From a virus: a stretch of DNA of 40,947 nucleotides. The number at the start of each line of letters is the position of its first letter. Within the stretch, counting starts at the first letter, position 1. The stretch lies in IMG/VR virus record IMGVR_UViG_3300027668_000039, positions 1 to 40,947 of that record; one strand, given 5' to 3'. Below the pieces are notes generated by a model. That model had not been told where the DNA came from and did not search any database. It was given only the letters and a program-made list of their open reading frames with translations. Both the position numbers and the translations under genes were made by a program. Below are positions 1 to 40,947 of the stretch, piece by piece.

Positions 1-86
1 ATATAAATTCGTTTATAGATTCTTCTTAGCCTACCTCCTGACGCTCCGTTGTTCCAATTTTTAAAATTTAATGTAATTGTTTTCAT
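1..86 (-). CDS. 5' part of a small gene that continues across the circular junction
   Basis: An ATG at 84-86 (minus strand) opens a frame that runs off the left edge after 28 codons plus two bases. The product begins MKTITLNFKNWNNGASGG and is basic. If the molecule is circular, the two leftover bases join the first base of the complement at 40947 to make an ATG codon, and the frame continues 35 residues to the TAA at 40839. The joined product would be 64 aa. I recognise no family. The gene lies downstream of 121-360 in the same leftward operon. Confidence 0.6.
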   Translation of the reverse strand, partial: MKTITLNFKNWNNGASGGRLRRIYKRIY

Positions 87-120
87 AATTCTATTTCGCC
101 TATAATTAGTGAGAGGGACT

Positions 121-360
121 TTACTCTGTTAATTTTTTAATTCTATCTGATATTATTTTCTCAATTTCTTTTTCAGCTTCCTTCCTTAATTTCTTCTTCT
201 TCTTTCTTGGGGAATTAGTGTAATTCGTTGGAATTAAACCTCCCTTACCACTATATGCAAAATAATCATTCATATCTATTGTGTTTAATTTATATTGTTC
301 CTTAAAGTATCTTTCTTCCTTTAATTCTTTAATTAAATATTTACTTGATTCTTCCATCTG
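121..360 (-). CDS. Small basic/acidic helical protein, unknown
   Basis: About 79 aa, starting MEESSKYLIKELKEE. It is rich in Lys and Glu and has a KKKKKLRKEAEKE stretch near residue 55, suggesting a helical, nucleic-acid-contacting protein. The frame is open further upstream to 501, but that part lies antiphase over the cysteine-rich gene 341-670 and looks like its shadow. I chose the ATG at 360 because it leaves only a 20-base overlap and has a purine-rich GAAGAAG just upstream. Function unknown. Confidence 0.55.
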   Translation of the reverse strand, partial: QMEESSKYLIKELKEERYFKEQYKLNTIDMNDYFAYSGKGGLIPTNYTNSPRKKKKKLRKEAEKEIEKIISDRIKKLTE

Positions 361-670
361 CTTCTTCAACTGCTGCTTCCCAGGAACTACAACAATGATC
401 TTTACAGCTATAGCATAATCCTGATTCAGACATTCTGGCTTCACAACAAGCTGAAACCTGACTCCATTCATCCTCACAATCACAATCATCATTATCTCCA
501 CAAATCACACACCTTTGATGATCTTCACAATGATCATCATTATGTTCTATTTGTTTATCACAATCTTCTATACAGCAAATAGGATTATTGCCATCAAAAT
601 CAGTTGGATCATCCCCATGACTTGCATGTGTAGCTTTTACCCAACTTTCAAAAAATTCTTTATTAATCAT
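341..670 (-). CDS. Cysteine-rich putative zinc-binding protein
   Basis: 109 aa, acidic, with many Cys and His: ICCIEDCDKQIEHNDDHCEDHQ, then CVICGDNDDCDC near residue 54 and a C-terminal CYSCKDHCC. The spaced CxxC pairs point to two or more zinc-binding knuckles. Small zinc proteins of this kind are common among phage early genes and often bind host proteins, but no specific family is recognised. The ATG at 670 lies one base past the TAA of 672-1022, so translation is probably coupled. Confidence 0.7.
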   Translation of the reverse strand: MINKEFFESWVKATHASHGDDPTDFDGNNPICCIEDCDKQIEHNDDHCEDHQRCVICGDNDDCDCEDEWSQVSACCEARMSESGLCYSCKDHCCSSWEAAVEEADGRIK

Positions 671-671
671 A

Positions 672-1022
672 TTAAAAGTTTACAATTATTTCTTTATTTT
701 CAATATCAACATATATATCTATTGGCTGAATGCAATTACCAAATTCAATACAACTTGTATCAGTTTTAAGCTCCCAGCCTTTATCATCACTATCTATTTC
801 TTGCCTTTCTGATTCTAATATATCTTCATCTGATTGATAAACTACACCTACAACTTTAGTTGCGTAAACTCCTATATCTTTTACACCCCAATCTCTCATT
901 TCAGTATAGTATTCCCAGGAAACAACAAAAGCTCCCTCTAAATCGTAAGTGTTTTGGTTGGATTTGTAATTACCATTGTGTATGCTGACATTTAATTCAG
1001 CCAATCTTGTTTCAAAATTCAT
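672..1022 (-). CDS. First gene of the leftward arm, unknown
   Basis: 116 aa, acidic, predicted soluble, beginning MNFETRLAELNVSIHNGNY. No family is recognised. It is the promoter-proximal gene of the leftward early operon, sitting 22 bases after a TTATATTGTA box on the minus strand. First genes of phage early arms often take over host functions, but that is inference. The stop is followed at once by the start of the cysteine-rich gene 341-670. Confidence 0.7.
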   Translation of the reverse strand: MNFETRLAELNVSIHNGNYKSNQNTYDLEGAFVVSWEYYTEMRDWGVKDIGVYATKVVGVVYQSDEDILESERQEIDSDDKGWELKTDTSCIEFGNCIQPIDIYVDIENKEIIVNF

Positions 1023-1147
1023 AGTTTAATGTTTTGTTTAGTATTACAATATAATAACTAATTTTTAACTTTACCAAATTATTTTGTATAAATCTTTATT
1101 CCACTAAGTTCCATAATTAATAAAATACATTGTGTTATATTGTATTT
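1023..1147. promoter_or_regulatory. Divergent control region between the two arms
   Basis: 125 bp between the leftward early gene (start 1022) and the rightward head protease (start 1148). It holds TTATATTGTA on the minus strand (1045-1054), GTTATATTGTA on the plus strand (1134-1144), and the direct repeat TTCCA-CT-AAGTTCCA (about 1099-1113). The same AGTTCCA plus GTTATATTGTA pairing stands before the terminase gene at 18608 and the gene at 21391, so these look like regulatory elements of this phage. Which part is promoter and which is operator cannot be told from sequence alone. Confidence 0.6.
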
Positions 1148-2146
1148 ATGAATTGGTATAGTATAAAAAATATTGCTAAAAGTCAAATGACTGAGGTAAT
1201 GATATATGATGAAATTGGAAATTTTGGGGTTGATGCCAAGTCTTTTATTAATGAGATAAAACAAATCCCTAATGATACATCTGTTCTTTTAAGGATAAAT
1301 TCGCCAGGAGGTTCTGTTATAGATGGTTTAGCAATTTATGATGCTATAAATAGAATGCCACAAAAAGTTACTGCTCGTATAGAGGGAATTGCTGCTTCAA
1401 TGGCAAGTGTTATTGCACTAGCTGCTGATGAAGTAATTATGAGTGAAAACTCTCTTTATATGATTCACAATGTTTGGGGAGGTGAAGTTGGAGATTCAGA
1501 TGATTTAAGAAAAGCTGCTGACCTTATGGATAAAATGGGTGAAAGGCTTATTAATATATATGTTTCAAAAACTGGTCAAACAGAAGAACAAATCCGTTCT
1601 TGGATGGATGAAGAAACTTGGTTTAATAGTTCAGAAGCAAAAGAAGCAGGTTTTATCAACTTAGTAGAAGAGCCTATAAAAATGGCAGCTATGTTTGATA
1701 TAAAGAAGTACGACTACAAGAATACAAGTATTGTAGAAAAATTATTTAATAATCAAAAAAAAGAAAATCAAATGGAAAAAGAGTTTGAAAACTTAAAATC
1801 TTTTATTTCTGATATGTTTAGTAAAACAGCAGAATCTAAAGAAGTAAAAATTCTTGACAATGATGAGGTGTCTAGTAAAATGAATGCTATAGAAGAGTCT
1901 ATTGAAGAGTCAGCTAAAGCAATCGTTGAGCTAAATGGTTCTATCGTTGAAAAGGATGGTTACATAGCAACACTTACTGAAGAGCTTAATGGCTATAAAG
2001 TAAAAGAAGCGAAAATGGAGGGAACTCCGAGTGATGTTGTGCCTAGTAAAGATCCTAGCCCATCATTAGAAGCTAAAACTGAGTGTCAATGGGATGTATA
2101 TGCAAATAACATAGCTTCTGACAACAAAGTGTACTTTAAAAATTAA
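1148..2146 (+). CDS. ClpP/S14-like head maturation protease with scaffold-like tail
   Basis: 332 aa. The N-terminal ~185 residues are a ClpP-fold serine protease: NSPGGSV at residues 51-57, the nucleophile Ser84 in GIAASMAS, and His107 in YMIHNVW. Such proteases cleave scaffold and capsid proteins during procapsid maturation. From about residue 208 the chain becomes a charged, coiled-coil-like tail resembling a scaffolding domain; an ATG at 1772 may start a separate scaffold there. I chose the ATG at 1148 because the only in-frame codon upstream is a TTG at 1130 inside the conserved GTTATATTGTA region. The capsid gene follows after 25 bases. Confidence 0.88.
   Translation: MNWYSIKNIAKSQMTEVMIYDEIGNFGVDAKSFINEIKQIPNDTSVLLRINSPGGSVIDGLAIYDAINRMPQKVTARIEGIAASMASVIALAADEVIMSENSLYMIHNVWGGEVGDSDDLRKAADLMDKMGERLINIYVSKTGQTEEQIRSWMDEETWFNSSEAKEAGFINLVEEPIKMAAMFDIKKYDYKNTSIVEKLFNNQKKENQMEKEFENLKSFISDMFSKTAESKEVKILDNDEVSSKMNAIEESIEESAKAIVELNGSIVEKDGYIATLTEELNGYKVKEAKMEGTPSDVVPSKDPSPSLEAKTECQWDVYANNIASDNKVYFKN
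1772..2146 (+). CDS. Possible nested scaffold protein, in frame inside the protease gene
   Basis: An in-frame ATG at 1772 is preceded by AAAAAAAAGAAAATCAA, the same A-rich type of leader seen before other genes here. It would give a 124-aa acidic product beginning MEKEFENLKSF, predicted largely helical. Lambda C/Nu3 and many HK97-type phages make scaffold from an internal start in the protease gene. No other scaffold gene is visible near the capsid gene. The idea rests on position and composition only. Confidence 0.4.
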   Translation: MEKEFENLKSFISDMFSKTAESKEVKILDNDEVSSKMNAIEESIEESAKAIVELNGSIVEKDGYIATLTEELNGYKVKEAKMEGTPSDVVPSKDPSPSLEAKTECQWDVYANNIASDNKVYFKN

Positions 2147-2171
2147 AAATTAACAATAAAAAAATAAAAAA

Positions 2172-3182
2172 ATGGCAAATGTATTATCATCAAGTTTAAC
2201 ATGGAGTCAAGAAGATGCAAGAAAATATTTCTTAGCACCTCTTTTCTTTGAAAACAACCACCTAGTAGGGATGGATGTTATTTCTGATGTTTCTGGAGCT
2301 TCTATCTTATTAGATAGATACACTTCTGTAAAAGACATCACTAAATCAATGAGTCAAGTATGCTTCGCAGCAGATGGAACTCAATCAACAAATTCTAACA
2401 TAACTTTAACACTATGTAGATTAGAAGTAGAGCATGCACAAAAAGCTGTAGCTTTACTTTCTCACATAAAATCACAATTACTTAAAAAAGGTATCAATAG
2501 AGCTGATCTATCTGGAACTATATTTATGGAAATTGTTTCTGAAATTGTTATGCAAGGAATAATGAGAGATTTCTCTACTATCTTATGGTGGGGTGATGCA
2601 ACTAATGGTGCAACTGAATCTACTCAATTACTTTGTAATGGTATCTGGAAATTTTTAGATGGTCATGTTGGTGCTGCTTTACCAAGTGCACAAGTAAAAG
2701 TATTCAATGCTAATATTATTACAACTTTAGAGGATATGTTAGCTGCTCGTTCTGTAGAATTAGCTACTGCTGACAATCAAATTATCTACTGTTCAAGAGC
2801 TTTTGCTGAAGGATATGCAAAAGAATTAAGAGCTTCTAACGGAGCACATACTGCTGCTTATGCTGATTTACAAAATGGAGTTGGTGCATTAAGATTCAAT
2901 GGTGTAAAATTAGAGGTTGTAAACTCTTGGGATGTTGATATTGCAACTTATGGTGCTGCTTTAGCTAACATGACAAATGGTTTAGCTCCAAATGCTGTAG
3001 GAGATACTAAATGTGCAATATGGACTGCTACTAACAACATTACAGTTGGTACTGACTTTGTAGCACAAGATGTAGACATGTGGTACAACAGAGATTGTAA
3101 AGAAAACAGATTCAGAATGCTATATTCTATGGGTGTTGCTGTTAAAGAGCCTGGAATGTGTGTAACTATGACTCAAGATTAA
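2172..3182 (+). CDS. Major capsid protein
   Basis: 336 aa, beginning MANVLSSSLTWSQEDARKYF. It lies directly after the head protease and before the major tail protein, the classic place for the main shell protein, and it has the mixed Ala/Thr/Asn composition usual in HK97-fold capsids of Bacteroidota phages. I see no long N-terminal delta-domain, which fits scaffold being provided by the protease gene. A 7-bp GC-rich hairpin follows the stop, and the start has an A-rich leader. The call rests on position, size and style rather than on a specific motif. Confidence 0.8.
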   Translation: MANVLSSSLTWSQEDARKYFLAPLFFENNHLVGMDVISDVSGASILLDRYTSVKDITKSMSQVCFAADGTQSTNSNITLTLCRLEVEHAQKAVALLSHIKSQLLKKGINRADLSGTIFMEIVSEIVMQGIMRDFSTILWWGDATNGATESTQLLCNGIWKFLDGHVGAALPSAQVKVFNANIITTLEDMLAARSVELATADNQIIYCSRAFAEGYAKELRASNGAHTAAYADLQNGVGALRFNGVKLEVVNSWDVDIATYGAALANMTNGLAPNAVGDTKCAIWTATNNITVGTDFVAQDVDMWYNRDCKENRFRMLYSMGVAVKEPGMCVTMTQD

Positions 3183-3198
3183 TAATTAATTTATCTTA

Positions 3199-3218
3199 GG
3201 GGGGAGTAAAATCCCCCC
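3199..3218 (+). terminator. Strong hairpin between capsid and tail-tube genes
   Basis: Perfect stem GGGGGGA/TCCCCCC (3199-3205 with 3212-3218) and a 6-base loop. No T-run follows it on the plus strand, so it is a poor intrinsic terminator. It could be a partial terminator, an RNA-processing site or an mRNA-stabilising 3' hairpin that raises capsid mRNA levels. Confidence 0.5.
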
Positions 3219-3246
3219 AACGATTAACAAAAAAAAATAAAAAAAA

Positions 3247-3921
3247 ATGGCTTTAACACAAGGACACGCAATAGCATGTTGCGATAGAAACAGAAGAGGT
3301 GGGATTAAAAGAATCTGGCTTATGGAAACGGACAAACTTACTGGTGCTGTAACTTACGCAGTTACAGGAACTCCAACTGGAGCAGCAGGAGGTGAAATCA
3401 CAGCTTTCCCTACAGTTCCAGGTACAACTCCTAACGAGGTTGCAAACTGGTTTGAATTTGAATTTGAAAGAGGAACTGCTGGTTTTTCTGCAAATGCAAC
3501 TAGAGAAAATGGTTCAACAATGGTAAACATAGAGCTTGAATTTTATGTTCCAAAAATAACTGAAGAAATTAATCAAAGATTAAGAGAATTAACTGAGTCT
3601 TGTGGAATTTACGCATTATGTGAGTCTTATGCTGATGACTGTGATACTGCTGATCCAGAAACTTATTTCTTCATGTTAGGATATGACAAAGTATTTGAAA
3701 AGAAAGCATATTTAGAGTTCGCTTCAGGTGAGCAAACTACTGGTGTTGGACTACAAGATGCAAATGGTACTGCTGTTAAATTAGCTGGAATGCACGCAGA
3801 ATATCCAAGAGAAGTATTAATTGCTCTTAACCAAACTACTAATACTCAGGCATCTACTGCCAACATGGTAGACATGTGTCAGATTACTACTGGTGCAAAT
3901 CTTGCTTGGACTACAGACTAA
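3247..3921 (+). CDS. Major tail (tube) protein
   Basis: 224 aa, beginning MALTQGHAIACCDRNRRGGI. The sequence is beta-rich and the central VNIELEFYVPKITEEINQ segment resembles tail-tube subunits of Bacteroidota siphoviruses. The neighbours agree: capsid upstream, strong terminator downstream, as expected for a very highly expressed virion protein. Tube genes usually lie next to the tail chaperones and tape measure; here those are 18 kb away. An A-rich run precedes the ATG, with no Shine-Dalgarno site. Confidence 0.75.
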   Translation: MALTQGHAIACCDRNRRGGIKRIWLMETDKLTGAVTYAVTGTPTGAAGGEITAFPTVPGTTPNEVANWFEFEFERGTAGFSANATRENGSTMVNIELEFYVPKITEEINQRLRELTESCGIYALCESYADDCDTADPETYFFMLGYDKVFEKKAYLEFASGEQTTGVGLQDANGTAVKLAGMHAEYPREVLIALNQTTNTQASTANMVDMCQITTGANLAWTTD

Positions 3922-3935
3922 TTAACTTTATTATG

Positions 3936-3967
3936 AGAAAAAGGGGGGGGGATTCCTCCCTTTTCTT
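3936..3967 (+). terminator. Terminator after the capsid/tail-tube transcript
   Basis: The arm AGAAAAAGGGGGGGGG (3936-3951) pairs with CCTCCCTTTTCTT (3955-3967), a U-rich 3' arm. It closes the 1148-3921 unit, and a -7 box for the next unit follows at once. Confidence 0.75.
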
Positions 3968-3978
3968 GTAATTTTTTG

Positions 3979-3986
3979 TATATTTG
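3979..3986 (+). promoter_or_regulatory. Bacteroidota-type -7 box (TATATTTG) for the portal operon
   Basis: TATATTTG is an exact match to TAnnTTTG. It lies between the terminator at 3936-3967 and the ATG at 4002, leaving a leader of about 10 bases. No clear -33 TTTG is present, so it may be weak or need an activator. Confidence 0.5.
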
Positions 3987-4001
3987 AAAAATAATTAAAT
4001 T

Positions 4002-4280
4002 ATGAAATATAAATTTGACAATAAATATTTTTTATCTAATGATAATGAGTTAGTTCCTTTAGGTAAAAATTCAATTAGTGTAACTTTTTCTTCTAACTTC
4101 AGTCAAAAAGTTTTAAGTAAATTACATATTTTAGGCAAATCTTATGTTAGTTTAGAAGGTGATGATGTTAAGGAAGTCAAAGTACCTAAATTAGATATAA
4201 AACCAAAGAAAAAAGTTAAATTAGATGAGCCGAAAAAAACAACAAAATATACCTCTAACTCAAACGAAAAAAAGTCCTAA
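4002..4280 (+). CDS. Small lysine-rich protein before portal, unknown
   Basis: 92 aa, with a folded-looking first half (MKYKFDNKYFLSNDNELVPLG) and a Lys/Pro-rich tail from residue 60 (KVPKLDIKPKKKVKLDEPKK). It overlaps the portal start by 56 bases, so the two are probably translationally coupled. No family is recognised; a virion assembly role is inferred only from the operon. The basic tail could contact DNA. Confidence 0.65.
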   Translation: MKYKFDNKYFLSNDNELVPLGKNSISVTFSSNFSQKVLSKLHILGKSYVSLEGDDVKEVKVPKLDIKPKKKVKLDEPKKTTKYTSNSNEKKS

Positions 4281-5535
4281 AATATTAGGATATTCGTTTT
4301 CAAAAGATGTATCAAAAGCTGCTCCAAAAGAGCCAAGTCTTACTTCAGAGGTATTGAGGGATGACTGGATTCCTTTTGGTAAAAATAATTTATTCCCACA
4401 AGAACTTTCAGAGCTGTCAAGAGCAGCATCTACGCATAGGGCAATACTTAGCACTAAAACAACATTCAGTATAGGAGAAGGGTTAATAACTTCTAACAAA
4501 GCATTAAAAGCATTATTAGAAGATGTTAATGTTTACGGAGAATCTATGGATGATGTTGCAAAAAAAGTTATATCAGATTACTGGAAACTAGGTAATGCTT
4601 ATATGGAAGTAGTTGTAGGTCAGGGTTACATAAATTTTTTCCACCAGGATGGAACTACAGCTAGAGTACACAAAGGTGGTAAACACATTTTATTACATCC
4701 AGACTGGGAACATGCAAGAAGATTCCCAGATGATATGAGGAAAGTACCAACTTATCCAGATTATAAAAAAGATGGTGAAGTTTATAGATCTATTATTCAC
4801 TTTTCTGATTATGAGAGTACATATTATTATTATGGAATGCCTGATTACTGTGCAGCTTTAGACCATATTCGCATTGCCAATCAAATAGGGGTTTATAACC
4901 TAACTCGTTTCAAAAATGGGTTTATGCCAAGTGCTATTGTGGAGTTAAATGCAGACATGGGAGAGGATGAAGCACAAGACTTTATAGATGATGCTGTAGC
5001 TAAACTAACTGGAGCTGGAGATAATTCTAAAATATTATTTATAGCTAAGAATGGTGATGGTGATGCTACAAATGTTCAAATAATTAATGATACTAGTGAT
5101 GGTTCTTTTATGGAGCTTCAAAAAATCACAAATGACAATATAATATCGGCACACAGATGGAATCCAGCTTTATCAGGGATTCAAGTTGCTGGTCAATTAG
5201 GCAACAACCAACAAATACTTACTGCTTATGATATTGCTATGAGCACAGTAATTAAAGAACCTCAACAAATGTTTTTGAAATGTTTGAAAAAAATATTAAA
5301 AGTTGAAAGAGCAATAAATGCAAGTGATTTAAGATTTTATACTAAACCACCAGTTTCTTTGTTAGGTGCTATTGCTCCATCAGAATTTATATCAATAAAA
5401 GAGGGAAGAGAGATATTCCATTTGCCAGAATTGAATGAAAAGCAAATGAAAGAGTTGCTGGAAGAGAAGGCTGCTAATAAGCCAGTTAAAGAGGAGTCTA
5501 ACGATAAAAAAGAAGAAGATGGCACTAATAACTAG
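4225..5535 (+). CDS. Portal protein
   Basis: 436 aa. It shows the layout of HK97-type portals of Bacteroidota phages: N-terminal WIPFGKNNLFPQEL, a central dimer/wing region with the DYESTYYYYGMPDY and NLTRFKNGFMPSAIV segments, a helix with AHRWNPALSGIQVAGQLGNN that matches the channel/tunnel-loop part of these portals, and a charged Lys/Glu tail. The dodecameric portal is the DNA entry channel and terminase dock. The ATG at 4225 overlaps the upstream gene, but no later start would keep the conserved N-terminus. The adaptor gene overlaps its 3' end by 17 bases. Confidence 0.88.
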   Translation: MSRKKQQNIPLTQTKKSPKILGYSFSKDVSKAAPKEPSLTSEVLRDDWIPFGKNNLFPQELSELSRAASTHRAILSTKTTFSIGEGLITSNKALKALLEDVNVYGESMDDVAKKVISDYWKLGNAYMEVVVGQGYINFFHQDGTTARVHKGGKHILLHPDWEHARRFPDDMRKVPTYPDYKKDGEVYRSIIHFSDYESTYYYYGMPDYCAALDHIRIANQIGVYNLTRFKNGFMPSAIVELNADMGEDEAQDFIDDAVAKLTGAGDNSKILFIAKNGDGDATNVQIINDTSDGSFMELQKITNDNIISAHRWNPALSGIQVAGQLGNNQQILTAYDIAMSTVIKEPQQMFLKCLKKILKVERAINASDLRFYTKPPVSLLGAIAPSEFISIKEGREIFHLPELNEKQMKELLEEKAANKPVKEESNDKKEEDGTNN

Positions 5536-5998
5536 AGGTGAAGTAGTAATTAAAGCAATGACAAATGCTAATTTTGATAAGCATTTAGTAAAAAAGACTT
5601 TCATAGAAATAGCTGAACTTAATCATGTTAAACCATTTTTAGGTGATAAGCTATATAAAAAAGTTTCTACTGGTAGCTATGTAGTGTTAGTAAATGACTA
5701 TATAAAAGATTATTTAGCATTTTGCATTAAGTTTGAAATATTACCAGATATAACATATAACACAACATCTCAAGGTGTTGTGGACAACCTGGCTGATTTT
5801 ACCAGTCCAGTTAGTGAAAGAAAATTAAATTACCTTAGACAAGAAACTTACAAGAAAGCAGAAACTTTTAAAAAGAAAATGCACATTTATTTAGATGAGA
5901 ATAAAGTATTATATCCAGAGTGGAATGGATGTGGAACTTGTAGCTCTTGTAATGGAGGTAGCTCTGTCAGTAAAAGACATGGCATAATAACTTATTAA
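5519..5998 (+). CDS. Head-tail adaptor (connector) candidate
   Basis: 159 aa. The first 100 residues look helical (VKKTFIEIAELNHVKPFLG, YIKDYLAFCIKFEILPDI) and resemble the all-helical adaptor proteins that bind under the portal, such as those found after portal genes in Bacteroidota phages (DUF6712-like). The C-terminus adds GCGTCSSCNGG, a possible metal-binding knuckle. It overlaps the portal gene and starts after AGAAGAAG. Family assignment is by context and helical pattern. Confidence 0.6.
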   Translation: MALITRGEVVIKAMTNANFDKHLVKKTFIEIAELNHVKPFLGDKLYKKVSTGSYVVLVNDYIKDYLAFCIKFEILPDITYNTTSQGVVDNLADFTSPVSERKLNYLRQETYKKAETFKKKMHIYLDENKVLYPEWNGCGTCSSCNGGSSVSKRHGIITY

Positions 5999-6001
5999 TA
6001 A

Positions 6002-6775
6002 ATGAAGAATCACAATAATTTAACGGATTCCCAGATACACAATGCGAAAGGATTTGAACCAGCTAGGAAGAGAAGTGTATCTACTAAAAATCATCTTAAT
6101 GGTGTAGATTGGGTAAAATCAAACTATACCAGTTCTGTATTGTTAGTAGCTCCTGCTGATCAGCAAGGCCATTTACATCACAAATATTTTTGTCTATATA
6201 ATAGCCATGATTTAGTAAAATATGCTGTATATTTTAAAGTAACAAGTAGTCAAGCTATGCTAACTCCTGCTGGCTATGGTGGGGTAATTTGTGCAGACTT
6301 AACTGCTAGTGGAGCAAATTCTACTGCATTACAAGTAGGAACAGCATTACAAGTTGTTTTAAACGCACATTCTGACTTTACAGCTTCAAGAAATGGTGAA
6401 AGTGGTAATGTTACTCTAACTGGATTAACTACAGCTAGTCCTGCTAAAGATGTAGATAGTACAGTTACTATAACTATAACAGATACAGAGGTTGTAAACG
6501 AGGTTTTACATACTAATGCTGAAGGTCATATAAAATTTACTCCATTTAGCTCAATAATGTCAGGTCTTAATCTTTTATCTGACAAAGCATATACTCATAC
6601 ACAATCAGAATCTTCAGCTACCTGGGTGGTAAATCACAATTTAGCTAAAAACGCATCCGTAACAGTAGTAGATTCGGCAGGAACAGTTGTAATTGGTCAG
6701 GTAGATTATAATACTATAAATCAAATAACACTAACATTCAAAGCTACTTTCTCTGGAAAGGCATATTTCAATTAA
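6002..6775 (+). CDS. Virion fibre or decoration protein
   Basis: 257 aa, starting 3 bases after the adaptor stop. The middle is rich in Thr, Ser, Ala and Val, typical of beta-structured fibres. The last 60 residues (ATWVVNHNLAKNASVTVVD, then NQITLTFK) resemble the C-terminal domain of the long fibre at 6803-8530 (IAVTHNLGTKAVIVQMFD, NQVTVDFR), so the two share a terminal module probably used for trimerisation or receptor binding. The N-terminus may attach it to the neck or tail. Confidence 0.65.
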   Translation: MKNHNNLTDSQIHNAKGFEPARKRSVSTKNHLNGVDWVKSNYTSSVLLVAPADQQGHLHHKYFCLYNSHDLVKYAVYFKVTSSQAMLTPAGYGGVICADLTASGANSTALQVGTALQVVLNAHSDFTASRNGESGNVTLTGLTTASPAKDVDSTVTITITDTEVVNEVLHTNAEGHIKFTPFSSIMSGLNLLSDKAYTHTQSESSATWVVNHNLAKNASVTVVDSAGTVVIGQVDYNTINQITLTFKATFSGKAYFN

Positions 6776-6802
6776 TTAATAAATAAATAAATAAAAAAAC
6801 AA

Positions 6803-8530
6803 ATGGCAATTAAATTTTTACATGATCTTGATGTAGCAGGTAACATAGATCTAAACGACAATCAATCACTAAACATGGTGATTCAGCATCTAGCGAACAA
6901 TCCTACGGCAGTTGAGGGGAAAATATACTACAATACTGGTTCTGATAAACTAATGGTATGTCTTGGTACTCAAGCATCAGATTGGACTGAATTATCAAGT
7001 GCAACTGGAGATATTACTTCTGTAGCTGGTGGTACAAACATCAATGTTTCTGGAGGTGATACTGGAGATGCAACTGTAAACTTAGATTCTTCAGTAACAG
7101 ATGCAATAGCTCTTAATACTTCAAAAGATGGAATTACTAGTGGTCAAGCTTCAGCAATTACAGCGAATACTTCTAAAAATGGTATATCGGCTGCTCAAGC
7201 AAATGCAATTAGTGCAAATACATCTAAAACTGGTATTACTAGTTCTCAAGCAACTGCTATTTCAACTAATAGTGGGAAAACTGGTATTACTTCAGGACAA
7301 GCGAGTGCTATAACTGCAAATACAGCTAAAAATACAGATGTAAATCACAATGTTACTACTGATTTAAGTGCTTCAGCTAATGGAACTTCTTTAGTTATAG
7401 AATCTTCAGATGGAGATAATGCTTCACTTCCAGCAGCTACTACATCTGCTTGGGGAGCAATGACTGATGAACAAGCTTCTGCTGTAATAGCAAATACATC
7501 TAAGACTGGTATTAGTTCAGGTCAAGCTTCTGCTATAACTGCGAATACTTCAAAGACTGGCATTACTTCAGGTCAAGCATCTGCAATTACAGCTAATACT
7601 TCAAAGACTGGTATTACAAGTGGTCAAGCATCTGCAATAACTGCAAATACTAATAAGACTGGTATTAGTTCAGCTCAAGCTAGTGCAATTACAGCTAATA
7701 GTGCAAAGGCAACAGATGTTAATCATAATGTTACTACTGATATAAGTATTACTGGTAGTGATGGTGCATTAACAGTAGTATCATCTGATGGTGATGATGG
7801 AGAAATTCCAGTAGCAACTGCTTCAGTTTCAGGTGTTATGACTCCTACACAAGTAACTGCTTTAGGTAATAGAGCTCCTTTAGCTTCTCCAACATTTACT
7901 GGTACTCCAACAGTTCCAACACCAGCAACAAGTGATAATGGTAGATCTATTGCAACTACTGCTTTTGTAAAATCTAATATTTCAGATCTTGTAGGAGGTG
8001 CTCCAGGTGCTTTAGATACATTAAACGAATTAGCAGCAGCTATTGGTGATGATGCTTCTTATGCTTCAGGTATTACAACTGCTTTAGGATTAAAAGCTCC
8101 TTTAGCTAGTCCTGCATTTTCAGGTACTCCAACTGGGATTACTAAAGCTCATGTTGGTTTAAATAATGTAGCAAATATTGCAGTAAGTGGAACAAATACT
8201 GGTGATGAGCCAGATGCAAGTACAACTGTAAAAGGTATTGCAGAAAGAGCAACAACAACAGAAGCAAAAACTGGTGTTGATGATACTAGATTTGTAACTC
8301 CTGCTGGGTTAGCTAACAGATCATACACTACTGCAATAGGTGGTGCTGCATCAATAGCAGTAACTCACAATTTAGGCACAAAGGCAGTTATTGTTCAAAT
8401 GTTTGATACTAGCTCTTTTGAAACTGTATATGCACAAGTAGTTAGAAATACTGTTAATCAAGTTACTGTAGATTTCCGTACAGCTCCTTCTGCTGGAGAT
8501 GTTACAATAATGGTTATTAAAGTACAATAA
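6803..8530 (+). CDS. Long repeat-shaft tail fibre
   Basis: 575 aa. The N-terminal ~70 residues include AVEGKIYYNTGSDKLMVCL, a motif common at the start of phage fibres. Next come two blocks of ~17-residue repeats of the type GITSGQASAITANTSKT (residues about 110-175 and 232-300). Each block ends in a TDVNHNVTT...SSDGD...LPAAT-like module. A later part carries APLASPTFTGTPTVPTPA, a module well known from tail fibres, and a C-terminal VTHNLGT domain. The repeats should form an elongated trimeric shaft. The leader is A-rich (AAATAAATAAAAAAAC). Confidence 0.85.
   Translation: MAIKFLHDLDVAGNIDLNDNQSLNMVIQHLANNPTAVEGKIYYNTGSDKLMVCLGTQASDWTELSSATGDITSVAGGTNINVSGGDTGDATVNLDSSVTDAIALNTSKDGITSGQASAITANTSKNGISAAQANAISANTSKTGITSSQATAISTNSGKTGITSGQASAITANTAKNTDVNHNVTTDLSASANGTSLVIESSDGDNASLPAATTSAWGAMTDEQASAVIANTSKTGISSGQASAITANTSKTGITSGQASAITANTSKTGITSGQASAITANTNKTGISSAQASAITANSAKATDVNHNVTTDISITGSDGALTVVSSDGDDGEIPVATASVSGVMTPTQVTALGNRAPLASPTFTGTPTVPTPATSDNGRSIATTAFVKSNISDLVGGAPGALDTLNELAAAIGDDASYASGITTALGLKAPLASPAFSGTPTGITKAHVGLNNVANIAVSGTNTGDEPDASTTVKGIAERATTTEAKTGVDDTRFVTPAGLANRSYTTAIGGAASIAVTHNLGTKAVIVQMFDTSSFETVYAQVVRNTVNQVTVDFRTAPSAGDVTIMVIKVQ
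7130..7710 (+). repeat. 51-bp repeats of the fibre shaft
   Basis: In-frame ~51-bp repeats encode GITSGQASAITANTSKT-type units, about four in 7130-7333 and four in 7500-7705, with a unique module between. Copies differ mainly at silent positions (for example AATACTTCAAAGACTGGT and AATACATCTAAGACTGGT). Such arrays can gain or lose units and so change shaft length. Confidence 0.8.
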
Positions 8531-8534
8531 TTAG

Positions 8535-8999
8535 ATGTCGGTTAATAAATATGAAAAGTTTGGTTCTAGGGGATTTTCCCCTAGTTCCAATACTGATGGC
8601 AATGGAGAAGGAGATGTAGTAAATATTGGTGGTGGTAGCGAAGAGTATCCAGTTGTTCAAGGAAGATGTTATTATCTCAATGGTTCTGGTTATTGGTCTT
8701 ATTCTGATGCTGATGCTGCTGTTTCATCTACAAGTTTATTAGCTATAGCTTTAGGTTCTGGAGATCCTGGTGAAGTCGGTATGCTTCTAAGAGGAATGGT
8801 TAGTTTATCCGTTGCTCCTGGTGCTGGTTGTGGAATACCTTTATATTTATCAAATAATTCAGGGCAAATAACTAGAGTTGCTCCAAGTGGTGCTAGTGAT
8901 TATGTTAGAGTTATTGGTTACAAGGTAACTACTGGAGCTGAAGATAAAAAAATCTGGTTTAATCCTGATAATACTTGGATAGAAATATCTGAAGGATAA
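8535..8999 (+). CDS. Fibre-associated structural protein
   Basis: 154 aa, starting 4 bases after the fibre gene. The stretch GMLLRGMVSLSV, then GIPLYLSNNSGQITRVAPSG and YVRVIGYKV, ending with IWFNPDNTWIEI, matches a beta-barrel module common in fibres and decoration proteins of aquatic phages. It probably sits with the fibre in the virion. Its TAA overlaps the ATG of the next gene as TAATG. Confidence 0.6.
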   Translation: MSVNKYEKFGSRGFSPSSNTDGNGEGDVVNIGGGSEEYPVVQGRCYYLNGSGYWSYSDADAAVSSTSLLAIALGSGDPGEVGMLLRGMVSLSVAPGAGCGIPLYLSNNSGQITRVAPSGASDYVRVIGYKVTTGAEDKKIWFNPDNTWIEISEG

Positions 9000-9949
9000 T
9001 GGCAAGTTCTTTAAGTCATATAAATGGAGTTGGTCAAACTCGCATAAGAAGTGTTAATACTGTAGCACTTGCTAACATTGGTACAGCTATTGGAGTGGAA
9101 TATAATGCACCTTCTCCTTCTTTTGGTAATGATAATGCTGTGGCAAAGTCTATTACTACTGGTACTGGGCAATCTGTTCGTATAGCAGACACAAATGGTA
9201 AATTTAACTTTATTCATAGCTCTGCCTATACTATATCTTTTTGGGTGAAAGCAGGATGGAATAGTTCTTTAAATACTAATATTCATTTATTTTCTTCTAC
9301 AACTTCAGGAACAACAAATTCTAGTGCTAATATGATAAGAATTTTTTATCATGAATCTTACAATAGATTATATTTTGAATATCGTTCTGCTTCAAATGCA
9401 AAAAAATCTAACTTTTATTTATTCCATGCGAACTCTGGTAACCATGCTGCTGCTTATGCTGCTGCTGGTTTAGGAAGTTCACAATATTGGAGTAGTGCAA
9501 ATAGAGGTAATGCTAATTCTGCTGGTTATACAATGATTACAGTTACTAAAGGAACATCAAATTCTGCTGGATCTAGTAATGCTCCAATGTACTGGAATGC
9601 TACTCCACTAGGAAATGGTCATTATGGCTCAAATGGAACTGGACAAGGAACTCCTAATATGAGTACAGCAGACAGACAAATAGCTATAGGTAGTAATAGT
9701 TGGAGTTATGCTAAATCAGGTAATAGTGCAGAAACAAAATACAATGATCTAACTGTTTGGAATAAGAAATTATCACAATCAGAGATTACTGAATTATATA
9801 ATAGTGGCACTCCACTTGATGCAACTGCACATAGTGCTGCTTCTAGTTTAAAAATGTATTATAAAATGGAAAACAATGGTGTAGATAGTAGTGGAAACTC
9901 TGCTCCTAATATTGTTTTAAGTGGTAACTCTAATTTTGAATCAAAATAA
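8999..9949 (+). CDS. LamG/concanavalin-like receptor-binding protein
   Basis: 316 aa. Residues about 70-290 form a LamG-like jelly roll: YTISFWVKAGWNSS, an RLYFEYRS strand, YTMITVTKG, and the typical ending YNDLTVWNKKLSQSEITELY with KMYYKMENNGVDSSGN. This fold binds glycans and is frequent in phage adhesins, so the protein probably binds host surface sugars. It lies in the fibre cluster and uses TAATG stop/start overlaps on both sides. Confidence 0.8.
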   Translation: MASSLSHINGVGQTRIRSVNTVALANIGTAIGVEYNAPSPSFGNDNAVAKSITTGTGQSVRIADTNGKFNFIHSSAYTISFWVKAGWNSSLNTNIHLFSSTTSGTTNSSANMIRIFYHESYNRLYFEYRSASNAKKSNFYLFHANSGNHAAAYAAAGLGSSQYWSSANRGNANSAGYTMITVTKGTSNSAGSSNAPMYWNATPLGNGHYGSNGTGQGTPNMSTADRQIAIGSNSWSYAKSGNSAETKYNDLTVWNKKLSQSEITELYNSGTPLDATAHSAASSLKMYYKMENNGVDSSGNSAPNIVLSGNSNFESK

Positions 9950-10203
9950 TGAACTATTATATATTAACAGATGAAGTTTTTGATGAATTAGACAAAGATC
10001 TTATAGATTTTGCACTACAAAGTATTGATGAAACTGAATGGACTGTTACAACAACAGAAGTGGTAGATAATGAAATATTAAGTTTTGAAAATACTTTACA
10101 ATTATCTTTATACACTATTGAAGAGGGTTCTTTTTGGACTGGAGATAATACTGGTATAGAAGTATGGGAGTTGGAAGAAATAAAATATTTAAAAGGAATA
10201 TAA
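9949..10203 (+). CDS. Small acidic protein of the fibre cluster, unknown
   Basis: 84 aa, strongly acidic (MNYYILTDEVFDELDKDLID), with TAATG coupling to the LamG gene. No family is recognised. Proteins of this size after fibre genes may be fibre chaperones or small tail components, but nothing in the sequence settles this. Confidence 0.6.
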   Translation: MNYYILTDEVFDELDKDLIDFALQSIDETEWTVTTTEVVDNEILSFENTLQLSLYTIEEGSFWTGDNTGIEVWELEEIKYLKGI

Positions 10204-10228
10204 TAATTAATAAATAAAAAACAAAAAA

Positions 10229-10681
10229 ATGGCAACAACAGTATTAAACGCAAACTTAACAGTAACATTAACAGATACAGTAAGTTTAAACGGACAGTCT
10301 TATGGGAACACTAACACTTTAACTGTAGCAGAGATAGATGAGGTTTACAACAGAGTAGTAGAAGTTCCTATTTCTGCATTTACAAATGTACTTGAACTTG
10401 GAGCAGCTTCAGGTCAAGGTGTTTTAAAAGCAGCAAATGTAAAGTACATAAGAATAACAAATTTAGATGATACTAATTATGTTAATCTAAAAGTTTTTGG
10501 AACAGATGCAATGGTTATAAAACTAGAAGCTGGTAAATCTTTCATCTTAGGTGGTGTAAGTTTTGATGCAGCAGCAGCAGATATAGCTCAAGGAGCTGTT
10601 TCTCATAATGCAGCATTTATAATTTCAGCAGAAGCTACAGTAGCAGCTTGTGATTTAGAGGTATTTGCAGCAACAATCTAA
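10229..10681 (+). CDS. Beta-rich virion protein
   Basis: 150 aa, rich in Ala, Val and Thr, with strand-like segments (LTVTLTDTVSLNGQSYG, YIRITNLDDTNYVNLKVFG, FILGGVSF). The style is that of a phage decoration or fibre-tip protein. It follows an A-rich leader and is coupled by TAATG to the lysis enzyme gene. No named family is recognised. Confidence 0.55.
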   Translation: MATTVLNANLTVTLTDTVSLNGQSYGNTNTLTVAEIDEVYNRVVEVPISAFTNVLELGAASGQGVLKAANVKYIRITNLDDTNYVNLKVFGTDAMVIKLEAGKSFILGGVSFDAAAADIAQGAVSHNAAFIISAEATVAACDLEVFAATI

Positions 10682-11157
10682 TGAAGCTTAAAGTTCTAAG
10701 GTTTAGCAGCGAAGCTGATTGCACAAACGGACTTCTTTTTGAGGAGTCTGAAATGGGCATGAAGTTTATGTGCTACACTTTAGAAGATGAGCATAGAGCA
10801 TTAAAGGTAAAAGGAGAAACTAGAATACCTAGTGGAACGTATAACATAAACTTTAGAAATGAAGGGGGATTCAATGAAAAGTATCAAAAAAGATTTCAAT
10901 CATTACATAAAGGTATGCTGGAAGTCTGTAATGTTCCTAACTTTAAGTATGTCCTTATCCATTGTGGTAATTCTGACTCTCATACTTCTGGATGCCTTCT
11001 TGTGGGTGATTCGCAAGAAAATAATGTTATCATCAAAGATGGTTGGATTGGAAAATCCACTAATGCGTATAAAAGAATATATCCATCTATTGCAAAAGAA
11101 CTAGAAAGAGGAAATGAAGTTGTTATAGAATATGTTGATTTAGACAATAGAATATAA
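10681..11157 (+). CDS. DUF5675-type putative peptidoglycan-active enzyme
   Basis: 158 aa. YTLEDEHRALKVKGETRIPSG at residues about 38-58, followed by LIHCGNSDSHTSGCLLVG near residues 97-114, is the signature of the DUF5675 family. These phage proteins have an L,D-transpeptidase-like His...Gly-Cys motif; here the Cys in SGC is the likely nucleophile. Since the next four genes look like membrane and spanin components, this is the best endolysin candidate in the genome. The exact reaction is not proven for the family. TAATG overlaps couple it on both sides. Confidence 0.7.
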   Translation: MKLKVLRFSSEADCTNGLLFEESEMGMKFMCYTLEDEHRALKVKGETRIPSGTYNINFRNEGGFNEKYQKRFQSLHKGMLEVCNVPNFKYVLIHCGNSDSHTSGCLLVGDSQENNVIIKDGWIGKSTNAYKRIYPSIAKELERGNEVVIEYVDLDNRI

Positions 11158-11402
11158 TGGCAACTAATCAAGATATAGTAAAAGAGATGGCACTAATGGA
11201 ACAAAGGATAGACTCAATGGATGATAAATTAGAAAAAATGGATAAGAAGTTGGATATGCTAACTGAAAAATTGTTAGATCCTGATTATGGTGTTGTTGCC
11301 AGAGTAAATAGGAACACTTCTTCAAGAAAAATTCTAAGTAAATCTCTTTGGGTAATCTATGTTGCTATTATAGGCCTTATTATAAAAATGTTTATAGGAT
11401 GA
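11157..11402 (+). CDS. Coiled-coil protein with C-terminal membrane anchor (lysis cassette)
   Basis: 81 aa. Heptad-rich N-terminal region (MEQRIDSMDDKLEKMDKKLD) and one C-terminal transmembrane helix (LWVIYVAIIGLIIKMFIG). The layout is like haemolysin XhlA-type phage proteins, which act with a holin or anchor a lysis factor at the inner membrane. Its TGA overlaps the ATG of the next gene. Confidence 0.65.
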   Translation: MATNQDIVKEMALMEQRIDSMDDKLEKMDKKLDMLTEKLLDPDYGVVARVNRNTSSRKILSKSLWVIYVAIIGLIIKMFIG

Positions 11403-11617
11403 AATCTCCTATTAATTTTAAAGACTTTGCTGCCAATCCAATGGCAGGAGGTTTATTTTTCTGTATTATAGCTATTGGTTATTTATACATAGACAATAAG
11501 ACTACTCTTACAAATCAAATAGAAGATTTACAAGAAGAGGTTATAATTCTTAGAGGAGATTATAAAAAGCTTAATGATAAGTTTATAGAAACATTAAAAA
11601 ACATAAATGAAGGTTAA
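11399..11617 (+). CDS. Inner-membrane spanin-like protein
   Basis: 72 aa from the ATG at 11399, which overlaps the previous stop as ATGA. An upstream in-frame ATG at 11348 lies over the coding end of the previous gene and is less likely. One N-terminal transmembrane helix (AGGLFFCIIAIGYLYI) is followed by a periplasmic coiled coil (TNQIEDLQEEVIILRGDYKK). This is i-spanin topology, and its 3' end overlaps the lipoprotein gene, as Rz/Rz1 pairs often do. Confidence 0.6.
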   Translation: MKSPINFKDFAANPMAGGLFFCIIAIGYLYIDNKTTLTNQIEDLQEEVIILRGDYKKLNDKFIETLKNINEG

Positions 11618-12047
11618 ATGTTTTATATTATTGCTTACATTATCCTCATGCTTCTCATCAGAAGATTCTGTGGAAGAGATAAAATCTTTTGATAATAATT
11701 TAGATAGTCTTTTTAGATCAGCAGATGAAGCTGTAGACCAAGTAAACTCCAGAAAAGAACAGAAAGTATTGTTAGAGCAAGACTTATGGAGGAAGAAAAG
11801 AGATATAAAAGTTATCAAAAAAAAATATTCAGATAGTTTGTGGAATCTAAGTAATATGTACGAGAGGACTACAATGAGAATGGGAGATGATAGCATTCAA
11901 TATGAATATAAGATAGTTTTACAAACAATAATAGACACAGTTAGACTTACTGTAACTGATACAGTATGTGGTGTTTGCTTGACAAAGAAAAACAAGAAAG
12001 ACAATAGATGGTATAAAAAAACTTTTAGGTGGATTAAAAACATATAA
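11607..12047 (+). CDS. Lipoprotein, outer-membrane spanin candidate
   Basis: 146 aa. It starts with MKVKCFILLLTLSSC, a lipoprotein signal peptide with lipobox LSSC and lipidated Cys15. The mature part is charged and predicted helical (SRKEQKVLLEQDLWRKKRDI), then strand-like, with a basic C-terminus (KKNKKDNRWYKKTFRWIKNI). Next to an i-spanin-like gene with an 11-base overlap, it fits an o-spanin that helps disrupt the outer membrane. It is longer than typical Rz1, so this remains a contextual call. Confidence 0.6.
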   Translation: MKVKCFILLLTLSSCFSSEDSVEEIKSFDNNLDSLFRSADEAVDQVNSRKEQKVLLEQDLWRKKRDIKVIKKKYSDSLWNLSNMYERTTMRMGDDSIQYEYKIVLQTIIDTVRLTVTDTVCGVCLTKKNKKDNRWYKKTFRWIKNI

Positions 12048-12052
12048 ATATA

Positions 12053-12100
12053 ATGGCAAAGAAAAGAAAGAAAAAGAAGGTTTATCCAATAAAAAAATAA
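12053..12100 (+). CDS. 15-residue very basic microprotein (putative)
   Basis: ATG 12053 to TAA 12098-12100 encodes MAKKRKKKKVYPIKK, with 10 of 15 residues Lys or Arg. It fits exactly between the lipoprotein stop and the holin start (1 base before the holin ATG), with an A-rich leader (AAATATA) like its neighbours. It may be a true microprotein or a leader peptide that couples holin translation. Confidence 0.4.
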   Translation: MAKKRKKKKVYPIKK

Positions 12101-12101
12101 C

Positions 12102-12494
12102 ATGAATATACTAGGTAAAATATTTTCAAGTGGAGCTACAGACCTTGTAAAGAGTGTAGGGGGTGTTATAGATAACTTAACTACCAGTCAGGAAGAAAAG
12201 CTAGAAGCAGAAAGAAAGATTCAAGAGATTATTCATTCTTATGAGTCTAAAATGCAAAAAGAAGTTTCAGAAAGATGGAAAGCAGATATGCAATCAGACT
12301 CCTGGTTAGCTAAAAATGTTAGGCCAATGACACTTGTTTTTTTAGTTATCAGCACAATTATGTTAATATTTATAGATGCAGGATTTATAGATTTCCATGT
12401 AGAAGGGAACTGGATTGACCTACTGCAATTAACTTTATTAACAGTCATTGGTGCATATTTCGGAGGAAGGAGTTGGGAGAAGGTTAAAAAATAA
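12102..12494 (+). CDS. Holin (GTA/3TM holin family type)
   Basis: 130 aa. N-terminal helix with GKIFSSGATDLVKSVGGVID, an amphipathic region EEKLEAERKIQEII, then WLAKNVRPMTLVFLVISTIM and a second hydrophobic segment LLQLTLLTVIGAYFGGRSWEK. The NVRPMT...GGRSWEK pattern is typical of the phage holins grouped with GTA holins. It should form inner-membrane lesions that release the lysis enzyme. It lies at the end of the lysis cassette. Confidence 0.8.
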   Translation: MNILGKIFSSGATDLVKSVGGVIDNLTTSQEEKLEAERKIQEIIHSYESKMQKEVSERWKADMQSDSWLAKNVRPMTLVFLVISTIMLIFIDAGFIDFHVEGNWIDLLQLTLLTVIGAYFGGRSWEKVKK

Positions 12495-12509
12495 CAATAC
12501 TTTTACTAT

Positions 12510-13595
12510 ATGGGAAAACGATTAAGACTTTCGGATGAAGAAGTTGATTTTATATATCAACACCGAGCAGGAGATTTAAAAAATCTCAACTATAACCTTT
12601 CGCACAATTCAGCTTTAGATGAGCATTTACTTGAAAGAGGTATTGAAAAGAAAGATGTTATTTCAGTTAAACATTGGCAGAATATGGGTGGTGATTTACG
12701 ATTTTCAGTAGTTACTAAGCCTAATGTAGTTGATGAGAAAAATGTATTTAGTAATGTTTTAAAGCTTATTGAAGATAATGCTCCTGAATACCCTAAAATC
12801 ATACATAAAGAAGGACAACACTTATTGGTTATCAACCCAGCAGATGTTCATATTGGAAAGTATGCTAGTGCAAGAGAAACTGGGGAGGAATACAATATGG
12901 AAATAGCCATACAAAGAGTTTTAATGGGTGTTAGTGGCCTTATTCAGAAAGCTAAAGGTTTTGGTATAGATAGAGTTCTTTTTTGCATAGGGAACGATAT
13001 TCTACATACAGATAATGTTATGTCAAGTACAACAAAAGGAACATATCAAGATACAGATGGAAAATGGTGGGAACATTATGAGGTTGCATTACAAGTTTAT
13101 GTTCATTGTGTGGAAATGTTAAGAGAAATAGCTCCAGTAGATTGTGTACACTCTATGTCTAATCACGATTATCAAAGTGGATTTCATTTAGCACATGCTT
13201 TAAAGAGCTGGTTTAGAAAGGCAGATGATGTTTCTGTAGATTGTGGGGTTTCTAATCGTAAATATTATAAATATGGTAGTAATTTAATAGGACTTGAGCA
13301 TGGGGATGGAGCTAAGATGGATAAACTTCCTCTTTTAATGGCATCAGAAAAACCACAAGACTGGGCTTCTACTACTCATAGATATTGGTATTTACATCAT
13401 CTTCACCACAAGATCAAGCATAAATGGTTAGATGCTAAAGACTTTATAGGGGTTACAGTAGAATATATGAGAAGTCCATCTGCTAGTGATTCCTGGCATG
13501 CAGGAAAAGGATTTTGTGGTGTTCCAAAAGCAGTAGAAGGCTTTTTACATGATAAAGAAAGTGGTCAAGTAGCAAGATTTGTACATTATTTTTAA
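12510..13595 (+). CDS. Calcineurin-like metallophosphoesterase
   Basis: 361 aa. The metal-site motifs of the family are in order: DVHIGK (112-117), GNDILHTDN (161-169), SNHD (217-220), EHGD (263-266) and a final HHLHH (296-300). These bind two metal ions and hydrolyse phosphoesters; relatives include SbcD/Mre11-like nucleases and small phage phosphatases. The N-terminal ~100 residues are unassigned and start with a possible helix-turn-helix (LSDEEVDFIYQHRAG). It is the last gene before a terminator and the accessory region. The substrate is unknown; nucleic acid is likely. Confidence 0.8.
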   Translation: MGKRLRLSDEEVDFIYQHRAGDLKNLNYNLSHNSALDEHLLERGIEKKDVISVKHWQNMGGDLRFSVVTKPNVVDEKNVFSNVLKLIEDNAPEYPKIIHKEGQHLLVINPADVHIGKYASARETGEEYNMEIAIQRVLMGVSGLIQKAKGFGIDRVLFCIGNDILHTDNVMSSTTKGTYQDTDGKWWEHYEVALQVYVHCVEMLREIAPVDCVHSMSNHDYQSGFHLAHALKSWFRKADDVSVDCGVSNRKYYKYGSNLIGLEHGDGAKMDKLPLLMASEKPQDWASTTHRYWYLHHLHHKIKHKWLDAKDFIGVTVEYMRSPSASDSWHAGKGFCGVPKAVEGFLHDKESGQVARFVHYF

Positions 13596-13634
13596 ATAAA
13601 TACAATAATTTCTTTTTTATTTAAAAAAATTGTT

Positions 13635-13700
13635 GTTATATTGTAATAGTTTTGTTTTAGTTGTAAAAAAGAAGAGGGGGGTTCATGATACCCTCCTTTT
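13635..13700 (+). ncRNA. Possible short RNA: promoter-like boxes plus hairpin terminator
   Basis: GTTATATTGTA (13635-13645) overlaps TAGTTTTG (13647-13654), an exact TAnnTTTG box. A start about 7 bases on would give a transcript of about 45 nt ending in the hairpin at 13672-13700. No open frame fits. The boxes lie upstream of the terminator, so they cannot serve the next gene without read-through. It could be a small RNA or a chance arrangement. Confidence 0.3.
13672..13700 (+). terminator. Terminator after the phosphoesterase gene
   Basis: The arm AAGAGGGGGG (13672-13681), 9-base loop TTCATGATA and arm CCCTCCTTTT (13691-13700) form a 10-bp stem with two G-U pairs and a U-rich 3' side. It ends the 4002-13595 unit and marks the left border of the accessory region. 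Confidence 0.7.
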
Positions 13701-13719
13701 CTGTTTCTGTATTTCTCGT

Positions 13720-13846
13720 AATTGGTAACAACTTTTCTCTTAATATTTTTTTATACTGAATTGGTAATAGCTTTGCTCTTAATTGGTAACAGCTTTGCTC
13801 TTAATTGGTAAGACATTTGCTCTTAATTGGTAACAGATTTGCTCTT
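13720..13846 (+). repeat. Five 22-bp repeats, core AATTGGTA
   Basis: Copies start at 13720, 13759, 13781, 13803 and 13825; the last four are in perfect 22-bp tandem. Each begins AATTGGTAA and ends TTTGCTCTT (TTTTCTCTT in the first). An A/T stretch (13851-13870) follows. The 22-bp period places the cores on one face of the helix, as in plasmid iterons or cooperative operators. This 13596-14026 stretch holds no gene I can support. Confidence 0.9.
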
Positions 13847-13905
13847 AACCTTTTTTTTTAAAAAATTTTTCATCTGATTTCTTCCTGGTGCAGCATGTTG
13901 CATGT

Positions 13906-13935
13906 AATTTCAGCTAATTTCAGCTAATTTCATGC
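13906..13935 (+). repeat. Three 10-bp repeats AATTTCAGCT
   Basis: AATTTCAGCT is at 13906-13915 and 13916-13925; a third, degenerate copy AATTTCATGCT starts at 13926. They lie between the 22-bp repeats and the leader of gene 14027 and might form an operator. Confidence 0.75.
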
Positions 13936-13994
13936 TATTATATTTTATTGCATATAATTTGTTTATATCAAATATTAATGCTTATATGTAATTA

Positions 13995-14026
13995 CAACAA
14001 AACTAAATTAATCAAAAAAAATTATT
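13995..14026 (+). promoter_or_regulatory. Shared leader of accessory unit 1
   Basis: CAACAAAACTAAATTAAT (13995-14012), then an A-run and the ATG at 14027. Unit 2 has CAACAAAACTTTATTAAT at 15747-15764, differing at two positions, so this is a conserved 5' leader or promoter-proximal element. Confidence 0.5.
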
Positions 14027-14512
14027 ATGAAAAAGTATGAAGTTAAAGTAACAAATGATTATGATTCAGGATTCTCCTGGAATATGTATTTAGATTATGT
14101 AAGAGATTTAGCAAGTGAAATAGATATTGCAGTACATAATAGGAATAGGAGTATGAGCAACATATTGCCTAGTAAAAAAATAGATACTGATGGTTATCAT
14201 AAGTCATGTATAGTAGGATGTACTGGGTATAGTCAATCAGAATGGGATGATTATACTATATATTATAATGAAGAAAGTAAGGAATTGGAATTATTAAAAG
14301 AACAAATATCTATGGCTTTTACACATAAACACGATTATTGTATAGAAGCAATAGAAACTTTGGAATCAGGTCATTCTATGGTTATAGATTATTGTATCGT
14401 AAGTATTGACTGGATAGAGTTCCCTGATGAAAATGATATTAAGGATGTAGTAAGAGAATCAGGCATACAAATTGTAGATAATGATTTATTAACTTGGAAT
14501 TTTAATATATGA
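14027..14512 (+). CDS. Accessory unit 1, gene 1, unknown
   Basis: 161 aa, acidic and aromatic-rich (MKKYEVKVTNDYDSGFSWNM), predicted soluble with no signal or membrane segment. No family is recognised. It starts a five- or six-gene unit of small proteins that ends at the terminator 15514-15540, and its TGA overlaps the next ATG (ATGA). As a moron-like gene it may alter host behaviour, but nothing in the sequence shows this directly. Confidence 0.7.
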   Translation: MKKYEVKVTNDYDSGFSWNMYLDYVRDLASEIDIAVHNRNRSMSNILPSKKIDTDGYHKSCIVGCTGYSQSEWDDYTIYYNEESKELELLKEQISMAFTHKHDYCIEAIETLESGHSMVIDYCIVSIDWIEFPDENDIKDVVRESGIQIVDNDLLTWNFNI

Positions 14513-14751
14513 AAAATATAATAGATAAGGTAGATGATGGATTCAATTTCTTTAATTCAGGAATACTAGAAGAATTAACTACTGATAAAAAATATTATGT
14601 TGAGGTTTTTATGGAATACATAGAATACCTGGAAAAGAGGAAGAAAGACTTAGTTAAAAGGAATGAGATAGAATGCGTAGAATGTAAAACGATCAATTCA
14701 CATGATACTGATGAGTTCGGCTTCTGTAAAGAATGTTTGGCACACTTATAA
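14509..14751 (+). CDS. Small protein with C-terminal zinc knuckle
   Basis: 80 aa. A helical, charged first part (EYLEKRKKDLVKRN) is followed by CVECKTINSHDTDEFGFCKECL, two CxxC pairs 15 residues apart that should bind zinc. It overlaps the upstream gene by four bases. Such small zinc-ribbon proteins usually contact nucleic acid or a protein partner; the target is unknown. Confidence 0.65.
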   Translation: MKNIIDKVDDGFNFFNSGILEELTTDKKYYVEVFMEYIEYLEKRKKDLVKRNEIECVECKTINSHDTDEFGFCKECLAHL

Positions 14752-14772
14752 AATTAATTAAACTTAAACAAA

Positions 14773-15009
14773 ATGAAATACAAATTATGGGATGTACAAA
14801 GGAATGAATATAAGCACTATGATTATAATGAAATAATATATGATGATTTAAAAGAAGTAGAGGAATCGTTATGGAATTTTCACTCAGTAGATTATGGTGG
14901 ATTGGAAGAAAAAGAATTTAACGAATTAACATTTAATGGTATGTTAATGTTATTTGATTGGGAAGTACATAATGCTAAAACAAATAAACTTAAAATAATA
15001 AACAAATGA
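14773..15009 (+). CDS. Accessory unit 1, small unknown protein
   Basis: 78 aa, beginning MKYKLWDVQRNEYKHYDYNE, rich in Tyr, Asp and Glu, soluble. No family is recognised. It starts after a short A-rich leader (TTAAACAAA), and its TGA overlaps the start of the lipoprotein gene at 15006. Confidence 0.6.
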   Translation: MKYKLWDVQRNEYKHYDYNEIIYDDLKEVEESLWNFHSVDYGGLEEKEFNELTFNGMLMLFDWEVHNAKTNKLKIINK

Positions 15010-15122
15010 AGAAATTAATAATGATAATGCTAGCAATAACAATACTAAGTTCTTGTGGGCTAAGATTTGGAGATTATAATGCTTATAAAAAACACAATGC
15101 TAGAAAGACTTGTAACCAATAA
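15006..15122 (+). CDS. 38-aa lipoprotein
   Basis: ATG 15006 overlaps the previous stop (ATGA); TAA at 15120-15122. The product starts with MKKLIMIMLAITILSSCG, a lipoprotein signal with lipobox LSSC and lipidated Cys17. The mature peptide has only about 22 residues and is basic. Small phage lipoproteins made early can block superinfection at the cell envelope, which is one possible role; another is a small lysis helper. Confidence 0.65.
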   Translation: MKKLIMIMLAITILSSCGLRFGDYNAYKKHNARKTCNQ

Positions 15123-15131
15123 TAAATAACC

Positions 15132-15419
15132 ATGGTATATTGTAGTAAAACTAAAGAAGAAATGTTTGATGGATGGTATAACGATAATACTGGAGAATAT
15201 TTCAAATATGAAAAAGATTATCTGAATCATATTGATAAAATTATAGAAGAAACTTTAATATGGCATAATGTTGATTTGAAAGACAAGGATACAATGAAGA
15301 AAGTGTTTCTTAAAGAAGAGCAAGTAGAATTACCTATAAGTGTAGATGATAGGCTAGAGTATGCTTATAACCACTTAGGATGTTACTGGTCAGAATGGCT
15401 AGAAGATGAAGAAGAATAA
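15132..15419 (+). CDS. Accessory unit 1, acidic protein, unknown
   Basis: 95 aa with strongly acidic ends (SEWLEDEEE). The MVYCSKTKEEMFDGWYNDNTGEYF opening recalls small phage proteins with a short beta-hairpin zinc-like head, but only one Cys is present there, so a metal site is doubtful. Function unknown. It lies 9 bases after the lipoprotein gene. Confidence 0.6.
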   Translation: MVYCSKTKEEMFDGWYNDNTGEYFKYEKDYLNHIDKIIEETLIWHNVDLKDKDTMKKVFLKEEQVELPISVDDRLEYAYNHLGCYWSEWLEDEEE

Positions 15420-15442
15420 ATAACTAAAAACTAATAAACTAT

Positions 15443-15505
15443 ATGATAACATACTTAATATTTGTAATAATTTTAGCAATATGGGAATTTATAAAACAAA
15501 ATTAA
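15443..15505 (+). CDS. 20-aa membrane microprotein
   Basis: ATG 15443 to TAA 15503-15505 encodes MITYLIFVIILAIWEFIKQN, a single transmembrane helix with a short charged end. It follows an A-rich leader and lies 8 bases before a terminator, which suits the last gene of the unit. A longer frame from 15481 to 15681 in another phase runs through the terminator and is less likely. Confidence 0.5.
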   Translation: MITYLIFVIILAIWEFIKQN

Positions 15506-15513
15506 CCAGAAGA

Positions 15514-15540
15514 GTAACCAGAAATGGTTACTTTTTTTTT
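15514..15540 (+). terminator. Intrinsic terminator of accessory unit 1
   Basis: Perfect stem GTAACCA/TGGTTAC, loop GAAA, then nine T. A textbook terminator. Confidence 0.9.
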
Positions 15541-15545
15541 GGCCT

Positions 15546-15600
15546 AATTGGTACACTTATAAATTATTTACAATGGGTAATTGGTAGCTTCTCTTCTCTT
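15546..15600 (+). repeat. AATTGGTA pair 33 bp apart
   Basis: AATTGGTA cores start at 15546 and 15579. The second lies in AATTGGTAGCTTCTCTTCTCTT-like sequence with the same CTCTT end as the 13720 repeats. The 33-bp spacing is three times 11, and the cluster begins six bases after the terminator. The rest of 15601-15739 shows only A/T-rich sequence. Confidence 0.75.
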
Positions 15601-15739
15601 AATAAAGATAGGCCTATTAGAATTAGTAGATTTGATTTGGCACTTACTACTAGGTTTAAATTTTATCTTATTAACATATAACAAAAAACTTTTTAATAAA
15701 TAATACTTTTTTATAGTTATTTTTAAAAAACTTTATATA

Positions 15740-15780
15740 TTGCGACCAACAAAACTTTATTAATTAAATTAAAAAAAATC
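15740..15780 (+). promoter_or_regulatory. Promoter/leader of accessory unit 2
   Basis: TTGCGACCAACAAAA (15740-15754) is identical to 17253-17267. Just upstream is TATATTGC, near the TAnnTTTG box. An A-run and TC precede the ATG at 15781. Confidence 0.6.
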
Positions 15781-16695
15781 ATGAGAACAGTATTAAAAAA
15801 CAATTCAGAAGCAATACATTACTTTGCTAACAATGTTCAGGATAACGGATGTAATCAGACCAGGAGTATATTTTTTGAAGGTAACAAAATTTATTCCTAT
15901 GGTTATCATTATTTGCTAGGCCTAAGATTAAAAAATGCACTTATAATTAATGATAATGGTTATTCTGTATCAACTAGTAAGCATATATCAGAGTTAAGGA
16001 ATGCTTCAACACATTTAACTACATTCAATTTATCATCTATAAGTATTGATTCAGTATTCAAAAATATTGTTATCAATAATCAAAAAATCAAAAAGGCCTG
16101 GAAGCATAAATTATTTTATGCAAATCAAATTATAAGGCAATTTAATGAGTATCAAAAATTCCTGGAATTTTGTAAGAACAATAAAAAAACAAAGGATCAG
16201 ATTAAAAAATATTATTCAGGAGTAAAAGCAACAAAAAAATGTAGCATGTATAATGATATTAAAAAAATTCATGATAACATAAAGATAGTTTATAATGATT
16301 TATTGGTTCAGGATAATTTGAGAACAAAAAGAATTGCAGCCGACCAATTAGTTAAGAATGAAAAAAATATTGCAATATTCAGAAACGAACCTAAAAAAAG
16401 GCCTTTTATAAGATTAACACATTCAATTTTAAGAATTACTGAAAATAAAGAATTTATACAAAGTGAAAAAGGAGTGCAATTACCTATTAAATTATGTTTA
16501 GACTTTTTAAACTTATTATATAAAGGCGAAAATTTAATTGGCCAAAAATTAGGCCATTACACTATAAATTCATGGGATGGTAATTTACTAAAAATTAATT
16601 GTCATACTTTTGAAAATGCTGAACTTAAAAACATAATAAAATTAATCAACTATCAAAAAACACTAGAAACTTTAACTAATAACTTAAAAAAATAA
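15781..16695 (+). CDS. Conserved phage protein of unknown function (IYSYGYHY motif)
   Basis: 304 aa. The N-terminal part AIHYFANNVQDNG...SIFFEGNKIYSYGYHYLLG...NGYSVSTSKHISELRNASTHL resembles a protein seen in many unrelated phages, with the pattern FFEG..IYSYG.H and ...S.STSKH.S. Its function is not established. The central part is lysine-rich and helical (QIKKYYSGVKATKKCSMYND), which might bind nucleic acid. It is the largest accessory gene and leads a two-gene unit. Expression should start from the conserved leader at 15740. Confidence 0.6.
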   Translation: MRTVLKNNSEAIHYFANNVQDNGCNQTRSIFFEGNKIYSYGYHYLLGLRLKNALIINDNGYSVSTSKHISELRNASTHLTTFNLSSISIDSVFKNIVINNQKIKKAWKHKLFYANQIIRQFNEYQKFLEFCKNNKKTKDQIKKYYSGVKATKKCSMYNDIKKIHDNIKIVYNDLLVQDNLRTKRIAADQLVKNEKNIAIFRNEPKKRPFIRLTHSILRITENKEFIQSEKGVQLPIKLCLDFLNLLYKGENLIGQKLGHYTINSWDGNLLKINCHTFENAELKNIIKLINYQKTLETLTNNLKK

Positions 16696-16697
16696 TC

Positions 16698-16997
16698 ATG
16701 AAAAATCAAATTAAAAAATTAGAAATAGATATATTCTTTAATCGTAATGCTACAAGCCCTCTAATTCCTAACAAAATTGCTCAAATTAAAGATTATTTGA
16801 GTATCAATGCTAAACTATACTACAATAGTGTAAAATTTGTAGGAGGTTCTAATGTAGAATTACAAAATCAAAGTGTAGCAAATTTTGTAATCTTTACGGA
16901 TAACCAGGAACAAATCAAAAAGCAGTTTTTAGATATATTCAAAAGTTACCCATTGTATATAAGTTTTGACAATAAAATCCCTGAACTTATAAAATAA
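16698..16997 (+). CDS. Accessory unit 2, second gene, unknown
   Basis: 99 aa beginning MKNQIKKLEIDIFFNRNATS, two bases after the previous stop, with an AAAAAATAATC leader. The pattern alternates strand and helix, giving a small soluble alpha/beta protein. No family is recognised. A hairpin terminator follows 23 bases after the stop. Being paired with 15781, it may work with that protein. Confidence 0.6.
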   Translation: MKNQIKKLEIDIFFNRNATSPLIPNKIAQIKDYLSINAKLYYNSVKFVGGSNVELQNQSVANFVIFTDNQEQIKKQFLDIFKSYPLYISFDNKIPELIK

Positions 16998-17020
16998 AAA
17001 TAAAAAATAAAATTTAATTT

Positions 17021-17046
17021 AGGCCTATTAATTTAGGCCTTTTTTT
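17021..17046 (+). terminator. Terminator of accessory unit 2
   Basis: Stem AGGCCTA/TAGGCCT with loop TTAATT, then six or more T. The loop is the same as in the terminator at 18022. Confidence 0.85.
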
Positions 17047-17050
17047 ATGT

Positions 17051-17094
17051 AATTGGTAGCTAATTGGTAGCTAATTGGTAGCTAATTGGTAGCA
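17051..17094 (+). repeat. Four 11-bp tandem repeats AATTGGTAGCT
   Basis: Copies at 17051, 17062, 17073 and 17084 (last ends GCA). The period is one helical turn, half that of the 13720 array. It starts five bases after the terminator. 17095-17252 holds only A-rich sequence with no gene I can support. Confidence 0.9.
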
Positions 17095-17252
17095 ACTTTG
17101 TAAAAGGTTATAGGTCAAAAAATTTTTAGCCTAAAAAAAGTGTTGCTAGAGTAAAAATGAAAAAATATAATTAGATCGTGGGAATTATTGAAAAAATAAC
17201 CAGGAAAAAAAAAAGCAAAAATAAAATAGGATATTAAAAAAAACTAAATATC

Positions 17253-17300
17253 TTGCGACCAACAAAAACAAACTAATTTTATAAACCTAAAAAAAAAATC
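17253..17300 (+). promoter_or_regulatory. Promoter/leader of accessory unit 3
   Basis: TTGCGACCAACAAAA (17253-17267), preceded by TATCTTGC, then an A-rich leader ending AAAAAAATC before the ATG at 17301. Same element as at 15740. Confidence 0.6.
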
Positions 17301-17399
17301 ATGCAAAAATCAAAAGAAACATTAACAGAAAAAATCTTTAACATTTTCTATCTATTAACACTACCAGCAGCAATAGTAGTATATTTTATAAACCTTTAA
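17301..17399 (+). CDS. 32-aa membrane microprotein
   Basis: ATG 17301 to TAA 17397-17399. The product MQKSKETLTEKIFNIFYLLT continues into LPAAIVVYFINL, giving one transmembrane helix after a short charged head. It has the same AAAAAATC-ATG start context as its neighbours and begins unit 3. Possible roles include a membrane-acting anti-host or exclusion peptide; this is not shown by the sequence. Confidence 0.5.
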   Translation: MQKSKETLTEKIFNIFYLLTLPAAIVVYFINL

Positions 17400-17409
17400 A
17401 AAAAAAATC

Positions 17410-17637
17410 ATGAAAAAATCAAAATCACCTGGAATCAGAATTACTAGAGCAGCAAAAGAATTAAAAGCTAAATCTAATGGCTACGAAATAGGAACTTTTA
17501 TACTAGAGCAAATCATTACAAATGGAATGCAGCAACTAGAAAAAGACTTAAAGGAGGGCAACCTGGATAGGTCAATTATTGCTCCTAGTATGTACCAGGA
17601 AACACTAAACATTTTAACTAAACACATAAACCAATAA
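17410..17637 (+). CDS. Small basic helical protein, possible DNA binder
   Basis: 75 aa, starting MKKSKSPGIRITRAAKELKA with a basic head and three or four predicted helices (NGYEIGTFILEQIITNGMQQ, SMYQETLNILTKHI). The ITRAAKELKAKSNGYEIGTFI stretch could form a helix-turn-helix, which would make it a candidate for binding the AATTGGTA repeats nearby, but no family match is clear. It lies 4 bases before the next gene. Confidence 0.55.
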   Translation: MKKSKSPGIRITRAAKELKAKSNGYEIGTFILEQIITNGMQQLEKDLKEGNLDRSIIAPSMYQETLNILTKHINQ

Positions 17638-17641
17638 AACC

Positions 17642-17989
17642 ATGAAAAACTCAATAAGAACGGAACTAAAGCAGTATATACTGGAAGGCATGCAGGACTT
17701 AAACCAGGATAACCTAACCAGTAAACCAGGCCGACTAGATGCAAACGAATTGCACCAGGAACTTTTCAACGTAGATTACTATATAATCGGCTATTATAAG
17801 GCCGAGCAATGGCTAAAGCAGCACCAGGTGAGCACCTTTGACGCAATAAGCCAGGTTCAGGAGTGGGAACTGGATAATTTCGGCCAGGCTAAAAATTATG
17901 ATAATGCTGAATCCCTGGTGAACATGTTGGTTTATATCTACGGCGAACAATTAATAAACGAATGTTTCCAGGAACTAGAACTATTCTAG
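17642..17989 (+). CDS. Conserved phage protein (LHQELFNVDYYIIG motif), unknown
   Basis: 115 aa. The run ELHQELFNVDYYIIGYYKAE, then FDAISQVQEWELDNFGQAKN and LVNMLVYIYGEQLINE, matches a small helical protein found in many tailed phages, usually near the FFEG..IYSYG-type gene seen here at 15781. Function is not established. The gene is clearly richer in GC than its neighbours and packed with CCAGG and GGCC, suggesting a different origin or selection. A terminator follows 33 bases after the stop. Confidence 0.7.
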   Translation: MKNSIRTELKQYILEGMQDLNQDNLTSKPGRLDANELHQELFNVDYYIIGYYKAEQWLKQHQVSTFDAISQVQEWELDNFGQAKNYDNAESLVNMLVYIYGEQLINECFQELELF

Positions 17990-18021
17990 TAGCAGCAGCA
18001 GCACCATCAGCAGCACCTATT

Positions 18022-18050
18022 AAGGACTATTAATTTAGTCCTTTTTTTTT
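18022..18050 (+). terminator. Terminator of accessory unit 3
   Basis: Stem AAGGACTA/TAGTCCTT, loop TTAATT, then a run of T. A CAG/CAC-rich microsatellite-like run (17990-18017) lies between the stop codon and the stem. Confidence 0.9.
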
Positions 18051-18138
18051 GGCTTAATTTGAGGCCTGGAGGGCTTAACGGGATATTGTCAAGGGCTTAA
18101 CATAGGCTGGTATATTATAAGGCCTTAAAAGGGCTTAA
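18051..18138 (+). repeat. GGCTTAA repeats after the terminator
   Basis: GGCTTAA starts at 18051, 18072, 18094 and 18132, with a GGCCTTAA variant at 18121. The first three are 21-22 bp apart. The place, straight after a terminator, is like that of the AATTGGTA clusters. Confidence 0.65.
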
Positions 18139-18154
18139 ATTGTCTTATGTTATT

Positions 18155-18270
18155 GCTCCAGGTATAGCTCCAGGTATAGCTCCAGGAGTGCTCCAGGTGT
18201 TGCTCCTGGTGTTCTATTGGTTCGGCCTGGTGTTGGCCTGGTGTTGGTGTTATTGTTGCTCCTGGTGTTA
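18155..18270 (+). repeat. 12-bp GCTCC(A/T)GGT array
   Basis: Units GCTCCAGGTATA (18155, 18167), an 11-bp GCTCCAGGAGT (18179), GCTCCAGGTGTT (18190) and GCTCCTGGTGTT (18202), then degenerate GGCCTGGTGTT copies to about 18270. In frame it would read (APGI/V)n. The one-base shorter unit shifts the frame, and neither frame has an ATG in a good context. Confidence 0.75.
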
Positions 18271-18546
18271 CTTATACATAAACTGTTTTACACTCATCAA
18301 GGCCACGAACAGCACCAAAAATTGAGCAGTAAACCACGAACAGAAACAAAAAAAGAAGCAAAAAAATAATTAGAGCAGTAAAAAATTGCAGCAATTCGGC
18401 CAGGAATCAAGGCCAAAAATCAAAAAAATAAATTATTAAAAATCATGAATTTACGTAATTCTGAAGCCCAATTTGAGTAGTCAAATATTCACACTAGATT
18501 TTCGGATTTTCAACTTTTATTACACCAACTGCACAATATATATTTT
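18271..18546. other. Gene-poor stretch before the terminase operon
   Basis: I see no gene I can support here. A frame through 18190-18369 would encode a leucine/valine-rich membrane stretch and a Lys-rich end, but it lacks a start. An 11-codon frame at 18445-18480 (MNLRNSEAQFE) has the usual AAAAATC-ATG context and is the only other candidate. Confidence 0.5.
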
Positions 18547-18607
18547 AGTTCCAAACTTTATAATTTATTCTTTGTTATATTGTACATAAATATTGTAACT
18601 TTGTAAA
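18547..18607 (+). promoter_or_regulatory. Promoter of the terminase/tail operon
   Basis: AGTTCCA (18547-18553), then 20 bp on GTTATATTGTA (18574-18584). TTTG (18571-18574) and TAACTTTG (18596-18603) are 21 bp apart and fit the Bacteroidota -33/-7 promoter. The -7 box ends four bases before the ATG at 18608, so the mRNA may be leaderless or nearly so. Confidence 0.6.
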
Positions 18608-19117
18608 ATGAATAAAAGAGATCAAGGAAGGGCTGATAAGAGGGATGCCAAGCTGCTTCAAAAAGAGGAGGATTTAAAAACGATTAGGTCTGTAGTTTCT
18701 AACAAGAATACTTCAGCTTTAGACATAACAAAAGACTCAGGAAAGGCTACTTCATTGGTTAGTTACAAAAGAACTACTGAGGTTGTTAAATTAATTTTAA
18801 GAGGAGTAAGATATACTGATATAATGGAGTATTGTGAAGCTCATTGGGGAATTAAAAAAAGAATGGCTAGTATCTATTATAAAAAGGCATTAGAAACTTT
18901 TGCAGAGCAATTTTCTGAGGAAAGAGAATATGAAATGGATAAGCATGCGATCATGTTGCAAGATTTATACAGTCAGGGATATAAGGCAGGGGATTTGAAT
19001 ATCTGTAGATTGTTGCTTCAAGACATTGCAAAAATGAAAGGAATAGTAATTGATAGAGTTGATGTTACTAGTGGTGGAGAGGGATTTGTATTTAACTACA
19101 AGCCACCAGAGGAGTAG
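18608..19117 (+). CDS. Terminase small subunit (putative)
   Basis: 169 aa. A basic head (MNKRDQGRADKRDAKLLQKE) is followed by a helix-turn-helix region VVKLILRGVRYTDIMEYCEAHWGIKKRMASIYYKKA (residues about 60-95, given here only for its pattern of an N-terminal DNA-binding fold), and a helical oligomerisation part with LCRLLLQDIAKMKGI-like sequence. This layout suits phage small terminases, which recognise the packaging site. The large subunit follows two genes later. Confidence 0.65.
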   Translation: MNKRDQGRADKRDAKLLQKEEDLKTIRSVVSNKNTSALDITKDSGKATSLVSYKRTTEVVKLILRGVRYTDIMEYCEAHWGIKKRMASIYYKKALETFAEQFSEEREYEMDKHAIMLQDLYSQGYKAGDLNICRLLLQDIAKMKGIVIDRVDVTSGGEGFVFNYKPPEE

Positions 19118-19258
19118 ATATAATATCCCCATATAATCGCTTCAACAAAAGCACGACATTTTGTTAAAGAGGTATATATCTTTAAAGAATTTAAGTAAAC
19201 TTTAGAGTGCTAATATAATGAAAATAATTAACATAGTTTGGAATAAAAAAGAATAAAA

Positions 19259-19852
19259 ATGACATACATAATAAAAGCAATAAAAGTACAAAGTGCAGGT
19301 AAATCACCTTCTATTAGGCAAACACAAAATAGAGGAACAATATCTCAGGAGAAAGTTAAATCACTAAAGAAGCATACATCCTCTGACAAGAAATACATTA
19401 AGTCAGAAAGCAAAAAAGAATCTGTTATTAAATCTGTAGGAGGAGTTAAAACAGAATTTATAGAAGGAGCTGTTTATGCAATATCTGTGATTTTCTTTGG
19501 AACAAAAGAGGAGATACTTCATCCAGGTTTAACTATTGGAGAAATAAAAAATCTATCTTCTTATGTAGTTATGCCAGAAGAATCAGCTAGTTTTTATGAT
19601 ACTATAGTTGCTCATTCTGCATTTATTGAGCATGATCCTTCAACTCCATCTAATCCATCTGGAACTATAACATTGGCACAATTTAAGGTAATGGTTAGCA
19701 CTACTAAACATTTTCCAGATTTAAAGAATGTAGTTAATGGTGGTAAAGGAAGAAAGTCAGCATTAGAAAACTACATAAAAACAACTTGGCTTCCAGATAA
19801 TCTACCTGGGGATGTTCCTAGTATTTTACAATCACAAATAAATATATTATAA
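19259..19852 (+). CDS. Unknown protein between terminase subunits
   Basis: 197 aa. A basic, Ser/Lys-rich N-terminal 60 residues (KSLKKHTSSDKKYIKSESKK) probably disordered, then a folded domain (FIEGAVYAISVIFFGTKEEI and later FKVMVSTTKHFPDLKN). No family is recognised. A 141-bp gap before it holds a weak 7-bp hairpin TTAAAGA/TCTTTAA (19164-19185). A role in packaging or head assembly is suggested only by position. Confidence 0.55.
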   Translation: MTYIIKAIKVQSAGKSPSIRQTQNRGTISQEKVKSLKKHTSSDKKYIKSESKKESVIKSVGGVKTEFIEGAVYAISVIFFGTKEEILHPGLTIGEIKNLSSYVVMPEESASFYDTIVAHSAFIEHDPSTPSNPSGTITLAQFKVMVSTTKHFPDLKNVVNGGKGRKSALENYIKTTWLPDNLPGDVPSILQSQINIL

Positions 19853-19854
19853 AA

Positions 19855-20028
19855 ATGAAAGAATTAAATAAAGGAATAGATAAGGCTATGGAGAATGCTG
19901 GAATTTTAGAATATACTTTTGGCATTATAGCATTTTGTGCTGTTTTCCCAGTTGGAATGACTTACTTCATACTGGTTAAAATGTTAATACAGCCAATACA
20001 TAGATTATTTCGTAAAATTTGGAAATAG
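19855..20028 (+). CDS. 57-aa membrane protein
   Basis: ATG 19855, two bases after the previous stop; TAG 20026-20028. A charged head (MKELNKGIDKAMENAGILE) is followed by one long hydrophobic segment (YTFGIIAFCAVFPVGMTYFI) and a basic end (HRLFRKIWK). The large terminase frame begins inside its last codons. Function unknown; it may be a small membrane factor. Confidence 0.6.
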   Translation: MKELNKGIDKAMENAGILEYTFGIIAFCAVFPVGMTYFILVKMLIQPIHRLFRKIWK

Positions 20029-21338
20029 ATTTTAAACCTACACCTAAACAAGATAAAGCTTGGAATTATCTTCACGATAAAGAAACAAGTGAAGTTTTAT
20101 TCGGAGGAAGTGCTGGAGGAGGAAAATCGTATTTTGGAGCAGCTTGGTTGCTGTATTCTTGTCTAAGATACCCTGGAACTCGCTGGTTAATGGGCAGAGC
20201 TGTGTTAAAAACACTAAAAGAAACTACTTTAAACTCATTTTTCATGGTTTGCAGCGACTGGGGGGTTAGAAAAGGGGAAGTTTACAAGTTTAATGCCCAA
20301 AGTAATGTTATTGAGTTTACAAATGGCAGCACTATACTTTTAAAAGACCTTTATCAATATCCTGCTGATCCTAATTTTGACTCACTTGGTTCACTAGAGA
20401 TTTCAGGTGCTTTTATAGATGAGGTGAACCAATGTACAGAGAAAGCAAAGAATGTTGTGGCTTCCAGGATTCGTTTTATGCTTTCAGAGTATAAATTACG
20501 ACCAAAAGTGCTTATGTCGTGCAATCCAGCAAAAAACTGGGTATATGACTTCTATAAACAAGATAGAGATGGCACTTTAGCCACTCACAAGAAGTTTGTA
20601 AAGGCCAAACTAGCAGACAACCCCCATATATCGGAGTTTTATGAAGAACAACTAAAAAAACTTGATCCAGTATCAAGAGAAAGACTACTTCATGGTAACT
20701 GGGAGTATGATTCAGGAGAAGATAGGTTATTTGACTATGAATCTGTATTAAACATGTTTACAAACTCTTCTGTGTCTGAAGATGAAGGAGAAAGGTATCT
20801 TTCTTGTGATATTGCTCTACTTGGAAGTGATAAATTAGTTATTTGTGTATGGTATGGCATGGTGGTAAAAGAAATAGTAACAAAAGACAAGACATCTGCC
20901 GATAATGTAGAGAAACTGATAAGAAACCTAGCAGAACAGCACAAAATACCACAAAAAAACATCATAATAGATAGTGATGGAGTAGGTCAATACCTCTCTC
21001 ATTACATGAAAGGAGTGCAACCTTTCGTAAATAATGCCAAAGCTTTAAATAAAGAAAGTTATCAGAATTTAAAAACTCAATGCTATTATAAGCTTGCAGA
21101 ACAGATAAATGTAGGAAATATATGGTTAAGATGCAATGATACTGACCTTAGAAACAAAATAATAGAAGAATTAGAGGTTATTAGAAGAAAAAACATGGAT
21201 AATGATAGTAAACTGGCAATTTTATCAAAAAAAGAAATGAAAGCTGTTTTAGGACACTCTCCAGACTTTGCAGATGCTCTTATGATGAGAATGAGATATT
21301 TATTTAAAGGAGGTAACAGAATACTTGGCTGGAGGTAG
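20019..21338 (+). CDS. Terminase large subunit
   Basis: 439 aa. N-terminal packaging ATPase with Walker A GGSAGGGKS (residues 29-37) and Walker B ISGAFIDE (128-135). The C-terminal RNase H-like nuclease shows LSCDIALLGSDKLV, IIIDSDGVGQYL and SPDFADALMMRM, with the acidic metal-binding residues in each. It cuts and pumps DNA into the head. No ATG lies upstream of the Walker A motif in frame; the TTG at 20019, overlapping the end of the 57-aa gene, is the best start. Confidence 0.92.
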   Translation: MEIDFKPTPKQDKAWNYLHDKETSEVLFGGSAGGGKSYFGAAWLLYSCLRYPGTRWLMGRAVLKTLKETTLNSFFMVCSDWGVRKGEVYKFNAQSNVIEFTNGSTILLKDLYQYPADPNFDSLGSLEISGAFIDEVNQCTEKAKNVVASRIRFMLSEYKLRPKVLMSCNPAKNWVYDFYKQDRDGTLATHKKFVKAKLADNPHISEFYEEQLKKLDPVSRERLLHGNWEYDSGEDRLFDYESVLNMFTNSSVSEDEGERYLSCDIALLGSDKLVICVWYGMVVKEIVTKDKTSADNVEKLIRNLAEQHKIPQKNIIIDSDGVGQYLSHYMKGVQPFVNNAKALNKESYQNLKTQCYYKLAEQINVGNIWLRCNDTDLRNKIIEELEVIRRKNMDNDSKLAILSKKEMKAVLGHSPDFADALMMRMRYLFKGGNRILGWR

Positions 21339-21360
21339 AAAGTGATTTTTTGTTCCATAA

Positions 21361-21390
21361 AGTTCCAGATGATTTTCGTTATATTGTATA
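21361..21390 (+). promoter_or_regulatory. Conserved box before gene 21391
   Basis: GTTCCATAAAGTTCCA (21352-21367), then 10 bp on GTTATATTGTA (21378-21388), two bases before the ATG. Same element pair as before 1148 and 18608, with a spacing of 10 rather than 20 bp. Confidence 0.5.
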
Positions 21391-21789
21391 ATGGATAAAT
21401 ATGTTGAGATTTATTGCCTAAACAAGTTACACTCTAAGTTGGTTTGTAATTTTTTAAAGGATTTACAAGATATTGTTGATGATGCCACTTATTATGATGA
21501 AGATGTTTTTAGTTTTGAAGAAGTTATTGAGCAATGTGTTGTTTATCACAATAAACTAGGAGCTGCTTGTGTTGAAGGAGATGTTGAAATTAAAAATTGG
21601 TATCATTCATTAGCAAATAATGTTTACTGGGCTACTAATGGTTATTTTGCAGCTCTTGAAAACGAAGGTAATATAATGATTTATAAGAAAAAAGTTATAT
21701 CTTTGATTGAAAATTTTATACTAGAGCTTGACCTAGCTTTAGTTATAGATCCTTTAACTTATGCAGATGGAAAAATAAATCTAAACTAA
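21391..21789 (+). CDS. First gene of the tail module, unknown
   Basis: 132 aa, acidic, mostly helical (KLVCNFLKDLQDIVDDATYY; YWATNGYFAALENEGNIMIY). No family is recognised. It is coupled to the tail chaperone gene by a TAATG overlap and lies just after the large terminase, so a head-tail joining or tail role is possible. Its own control box (21378-21388) sits two bases before the ATG. Confidence 0.6.
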   Translation: MDKYVEIYCLNKLHSKLVCNFLKDLQDIVDDATYYDEDVFSFEEVIEQCVVYHNKLGAACVEGDVEIKNWYHSLANNVYWATNGYFAALENEGNIMIYKKKVISLIENFILELDLALVIDPLTYADGKINLN

Positions 21790-22457
21790 TGACAGAATTT
21801 AATTACAATGATCACACAATAGAGCTTCCAGATAATTGGATGGAAGTTACTTTTGTGCAATTTACTGGATTTACTAAGCTAATACATACATTTGTAAATA
21901 GAGAATCTGAAAACAAAGGTGATGAATCAAAAGAATGGGAAAATGCTCTTTTAGATTTAAAAGACAATACTCAGATACTTTGTTATTGGTCTAAGCTTAC
22001 AGAAGAACAAGTAAGCATGTTAGACATAGATGCTGCTGGTAAATTAATGAGCCATTTAACATTTTTAAACGAGTCATATATTCCTATACATATAGATTCA
22101 TTTGTATTGAATGAACAAAAATTTTACTTACCAGAAGAATTTATGCAAAAATCATCTTTTGGTAGATATATAGAAGCAGAACAGTTGGAGTTACATAGTA
22201 ATATGTTAGATAAGGGTAATTTAGATATATTGCCAAGACAAATTGCTATACTTTGTAAAAAAGAAGGGGAAAGTGAAAAGCTAGATGATGCGATAATAGA
22301 CAAACGAGCAGAGATGTTTAAACAATTAGATATGGCAACCATTTGGGATGTCAGTTTTTTTTTGAACAAGTTAGAACAAAGATTAGTGATCAGTTCCCTA
22401 ACTTATCAGGAGAAGGAGGAGATGCTAAAGCAAGAATTGCAGCAAAATCAACAATAG
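21789..22457 (+). CDS. Tail assembly chaperone, G-like
   Basis: 222 aa, beginning MTEFNYNDHTIELPDNWMEV, soluble and helical. Together with the overlapping -1 frame at 22343-22639 it forms a pair like lambda G/GT: a chaperone read in the zero frame and a minor fusion made by frameshifting at a run of nine T (22355-22363). These coat the tape measure and recruit tail tube subunits. The tape measure is further downstream in the same operon. Confidence 0.8.
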   Translation: MTEFNYNDHTIELPDNWMEVTFVQFTGFTKLIHTFVNRESENKGDESKEWENALLDLKDNTQILCYWSKLTEEQVSMLDIDAAGKLMSHLTFLNESYIPIHIDSFVLNEQKFYLPEEFMQKSSFGRYIEAEQLELHSNMLDKGNLDILPRQIAILCKKEGESEKLDDAIIDKRAEMFKQLDMATIWDVSFFLNKLEQRLVISSLTYQEKEEMLKQELQQNQQ

Positions 22458-22639
22458 ATGGTTATGGTTGGTTAAATTCTTTGTATAACATTGCAGAAGA
22501 TGGAATATTTACTTTACCAAGTGAAACTCCTCTTGTAAGTGTTCAGTTAGCTAATTTGTTTGATATATTGACATATTTGTCTTGGAAATCTGCTTGTAAT
22601 CAGTTTGATAAAACTTTAAATGACTTACATAATAAATAA
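22343..22639 (+). CDS. -1 frameshift extension of the tail chaperone (T-like)
   Basis: This frame overlaps the end of the G-like gene and is best read as an extension, not a gene with its own ATG: an ATG at 22343 exists but its codons are a shadow. After a -1 slip at 22355-22363 the fusion would have about 191 residues of the G part plus about 92 residues ending KTLNDLHNK (about 284 aa). The extension is helical (STIDGYGWLNSLYNIAEDGI). Confidence 0.75.
   Translation: MGCQFFFEQVRTKISDQFPNLSGEGGDAKARIAAKSTIDGYGWLNSLYNIAEDGIFTLPSETPLVSVQLANLFDILTYLSWKSACNQFDKTLNDLHNK
22355..22363 (+). promoter_or_regulatory. Slippery T9 run for programmed -1 frameshift
   Basis: Zero frame reads AGT-TTT-TTT-TTG-AAC. 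A -1 slip on T-TTT-TTG fits the X-XXY-YYZ rule and leads into the open -1 frame that runs to 22639. No long stimulatory hairpin is obvious downstream. Confidence 0.75.
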
Positions 22640-22642
22640 AAA

Positions 22643-23356
22643 ATGAGCACATACAATACTACATACGATTTAACATCTTTAATGGAAGATTTCAAGAAAT
22701 GTGCATTAGCTGCTGGCTTTTGTACTATTAAATTTGGAAAACCAGACCACATAAACTTTGACCATAACATCTGTTATGATTTATTAAATATTGACTACCC
22801 TACATCTTATGTTGCTGAAGGAGTTAAAGAAGTTTATACTTTTGATTTAATATTAGCTAGACCAGGAAGAAGAGCAAGTAAACTTGGTATCACAAAATTT
22901 GATGATTTTGCTGTTACTTCAATGGCTGCTCTTGAATTGAAGTTATGGAACATGTTATCTTGTCTTGCCCTTGGTATTAGTGGTGGAGGTGGATGTAAAG
23001 CTCATATCCCTAAACATAAAATTCAAATAATAAGAGATAAAGGAACTTACAATGATAATCTAATAACTTTAAAGGTAAAATTTGATGCTATAGCAAATAT
23101 TGCTGTAACTGTAGATCCTTGTGGTGGTGGTAGTAGTGGAGAAGGATGTGATAGTCCTTGTGCTGAATTTTTTGGTGCTTGTGGATGTACTGATCCCCTA
23201 GCAATAAATTATGATCCTAATGCTGGGGTTGATGATGGAACATGTTGTTACGGAGAAGGTGAGCAGCCTTGTGTAGATGATGATGTAACTACTTTTCCTC
23301 CAGTTTATCCAGCAGGCGAAACTCTAAATCCAATAGTAGAGCTAGAAGATGAGTAG
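22643..23356 (+). CDS. Tail-module protein with host-type GCTDP domain
   Basis: 237 aa. The first ~150 residues are a soluble alpha/beta domain (DFKKCALAAGFCTIKFGKPD, TFDLILARPGRRASKLG), probably a tail-terminator or tail-completion component by position. The C-terminal part is different: GCTDPLAINYDPNAG followed by DDGTCCY (residues about 180-201), a motif well known from secreted proteins of marine Bacteroidota, flanked by Gly- and Cys-rich linkers. It looks like a domain taken from the host. The gene ends in an 8-base overlap with the next. Confidence 0.65.
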   Translation: MSTYNTTYDLTSLMEDFKKCALAAGFCTIKFGKPDHINFDHNICYDLLNIDYPTSYVAEGVKEVYTFDLILARPGRRASKLGITKFDDFAVTSMAALELKLWNMLSCLALGISGGGGCKAHIPKHKIQIIRDKGTYNDNLITLKVKFDAIANIAVTVDPCGGGSSGEGCDSPCAEFFGACGCTDPLAINYDPNAGVDDGTCCYGEGEQPCVDDDVTTFPPVYPAGETLNPIVELEDE

Positions 23357-23888
23357 ACTAAGTAATATAGAAACCTTAGTAAAAGGAGCTGGTAAAATTG
23401 CAGAGAAAAAACTAAGAAAGCAATTAAACATTATCAGAACCAAAGGAGATAGTCCTAACAGAAAAAGAATGACAACTTCTGGAGATTTATCTTCAAGTTT
23501 AAAGTCAGAAGTAGTAAATTCTGGTGGTAATAGAATGACTGTAGTTGTAACTACAGAACATAAGTATGGATTATTTTTAGATAGAGGAATAAGTGATGTT
23601 CCTTATTCAAAAGGATCAGGAGAAGGAAGCAAACCAGGAAGTGCTTACATAAAAGGATTAGCTTCATGGGCTGCTAAAAAGTTTTATGGAGGAGATTATA
23701 AAAAAGGATTAAAAGCTGCCTTTCGTATTGCAGCAAAACAGAAAAAAGAAATGAAAGCTCCAATGAATTTAGGTTGGGTGCAAGAAATCGTAAGAGAATT
23801 AGATAATGAATTAGTAGAATATATGAGATCACAAATCATGATGGCTATTACCATTGATGTTCATAAAGCTCTACATAAAACAATATAA
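23349..23888 (+). CDS. HK97 gp10-like tail completion protein
   Basis: 179 aa. The pattern of a basic helical N-terminus (AEKKLRKQLNIIRTKGDSPN), a beta region with EHKYGLFLDRGISDVPYSKG, and GLASWAAKKFYGGDYKKGLK is that of HK97 gp10 family proteins, which join the tail to the head or end the tail tube. It overlaps the previous gene and lies 3 bases before the next. Confidence 0.75.
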   Translation: MSRLSNIETLVKGAGKIAEKKLRKQLNIIRTKGDSPNRKRMTTSGDLSSSLKSEVVNSGGNRMTVVVTTEHKYGLFLDRGISDVPYSKGSGEGSKPGSAYIKGLASWAAKKFYGGDYKKGLKAAFRIAAKQKKEMKAPMNLGWVQEIVRELDNELVEYMRSQIMMAITIDVHKALHKTI

Positions 23889-23891
23889 AAC

Positions 23892-25358
23892 ATGGCATCA
23901 GCTTCATCACCATTAATGATAATGCACGATATAAATAGAGTATTTTTATCAGCATATAGACCTATTTTATTAACTGCTTATTGTAGTGATAATGACATAG
24001 CACATCTTAGAGGGGAATTATATATAGATTCAGGATACCAAGATGGTCTTTTGGATCAATGGGTTACTACTGGTGTAATGATGAATGCTTTTACTAAAAA
24101 TATAGATGGTGTTTCTCAAACTGGTTTTTATGAGTTTAATGTTATGGAGTATTGCAGACATTATACTGGTCAAGCTAACAATCCTATTTGGTCTTGGAGC
24201 ACCTATGTAGCAATGGGTAGATTAGAAACTAATAGGTTTCAGCTTAGAGTATGGCCAGTTAGATATAGCCCTAATGCTCAAGGACAAACTTTTGATGCTG
24301 AAGAGGATACAGCAGTATCTAATTCATTTATAGCAACTCCAGCTAACACAGATCATGAGATAAGCACATCAGGCTGGTCTATGTTTGGATATTTAGATAG
24401 ATATACTTTAGGTACAAATTTTCAAAGTGGATCTGGAGCAACTGAAACTACACTACCATTAACTAGGATGCCTAATCCTACGAATAATGAATATAAGCAT
24501 GGACAACACATTAGCATGTTTGATCAACAAGGGGATTCTTTATACACTTATTTTAATGTAAGCAAAACAAGCCCTAATTTATATGTATGTATCCTTGGGT
24601 ATAATGATGGAGTAACTGCATCTTTTCTTGACTTAATAGATGTTACTAATAAAGTTCCAGAAAAATTTAGACTACCAGTACATCCAAAATCACTTGATAT
24701 GTTTTTAACTCTTGCTAGTGGTGCTCCTTATAATAAAATAGTAGATGCTTCAGGAGATTTAATTTGCAAAAGAGTAGCTATATGTATGCTGAGTGGAACT
24801 GGGTTTTTTGGTGTTAATGAATTTTGGAGCACTAGACCTTATGAAAGTACAGCAACCCCTACAGCTTTATGGCAAAACATTCATTATGATAATTCTGTTT
24901 CAGGTGAGCTTCATAATATTAATCAAGGTAAATGTGAAAGAACTAAATTTGTTTTTCAAAACAGATTAGGTGGGTATGATTGGTTTAGCTCTTATGGTAC
25001 TCATAAACAAGCTGTTACATTGTCAGGAAATAAGTACGAGAGATCTTCAGGTACTTGGCATACTGGCCAACACTCAAGAACTTGGTTAAAAACAGAAAGA
25101 GAAGATAATTACTCTGTTATATCTCAACCAGTAAATAAACAAACTGCATTATGGCTATCAGAGTTAGCTACAAGTGCAAAAGTATGGGTTCAAATGCCTT
25201 ATCAAAACGCACAAGGCCATGATCCTATGGGAGCACATCATCTTATACCAGTATTAATCAACCCTAACACTTTTGAATTATATTCATCAGATGAAAGCAC
25301 ATATTTCGTGCAATTTGAATATACTTTATCAAGTAAGAAAACACAACCTAGAGGATAA
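23892..25358 (+). CDS. Tail-tip/baseplate protein of Bacteroidota phage type
   Basis: 488 aa, beginning MASASSPLMIMHDINRVFLS. The segment KFVFQNRLGGYDWFSSYGTH (residues about 355-375) is typical of a minor tail protein found in Bacteroidota phages and prophages next to the tape measure. It lies between the tail-completion gene and the very large tail protein, coupled to the latter by TAATG. A distal tail role is the best guess. Confidence 0.65.
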   Translation: MASASSPLMIMHDINRVFLSAYRPILLTAYCSDNDIAHLRGELYIDSGYQDGLLDQWVTTGVMMNAFTKNIDGVSQTGFYEFNVMEYCRHYTGQANNPIWSWSTYVAMGRLETNRFQLRVWPVRYSPNAQGQTFDAEEDTAVSNSFIATPANTDHEISTSGWSMFGYLDRYTLGTNFQSGSGATETTLPLTRMPNPTNNEYKHGQHISMFDQQGDSLYTYFNVSKTSPNLYVCILGYNDGVTASFLDLIDVTNKVPEKFRLPVHPKSLDMFLTLASGAPYNKIVDASGDLICKRVAICMLSGTGFFGVNEFWSTRPYESTATPTALWQNIHYDNSVSGELHNINQGKCERTKFVFQNRLGGYDWFSSYGTHKQAVTLSGNKYERSSGTWHTGQHSRTWLKTEREDNYSVISQPVNKQTALWLSELATSAKVWVQMPYQNAQGHDPMGAHHLIPVLINPNTFELYSSDESTYFVQFEYTLSSKKTQPRG

Positions 25359-28300
25359 TGGCAGAAAGTCAAGAACCATATAATGTAGTATTAGAGATTG
25401 GAGAAGAAAATGGAGTTAAAAGTGTTTCTAATAATGTAGTAATAGGCACAAATGATATAGATGTTTATTATGGCTGTAAAGAACCAGCTAATGACCAAGG
25501 AGATATGGCATTTAATCCTACTACTGGCTTTCCAGACATATCTAAAGAAGGTTATAGTGGAAATTATATAGGTAATTACTGGGGAATAGGTGATCTAGGA
25601 CTTGGATGTAGTCAAACAGAAATACAACCTAATTTAAGTGGTATAGCTTATGAGCCTACAAGTAGCTCTAAATTAATTATGTTTAATTTAGGAGTTCCTC
25701 CAGGTGCAGGAAATCCTCAATTTTATAGATTAGAGCCTTGGAGTTTTGGTAATGGCTTGCACAGACCTTATAATGGTGTTCAGCAAGGTAGACAAGGCAC
25801 ATGGAGTGTTCAAGGAAGATGTCTTTACATTAAAAGAACTTTAGGTTCAACTCTTACCATGTGTTTTGATGTTGTTGATAGTTATGGTAGCGACATGCTT
25901 ATTGTTAAAGGTAATGGAGGAGATCAGTTAGATGATTATTCTCAAATAGACAATACATGGCATGTAGGTAATCAAAATTTTAATCATGAAAATTACGAGT
26001 GGTATGTTTCTCCTTATGTTCATTCTGGAAAATGGGATAGTAGTGGTAATAATCTAACTTGGAATGGAGAAAGGCAATCAAAAATAATGTCTTATAGAGG
26101 AAAACAGTTTAGTGGAAGTGGGCAAAATGTAGAAATAAATGAATGTTTTTATAATGAAGGATACCTTGGATTAAGATCATCAGACTTTAGAGAAGCTATA
26201 GATGGAGGTGCTTTTGATGATGGTCAGCCAGGAGTAAATGATGGACTTCATTCTTGGGAAATAAAAATTACAGTAGCTTCAATAACTAATGCTAAAATTG
26301 AACTTTTTGAAGGAACTCCTACAATTCCTGCTATAACTTCTGGATTGTCTAATGGGTTTGAAATAACAACTGCTGGTAGTTATACAGTTTGTTTATCAGC
26401 ACTACCTCATAGTGCTGTTTGGAGAGGAAAAAATAATGCTGGTGCTTTTGCACTTTCTGATACTGGAATGGAAAAAGTAAAAGGAAGCCCTACACCTGAA
26501 TTTGCTGATATGATGGATGGTCAGCTAACACTTTTAAATATTACCACTATAGATAATGGTATGAGTTCAAGTGCAGTTATAGAAAAAATAGAGCTTAAAA
26601 GAAAAGAGCCAGACATCAGAAGAGAATCAGAAGATATTTTTGGATCAACTGTAAACTATGATGTTCCTGATTATAAATGGAATTATCTTGAAGTAACAGA
26701 AAGCGAAGGAGTGCCTTTATCTTTAAATTTTAGTGTTGGAGATATAGGTGATATTTCAAAAAGAACTGCTGGATATTCAAAAACATTTATGTTGCCAGCA
26801 AGTGCTCATAACAATGCTATTATAACACCAATGTTAGCTGTAAATTCACAAAAAAGCACTATTGGATGGCAAAGAGGAAGAGTTAAAGCAAATGGTGTTC
26901 ATATTTTTGAAGGATTATTACGTATAGAAGAAGGTAATACTGCAAATGGAGGTTTTTATAAGTGCCATATAGTTGAAGATACTATAGATTGGACTGAAGA
27001 TCTAGGAGAATCTACATTATGTGATGTATTTATGCTTGGGGATGATGGAGATAATGGTTGGACATCACCTACAAAGACAAAAGGATCTTTTGAAGTACAA
27101 GATAGCTGGTTACATTCTAAACCTTTTGATACATTTTCTCCAGGAGGTCATCATGTTCCTGCCCAGCCATGGTTTTGGGGATTAGCTCAATATGGAGAAT
27201 GGTATTTTAAATCAATAGGTGCAGCAGGAAAAGAATTTAAACATAATGCTCAAGATTTCCACCCAGTTGTTTATACTAAAGTTTTGGTAGATAGAATATT
27301 TGAATCTATAGGATATACAGTACAAAGTAGATTTTTAAATAGTACAACAGCACATTTATTATGCCACCCTTTTGGTGCTGGTGAAGATTATTTAGTAAGT
27401 AATAATATTTTTGGTGCTGGTGGAGATTATTATGGAAAAGCAAAGACATCTGGAAGTTATCAATCTAGTGATCTTTTAGGAACTTCTAATTTTGAAAGTG
27501 GAGGTTATATTCCTGCTAACATTAATGGTAATGGTTGGGATAGAACTTGGTATCCCTCAATAAATGTACAAAGTGATGTAAGTAATAGTTTTACTGGTAA
27601 TGGTGGTACTAATTCAGCTTTTGGATCTAGCAATCATGGATATGTAATTCCTTTTGATGGAGATTGGAAATTTGCTCTTGCTGGTGTTATTGATGTAAGT
27701 TATAGTACCTTTGGAGATGGAGGTGCTGTTGATGTAGAATTTTTAAGAAATGGAGTTGTTGAAGGATATATTTGGCCAGGTGATTTACCAGGACTTACTG
27801 ATCATGGTCAGTACGCATTTTCAGGTTCTGTAACTATAGTAAATGCTAATGCTGGAGATGTTCTTAGTTTTAGAATAAGAGCCGAAACTTACATGTGGTG
27901 TTGTAAATATTGGGTTAGAGCTGATGATCTTGAAGCATTAGTATATCCTTTAGCTACTGGAGCAGTACCATCTATAGCAATGAATAATAGTAAAATATTA
28001 ACTTGTGATACTAAACAAATTGATGTTTTAAAGGGTTTAACAGATATGTTTAATCTTCAATGGAAGGCAGATGCAATTAATAAAACTATTCATATAGAAC
28101 CTTATAATGATTTCTTTGGTTCTGGAGCAACATTAGATTGGACTGAAAAAATAGATCTTTCTAAATGGAATGATAAATTTATAGTAGAAGAATTAGCTAA
28201 AGAAATAGTATTTAGATATGAAAGAGATAGCCAAGATGATTTAATAGAAGTTGTAGATAGATGGAGAGAAGCTAATGGTAAAGGTGAATATCAGACTCAC

Positions 28301-29581
28301 ATTGAAATACAAAGTGAAAGATTTAGAAAAAAAACTGTAGAGCTAGGAACTGGAGAATTTAAAGTTTCTGTAAGTACAAATGCTTATGGACTTCAGCCTA
28401 ATCCTAGCCAACACACTAATGGAGATTATGGATGGGGAGATCTAGCTTGGACTGATCCTCAAATAAATAAAGCTAACCCATTAATGCCTATTTATTGGAT
28501 GAGTGATGGGGGTTCTATAAATGGAATAGCTAGACCTGACAGAGTACAGTTTCCACAAATGAAATTAAGGATAGTAAATAATTATAGTTTACTTAATGGT
28601 CATCATAATGAACAATCTTATGATGCTAATAATAGATCAGTTCATAAATGTAGTAGTTACAAATGGGAGAATGATCAAGGTAACACTTCAACACTAGATG
28701 AATATCCTTACATGGACTGGAAAAATGGATGGAAGCAAGGTATAGATACAGATCCTTATTGTCTTTCATGGAATAATTTTGATGACACTAAAGGAAAGGA
28801 AAGTTTAGGTCTTTTTGAAAAATATTGGAGAGTAGCTTATGAAAAAATGAATGGTGGTTCTGTTTTAAGAACAGCATTTATGAATTTGACTCCTATTGAT
28901 ATTGCAACATTTGATTTTAGAGATTTAATTCACATAAGAATTGATCAGGTTTCAACATATTGGACTGTAAATAAAATAGTTGATTATCAGCCTAATAAGA
29001 GTGTACTTACTAGAGTAGAGTTGTTAGAGTATAAACAAGCAGTTGATTTTGCAAGAGAATATTCTGGGGAATCTAAGAAAAGAAAAGTAGATTTAACAAA
29101 GGAAGTAACTTCTGAACCAAAAAAATCATTAAAAAGAGATGGGGGGTTTGCATTACAAAACGACACTAATAATTCTGCTCAAGGGAAAGGTGTAGCTTTA
29201 GGTACTGGAGTTGTTGCTAGTGATAATCAAACTGTAATAGGAAAGTACAATAATCCTAACTCAACTGATATATTTCAAGTAGGAATAGGAACAAGTGATG
29301 ATGACAGAAGAACTGCTTTTTCAATAGATAAAGATGGGTGTGTTAAAGTTGGAGGAGGAGAAATATATGTAGAAGAAACAGATGGAACAATACATGATTT
29401 AATAGTAAAAAAACCTTCTTATAAAATAGCTGAAACTATAATAAACGAAAATGGAGATGTATCCATTAGAGCAATAGATTTTTCAGACACAGATATAGAA
29501 AAGCTTTATTCAACAAGAGAAACAGAAGAGGAAGCAAGAACAGTAGCAAAAGGAATAAAAGACAGAGGTAATCAATATTAA
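25358..29581 (+). CDS. Very large tail-tip protein (Tal-like) with trimeric adhesin-like end
   Basis: 1407 aa. Residues about 450-490 carry LNFSVGDIGDISKRTAGYSK and then FMLPASAHNN, the mark of the baseplate/hub-type proteins of Bacteroidota siphoviruses. Gly- and Trp-rich beta regions fill the first 430 residues and the middle. The last ~130 residues (GVALGTGVVASDNQTVIGKY, FSIDKDGCVKVGG) resemble trimeric adhesin head repeats. So one chain probably joins the tail hub to a receptor-binding end. It ends in a helical, charged tail. Confidence 0.7.
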   Translation: MAESQEPYNVVLEIGEENGVKSVSNNVVIGTNDIDVYYGCKEPANDQGDMAFNPTTGFPDISKEGYSGNYIGNYWGIGDLGLGCSQTEIQPNLSGIAYEPTSSSKLIMFNLGVPPGAGNPQFYRLEPWSFGNGLHRPYNGVQQGRQGTWSVQGRCLYIKRTLGSTLTMCFDVVDSYGSDMLIVKGNGGDQLDDYSQIDNTWHVGNQNFNHENYEWYVSPYVHSGKWDSSGNNLTWNGERQSKIMSYRGKQFSGSGQNVEINECFYNEGYLGLRSSDFREAIDGGAFDDGQPGVNDGLHSWEIKITVASITNAKIELFEGTPTIPAITSGLSNGFEITTAGSYTVCLSALPHSAVWRGKNNAGAFALSDTGMEKVKGSPTPEFADMMDGQLTLLNITTIDNGMSSSAVIEKIELKRKEPDIRRESEDIFGSTVNYDVPDYKWNYLEVTESEGVPLSLNFSVGDIGDISKRTAGYSKTFMLPASAHNNAIITPMLAVNSQKSTIGWQRGRVKANGVHIFEGLLRIEEGNTANGGFYKCHIVEDTIDWTEDLGESTLCDVFMLGDDGDNGWTSPTKTKGSFEVQDSWLHSKPFDTFSPGGHHVPAQPWFWGLAQYGEWYFKSIGAAGKEFKHNAQDFHPVVYTKVLVDRIFESIGYTVQSRFLNSTTAHLLCHPFGAGEDYLVSNNIFGAGGDYYGKAKTSGSYQSSDLLGTSNFESGGYIPANINGNGWDRTWYPSINVQSDVSNSFTGNGGTNSAFGSSNHGYVIPFDGDWKFALAGVIDVSYSTFGDGGAVDVEFLRNGVVEGYIWPGDLPGLTDHGQYAFSGSVTIVNANAGDVLSFRIRAETYMWCCKYWVRADDLEALVYPLATGAVPSIAMNNSKILTCDTKQIDVLKGLTDMFNLQWKADAINKTIHIEPYNDFFGSGATLDWTEKIDLSKWNDKFIVEELAKEIVFRYERDSQDDLIEVVDRWREANGKGEYQTHIEIQSERFRKKTVELGTGEFKVSVSTNAYGLQPNPSQHTNGDYGWGDLAWTDPQINKANPLMPIYWMSDGGSINGIARPDRVQFPQMKLRIVNNYSLLNGHHNEQSYDANNRSVHKCSSYKWENDQGNTSTLDEYPYMDWKNGWKQGIDTDPYCLSWNNFDDTKGKESLGLFEKYWRVAYEKMNGGSVLRTAFMNLTPIDIATFDFRDLIHIRIDQVSTYWTVNKIVDYQPNKSVLTRVELLEYKQAVDFAREYSGESKKRKVDLTKEVTSEPKKSLKRDGGFALQNDTNNSAQGKGVALGTGVVASDNQTVIGKYNNPNSTDIFQVGIGTSDDDRRTAFSIDKDGCVKVGGGEIYVEETDGTIHDLIVKKPSYKIAETIINENGDVSIRAIDFSDTDIEKLYSTRETEEEARTVAKGIKDRGNQY

Positions 29582-29591
29582 AAATAAATAA

Positions 29592-32500
29592 ATGGCAACA
29601 GAAACTACTTTATATAGATTTAAAGCTAATCTAAAGGAATTAATATTACTTAACACAAAGCTTAAAGAAGCAACAGCTCAGTTAAAACTTTTAAAAACTG
29701 GAACAGTACAGTATGCTGCTACTGCAAGAAGCATGACTACCATGACTACTCAAATGGGCAAAACATCAGGTGCTATTAAAAGAACTACTGCATCTACAAA
29801 AAGATTAAATGCTTCAGGGATGAGAATGGTGGCTATATTTAAGTCTGCAAGTATAGCTATTATGGCTGCATTTGCCTTTAGAGCTATTATTAGTGGTATA
29901 AAGGGTGTTATTACTGTATTTGCTAAGTTTGAGGAGCAGATGGCTGCTGTGAGAGCCATTTCTGGAGCTACTGATGAAGAATTTAAAGAATTAGCAGCTA
30001 GTGCTAAAGAATTAGGTAGAACAACAGTTTTTACTGCAATCCAAGTTGCACAATTACAAGAAGAGTTTGCTCGTTTAGGTTTTACTACACCAGAGATACT
30101 AGCAGCCCAAGATGCAACATTAGATTTAGCTGCTGCAACTGGAGAAAGTTTATCTTCAGCAGCAGCCATAGCAGGATCATCTTTAAGAGCTTATGGATTA
30201 GATGCACAGCAAGTTGTTAGGGTAACAAATGTCATGGGAGCTTCTTTTACTGGTTCTGCCTTAAATCTTGAAAGATTTACACAATCTATGAAGTTTGCAG
30301 CTCCAGTTGCAAAGACAGCAGGATTTACTATTGAAGAAACAAGTGCTATGCTAATGACATTGGCTGATGCTGGTATTCATGGATCTATAGCTGGAAACGC
30401 ATTAAAGAATGTTTTTATAAGACTAGGTGATGCCAATTCTTCTTTAAATAAAAGTATAGGACATACTGTTCAGGGTTTACCTCAACTTATAGTTGAGCTT
30501 GAAAGAATGAAAGAAGAAACATTTAATCTTACTGATGCTACTACTCTTCTTGATAAAAGGTCAGCTCCAGCATTCTTGATATTAATAGATAATATTGAAA
30601 AATTAAAATTATCAAGTGATTTATTAAATCAAGCTGAAGGAGATATAAATAGAATGGCAGCTATTAGATTAGATACTCTTACTGGAGATTTTACATTATT
30701 AAAGTCTGCAACAGAAGGACTGGGTATTGCTATTGGAGAAACATTTAATTTAGCTTTAAGAGAGTCTACAACTGGATTAACAAAATGGGTTCAAAGTTTA
30801 TCAGAAAGTGATAAATTTTTAAATGGAGTAAATGGAACTTTTAAACTAATATCATTTACAATAAAAGGTTATATTGCAAGATTAGCTTTAATGAGAATAA
30901 CACAAATAGCTACTGGTAGATCAATGGTTAGTTTAACTAGATTTATGCAGGTTTTTCAAGTACACCTAAAAAGAGGAACAGTAGCAGTTTATGCACAAAC
31001 TATAGCATTACAAGGTTTAAAGGTAGCATTAGCTACTACTGGTATAGGATTGCTTATAGTTGGTCTAGGAGAATTAGTGGCTTGGTTAGGGAAAACAGAT
31101 GATAGCATGAGAGAAGCTAAATTTAATGTAGAAAGGTTAAATGAAGCTTTTAATGATGAAATGAAAGTAGTAAAGGAGCTAGGAACATTTACAGAAGAAA
31201 GACATGATGCTTTAAGAGAAATGACAGCAACTTATGGGGATTTAGTAGGCATGATAGATTTAGAAATACTTTCTCTTGAAGAATTGAAAAAAGTAAGAGA
31301 AATAGTAAATTCAGGTTCAGGGGAACAAGTATTAATTGATGCTGCTAATAATAGAATAGATTTAATAGAAAAAGAAAGAAATTTAAAAGATGCTGCTTTT
31401 TTAGAAGAAATAGATAGGTTAGAACAAACTGGAGAAGCAGGGAGTAGAATGGTGAAGAACCCAGCTCATAATCCTATGAAAGAGTTTTCAAGAGCATTTA
31501 TAGAAATTAAAATTTCTAATGAAGAAGCTATTGCAGAACAAGAAAGAAGAAGAATTGCTATGCTTGATAGCAAGAATCAAGAAATAGAGGATCAAACTAA
31601 TTATGTAAAAGAAAAACAAGAATCAAGAGATGAAGATATAAGAAATCAAGCTGAAGCTAACGGAATTGACCTGAAAGGACAAGAAAGCTATAGACAACAA
31701 GAGAGAATGATAAATCTTAATGCCCTTGAAGATTTTAGAGTAAAGGCATTTAAAGAACAAGAAGTAATCCAAGATAAAGCAAAAGTTAGATTAGAGGATT
31801 TACAAAGAGCTAGAGATTTACTAAATGCTTCAGAAGAGTTAGATAAAATAAAAGCAAAAGGTGATCAAGAAACTACAGATAAATACCAGGCATTATACAC
31901 TAAAATGTGGAATAACACAAGTAAAGAAGGTAAAGCTTTTTATGATGAATTTGTTTCTCAGCAAGGAACTATAAATGTTAAAATATCTGAGTTTAGAAAA
32001 TTTGTTACTAATCTTTCTAAATCATTAACTAAAAATGGTGATGCTTTTGATAAATCAGGTCTTTCTGGTTTTAAATTAAACAAAACAAAAGACAGATTAA
32101 AAGAATTAATGGATGTTCAAATAAAAACTATTAATGATACACTAGTAAGACAAGCTGATGCTGCTGATCAAGGTTTTCTTTTAAAAATGAATCAGTATGA
32201 CAGAGAAGAAGAGTTAATAAGAACAAACCAGGAATCTCTTATTGCTATTAGTGATAAAAGTAGTGTTAAACAAATTCAAGCTGATATTAAAGCTAATAGA
32301 AATAAATTTGAAACTTTAAAGAACATGAACGAAACAGAGTGGAATGATTTAATGGCTAAGACTGGAGTTAAAAAAGAAGAGCTTACTGCTGTTCTTGTTC
32401 AGCTTCAAGCAGAAGAAGATGCAAAATTAGCAACAAATTTAGAGCTACAATCATCTACTTTTGATTACTGGGAAAATGAAAAGTTAAAAATTGCATACAG

Positions 32501-33608
32501 AACTAACAAACGAGAAGTAGATGCAATAAGAGATAAAAACAAAACTGAGTTAGCAATGATGGATAAAAGTTTTGTTAATATAGGTAAAGTATGGAAAAAA
32601 AGAGCAGGACTTGCTACAAAAAACAATAAAGATGAATTAGCTGATATAAAAACAAGAGAAACTCTTGGTATTATTACAGAAAAACAAGCTGATGCAGAAA
32701 GATTAAATGCTGCAAAGACTCTCAGGGATGAAATGAATGCCATTGAAGATGAAAAATTAGCTAAGACAAAAGAAATTTATTCGCAAATTTCTGGAATGGT
32801 AATAAGTGTATTTAATAATATAGCTGAAGCTAGAATAGCAGATTTAGAATCAGATTTCATTACTACATCAGAAAATGAACAAATTAAGTTTGATAGAAAA
32901 CTTGAAATAGCACAAGCAGCAGGAGAAGATACTCAGGGAATGGAAGAAGAGCATGCCATGAACATGAGAGCTTTAGAAAAACAGAAAGAAATAGATATTA
33001 CTGCGATTAAAAGAAAGCAGTTTAATATGGAAAAAGCTAATAATGTTATTATGGCTATAATTAATGGAGCACAAGCTATTACTAAAGTTACAGCACAAAC
33101 TGGTATAGGAGCTATAGCTGCTGCTCCAATTACATCAGCATTAGTTGCTGCTCAAATTGGTGCTATAATGGCACAAAAATTTGTAGGAGCTAAAGGAGGA
33201 TTAACTCCTAGTTTAAGCTCAGAAGGAACTTTAGAGAAGTTTGCTAGTGGTGGAATGGTTCATGGAAAATCACACGCACAAGGAGGAGAAAAGTTTAGTG
33301 CAGGAGGTAGAGTTGTAGAACTAGAAGGTGGTGAAGCTGTAATTAATAAAAAATCTACAGCAATGTTTAAGACACAGTTATCTTCTATGAATGTTGCTGG
33401 TGGTGGTAAAAAGTTTGCTTTAGGAGGTATATCTCCAGGAACTAAAACTCAAATGGATGCTGCTACAGATGGATGGACTGCTAAAGATGTAGCTGGTATT
33501 ATATCTGGTGCTATAAATTCACAACAAGTTTTTGTTTCTGAATCAGAAATAACTACTTCACAATCAGTTGTTGAAATCTCTGAAGGTAGAGCTTCATTAT
33601 TCTCATAA
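29592..33608 (+). CDS. Tape measure protein
   Basis: 1338 aa. Residues about 110-300 match the PhageMin_Tail domain (AVRAISGATDEEFKELAASA, LGFTTPEILAAQDATLDLAA, MLMTLADAGIHGSIAGNALK). Hydrophobic segments lie near 78-105 and 473-501, and long coiled coils fill 520-1130. The C-terminus has the frequent GGMVHGKSHAQGG and ELEGGEAVINKKST repeats. It sets tail length and may pass into the host membrane at DNA entry. By the usual 1.5 angstrom per residue the tail would be about 200 nm. Confidence 0.92.
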   Translation: MATETTLYRFKANLKELILLNTKLKEATAQLKLLKTGTVQYAATARSMTTMTTQMGKTSGAIKRTTASTKRLNASGMRMVAIFKSASIAIMAAFAFRAIISGIKGVITVFAKFEEQMAAVRAISGATDEEFKELAASAKELGRTTVFTAIQVAQLQEEFARLGFTTPEILAAQDATLDLAAATGESLSSAAAIAGSSLRAYGLDAQQVVRVTNVMGASFTGSALNLERFTQSMKFAAPVAKTAGFTIEETSAMLMTLADAGIHGSIAGNALKNVFIRLGDANSSLNKSIGHTVQGLPQLIVELERMKEETFNLTDATTLLDKRSAPAFLILIDNIEKLKLSSDLLNQAEGDINRMAAIRLDTLTGDFTLLKSATEGLGIAIGETFNLALRESTTGLTKWVQSLSESDKFLNGVNGTFKLISFTIKGYIARLALMRITQIATGRSMVSLTRFMQVFQVHLKRGTVAVYAQTIALQGLKVALATTGIGLLIVGLGELVAWLGKTDDSMREAKFNVERLNEAFNDEMKVVKELGTFTEERHDALREMTATYGDLVGMIDLEILSLEELKKVREIVNSGSGEQVLIDAANNRIDLIEKERNLKDAAFLEEIDRLEQTGEAGSRMVKNPAHNPMKEFSRAFIEIKISNEEAIAEQERRRIAMLDSKNQEIEDQTNYVKEKQESRDEDIRNQAEANGIDLKGQESYRQQERMINLNALEDFRVKAFKEQEVIQDKAKVRLEDLQRARDLLNASEELDKIKAKGDQETTDKYQALYTKMWNNTSKEGKAFYDEFVSQQGTINVKISEFRKFVTNLSKSLTKNGDAFDKSGLSGFKLNKTKDRLKELMDVQIKTINDTLVRQADAADQGFLLKMNQYDREEELIRTNQESLIAISDKSSVKQIQADIKANRNKFETLKNMNETEWNDLMAKTGVKKEELTAVLVQLQAEEDAKLATNLELQSSTFDYWENEKLKIAYRTNKREVDAIRDKNKTELAMMDKSFVNIGKVWKKRAGLATKNNKDELADIKTRETLGIITEKQADAERLNAAKTLRDEMNAIEDEKLAKTKEIYSQISGMVISVFNNIAEARIADLESDFITTSENEQIKFDRKLEIAQAAGEDTQGMEEEHAMNMRALEKQKEIDITAIKRKQFNMEKANNVIMAIINGAQAITKVTAQTGIGAIAAAPITSALVAAQIGAIMAQKFVGAKGGLTPSLSSEGTLEKFASGGMVHGKSHAQGGEKFSAGGRVVELEGGEAVINKKSTAMFKTQLSSMNVAGGGKKFALGGISPGTKTQMDAATDGWTAKDVAGIISGAINSQQVFVSESEITTSQSVVEISEGRASLFS

Positions 33609-33628
33609 TTTAATTTAATATTTGTAAA

Positions 33629-33865
33629 ATGGAAGATTTAAGAAAATTGTTTTATCAGTTAATTTTAGGAAAAGGCATAAAGATTGCTTCTAAAGAACTT
33701 TATGACAAAAGGATGTCAATATGTAGGAGCAACCCTTGTGGTGTCTACCAGAACCCTTTAAAGCTTAATGTGCTTGAAAAGTGTGGTGCTTGTGGATGTT
33801 TTTTAAGAGCTAAAAATAATATTGATGAAGATTTTATAAAGTGCCCAAAAAATTGGTGGAGATAG
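33629..33865 (+). CDS. Small zinc-ribbon protein after tape measure
   Basis: 78 aa with CRSNPCG, then CGACGCFL and KCPKNWW: four or five cysteines in a zinc-ribbon layout common in small proteins of Bacteroidota phages. The leader TATTTGTAAA just before the ATG is like that at 18596-18607 and may carry a -7 element. It may help tail assembly or act as an adaptor; not known. It abuts the next gene without a gap. Confidence 0.65.
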   Translation: MEDLRKLFYQLILGKGIKIASKELYDKRMSICRSNPCGVYQNPLKLNVLEKCGACGCFLRAKNNIDEDFIKCPKNWWR

Positions 33866-34186
33866 ATGCCTAATAGCATAGAGGTTATTGAAGAGTTTAA
33901 GGACTCTGTCTTTAAAGAATCTATAATAAGGTGGGGAAACGATTTTACAATTAAAGATTTAGTTTATCATTTAATTGAAAATGGAATTATATCTCCAAAA
34001 ACTTTAAGAAATTACATGATGTTTAAAGATTTTGATAAATTTTTAATACAAAATGGTGGTCATATTGGCCATACATTTATGGATCTATCCATTAAGCATA
34101 AAATATGTGAGAAACAATGTAGAAATATTATCTACAAACAAAGATATAAAATGGATAAAGATTTTAATATAAAAAGAGAAGATTAA
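33866..34186 (+). CDS. Last gene of the rightward arm, unknown
   Basis: 106 aa. The pattern WGNDFTIKDLVYHLIENGII, SPKTLRNYMMFKDFDK and FMDLSIKHKICEKQCRNIIY suggests two helix-turn-helix units, so it may bind DNA or RNA. No family is recognised. Its TAA overlaps the stop codon of the opposite-strand resolvase gene (TTAA at 34183-34186), leaving no space for a terminator. Confidence 0.6.
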   Translation: MPNSIEVIEEFKDSVFKESIIRWGNDFTIKDLVYHLIENGIISPKTLRNYMMFKDFDKFLIQNGGHIGHTFMDLSIKHKICEKQCRNIIYKQRYKMDKDFNIKRED

Positions 34187-34554
34187 TACAATTCTTTTGT
34201 GTAGAACTCAATAGATCCTACTTCACTCCAAACCTTTTTAGCACAAACAGTATGTATGTGTGAATCTTCTTCAAGAAGAGCATCCATTAATCCTTTTAAA
34301 AGATTATCTATATCTGGCCTTTGCTGATGGTTTTTGCCTAACATTTGAGCTTTCTTTTTCTTACTCCAGGAAGGTGGCATGGGAATATTAAAAACACAAT
34401 ATATTTCATTGCCTAAACAGAAATTATTTTGATCTGACCAATTTTTAATGTCATCTTTATATTCCCAATACTTTAAGACTATAGGTCTTTTTTTCCAAGA
34501 ATCTGCCTGAGTCATTCTTGGTTTAGCCATTCCCTTTTTAGGATATAAAATCAT
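34183..34554 (-). CDS. rusA: RusA-type Holliday junction resolvase
   Basis: 123 aa. PKKGMAKPRMTQADSWKKRP and the acidic motif RPDIDNLLKGLMDALLEED match the RusA family: Asp81, Asp83, Lys87 and a later Asp (91 or 97) are the likely catalytic and metal-binding residues. The enzyme cuts branched DNA in phage recombination and before packaging. It is the last gene of the leftward replication operon, starting at the stop of 34554-34814. Confidence 0.85.
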   Translation of the reverse strand: MILYPKKGMAKPRMTQADSWKKRPIVLKYWEYKDDIKNWSDQNNFCLGNEIYCVFNIPMPPSWSKKKKAQMLGKNHQQRPDIDNLLKGLMDALLEEDSHIHTVCAKKVWSEVGSIEFYTKELY

Positions 34555-34814
34555 TATTGCACAAAAGGAACTGGATCTTTTATACTCATTTTATCTTCCT
34601 CCCCAATAACCTGAGAAACTATTTCTAAATTATAAGAGCCATCATAAACTATACCTACAACTCTACTTTTACCATCTTTTTCTATTTTCTGTATATGTTC
34701 TACTAAATCACTTCTAAAAAAAGCACCTCCTTTAGCAGCTCCTTTAGCATCTAAGTCTATAAAAGCTCTTACATTTTCCCCTAATTCTTCTTTTAAATTT
34801 TCTTTATTTTCCAT
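34554..34814 (-). CDS. Small protein, paralogue A
   Basis: 86 aa. VRAFIDLDAKGAAKGGAFFR and VVGIVYDGSYNLEIVSQVIG align with the gene at 35236-35520 along most of their length, sharing the pattern R.x.ID..A.G.A.GG.F...I...IE..G..R.VG.VYDG...LEI..Q.I. So the two arose by duplication. No outside family is recognised. Its start overlaps the end of 34804-34986. Confidence 0.65.
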   Translation of the reverse strand: MENKENLKEELGENVRAFIDLDAKGAAKGGAFFRSDLVEHIQKIEKDGKSRVVGIVYDGSYNLEIVSQVIGEEDKMSIKDPVPFVQ

Positions 34815-34986
34815 TTTTCTTTTCTTTTAATAAATAATTATATTTTTTTAAACAATTAGCATGAACTATTTTATCATCATCTGCTCTTTTTCTATTACAA
34901 GGACACCCTTTAAATCCTTGATTACACATTGGGCATAAGTCCTTTAGATCTGGCTGTAATATATTAGACCTTGCCATCTTCTTCAT
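34804..34986 (-). CDS. Small zinc-finger-like protein
   Basis: 60 aa. LCPMCNQGFKGCPCNRKRAD with a later VHANCLKK forms a CxxC...CxC...HxxxC arrangement that can hold zinc. A lysine-rich end follows (LLKEKKNGK). Small zinc proteins like this in replication operons often bind DNA or RNA polymerase; the target is unknown. The ATG at 34977 is an alternative start that shortens the overlap with the upstream gene. Confidence 0.6.
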   Translation of the reverse strand: MKKMARSNILQPDLKDLCPMCNQGFKGCPCNRKRADDDKIVHANCLKKYNYLLKEKKNGK

Positions 34987-35167
34987 TTTTTAACTTGTCC
35001 ATAATATTCTTTAATCTAGTTTCTACAGCACCATCTACACTTGAATTATAAGTACCCCAATCACCTGGCCATACTTTAACTCCTTTTAATCTTCTCTTTG
35101 TTTTTATGTTAGACTGTTTTCTTCTTTCAACATAATCTTCATAAGATTCATTTTCTTGTCTTTTCAT
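34964..35167 (-). CDS. Small basic protein, unknown
   Basis: 67 aa beginning MKRQENESYEDYVERRKQSN, then KTKRRLKG and a WPGDWGTY segment. The ESYEDY..RR..........LKG pattern recurs in small phage proteins of unknown role. It overlaps both neighbours by a few tens of bases, showing tight packing of the operon. Confidence 0.55.
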   Translation of the reverse strand: MKRQENESYEDYVERRKQSNIKTKRRLKGVKVWPGDWGTYNSSVDGAVETRLKNIMDKLKNEEDGKV

Positions 35168-35225
35168 AATCTTCTAAATTTTGAAATAATTTATTTTTAT
35201 AACCATAATTTGCACTTAGACACAT
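35148..35225 (-). CDS. 25-aa microprotein (putative)
   Basis: ATG at 35223-35225 to TGA at 35148 encodes MCLSANYGYKNKLFQNLEDY followed by EKTRK. It fills the only gap in this part of the operon and its end overlaps the start of 34964-35167, which fits translational coupling. There is no further support. Confidence 0.3.
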   Translation of the reverse strand: MCLSANYGYKNKLFQNLEDYEKTRK

Positions 35226-35235
35226 TCTTACTAGA

Positions 35236-35520
35236 CTAATTAATTTCTTTAGCATTTTCAATATCATCTTTAGGTAAATTATTTATAATATTTTGAGTTA
35301 AGATTTCAAGTCTATCTGTGCCATCATAAACTAAACCAACCATTCTATCTATTCCTTTTTCTTCTATAGACTCTATTACATCTTTAATACCCTTGTATTC
35401 AACAAATTTACCTCCTTCAGCATCACCCATAGCTCTCATGTCAATACAAACTCTGTATTGCATATTATTGTCTATTACTGTTACTCTATCGTTTGTAATT
35501 GCTTTTTGTTTTTTAGTCAT
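35236..35520 (-). CDS. Small protein, paralogue B
   Basis: 94 aa. YRVCIDMRAMGDAEGGKFVE and MVGLVYDGTDRLEILTQNII are clearly related to paralogue A at 34554-34814. An N-terminal extension (MTKKQKAITNDRVTVIDNNM) and a longer acidic tail set it apart. Keeping both copies in a compact genome suggests different partners. No known family is recognised. Confidence 0.65.
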   Translation of the reverse strand: MTKKQKAITNDRVTVIDNNMQYRVCIDMRAMGDAEGGKFVEYKGIKDVIESIEEKGIDRMVGLVYDGTDRLEILTQNIINNLPKDDIENAKEIN

Positions 35521-35824
35521 TATTATTTCTTTTAATTTTTTCTAATTCAAATTCTAAGTGAGCTATTGCTTTAGTAAGACATTCTACTGGAGTGTCATGC
35601 TTGTGATAGCTCCGTAAGATGTAAGTGGTGGCAGTTGCGAGATGATAAGGAAGATCAAAGTTATCACAAACTTTTCTTGCTTCATAACCTTCTTTTCCTT
35701 TATAATAATCAGGCACTCTACTATCACTCATAATACCTCCAGATCTAGTTTTACCACCATACTGATCTATATTTCTATCTTTTTCATAATAGTGTTTATT
35801 ATGATTATCCATTGGTTTCTCCAT
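35513..35824 (-). CDS. DUF3310-like protein
   Basis: 103 aa. VPDYYKGKEGYEARKVCDNF, then LATATTYILRSYHKHDTPVE and LTKAIAHLEFELEKI, follow the DUF3310 pattern (HYK....E.......l..ylgna.kYilR...K....edL.KAi.yl). The family is common in phage early regions and its function is not settled. The ATG at 35812 has GGAG six bases upstream and leaves a smaller overlap, so it may be the true start. It overlaps 35805-36050. Confidence 0.65.
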   Translation of the reverse strand: MEKPMDNHNKHYYEKDRNIDQYGGKTRSGGIMSDSRVPDYYKGKEGYEARKVCDNFDLPYHLATATTYILRSYHKHDTPVECLTKAIAHLEFELEKIKRNNND

Positions 35825-36050
35825 ATTGTCCTTCTATATCTATATTAATAATTTTAATATCAACTTCACCTTCTTTTTTACCTATTTTTCTTAAAAGCTT
35901 ACTTTTGATGTGATCATATATATCATCTTTGTTTTTAGATAAAGCAAAGGTATCTATACTATCTTGTTTTACTTTAGTCCTAATGTAATTACTCCTGCTG
36001 CTGTTTCTATATTCAAAATCAACTAGCACTCTGTAAATTGGTTTCTTCAT
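35805..36050 (-). CDS. Small unknown protein
   Basis: 81 aa beginning MKKPIYRVLVDFEYRNSSRS, with mixed strands and helices; the YRVLVDFEYRNSSRSNYIRT stretch and IDIKIINIDIEGQYG-like end suggest a small beta-sheet protein. No family is recognised. It overlaps both neighbours in the leftward operon. Confidence 0.55.
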   Translation of the reverse strand: MKKPIYRVLVDFEYRNSSRSNYIRTKVKQDSIDTFALSKNKDDIYDHIKSKLLRKIGKKEGEVDIKIINIDIEGQYGETNG

Positions 36051-36222
36051 TTATTTTTTCTAGTAATTGTAGTGGAGTATATATTGGAAGATTATCATTG
36101 TAGTTTTTATAGATACAAGTGAAATTTTCATCTTTACCTTTCTTCCAAGTCCACAATACTTTTGAAGTATTTTTTATCTGACCTCTTAAAAGTGATCTTA
36201 TAGTATTGTATGCCATGTGCAA
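36019..36222 (-). CDS. Small unknown protein
   Basis: 67 aa, beginning MHMAYNTIRSLLRGQIKNTS, basic at first, with a possible second start at Met3. No family is recognised. It lies 29 bases downstream of the primase-helicase stop and overlaps the next gene by 32 bases, so it belongs to the same operon. Confidence 0.5.
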   Translation of the reverse strand: MHMAYNTIRSLLRGQIKNTSKVLWTWKKGKDENFTCIYKNYNDNLPIYTPLQLLEKINEETNLQSAS

Positions 36223-36251
36223 ATTTAATTTTTTTTATTGAATAAAGTGAT

Positions 36252-37949
36252 TTATATCATACTTTGTTGCGTTTCCTTGAGATAAGAGTTGTCATCTAAA
36301 GCTTCTCCTACTTCACTATACCTACCATTTTGTAAATTATATTTAAACTCAACTTTACCTAACTCTCCAATATGTCTGAATTTAACTTTCTGGACATAAA
36401 CATCAGTTAAACCAGCTTTAAAATCTCTATAAACTGTTATTCCATTATCAACTTGATTGTAAAAGTTAGCAGAACCAGCCACATCATAAAGAGTTGGAAC
36501 ATCATAATAACCATTATCTTGTTTTTGCATCTTCCTGGGATGTGCTACCAGGAATATATGTATATCATATTTTTGTTTAAATATTGTAAGCTTAGTCAAA
36601 AACTTATTTATAAAATTAGTTTCGTTTTGACCTCCAATATTAGCATCAATTTTATTATATGGATCAATTATTAAAGCATTTATGCCATGCCTTCTAATTA
36701 ATCCTTTTGCAGTTTCAAGAATAGAATCTATTTTATATACATCACCATCAGGTCTTATCCAATGGAAATGTTCTGATATAAATTGTTTAGCTGAACCTAA
36801 TTCACTTTTAGTCATCCTATCATATCTAGTTATTTTTCTAAATGATTTACCAATTAACTTTTCGGCTAGTACAGAAAAATGTAGTTGCATTGGATAATGC
36901 TCTGGACTAAACACACCAAACTTCCAACCATGTTGAGCAGATAATCTCATTGCTAAATGTTCTAAAAAATTACTTTTACCATGAGTAGGTATTCCAGTTA
37001 TCACAGTTAATTGTGAAGAAGCAAAACTAAATAAATTATCAAATGAATTATGATTAATAGTGTTACCTCTTTTTAAGCCTTGATCATATAATGTATCAAT
37101 ATCTACATCAAAATCATTTACATTCAACACACCTTCTAATGGATAGCTTTGAGCATTATCTATACAATGTTTAACTGCATCTTTATCGTAGCTAATTAAA
37201 ACATCATTAATATCTTTACATCCATCTGGATATGCAACTCTATAACAAATATCTCTGCCTATTCTTCTTGATAACTCCTCTTGTAGCTTTTTACCTGGAT
37301 CATCATTATCTACAGCTAAATAAACTTTCTCTAAATCTTCAGGAAAATCCTTTAAGTATTCCATCTTTAAATTACTAGCACCATTAGGTACTGAAACACA
37401 ATTCTTATATCCTGCTTCATAAAATGCCAACTTATCCATTTCTCCTTCCACAATTATAACACTAGTCTTTCCTAATAAATCATCTAGCCCATACATGATT
37501 CTTTCGGCATCCTTTACTAGTTTAAAATTCTTAGCTGCATCTCTATATTTTACATTAATTAATCTACTATCTCTAAAGTATTTGAACTGTATGGTAGTTG
37601 CTTCTTTACCTATTTGTGGCATATATTCTTTACCCTCTGCAATTCTATTCTTGATCATAGTTTCAGCAGATATTCCTCTATCATAAAACCATTTTATAAG
37701 TTTTTCTGAGTAAACTTGATTAACATTTATTTCTTTAGGTAGAATGTAAGCCTTTTCTTGCATAAAGTTGTTTTGTTTTTTTAATCCACCAGTCCATCCA
37801 CAGTTATGGCAATTCCAAACTCCTTCATCTATATTAACTGATAGACATGGATCACCTTTTTTCTTTCTTTCTTGAGAGCATTTAGGACATTGAGTCTTAA
37901 CTTGTCCTGAATTTTTTTTTATTGTTATGCCATATTCGTGAAAACTCAT
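36252..37949 (-). CDS. DNA primase-helicase (T7 gp4/Twinkle-like)
   Basis: 565 aa with three parts: a zinc ribbon (Cys21, Cys24, Cys47, Cys50), a TOPRIM primase core with VEGEMD (167-172) and AVDNDD (212-217), and a RecA-type helicase with Walker A GIPTHGKS (319-326), IIDPYNK and LVAHPRK. It should unwind DNA at the fork and make primers. Its ATG overlaps the last codon of the initiator gene (37949). With no phage polymerase in the genome, it must work with the host replicase. Confidence 0.92.
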   Translation of the reverse strand: MSFHEYGITIKKNSGQVKTQCPKCSQERKKKGDPCLSVNIDEGVWNCHNCGWTGGLKKQNNFMQEKAYILPKEINVNQVYSEKLIKWFYDRGISAETMIKNRIAEGKEYMPQIGKEATTIQFKYFRDSRLINVKYRDAAKNFKLVKDAERIMYGLDDLLGKTSVIIVEGEMDKLAFYEAGYKNCVSVPNGASNLKMEYLKDFPEDLEKVYLAVDNDDPGKKLQEELSRRIGRDICYRVAYPDGCKDINDVLISYDKDAVKHCIDNAQSYPLEGVLNVNDFDVDIDTLYDQGLKRGNTINHNSFDNLFSFASSQLTVITGIPTHGKSNFLEHLAMRLSAQHGWKFGVFSPEHYPMQLHFSVLAEKLIGKSFRKITRYDRMTKSELGSAKQFISEHFHWIRPDGDVYKIDSILETAKGLIRRHGINALIIDPYNKIDANIGGQNETNFINKFLTKLTIFKQKYDIHIFLVAHPRKMQKQDNGYYDVPTLYDVAGSANFYNQVDNGITVYRDFKAGLTDVYVQKVKFRHIGELGKVEFKYNLQNGRYSEVGEALDDNSYLKETQQSMI

Positions 37950-38581
37950 TAAAATACCATTCCATCAAATTCACCTCCTGACACTCTACCCTTAATATTT
38001 GAAGTGATTTCATCATCCCAACATTCTTGGTTCAGCCAAGTGCAAGGATGTTTTTTAAATTTAATATCTGTTATTGAATCTGAATATTGTTGTGCAGCAA
38101 CAACACATTTCTTGCAATTATCTAAACTTAATTTAATAAACTTATTAAAACATAACTTTCTGCTTTTCTTTACATTATAAGCTTCCCAAAATTCAGAAAA
38201 TAAAACACTCTTTTCATTCTTAGTATTATCCTCTACATTTTTGAGGAGGGGTGCTCCACATTTTTGAGGAGGGGGTGTTTTTGCTGATGAAGGTATCTTT
38301 GAAACAAGAGAAATCATCCTTTGATCTACATTTTTGGCATCACTTTTAACTAAATATATCTTAATGAATTTATGAAGAGATAGGTTTTGTAAATTTCTAC
38401 TTATGCTTTTAGGATTTCTATCAAATAGCTTTCCAAAATAAGCATTAGATGCCCAACAATAGCCTTTAAAGTTCGTTAGACAAGTTATTTCGGCATAAAG
38501 CAATCTTTCCATTGGATTCAGTTTTTTACTGTATCTAACATCAGCAGGAATTACTGCGTAATAATTTGGTTTTTCACTCAT
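37949..38581 (-). CDS. Replication initiator / helicase loader (lambda O-like)
   Basis: 210 aa. Residues about 1-95 form a winged helix (MSEKPNYYAVIPADVRYSKK, LNPMERLLYAEITCLTN, NPKSISRNLQNLSLHKFI) as in phage O and Rep-type initiators. A Pro/Lys linker follows (TPPPQKCGAPLLKN). The C-terminal FSEFWEAYNVKKSRK...HPCTWLNQECWDDE is the usual DnaD/O-like end. It probably binds the origin and loads the primase-helicase encoded next. The leader has four CAAAA repeats before the ATG. Confidence 0.78.
   Translation of the reverse strand: MSEKPNYYAVIPADVRYSKKLNPMERLLYAEITCLTNFKGYCWASNAYFGKLFDRNPKSISRNLQNLSLHKFIKIYLVKSDAKNVDQRMISLVSKIPSSAKTPPPQKCGAPLLKNVEDNTKNEKSVLFSEFWEAYNVKKSRKLCFNKFIKLSLDNCKKCVVAAQQYSDSITDIKFKKHPCTWLNQECWDDEITSNIKGRVSGGEFDGMVF
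38231..38274 (-). repeat. Two 21-bp direct repeats inside the initiator gene
   Basis: Plus-strand copies CTCTACATTTTTGAGGAGGG (38231-38250) and CTCCACATTTTTGAGGAGGG (38254-38273) lie 23 bp apart. A third partial copy, TCTACATTTTTGG, is at 38325-38337. The 23-bp spacing puts the two full copies in different reading frames, so the repeat is kept at DNA level, as with iterons. Confidence 0.8.
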
Positions 38582-38608
38582 GTTTTGTTTTGTTTTGTTT
38601 TGTTAGTT

Positions 38609-38680
38609 AAAAAAAAGGGGAGAGTTACAATAATAAAAACATTTAATAGTTATATTTTGTCCGTAGTGGACACTCCCCCC
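38609..38680 (-). terminator. Minus-strand terminator/attenuator after the SSB gene
   Basis: On the minus strand, GGGGGGAG (38680-38673) can pair with CTCCCC (38622-38617), followed by eight T (38616-38609). A nested hairpin GTCC-ACTAC-GGAC (38671-38659) lies inside the ~50-base loop. The initiator and helicase genes follow, so it may limit or regulate read-through. Confidence 0.55.
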
Positions 38681-38688
38681 TAATTTAT

Positions 38689-38973
38689 TTAGAATGGTAA
38701 ATCATCTTCTTGTTCAACTACTGCTTTCTTAGCAGATGGTTGCCCAGCACCTTTAGTTGGCTTCCAAGTATCTACATAAGAGTAATGTGTTATCCCAGTA
38801 TCAGAAGGTTCTTTTCTTCTTGTTACAATAAGGTTTACCCAACCATTATCATCTAACTCTTTTAATTGTTTTGCGAAATCCTCAACCTTAATGCTTATTT
38901 TAAGTTGAGCACCTCCATTATCAAATGTTTTTTCTTTGATAATCATTCCATTTACATACTGTTTTTCTGTCAT
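38689..38973 (-). CDS. Single-stranded DNA-binding protein (SSB-like)
   Basis: 94 aa. A short OB-like part with KTFDNGGAQLKISIKVEDFA, and a C-terminal tail QEDDLPF, the acidic tip that in bacterial SSBs recruits replication and repair proteins. It is shorter than usual for SSB, so it may be a divergent phage type. It sits between the initiator and the DnaA-like gene. The tip points to interaction with host replication proteins. Confidence 0.75.
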   Translation of the reverse strand: MTEKQYVNGMIIKEKTFDNGGAQLKISIKVEDFAKQLKELDDNGWVNLIVTRRKEPSDTGITHYSYVDTWKPTKGAGQPSAKKAVVEQEDDLPF

Positions 38974-38979
38974 TTTTTG

Positions 38980-39384
38980 TTATTTATTAATTAATTTAGT
39001 TGTGTTCTTTTTTAAAATCTTTATTGATTTTTGCATTACATCAATCTGCCTTTCCATGTGATCTATTTTTGCTGCTCTATATCCAGTTGCGTACTCATCT
39101 TGTACAGCCAAGTACATATCTTTATATTTTGGATAATATTTTAAGTTCCATTTATGATCCTTTGTGTATTTTAAAACTGAAGCATGATGCCTTCCTACTA
39201 ATACTCCTGCCCTAGTTGCAGAGCATCCCTCTTCTCTTAACATTGAGCCTAAAATACTTCTAGCTAGTGCTATATTAGTATGCCTATCTTTACTCCTTAT
39301 AACTTGTCTTGATATACCTGAAACCAATTCTATTATTTTAGTTAAAGCTTCTTCATTACTACTCATATTTATTTCTTTCATCAC
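38980..39384 (-). CDS. Stand-alone DnaA domain IV-like DNA-binding protein
   Basis: 134 aa. ALARSILGSMLREEGCSATR and AGVLVGRHHASVLKYTKDH (residues about 45-83) resemble the helix-turn-helix of DnaA domain IV, including the GR.H..VL.Y signature that reads DnaA boxes. No ATPase part is present. The C-terminus is a basic coiled coil (QIDVMQKSIKILKKNTTKL). It lies in the replication block, six bases from the SSB gene. The start may be Met7 (39366), which gives a smaller overlap. Confidence 0.65.
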   Translation of the reverse strand: MMKEINMSSNEEALTKIIELVSGISRQVIRSKDRHTNIALARSILGSMLREEGCSATRAGVLVGRHHASVLKYTKDHKWNLKYYPKYKDMYLAVQDEYATGYRAAKIDHMERQIDVMQKSIKILKKNTTKLINK

Positions 39385-39892
39385 TTAATTTTCTTGATTG
39401 TGTTAATATTTTTTTTGCTCTTTGTGTATCTAAATTTTCTGATACATAATACAATGAAGCTATAAACCTTTTCTTTTCAGAACTATAATGTTTAAATCTA
39501 TCTACTTCATTGTCTAAAACTCTTGCTATCTCTAAACCTACTTCTTTGTAACATAGCTGTAAATACTTAGTTCTTAATGTTGATGAATGTATTTTTTCAC
39601 CTAACAAACCTAAAGAATCCCATTTATTTTCTTTAAAATAAAATATTGGTATATCACTAAACATTTCTTTTGGAATGGCAGATAAGAAATTTATAAAATA
39701 ATCTATTGGTATATATCCATCCTTATTTCTAGCTATTATTATATTTCTATATTTATGTATATAACTATATATTTTTCTAGCTTTTTGATCATTATTCAAA
39801 TACTCCTCTTTTAAACATCTCTTGATACTGGTCTTTAGGATCTCTAGGCCAGTCGTTCTCCCTAAGATCCTTGATGATTTTTTCTGCTTCAT
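39359..39892 (-). CDS. Replication-block protein, unknown
   Basis: Up to 177 aa. Basic first part (IKRCLKEEYLNNDQKARKIY), then helical (LQLCYKEVGLEIARVLDNEV). No family is recognised. The ATG at 39892 would overlap 39792-40028 by 101 bases. A TTG at 39799, preceded by AGAGGAG, would remove the overlap and give 146 aa, so the first 31 residues may not be real. It overlaps the DnaA-like gene at its other end. Confidence 0.55.
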   Translation of the reverse strand: MKQKKSSRILGRTTGLEILKTSIKRCLKEEYLNNDQKARKIYSYIHKYRNIIIARNKDGYIPIDYFINFLSAIPKEMFSDIPIFYFKENKWDSLGLLGEKIHSSTLRTKYLQLCYKEVGLEIARVLDNEVDRFKHYSSEKKRFIASLYYVSENLDTQRAKKILTQSRKLSDERNKYE

Positions 39893-40028
39893 TATAAGTC
39901 AAATCGTTAAAATTAATATTATCGTACTCTCTGCTAGTTCCAGATGTTTGCATAAGCTGTTCTATAAATCCTATCTGCCACATAGAACATTGCTCATCAT
40001 CTAATATATCATCTATCCAGTCAGTCAT
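39792..40028 (-). CDS. Small acidic protein, unknown
   Basis: 78 aa beginning MTDWIDDILDDEQCSMWQIG, then IEQLMQTSG and NFNDLTYNEAEKIIKDLREN. The QIGFIEQLMQTSG...LTYNEAEKIIKDL pattern resembles small phage proteins of the replication/recombination block but I cannot name the family. It is two bases downstream of the gene at 40031-40429. Confidence 0.6.
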   Translation of the reverse strand: MTDWIDDILDDEQCSMWQIGFIEQLMQTSGTSREYDNINFNDLTYNEAEKIIKDLRENDWPRDPKDQYQEMFKRGVFE

Positions 40029-40030
40029 TT

Positions 40031-40429
40031 TTATTTTGATTTAAAGTCATCAGACTCATCTTCACCGAAGAATCCATTTTCATAGAAACCAGCCAACTTT
40101 AGTACAATTCTTGACATAGCTCTCTTTTCTGCCATAGCAACTGGATATGCGTTCTTATTGTTTTTAGGAGTTGCTTCCCCAAAAGTTTGAATAATCTTAT
40201 CTCCCATCTTTCCTTTTGCTTTTATTAAGCAATGTGAGTGATCATCAGATAAATTAACTAATTCATATTGAATTTCAATCCCTTGTGCCGACATAATCTT
40301 GTCTACACCAGCCCTAGTTATGATTGTGTAATGAGCATGTTTAAAAACATCTTCTTTAACCAGGTTGTTGGCAATGAATAATCTTCTTAATGTTTCTTTT
40401 TTAGTTTCTGCTACTTTATTTTCTGACAT
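40031..40429 (-). CDS. Recombination protein candidate (RAD52/Erf-like annealing)
   Basis: 132 aa. The segments HAHYTIITRAGVDKIMSAQG, KIIQTFGEATPKNNKNAYPV and AMAEKRAMSRIVLKLAGFYE give the GEA.P...AYP..MAEKRA.SR..LKLAG pattern of phage single-strand annealing proteins in the RAD52/Erf group. It may pair homologous strands in phage recombination together with SSB and RusA. The similarity is from motif memory only, so another conserved phage family is possible. Its start overlaps the next gene. Confidence 0.5.
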   Translation of the reverse strand: MSENKVAETKKETLRRLFIANNLVKEDVFKHAHYTIITRAGVDKIMSAQGIEIQYELVNLSDDHSHCLIKAKGKMGDKIIQTFGEATPKNNKNAYPVAMAEKRAMSRIVLKLAGFYENGFFGEDESDDFKSK

Positions 40430-40604
40430 TTTTTTCTTTTTTTAATTTATCACTAGTTTTTATTTTTATTGTTGCTTGATATAATTCTTGAAACACATGC
40501 TCTGTATTCATGTATTTAGACAACTCATACATTTCTCCATAATATTTCTGCATATCATCTTGCTCTTGTTGGTGTTGAGCAAACACTTCTTTCATTTTTC
40601 CCAT
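40416..40604 (-). CDS. Small helical protein, unknown
   Basis: 62 aa beginning MGKMKEVFAQHQQEQDDMQK, Gln/Glu-rich and predicted helical, with a basic end. No family is recognised. Its end overlaps the start of the annealing candidate by 14 bases. Confidence 0.5.
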   Translation of the reverse strand: MGKMKEVFAQHQQEQDDMQKYYGEMYELSKYMNTEHVFQELYQATIKIKTSDKLKKEKNVRK

Positions 40605-40618
40605 TTATTTAATTTTAG

Positions 40619-40771
40619 TTATTTTTCACTTATTTGATTAAAATGTATTGATGCCTTCTTTCTTTCTTCATTGTGAATGTCTGCATTTTTTTCTGCCATT
40701 GCTATTGAACCACTAAAGAACCCAAAACCATACATTATAATTGCTACCATAATACTTATTAGAATTTCCAT
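40619..40771 (-). CDS. 50-aa membrane protein
   Basis: ATG at 40769-40771 to TAA at 40619-40621 encodes MEILISIMVAIIMYGFGFFS, then GSIAMAEKNADIHNEERKKA and a short end. One N-terminal transmembrane helix precedes a charged tail. The leader TAATAAAC is A-rich, as elsewhere. It sits 14 bases upstream of the next gene in the operon. Function unknown. Confidence 0.55.
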   Translation of the reverse strand: MEILISIMVAIIMYGFGFFSGSIAMAEKNADIHNEERKKASIHFNQISEK

Positions 40772-40838
40772 GTTTATTAATTTTTAATTATTTTTTGTTA
40801 TAATCTTTCAGCACATATTTTGTGGGTCTTTACTCTGT

Positions 40839-40947
40839 TTATTTTAATATTAATTTAATCTTTTGCCAAAATGTCATTTGTCTATAATCCCAATAGAAAT
40901 TAATCGCTTGTGGTACTCCACTTTGGAAACAATGGATTTTAGTTGCC
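40839..40947 (-). CDS. 3' part of the gene across the circular junction
   Basis: An open frame from the right edge, 35 residues (ATKIHCFQSGVPQAINFYWD, then YRQMTFWQKIKLILK), ending in TAA at 40839-40841. It is in phase with the frame that leaves the left edge at 1-86 if 40947 joins 1. The product is basic and aromatic. No family is recognised. Confidence 0.55.
   Translation of the reverse strand, partial: ATKIHCFQSGVPQAINFYWDYRQMTFWQKIKLILK

What the first reader, a model, noticed from the sequence alone, without database searches (positions are those of the whole stretch)
13596..18051. Array of three moron-like cassettes, each set between AATTGGTA repeats and a terminator
The order repeats three times: AATTGGTA cluster (13720, 15546, 17051), shared CAACAAAA-type leader (13995, 15740, 17253), small unknown genes, hairpin terminator (15514, 17021, 18022). 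Each cluster starts 5-20 bp after a terminator. Repeat periods are 22, 33 and 11 bp, all multiples of 11. Independent morons do not normally share both a leader and a phased repeat. The repeats may be recombination borders that let cassettes be gained or lost, or operators that keep the array under one regulator.
Basis: partly seen in the sequence, partly recalled or inferred. Interest (0 to 1): 0.75.

Follow-up and report, generated by a model that had tools for sequence, protein, structure and literature searches.

The report
Phage gene-unit control sites, self-specific
In a group of marine viruses of Flavobacteria-like bacteria, every block of accessory genes is preceded by a cluster of short one-way DNA sites that lies right after the previous stop signal and about 130 bases before the block's promoter; each virus lineage uses its own version of the site, which appears to change together with a small DnaA-like DNA-binding protein the virus encodes.

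Summary
Eleven AATTGGTA copies lie in three clusters (13720-13847, 15546-15601, 17051-17102), all on the + strand, each 5-18 bp after a terminator and 132-140 bp before a promoter -7 box. The "CAACAAAA leader" is that promoter's start region and 5' UTR. The 11-bp phasing does not hold: the first spacing is 39, and relatives use 28-56.

Relatives show more. The repeat is one lineage's version of a roughly 25-bp bipartite, one-way element at the same borders: AATTGGTA-, TACGCT-, AACGCT/CACTAC-, GGCCTGA- or TAGTACACT-type cores. One phage repeats its core at all its borders. Phages 96% identical in the neighbouring gene can differ in core, and at unit 2 the core changed in place while the TATTTACAA tail stayed. 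This fits sites read by a fast-evolving trans-acting protein, not recombination borders.

Best candidate reader: the DnaA-domain-IV-like protein at 38980-39381(-) with its neighbour 39359-39892. This pair groups by site class, whereas the neighbouring gene rejects that grouping (p-AU 4e-56).

Favoured mechanism: upstream regulatory sites working like Caulobacter GafY. Main rival: stoperator-like roadblocks. Site binding, activation and timing are inferred. Cassette exchange is real, but nothing shows the repeats cause it.

The parts
13636..13643 (+). TTATATTG promoter -7 box after the exonuclease gene, start of a short predicted transcript ending at the first terminator
   Evidence: invariant in all 15 phages aligned; transcript inferred
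13670..13702 (+). terminator 1
   Evidence: 13-pair stem with T-rich tail
13720..13847 (+). site cluster 1: five AATTGGTAnnnnnTTTnCTCTTA units, spacings 39,22,22,22
   Evidence: conserved in L093
13958..13988 (+). unit 1 promoter: TTTG -33 box and TTATATG -7 box
   Evidence: sequence; site-to-box distance 132
14027..15419 (+). unit 1 small genes (14027-14512, 14509-14751, 14773-15009, 15132-15419), functions unknown
   Evidence: gene content differs between relatives
15511..15534 (+). terminator 2
15546..15601 (+). site cluster 2: AATTGGTA...TTATTTACAAT and AATTGGTA...CTCTTA, spacing 33
15736..15742 (+). unit 2 promoter -7 box TATATTG, followed by CGACCAACAAAA
15781..16997 (+). unit 2 genes: 15781-16695 (PHROG 7247, unknown) and 16698-16997
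17021..17040 (+). terminator 3
17051..17102 (+). site cluster 3: four 11-bp AATTGGTAGCT-type copies; the TTTA/CTTA tail is absent here, but present on the last copy in L093
17249..17255 (+). unit 3 promoter -7 box TATCTTG
17301..17989 (+). unit 3 genes: 17301-17399, 17410-17637, 17642-17989 (PHROG 10208, unknown)
18022..18043 (+). terminator 4, not followed by a site cluster
38980..39381 (-). DnaA-domain-IV-like DNA-binding protein, candidate reader of the sites
   Evidence: Pfam Bac_DnaA_C 1.2e-5 for the window protein (below the curated cut-off) and matched by all 23 homologues, best 1.2e-15; model pLDDT 90.8, best PDB matches DnaA DBD-DNA complexes 3pvp and 1j1v; co-segregates with site class
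39359..39892 (-). overlapping upstream neighbour of the DnaA-like gene, 177 aa, unknown fold, candidate partner
   Evidence: found directly upstream of the DnaA-like gene in most homologous loci; no fold match

Best explanation
The repeats are one-way, lineage-specific binding sites for a phage-encoded regulator that control the accessory gene units lying between the exonuclease gene and terS. Each unit is: terminator of the previous unit, 1-5 sites, about 130 bp of presumably untranscribed DNA, a Bacteroidetes-type promoter, small genes, terminator. The most likely reader is the DnaA-domain-IV-like protein 38980-39381(-), made from the oppositely oriented replication-gene block together with its overlapping neighbour 39359-39892. 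Most likely it acts from a distance on the downstream promoter, as the DnaA-like activator GafY does from about -120 in the Caulobacter gene transfer agent, so that all units switch together. SHOWN here: the sites, their orientation, borders, distance to the promoter, class differences between close relatives, in-place core change, the DnaA-domain-IV fold, and co-segregation of site class with the gene pair. INFERRED: that this protein binds the sites, the sign of regulation (activation more likely than repression), the timing, and the role of the partner.
For: Sites recur at the same borders in about 14 related phages with class-specific cores. Class cores are concentrated in the exonuclease-terS zone and point with the late genes: G001 GTACGCT 5 of 5, window AATTGGTA 11 of 14, G005 GGCCTGA 5 of 6, G003 TAGTACACT 5 of 5; in records with at least two GTACGCT-type matches all point one way, with only a few control hits. 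At unit 2 the core differs (GGTACAC versus GTACGCT) while the TATTTACAA tail and flanks align. Distance from last site to -7 box: median 131, range 83-192, 23 units; 132, 132, 140 in the window. The exonuclease tree rejects the AATTGGTA class as one clade (p-AU 4e-56) and puts the window with TACGCT phages at 99/99. The gene-pair tree puts all three testable AATTGGTA phages in one branch (92/94), both TACGCT phages in another (100/100), and rejects window+G006 (p-AU 2e-36). DnaA-IV fold. Precedent: GafY binds -123 to -113 and activates through a degenerate -35 with IHF (PMC11150451); small DnaA-like genes sit beside gafA homologues (PMC9638019).
Against: No binding or expression data. Co-segregation rests on 8 phages with both parts; large tail-gene modules also co-segregate with window/G002, and G015's DnaA-like protein is only 56% identical to the window's. 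The unit 1 promoter already has a good -33 TTTG box and might not need an activator. Sites also occur where no promoter follows at 130 bp: between stop and start codon and inside the exonuclease gene in L105, flanking that gene in L092, and overlapping a terminator in L092; this fits a roadblock better. The partner protein shows no sigma-like fold, unlike GafZ. No IHF site was identified.
Confidence: 0.45

Rival explanations
1. Stoperator-like polar roadblocks: the regulator bound to the one-way sites stops RNA polymerase that reads through terminators or through late genes, silencing or insulating the accessory units.
For: Strict orientation with transcription; position right after, before or overlapping terminators; sites within or between late genes in L105 and flanking the exonuclease gene in L092, including one that goes with a 12-nt gain inside a coding region; phage-specific cores as in cluster A mycobacteriophages (PMC6550527); orientation-dependent block by a monomeric two-domain repressor on an asymmetric site (PMC9283540).
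Against: Does not explain the conserved ~130 bp of non-coding DNA between sites and promoter; sites are few and mostly at unit borders; no integrase or known repressor family was seen among the proteins scanned, so no obvious lysogeny to maintain.
Confidence: 0.25
2. The bipartite element is itself an activator-dependent promoter (like T4 middle promoters): core as a -30 box, TTTAYA-type tail as the -10 region, giving a second, distal promoter for each unit.
For: Near-fixed ~25-bp geometry of core and tail; one orientation; placed after terminators and upstream of genes.
Against: Tandem half-copies at 7-11 bp spacing without a tail (cluster 3) are odd for promoters; in L105 the start codon follows the tail directly, leaving no room for a leader; a separate -7 box sits 45-52 nt before each unit in the window.
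Confidence: 0.15
3. Recombination borders: the repeats are homology or target sites through which cassettes are gained and lost.
For: Gene content of the units is modular and varies between constant borders.
Against: Phages sharing a cassette carry different cores at its border, core class differs between phages near-identical in the neighbouring gene, one strict orientation, roughly constant distance to the promoter, no recombinase of that kind seen.
Confidence: 0.07
4. Iterons of a replication origin bound by the DnaA-like initiator.
For: [quoted passage not shown] direct repeats.
Against: Two to three separate clusters per phage, each tied to a promoter; sites inside a coding gene in L105; cumulative GC skew shows no turn at 13-18 kb, only near 1 and 34 kb.
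Confidence: 0.05

Closest known systems
GafY/GafZ (Caulobacter GTA) and GafA (Rhodobacter GTA)
   Same: DnaA-like DNA-binding domain encoded by a small gene beside a partner gene; binding element about 100 bp upstream of a -10 box; several phage-type gene units under one regulator (PMC11150451, PMC9638019).
   Different: Partner here has no sigma-like fold; gene order is reversed (partner first); sites are tandem arrays with lineage-specific cores; phage of marine Bacteroidetes rather than GTA; antitermination and IHF not tested.
Stoperators of cluster A mycobacteriophages
   Same: Short asymmetric sites, mostly in one orientation with transcription, in intergenic spaces, phage-specific consensus (PMC6550527, PMC9283540).
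   Different: Those are 13-mers, more than twenty per genome, read by an unrelated HTH repressor of temperate phages; here ~25-bp bipartite sites, mostly 3-11 per genome, tied to a promoter distance, no sign of lysogeny.
DnaA domain IV and DnaA boxes
   Same: The candidate reader has this fold (3pvp, 1j1v).
   Different: No ATPase domain or domain I; Asp of the GRDH recognition motif is His in the window protein; sites are not TTATNCACA.
Flavobacterium phage 11b
   Same: Closest isolated phage by large terminase (52% over 96%).
   Different: Different gene order; the DnaA-like and partner proteins find no match in the phage collection.

Membership tests
GafY/GafZ-type activator system | DnaA-like DNA-binding domain in the regulator | tested here: met
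   Pfam Bac_DnaA_C in all 23 homologues; fold matches 3pvp/1j1v, TM (target) 0.83-0.84
GafY/GafZ-type activator system | adjacent partner with sigma-factor-like HTH (GafZ) | tested here: not met
   partner model (pLDDT 91) has no significant fold match
[quoted passage not shown]
   sites lie a median 131 bp upstream of -7 boxes, but binding is not shown
GafY/GafZ-type activator system | activation and antitermination | not testable with these tools
   needs expression experiments
Stoperators | asymmetric sites in one orientation with transcription, phage-specific consensus | tested here: met
Stoperators | cluster A-type immunity repressor encoded by the phage | tested here: inconclusive
   no repressor or integrase family match among the proteins scanned; not every ORF was scanned
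Stoperators | binding stops transcription elongation | not testable with these tools
   needs reporter assay
Replication-origin iterons | one repeat array at the origin, with skew change | tested here: not met
   three arrays tied to promoters; no skew turn at 13-18 kb
Recombination-border repeats | same repeat sequence shared by phages that exchange cassettes | tested here: not met
   shared C3/C1 cassette has different cores in different phages

The most novel reading that the evidence does not exclude
A widespread marine phage group uses a stand-alone DnaA-DNA-binding-domain protein, with a partner of unknown fold, as a private master switch: one-way tandem sites beside the terminators govern every accessory unit, and the site sequence at all borders is rewritten in step with the protein when the regulator gene is exchanged between otherwise close phages, like an immunity-type specificity system in apparently lytic phages.
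Probability: 0.4. Interest if true: 0.75.

Novelty: new variant of a known kind. Interest (0 to 1): 0.6.

Why it matters
It would make the accessory zone of a widespread but uncultured marine phage group readable: the sites mark gene units and let new units be found by sequence alone. The natural series of close relatives with different site classes is a ready-made experiment on how a regulator and several of its sites change specificity together, and it asks why a phage would need a private control code (for example against cross-regulation during co-infection). It also would extend DnaA-like domains as phage-type transcription regulators from gene transfer agents of Alphaproteobacteria to phages of Bacteroidetes.

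Tried and rejected
DNA-level search of the locus in isolated phages: no match. Host search by terminase in 84,980 genomes: none. Phage 11b as a comparator: different layout. More distant relatives (exonuclease about 70% identical) lack the sites right after that gene. A loose AATTGGTA pattern in 2.9 million viral contigs gave mostly single chance hits; the stricter one hit three contigs of this group and two single-copy contigs; the TACGCT unit-2 form hit only 7 contigs, all of this group. Mini-ORF reading of AAATG sites (ATG TAC GCT ...): rejected because AAAAGTACGCT and AATTGGTA forms have no ATG. Sites as host DnaA boxes: sequence does not fit TTATNCACA. The 17410 protein as binder: too narrow in distribution. 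Residue-level match of the DnaA recognition helix to site class: no simple rule. Prediction that phages L200/L201/L203 (same regulator clade as the window) carry AATTGGTA-class sites could not be checked because none of these contigs was found to cover both parts.
Full report
WHAT WAS CHECKED. AATTGGTA occurs 14 times against 3.2 expected, and no shuffle reached that. The 11-bp phasing is not general: the first spacing is 39, and relatives have 7, 28, 32, 36, 37, 40 and 56. The leader is the -7 box of a Bacteroidetes-type promoter plus the 5' UTR (TTATATG 13982, TATATTG 15736, TATCTTG 17249); unit 1 also has a TTTG -33 box 20 bp upstream.

WHAT THE WINDOW IS. It is a 40,947-bp viral contig with no match by DNA among isolated phages at this locus. 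It has a ClpP-type head protease, portal, tail fibre, metallophosphatase/exonuclease, terminase, primase-helicase, replication initiator and RusA. The large terminase is 52% identical to Flavobacterium phage 11b. Its kin are many metagenomic contigs, several of 37-42 kb. The accessory zone lies between the exonuclease gene (12510-13595) and terS (18608).

THE ELEMENT IS GENERAL, ITS CORE IS NOT. Right after the terminators at the same borders, relatives carry a bipartite element of about 25 bp on the late-gene strand. Examples: AATTGGTAACAGATTTGCTCTTA (window, L093), CAGTTGGTAGCAAATTTCCTCTTTA (L099), AAATGTACGCTATTGATCCTCTTTATA and AAAAGTACGCTTGATTTTCTATTTACAAG (L089), AATTGTACGGTACATTTCCCTTTTATTTGCG (L092), AAATGAACGCTAATACCTCTCTTTAG (L100), AAATGGCCTGAGAAAATCGCATTTAGGCG (L098), TTAGTACACTAGAGG (L094/L095). 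In each genome the core is concentrated in the zone and points one way. Exact searches of 2.9 million viral contigs place the specific forms almost only in this group.

THE CORE CHANGES IN PLACE. At unit 2 the alignment from terminator to start codon shows AATTGGTACACTTATAAATTATTTACAAT opposite AAAAGTACGCTTGATTTTCTATTTACAAG: the tail and the flanks are kept and the core is exchanged. The downstream cassette (C3, C1) is shared across classes. Gene content of the units otherwise varies strongly. So cassettes do come and go, but the repeats follow the phage, not the cassette.

GEOMETRY. In 23 units the last site ends a median 131 bp (83-192) before the -7 box, and the box lies a median 44 nt before the first ATG. 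Keeping about 130 bp of non-coding DNA there in compact genomes suggests that it matters. Exceptions exist: in L105 one site bridges a stop and a start codon, and one lies inside the exonuclease gene with a 12-nt gain; in L092 sites flank that gene and overlap a terminator.

WHO READS IT. Comparing the window with G002 (same class) and G006 (TACGCT class), several neighbouring early genes are as close or closer to G006, yet the overlapping pair 38980/39359 is 89% identical to G002 and 45-55% to G006. The 38980 product is a DnaA-domain-IV protein by profile (all 23 homologues), and its confident model matches DnaA DNA-binding domains on DNA (3pvp, 1j1v). Its partner has no known fold and sits directly upstream of it in most loci examined. 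The exonuclease tree rejects the AATTGGTA phages as a clade (p-AU 4e-56) and needs 8 class changes among 16 phages. In the pair tree the AATTGGTA phages share a branch (92/94, with three phages of unknown class), the two TACGCT phages pair at 100/100, and window+G006 is rejected. A strict clade of the three AATTGGTA phages alone is neither shown nor rejected (p-AU 0.125). Caveats: only eight phages could be used, and tail modules also co-segregate.

MECHANISM. Closest precedent for such a protein: GafY binds at -123 to -113, upstream of IHF, and contacts sigma at a degenerate -35 (PMC11150451), and small DnaA-like genes accompany gafA homologues (PMC9638019). I therefore favour distal regulation of the unit promoters, activation more likely than repression. 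The one-way orientation, closeness to terminators and in-gene sites equally recall stoperators, whose repressor works only in one orientation (PMC9283540, PMC6550527); DnaA bound to its box is also known to block transcription in one orientation (own knowledge, not checked here). E. coli DnaA prefers pairs of closely spaced sites (PMC11317965, title), which fits tandem sites. An origin of replication is unlikely (no skew turn there).

VERDICT. A real, group-wide, lineage-specific element that is best read as regulatory; strong as a comparative finding, open as to the sign and mode of action.

Noticed in passing
window 13636-13702: A TTATATTG promoter box invariant in 15 phages, followed by GTTTTGTT and a terminator directly after the exonuclease gene: a predicted short RNA of about 55-130 nt with a variable middle.
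   Followed up: partly
window 18050-18440: G-rich, CTCCAGG/CCTGG-rich repeats between the last terminator and terS; 23 of 31 relatives' contigs tallied start 1.6-2.1 kb before terL, and ~41-kb contigs such as G002 begin and end here: possible physical genome end (cos or pac) or an assembly break in repeats.
   Followed up: partly
window 15500-18440: GGCC (19 versus about 1 expected from the rest of the window) and CCWGG are strongly concentrated here, with CCWGG peaking at 17500-18440 where GC rises to 0.4; the cause is unknown.
   Followed up: partly
window 15781-16695: The first ~80 residues match PHROG 7247 and proteins of Achromobacter, Pseudomonas, Gordonia and Limnohabitans phages; the rest is specific to this group.
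   Followed up: no
window 17642-17989: PHROG 10208 protein also found in Lactococcus 949-like phages, 36-44% identical.
   Followed up: no
window about 15660-15710: A second conserved block (TTATTAACATATAACAAAAAACTTTTTAATAAA) upstream of the unit 2 -7 box, kept across site classes; possible bending-protein site.
   Followed up: no
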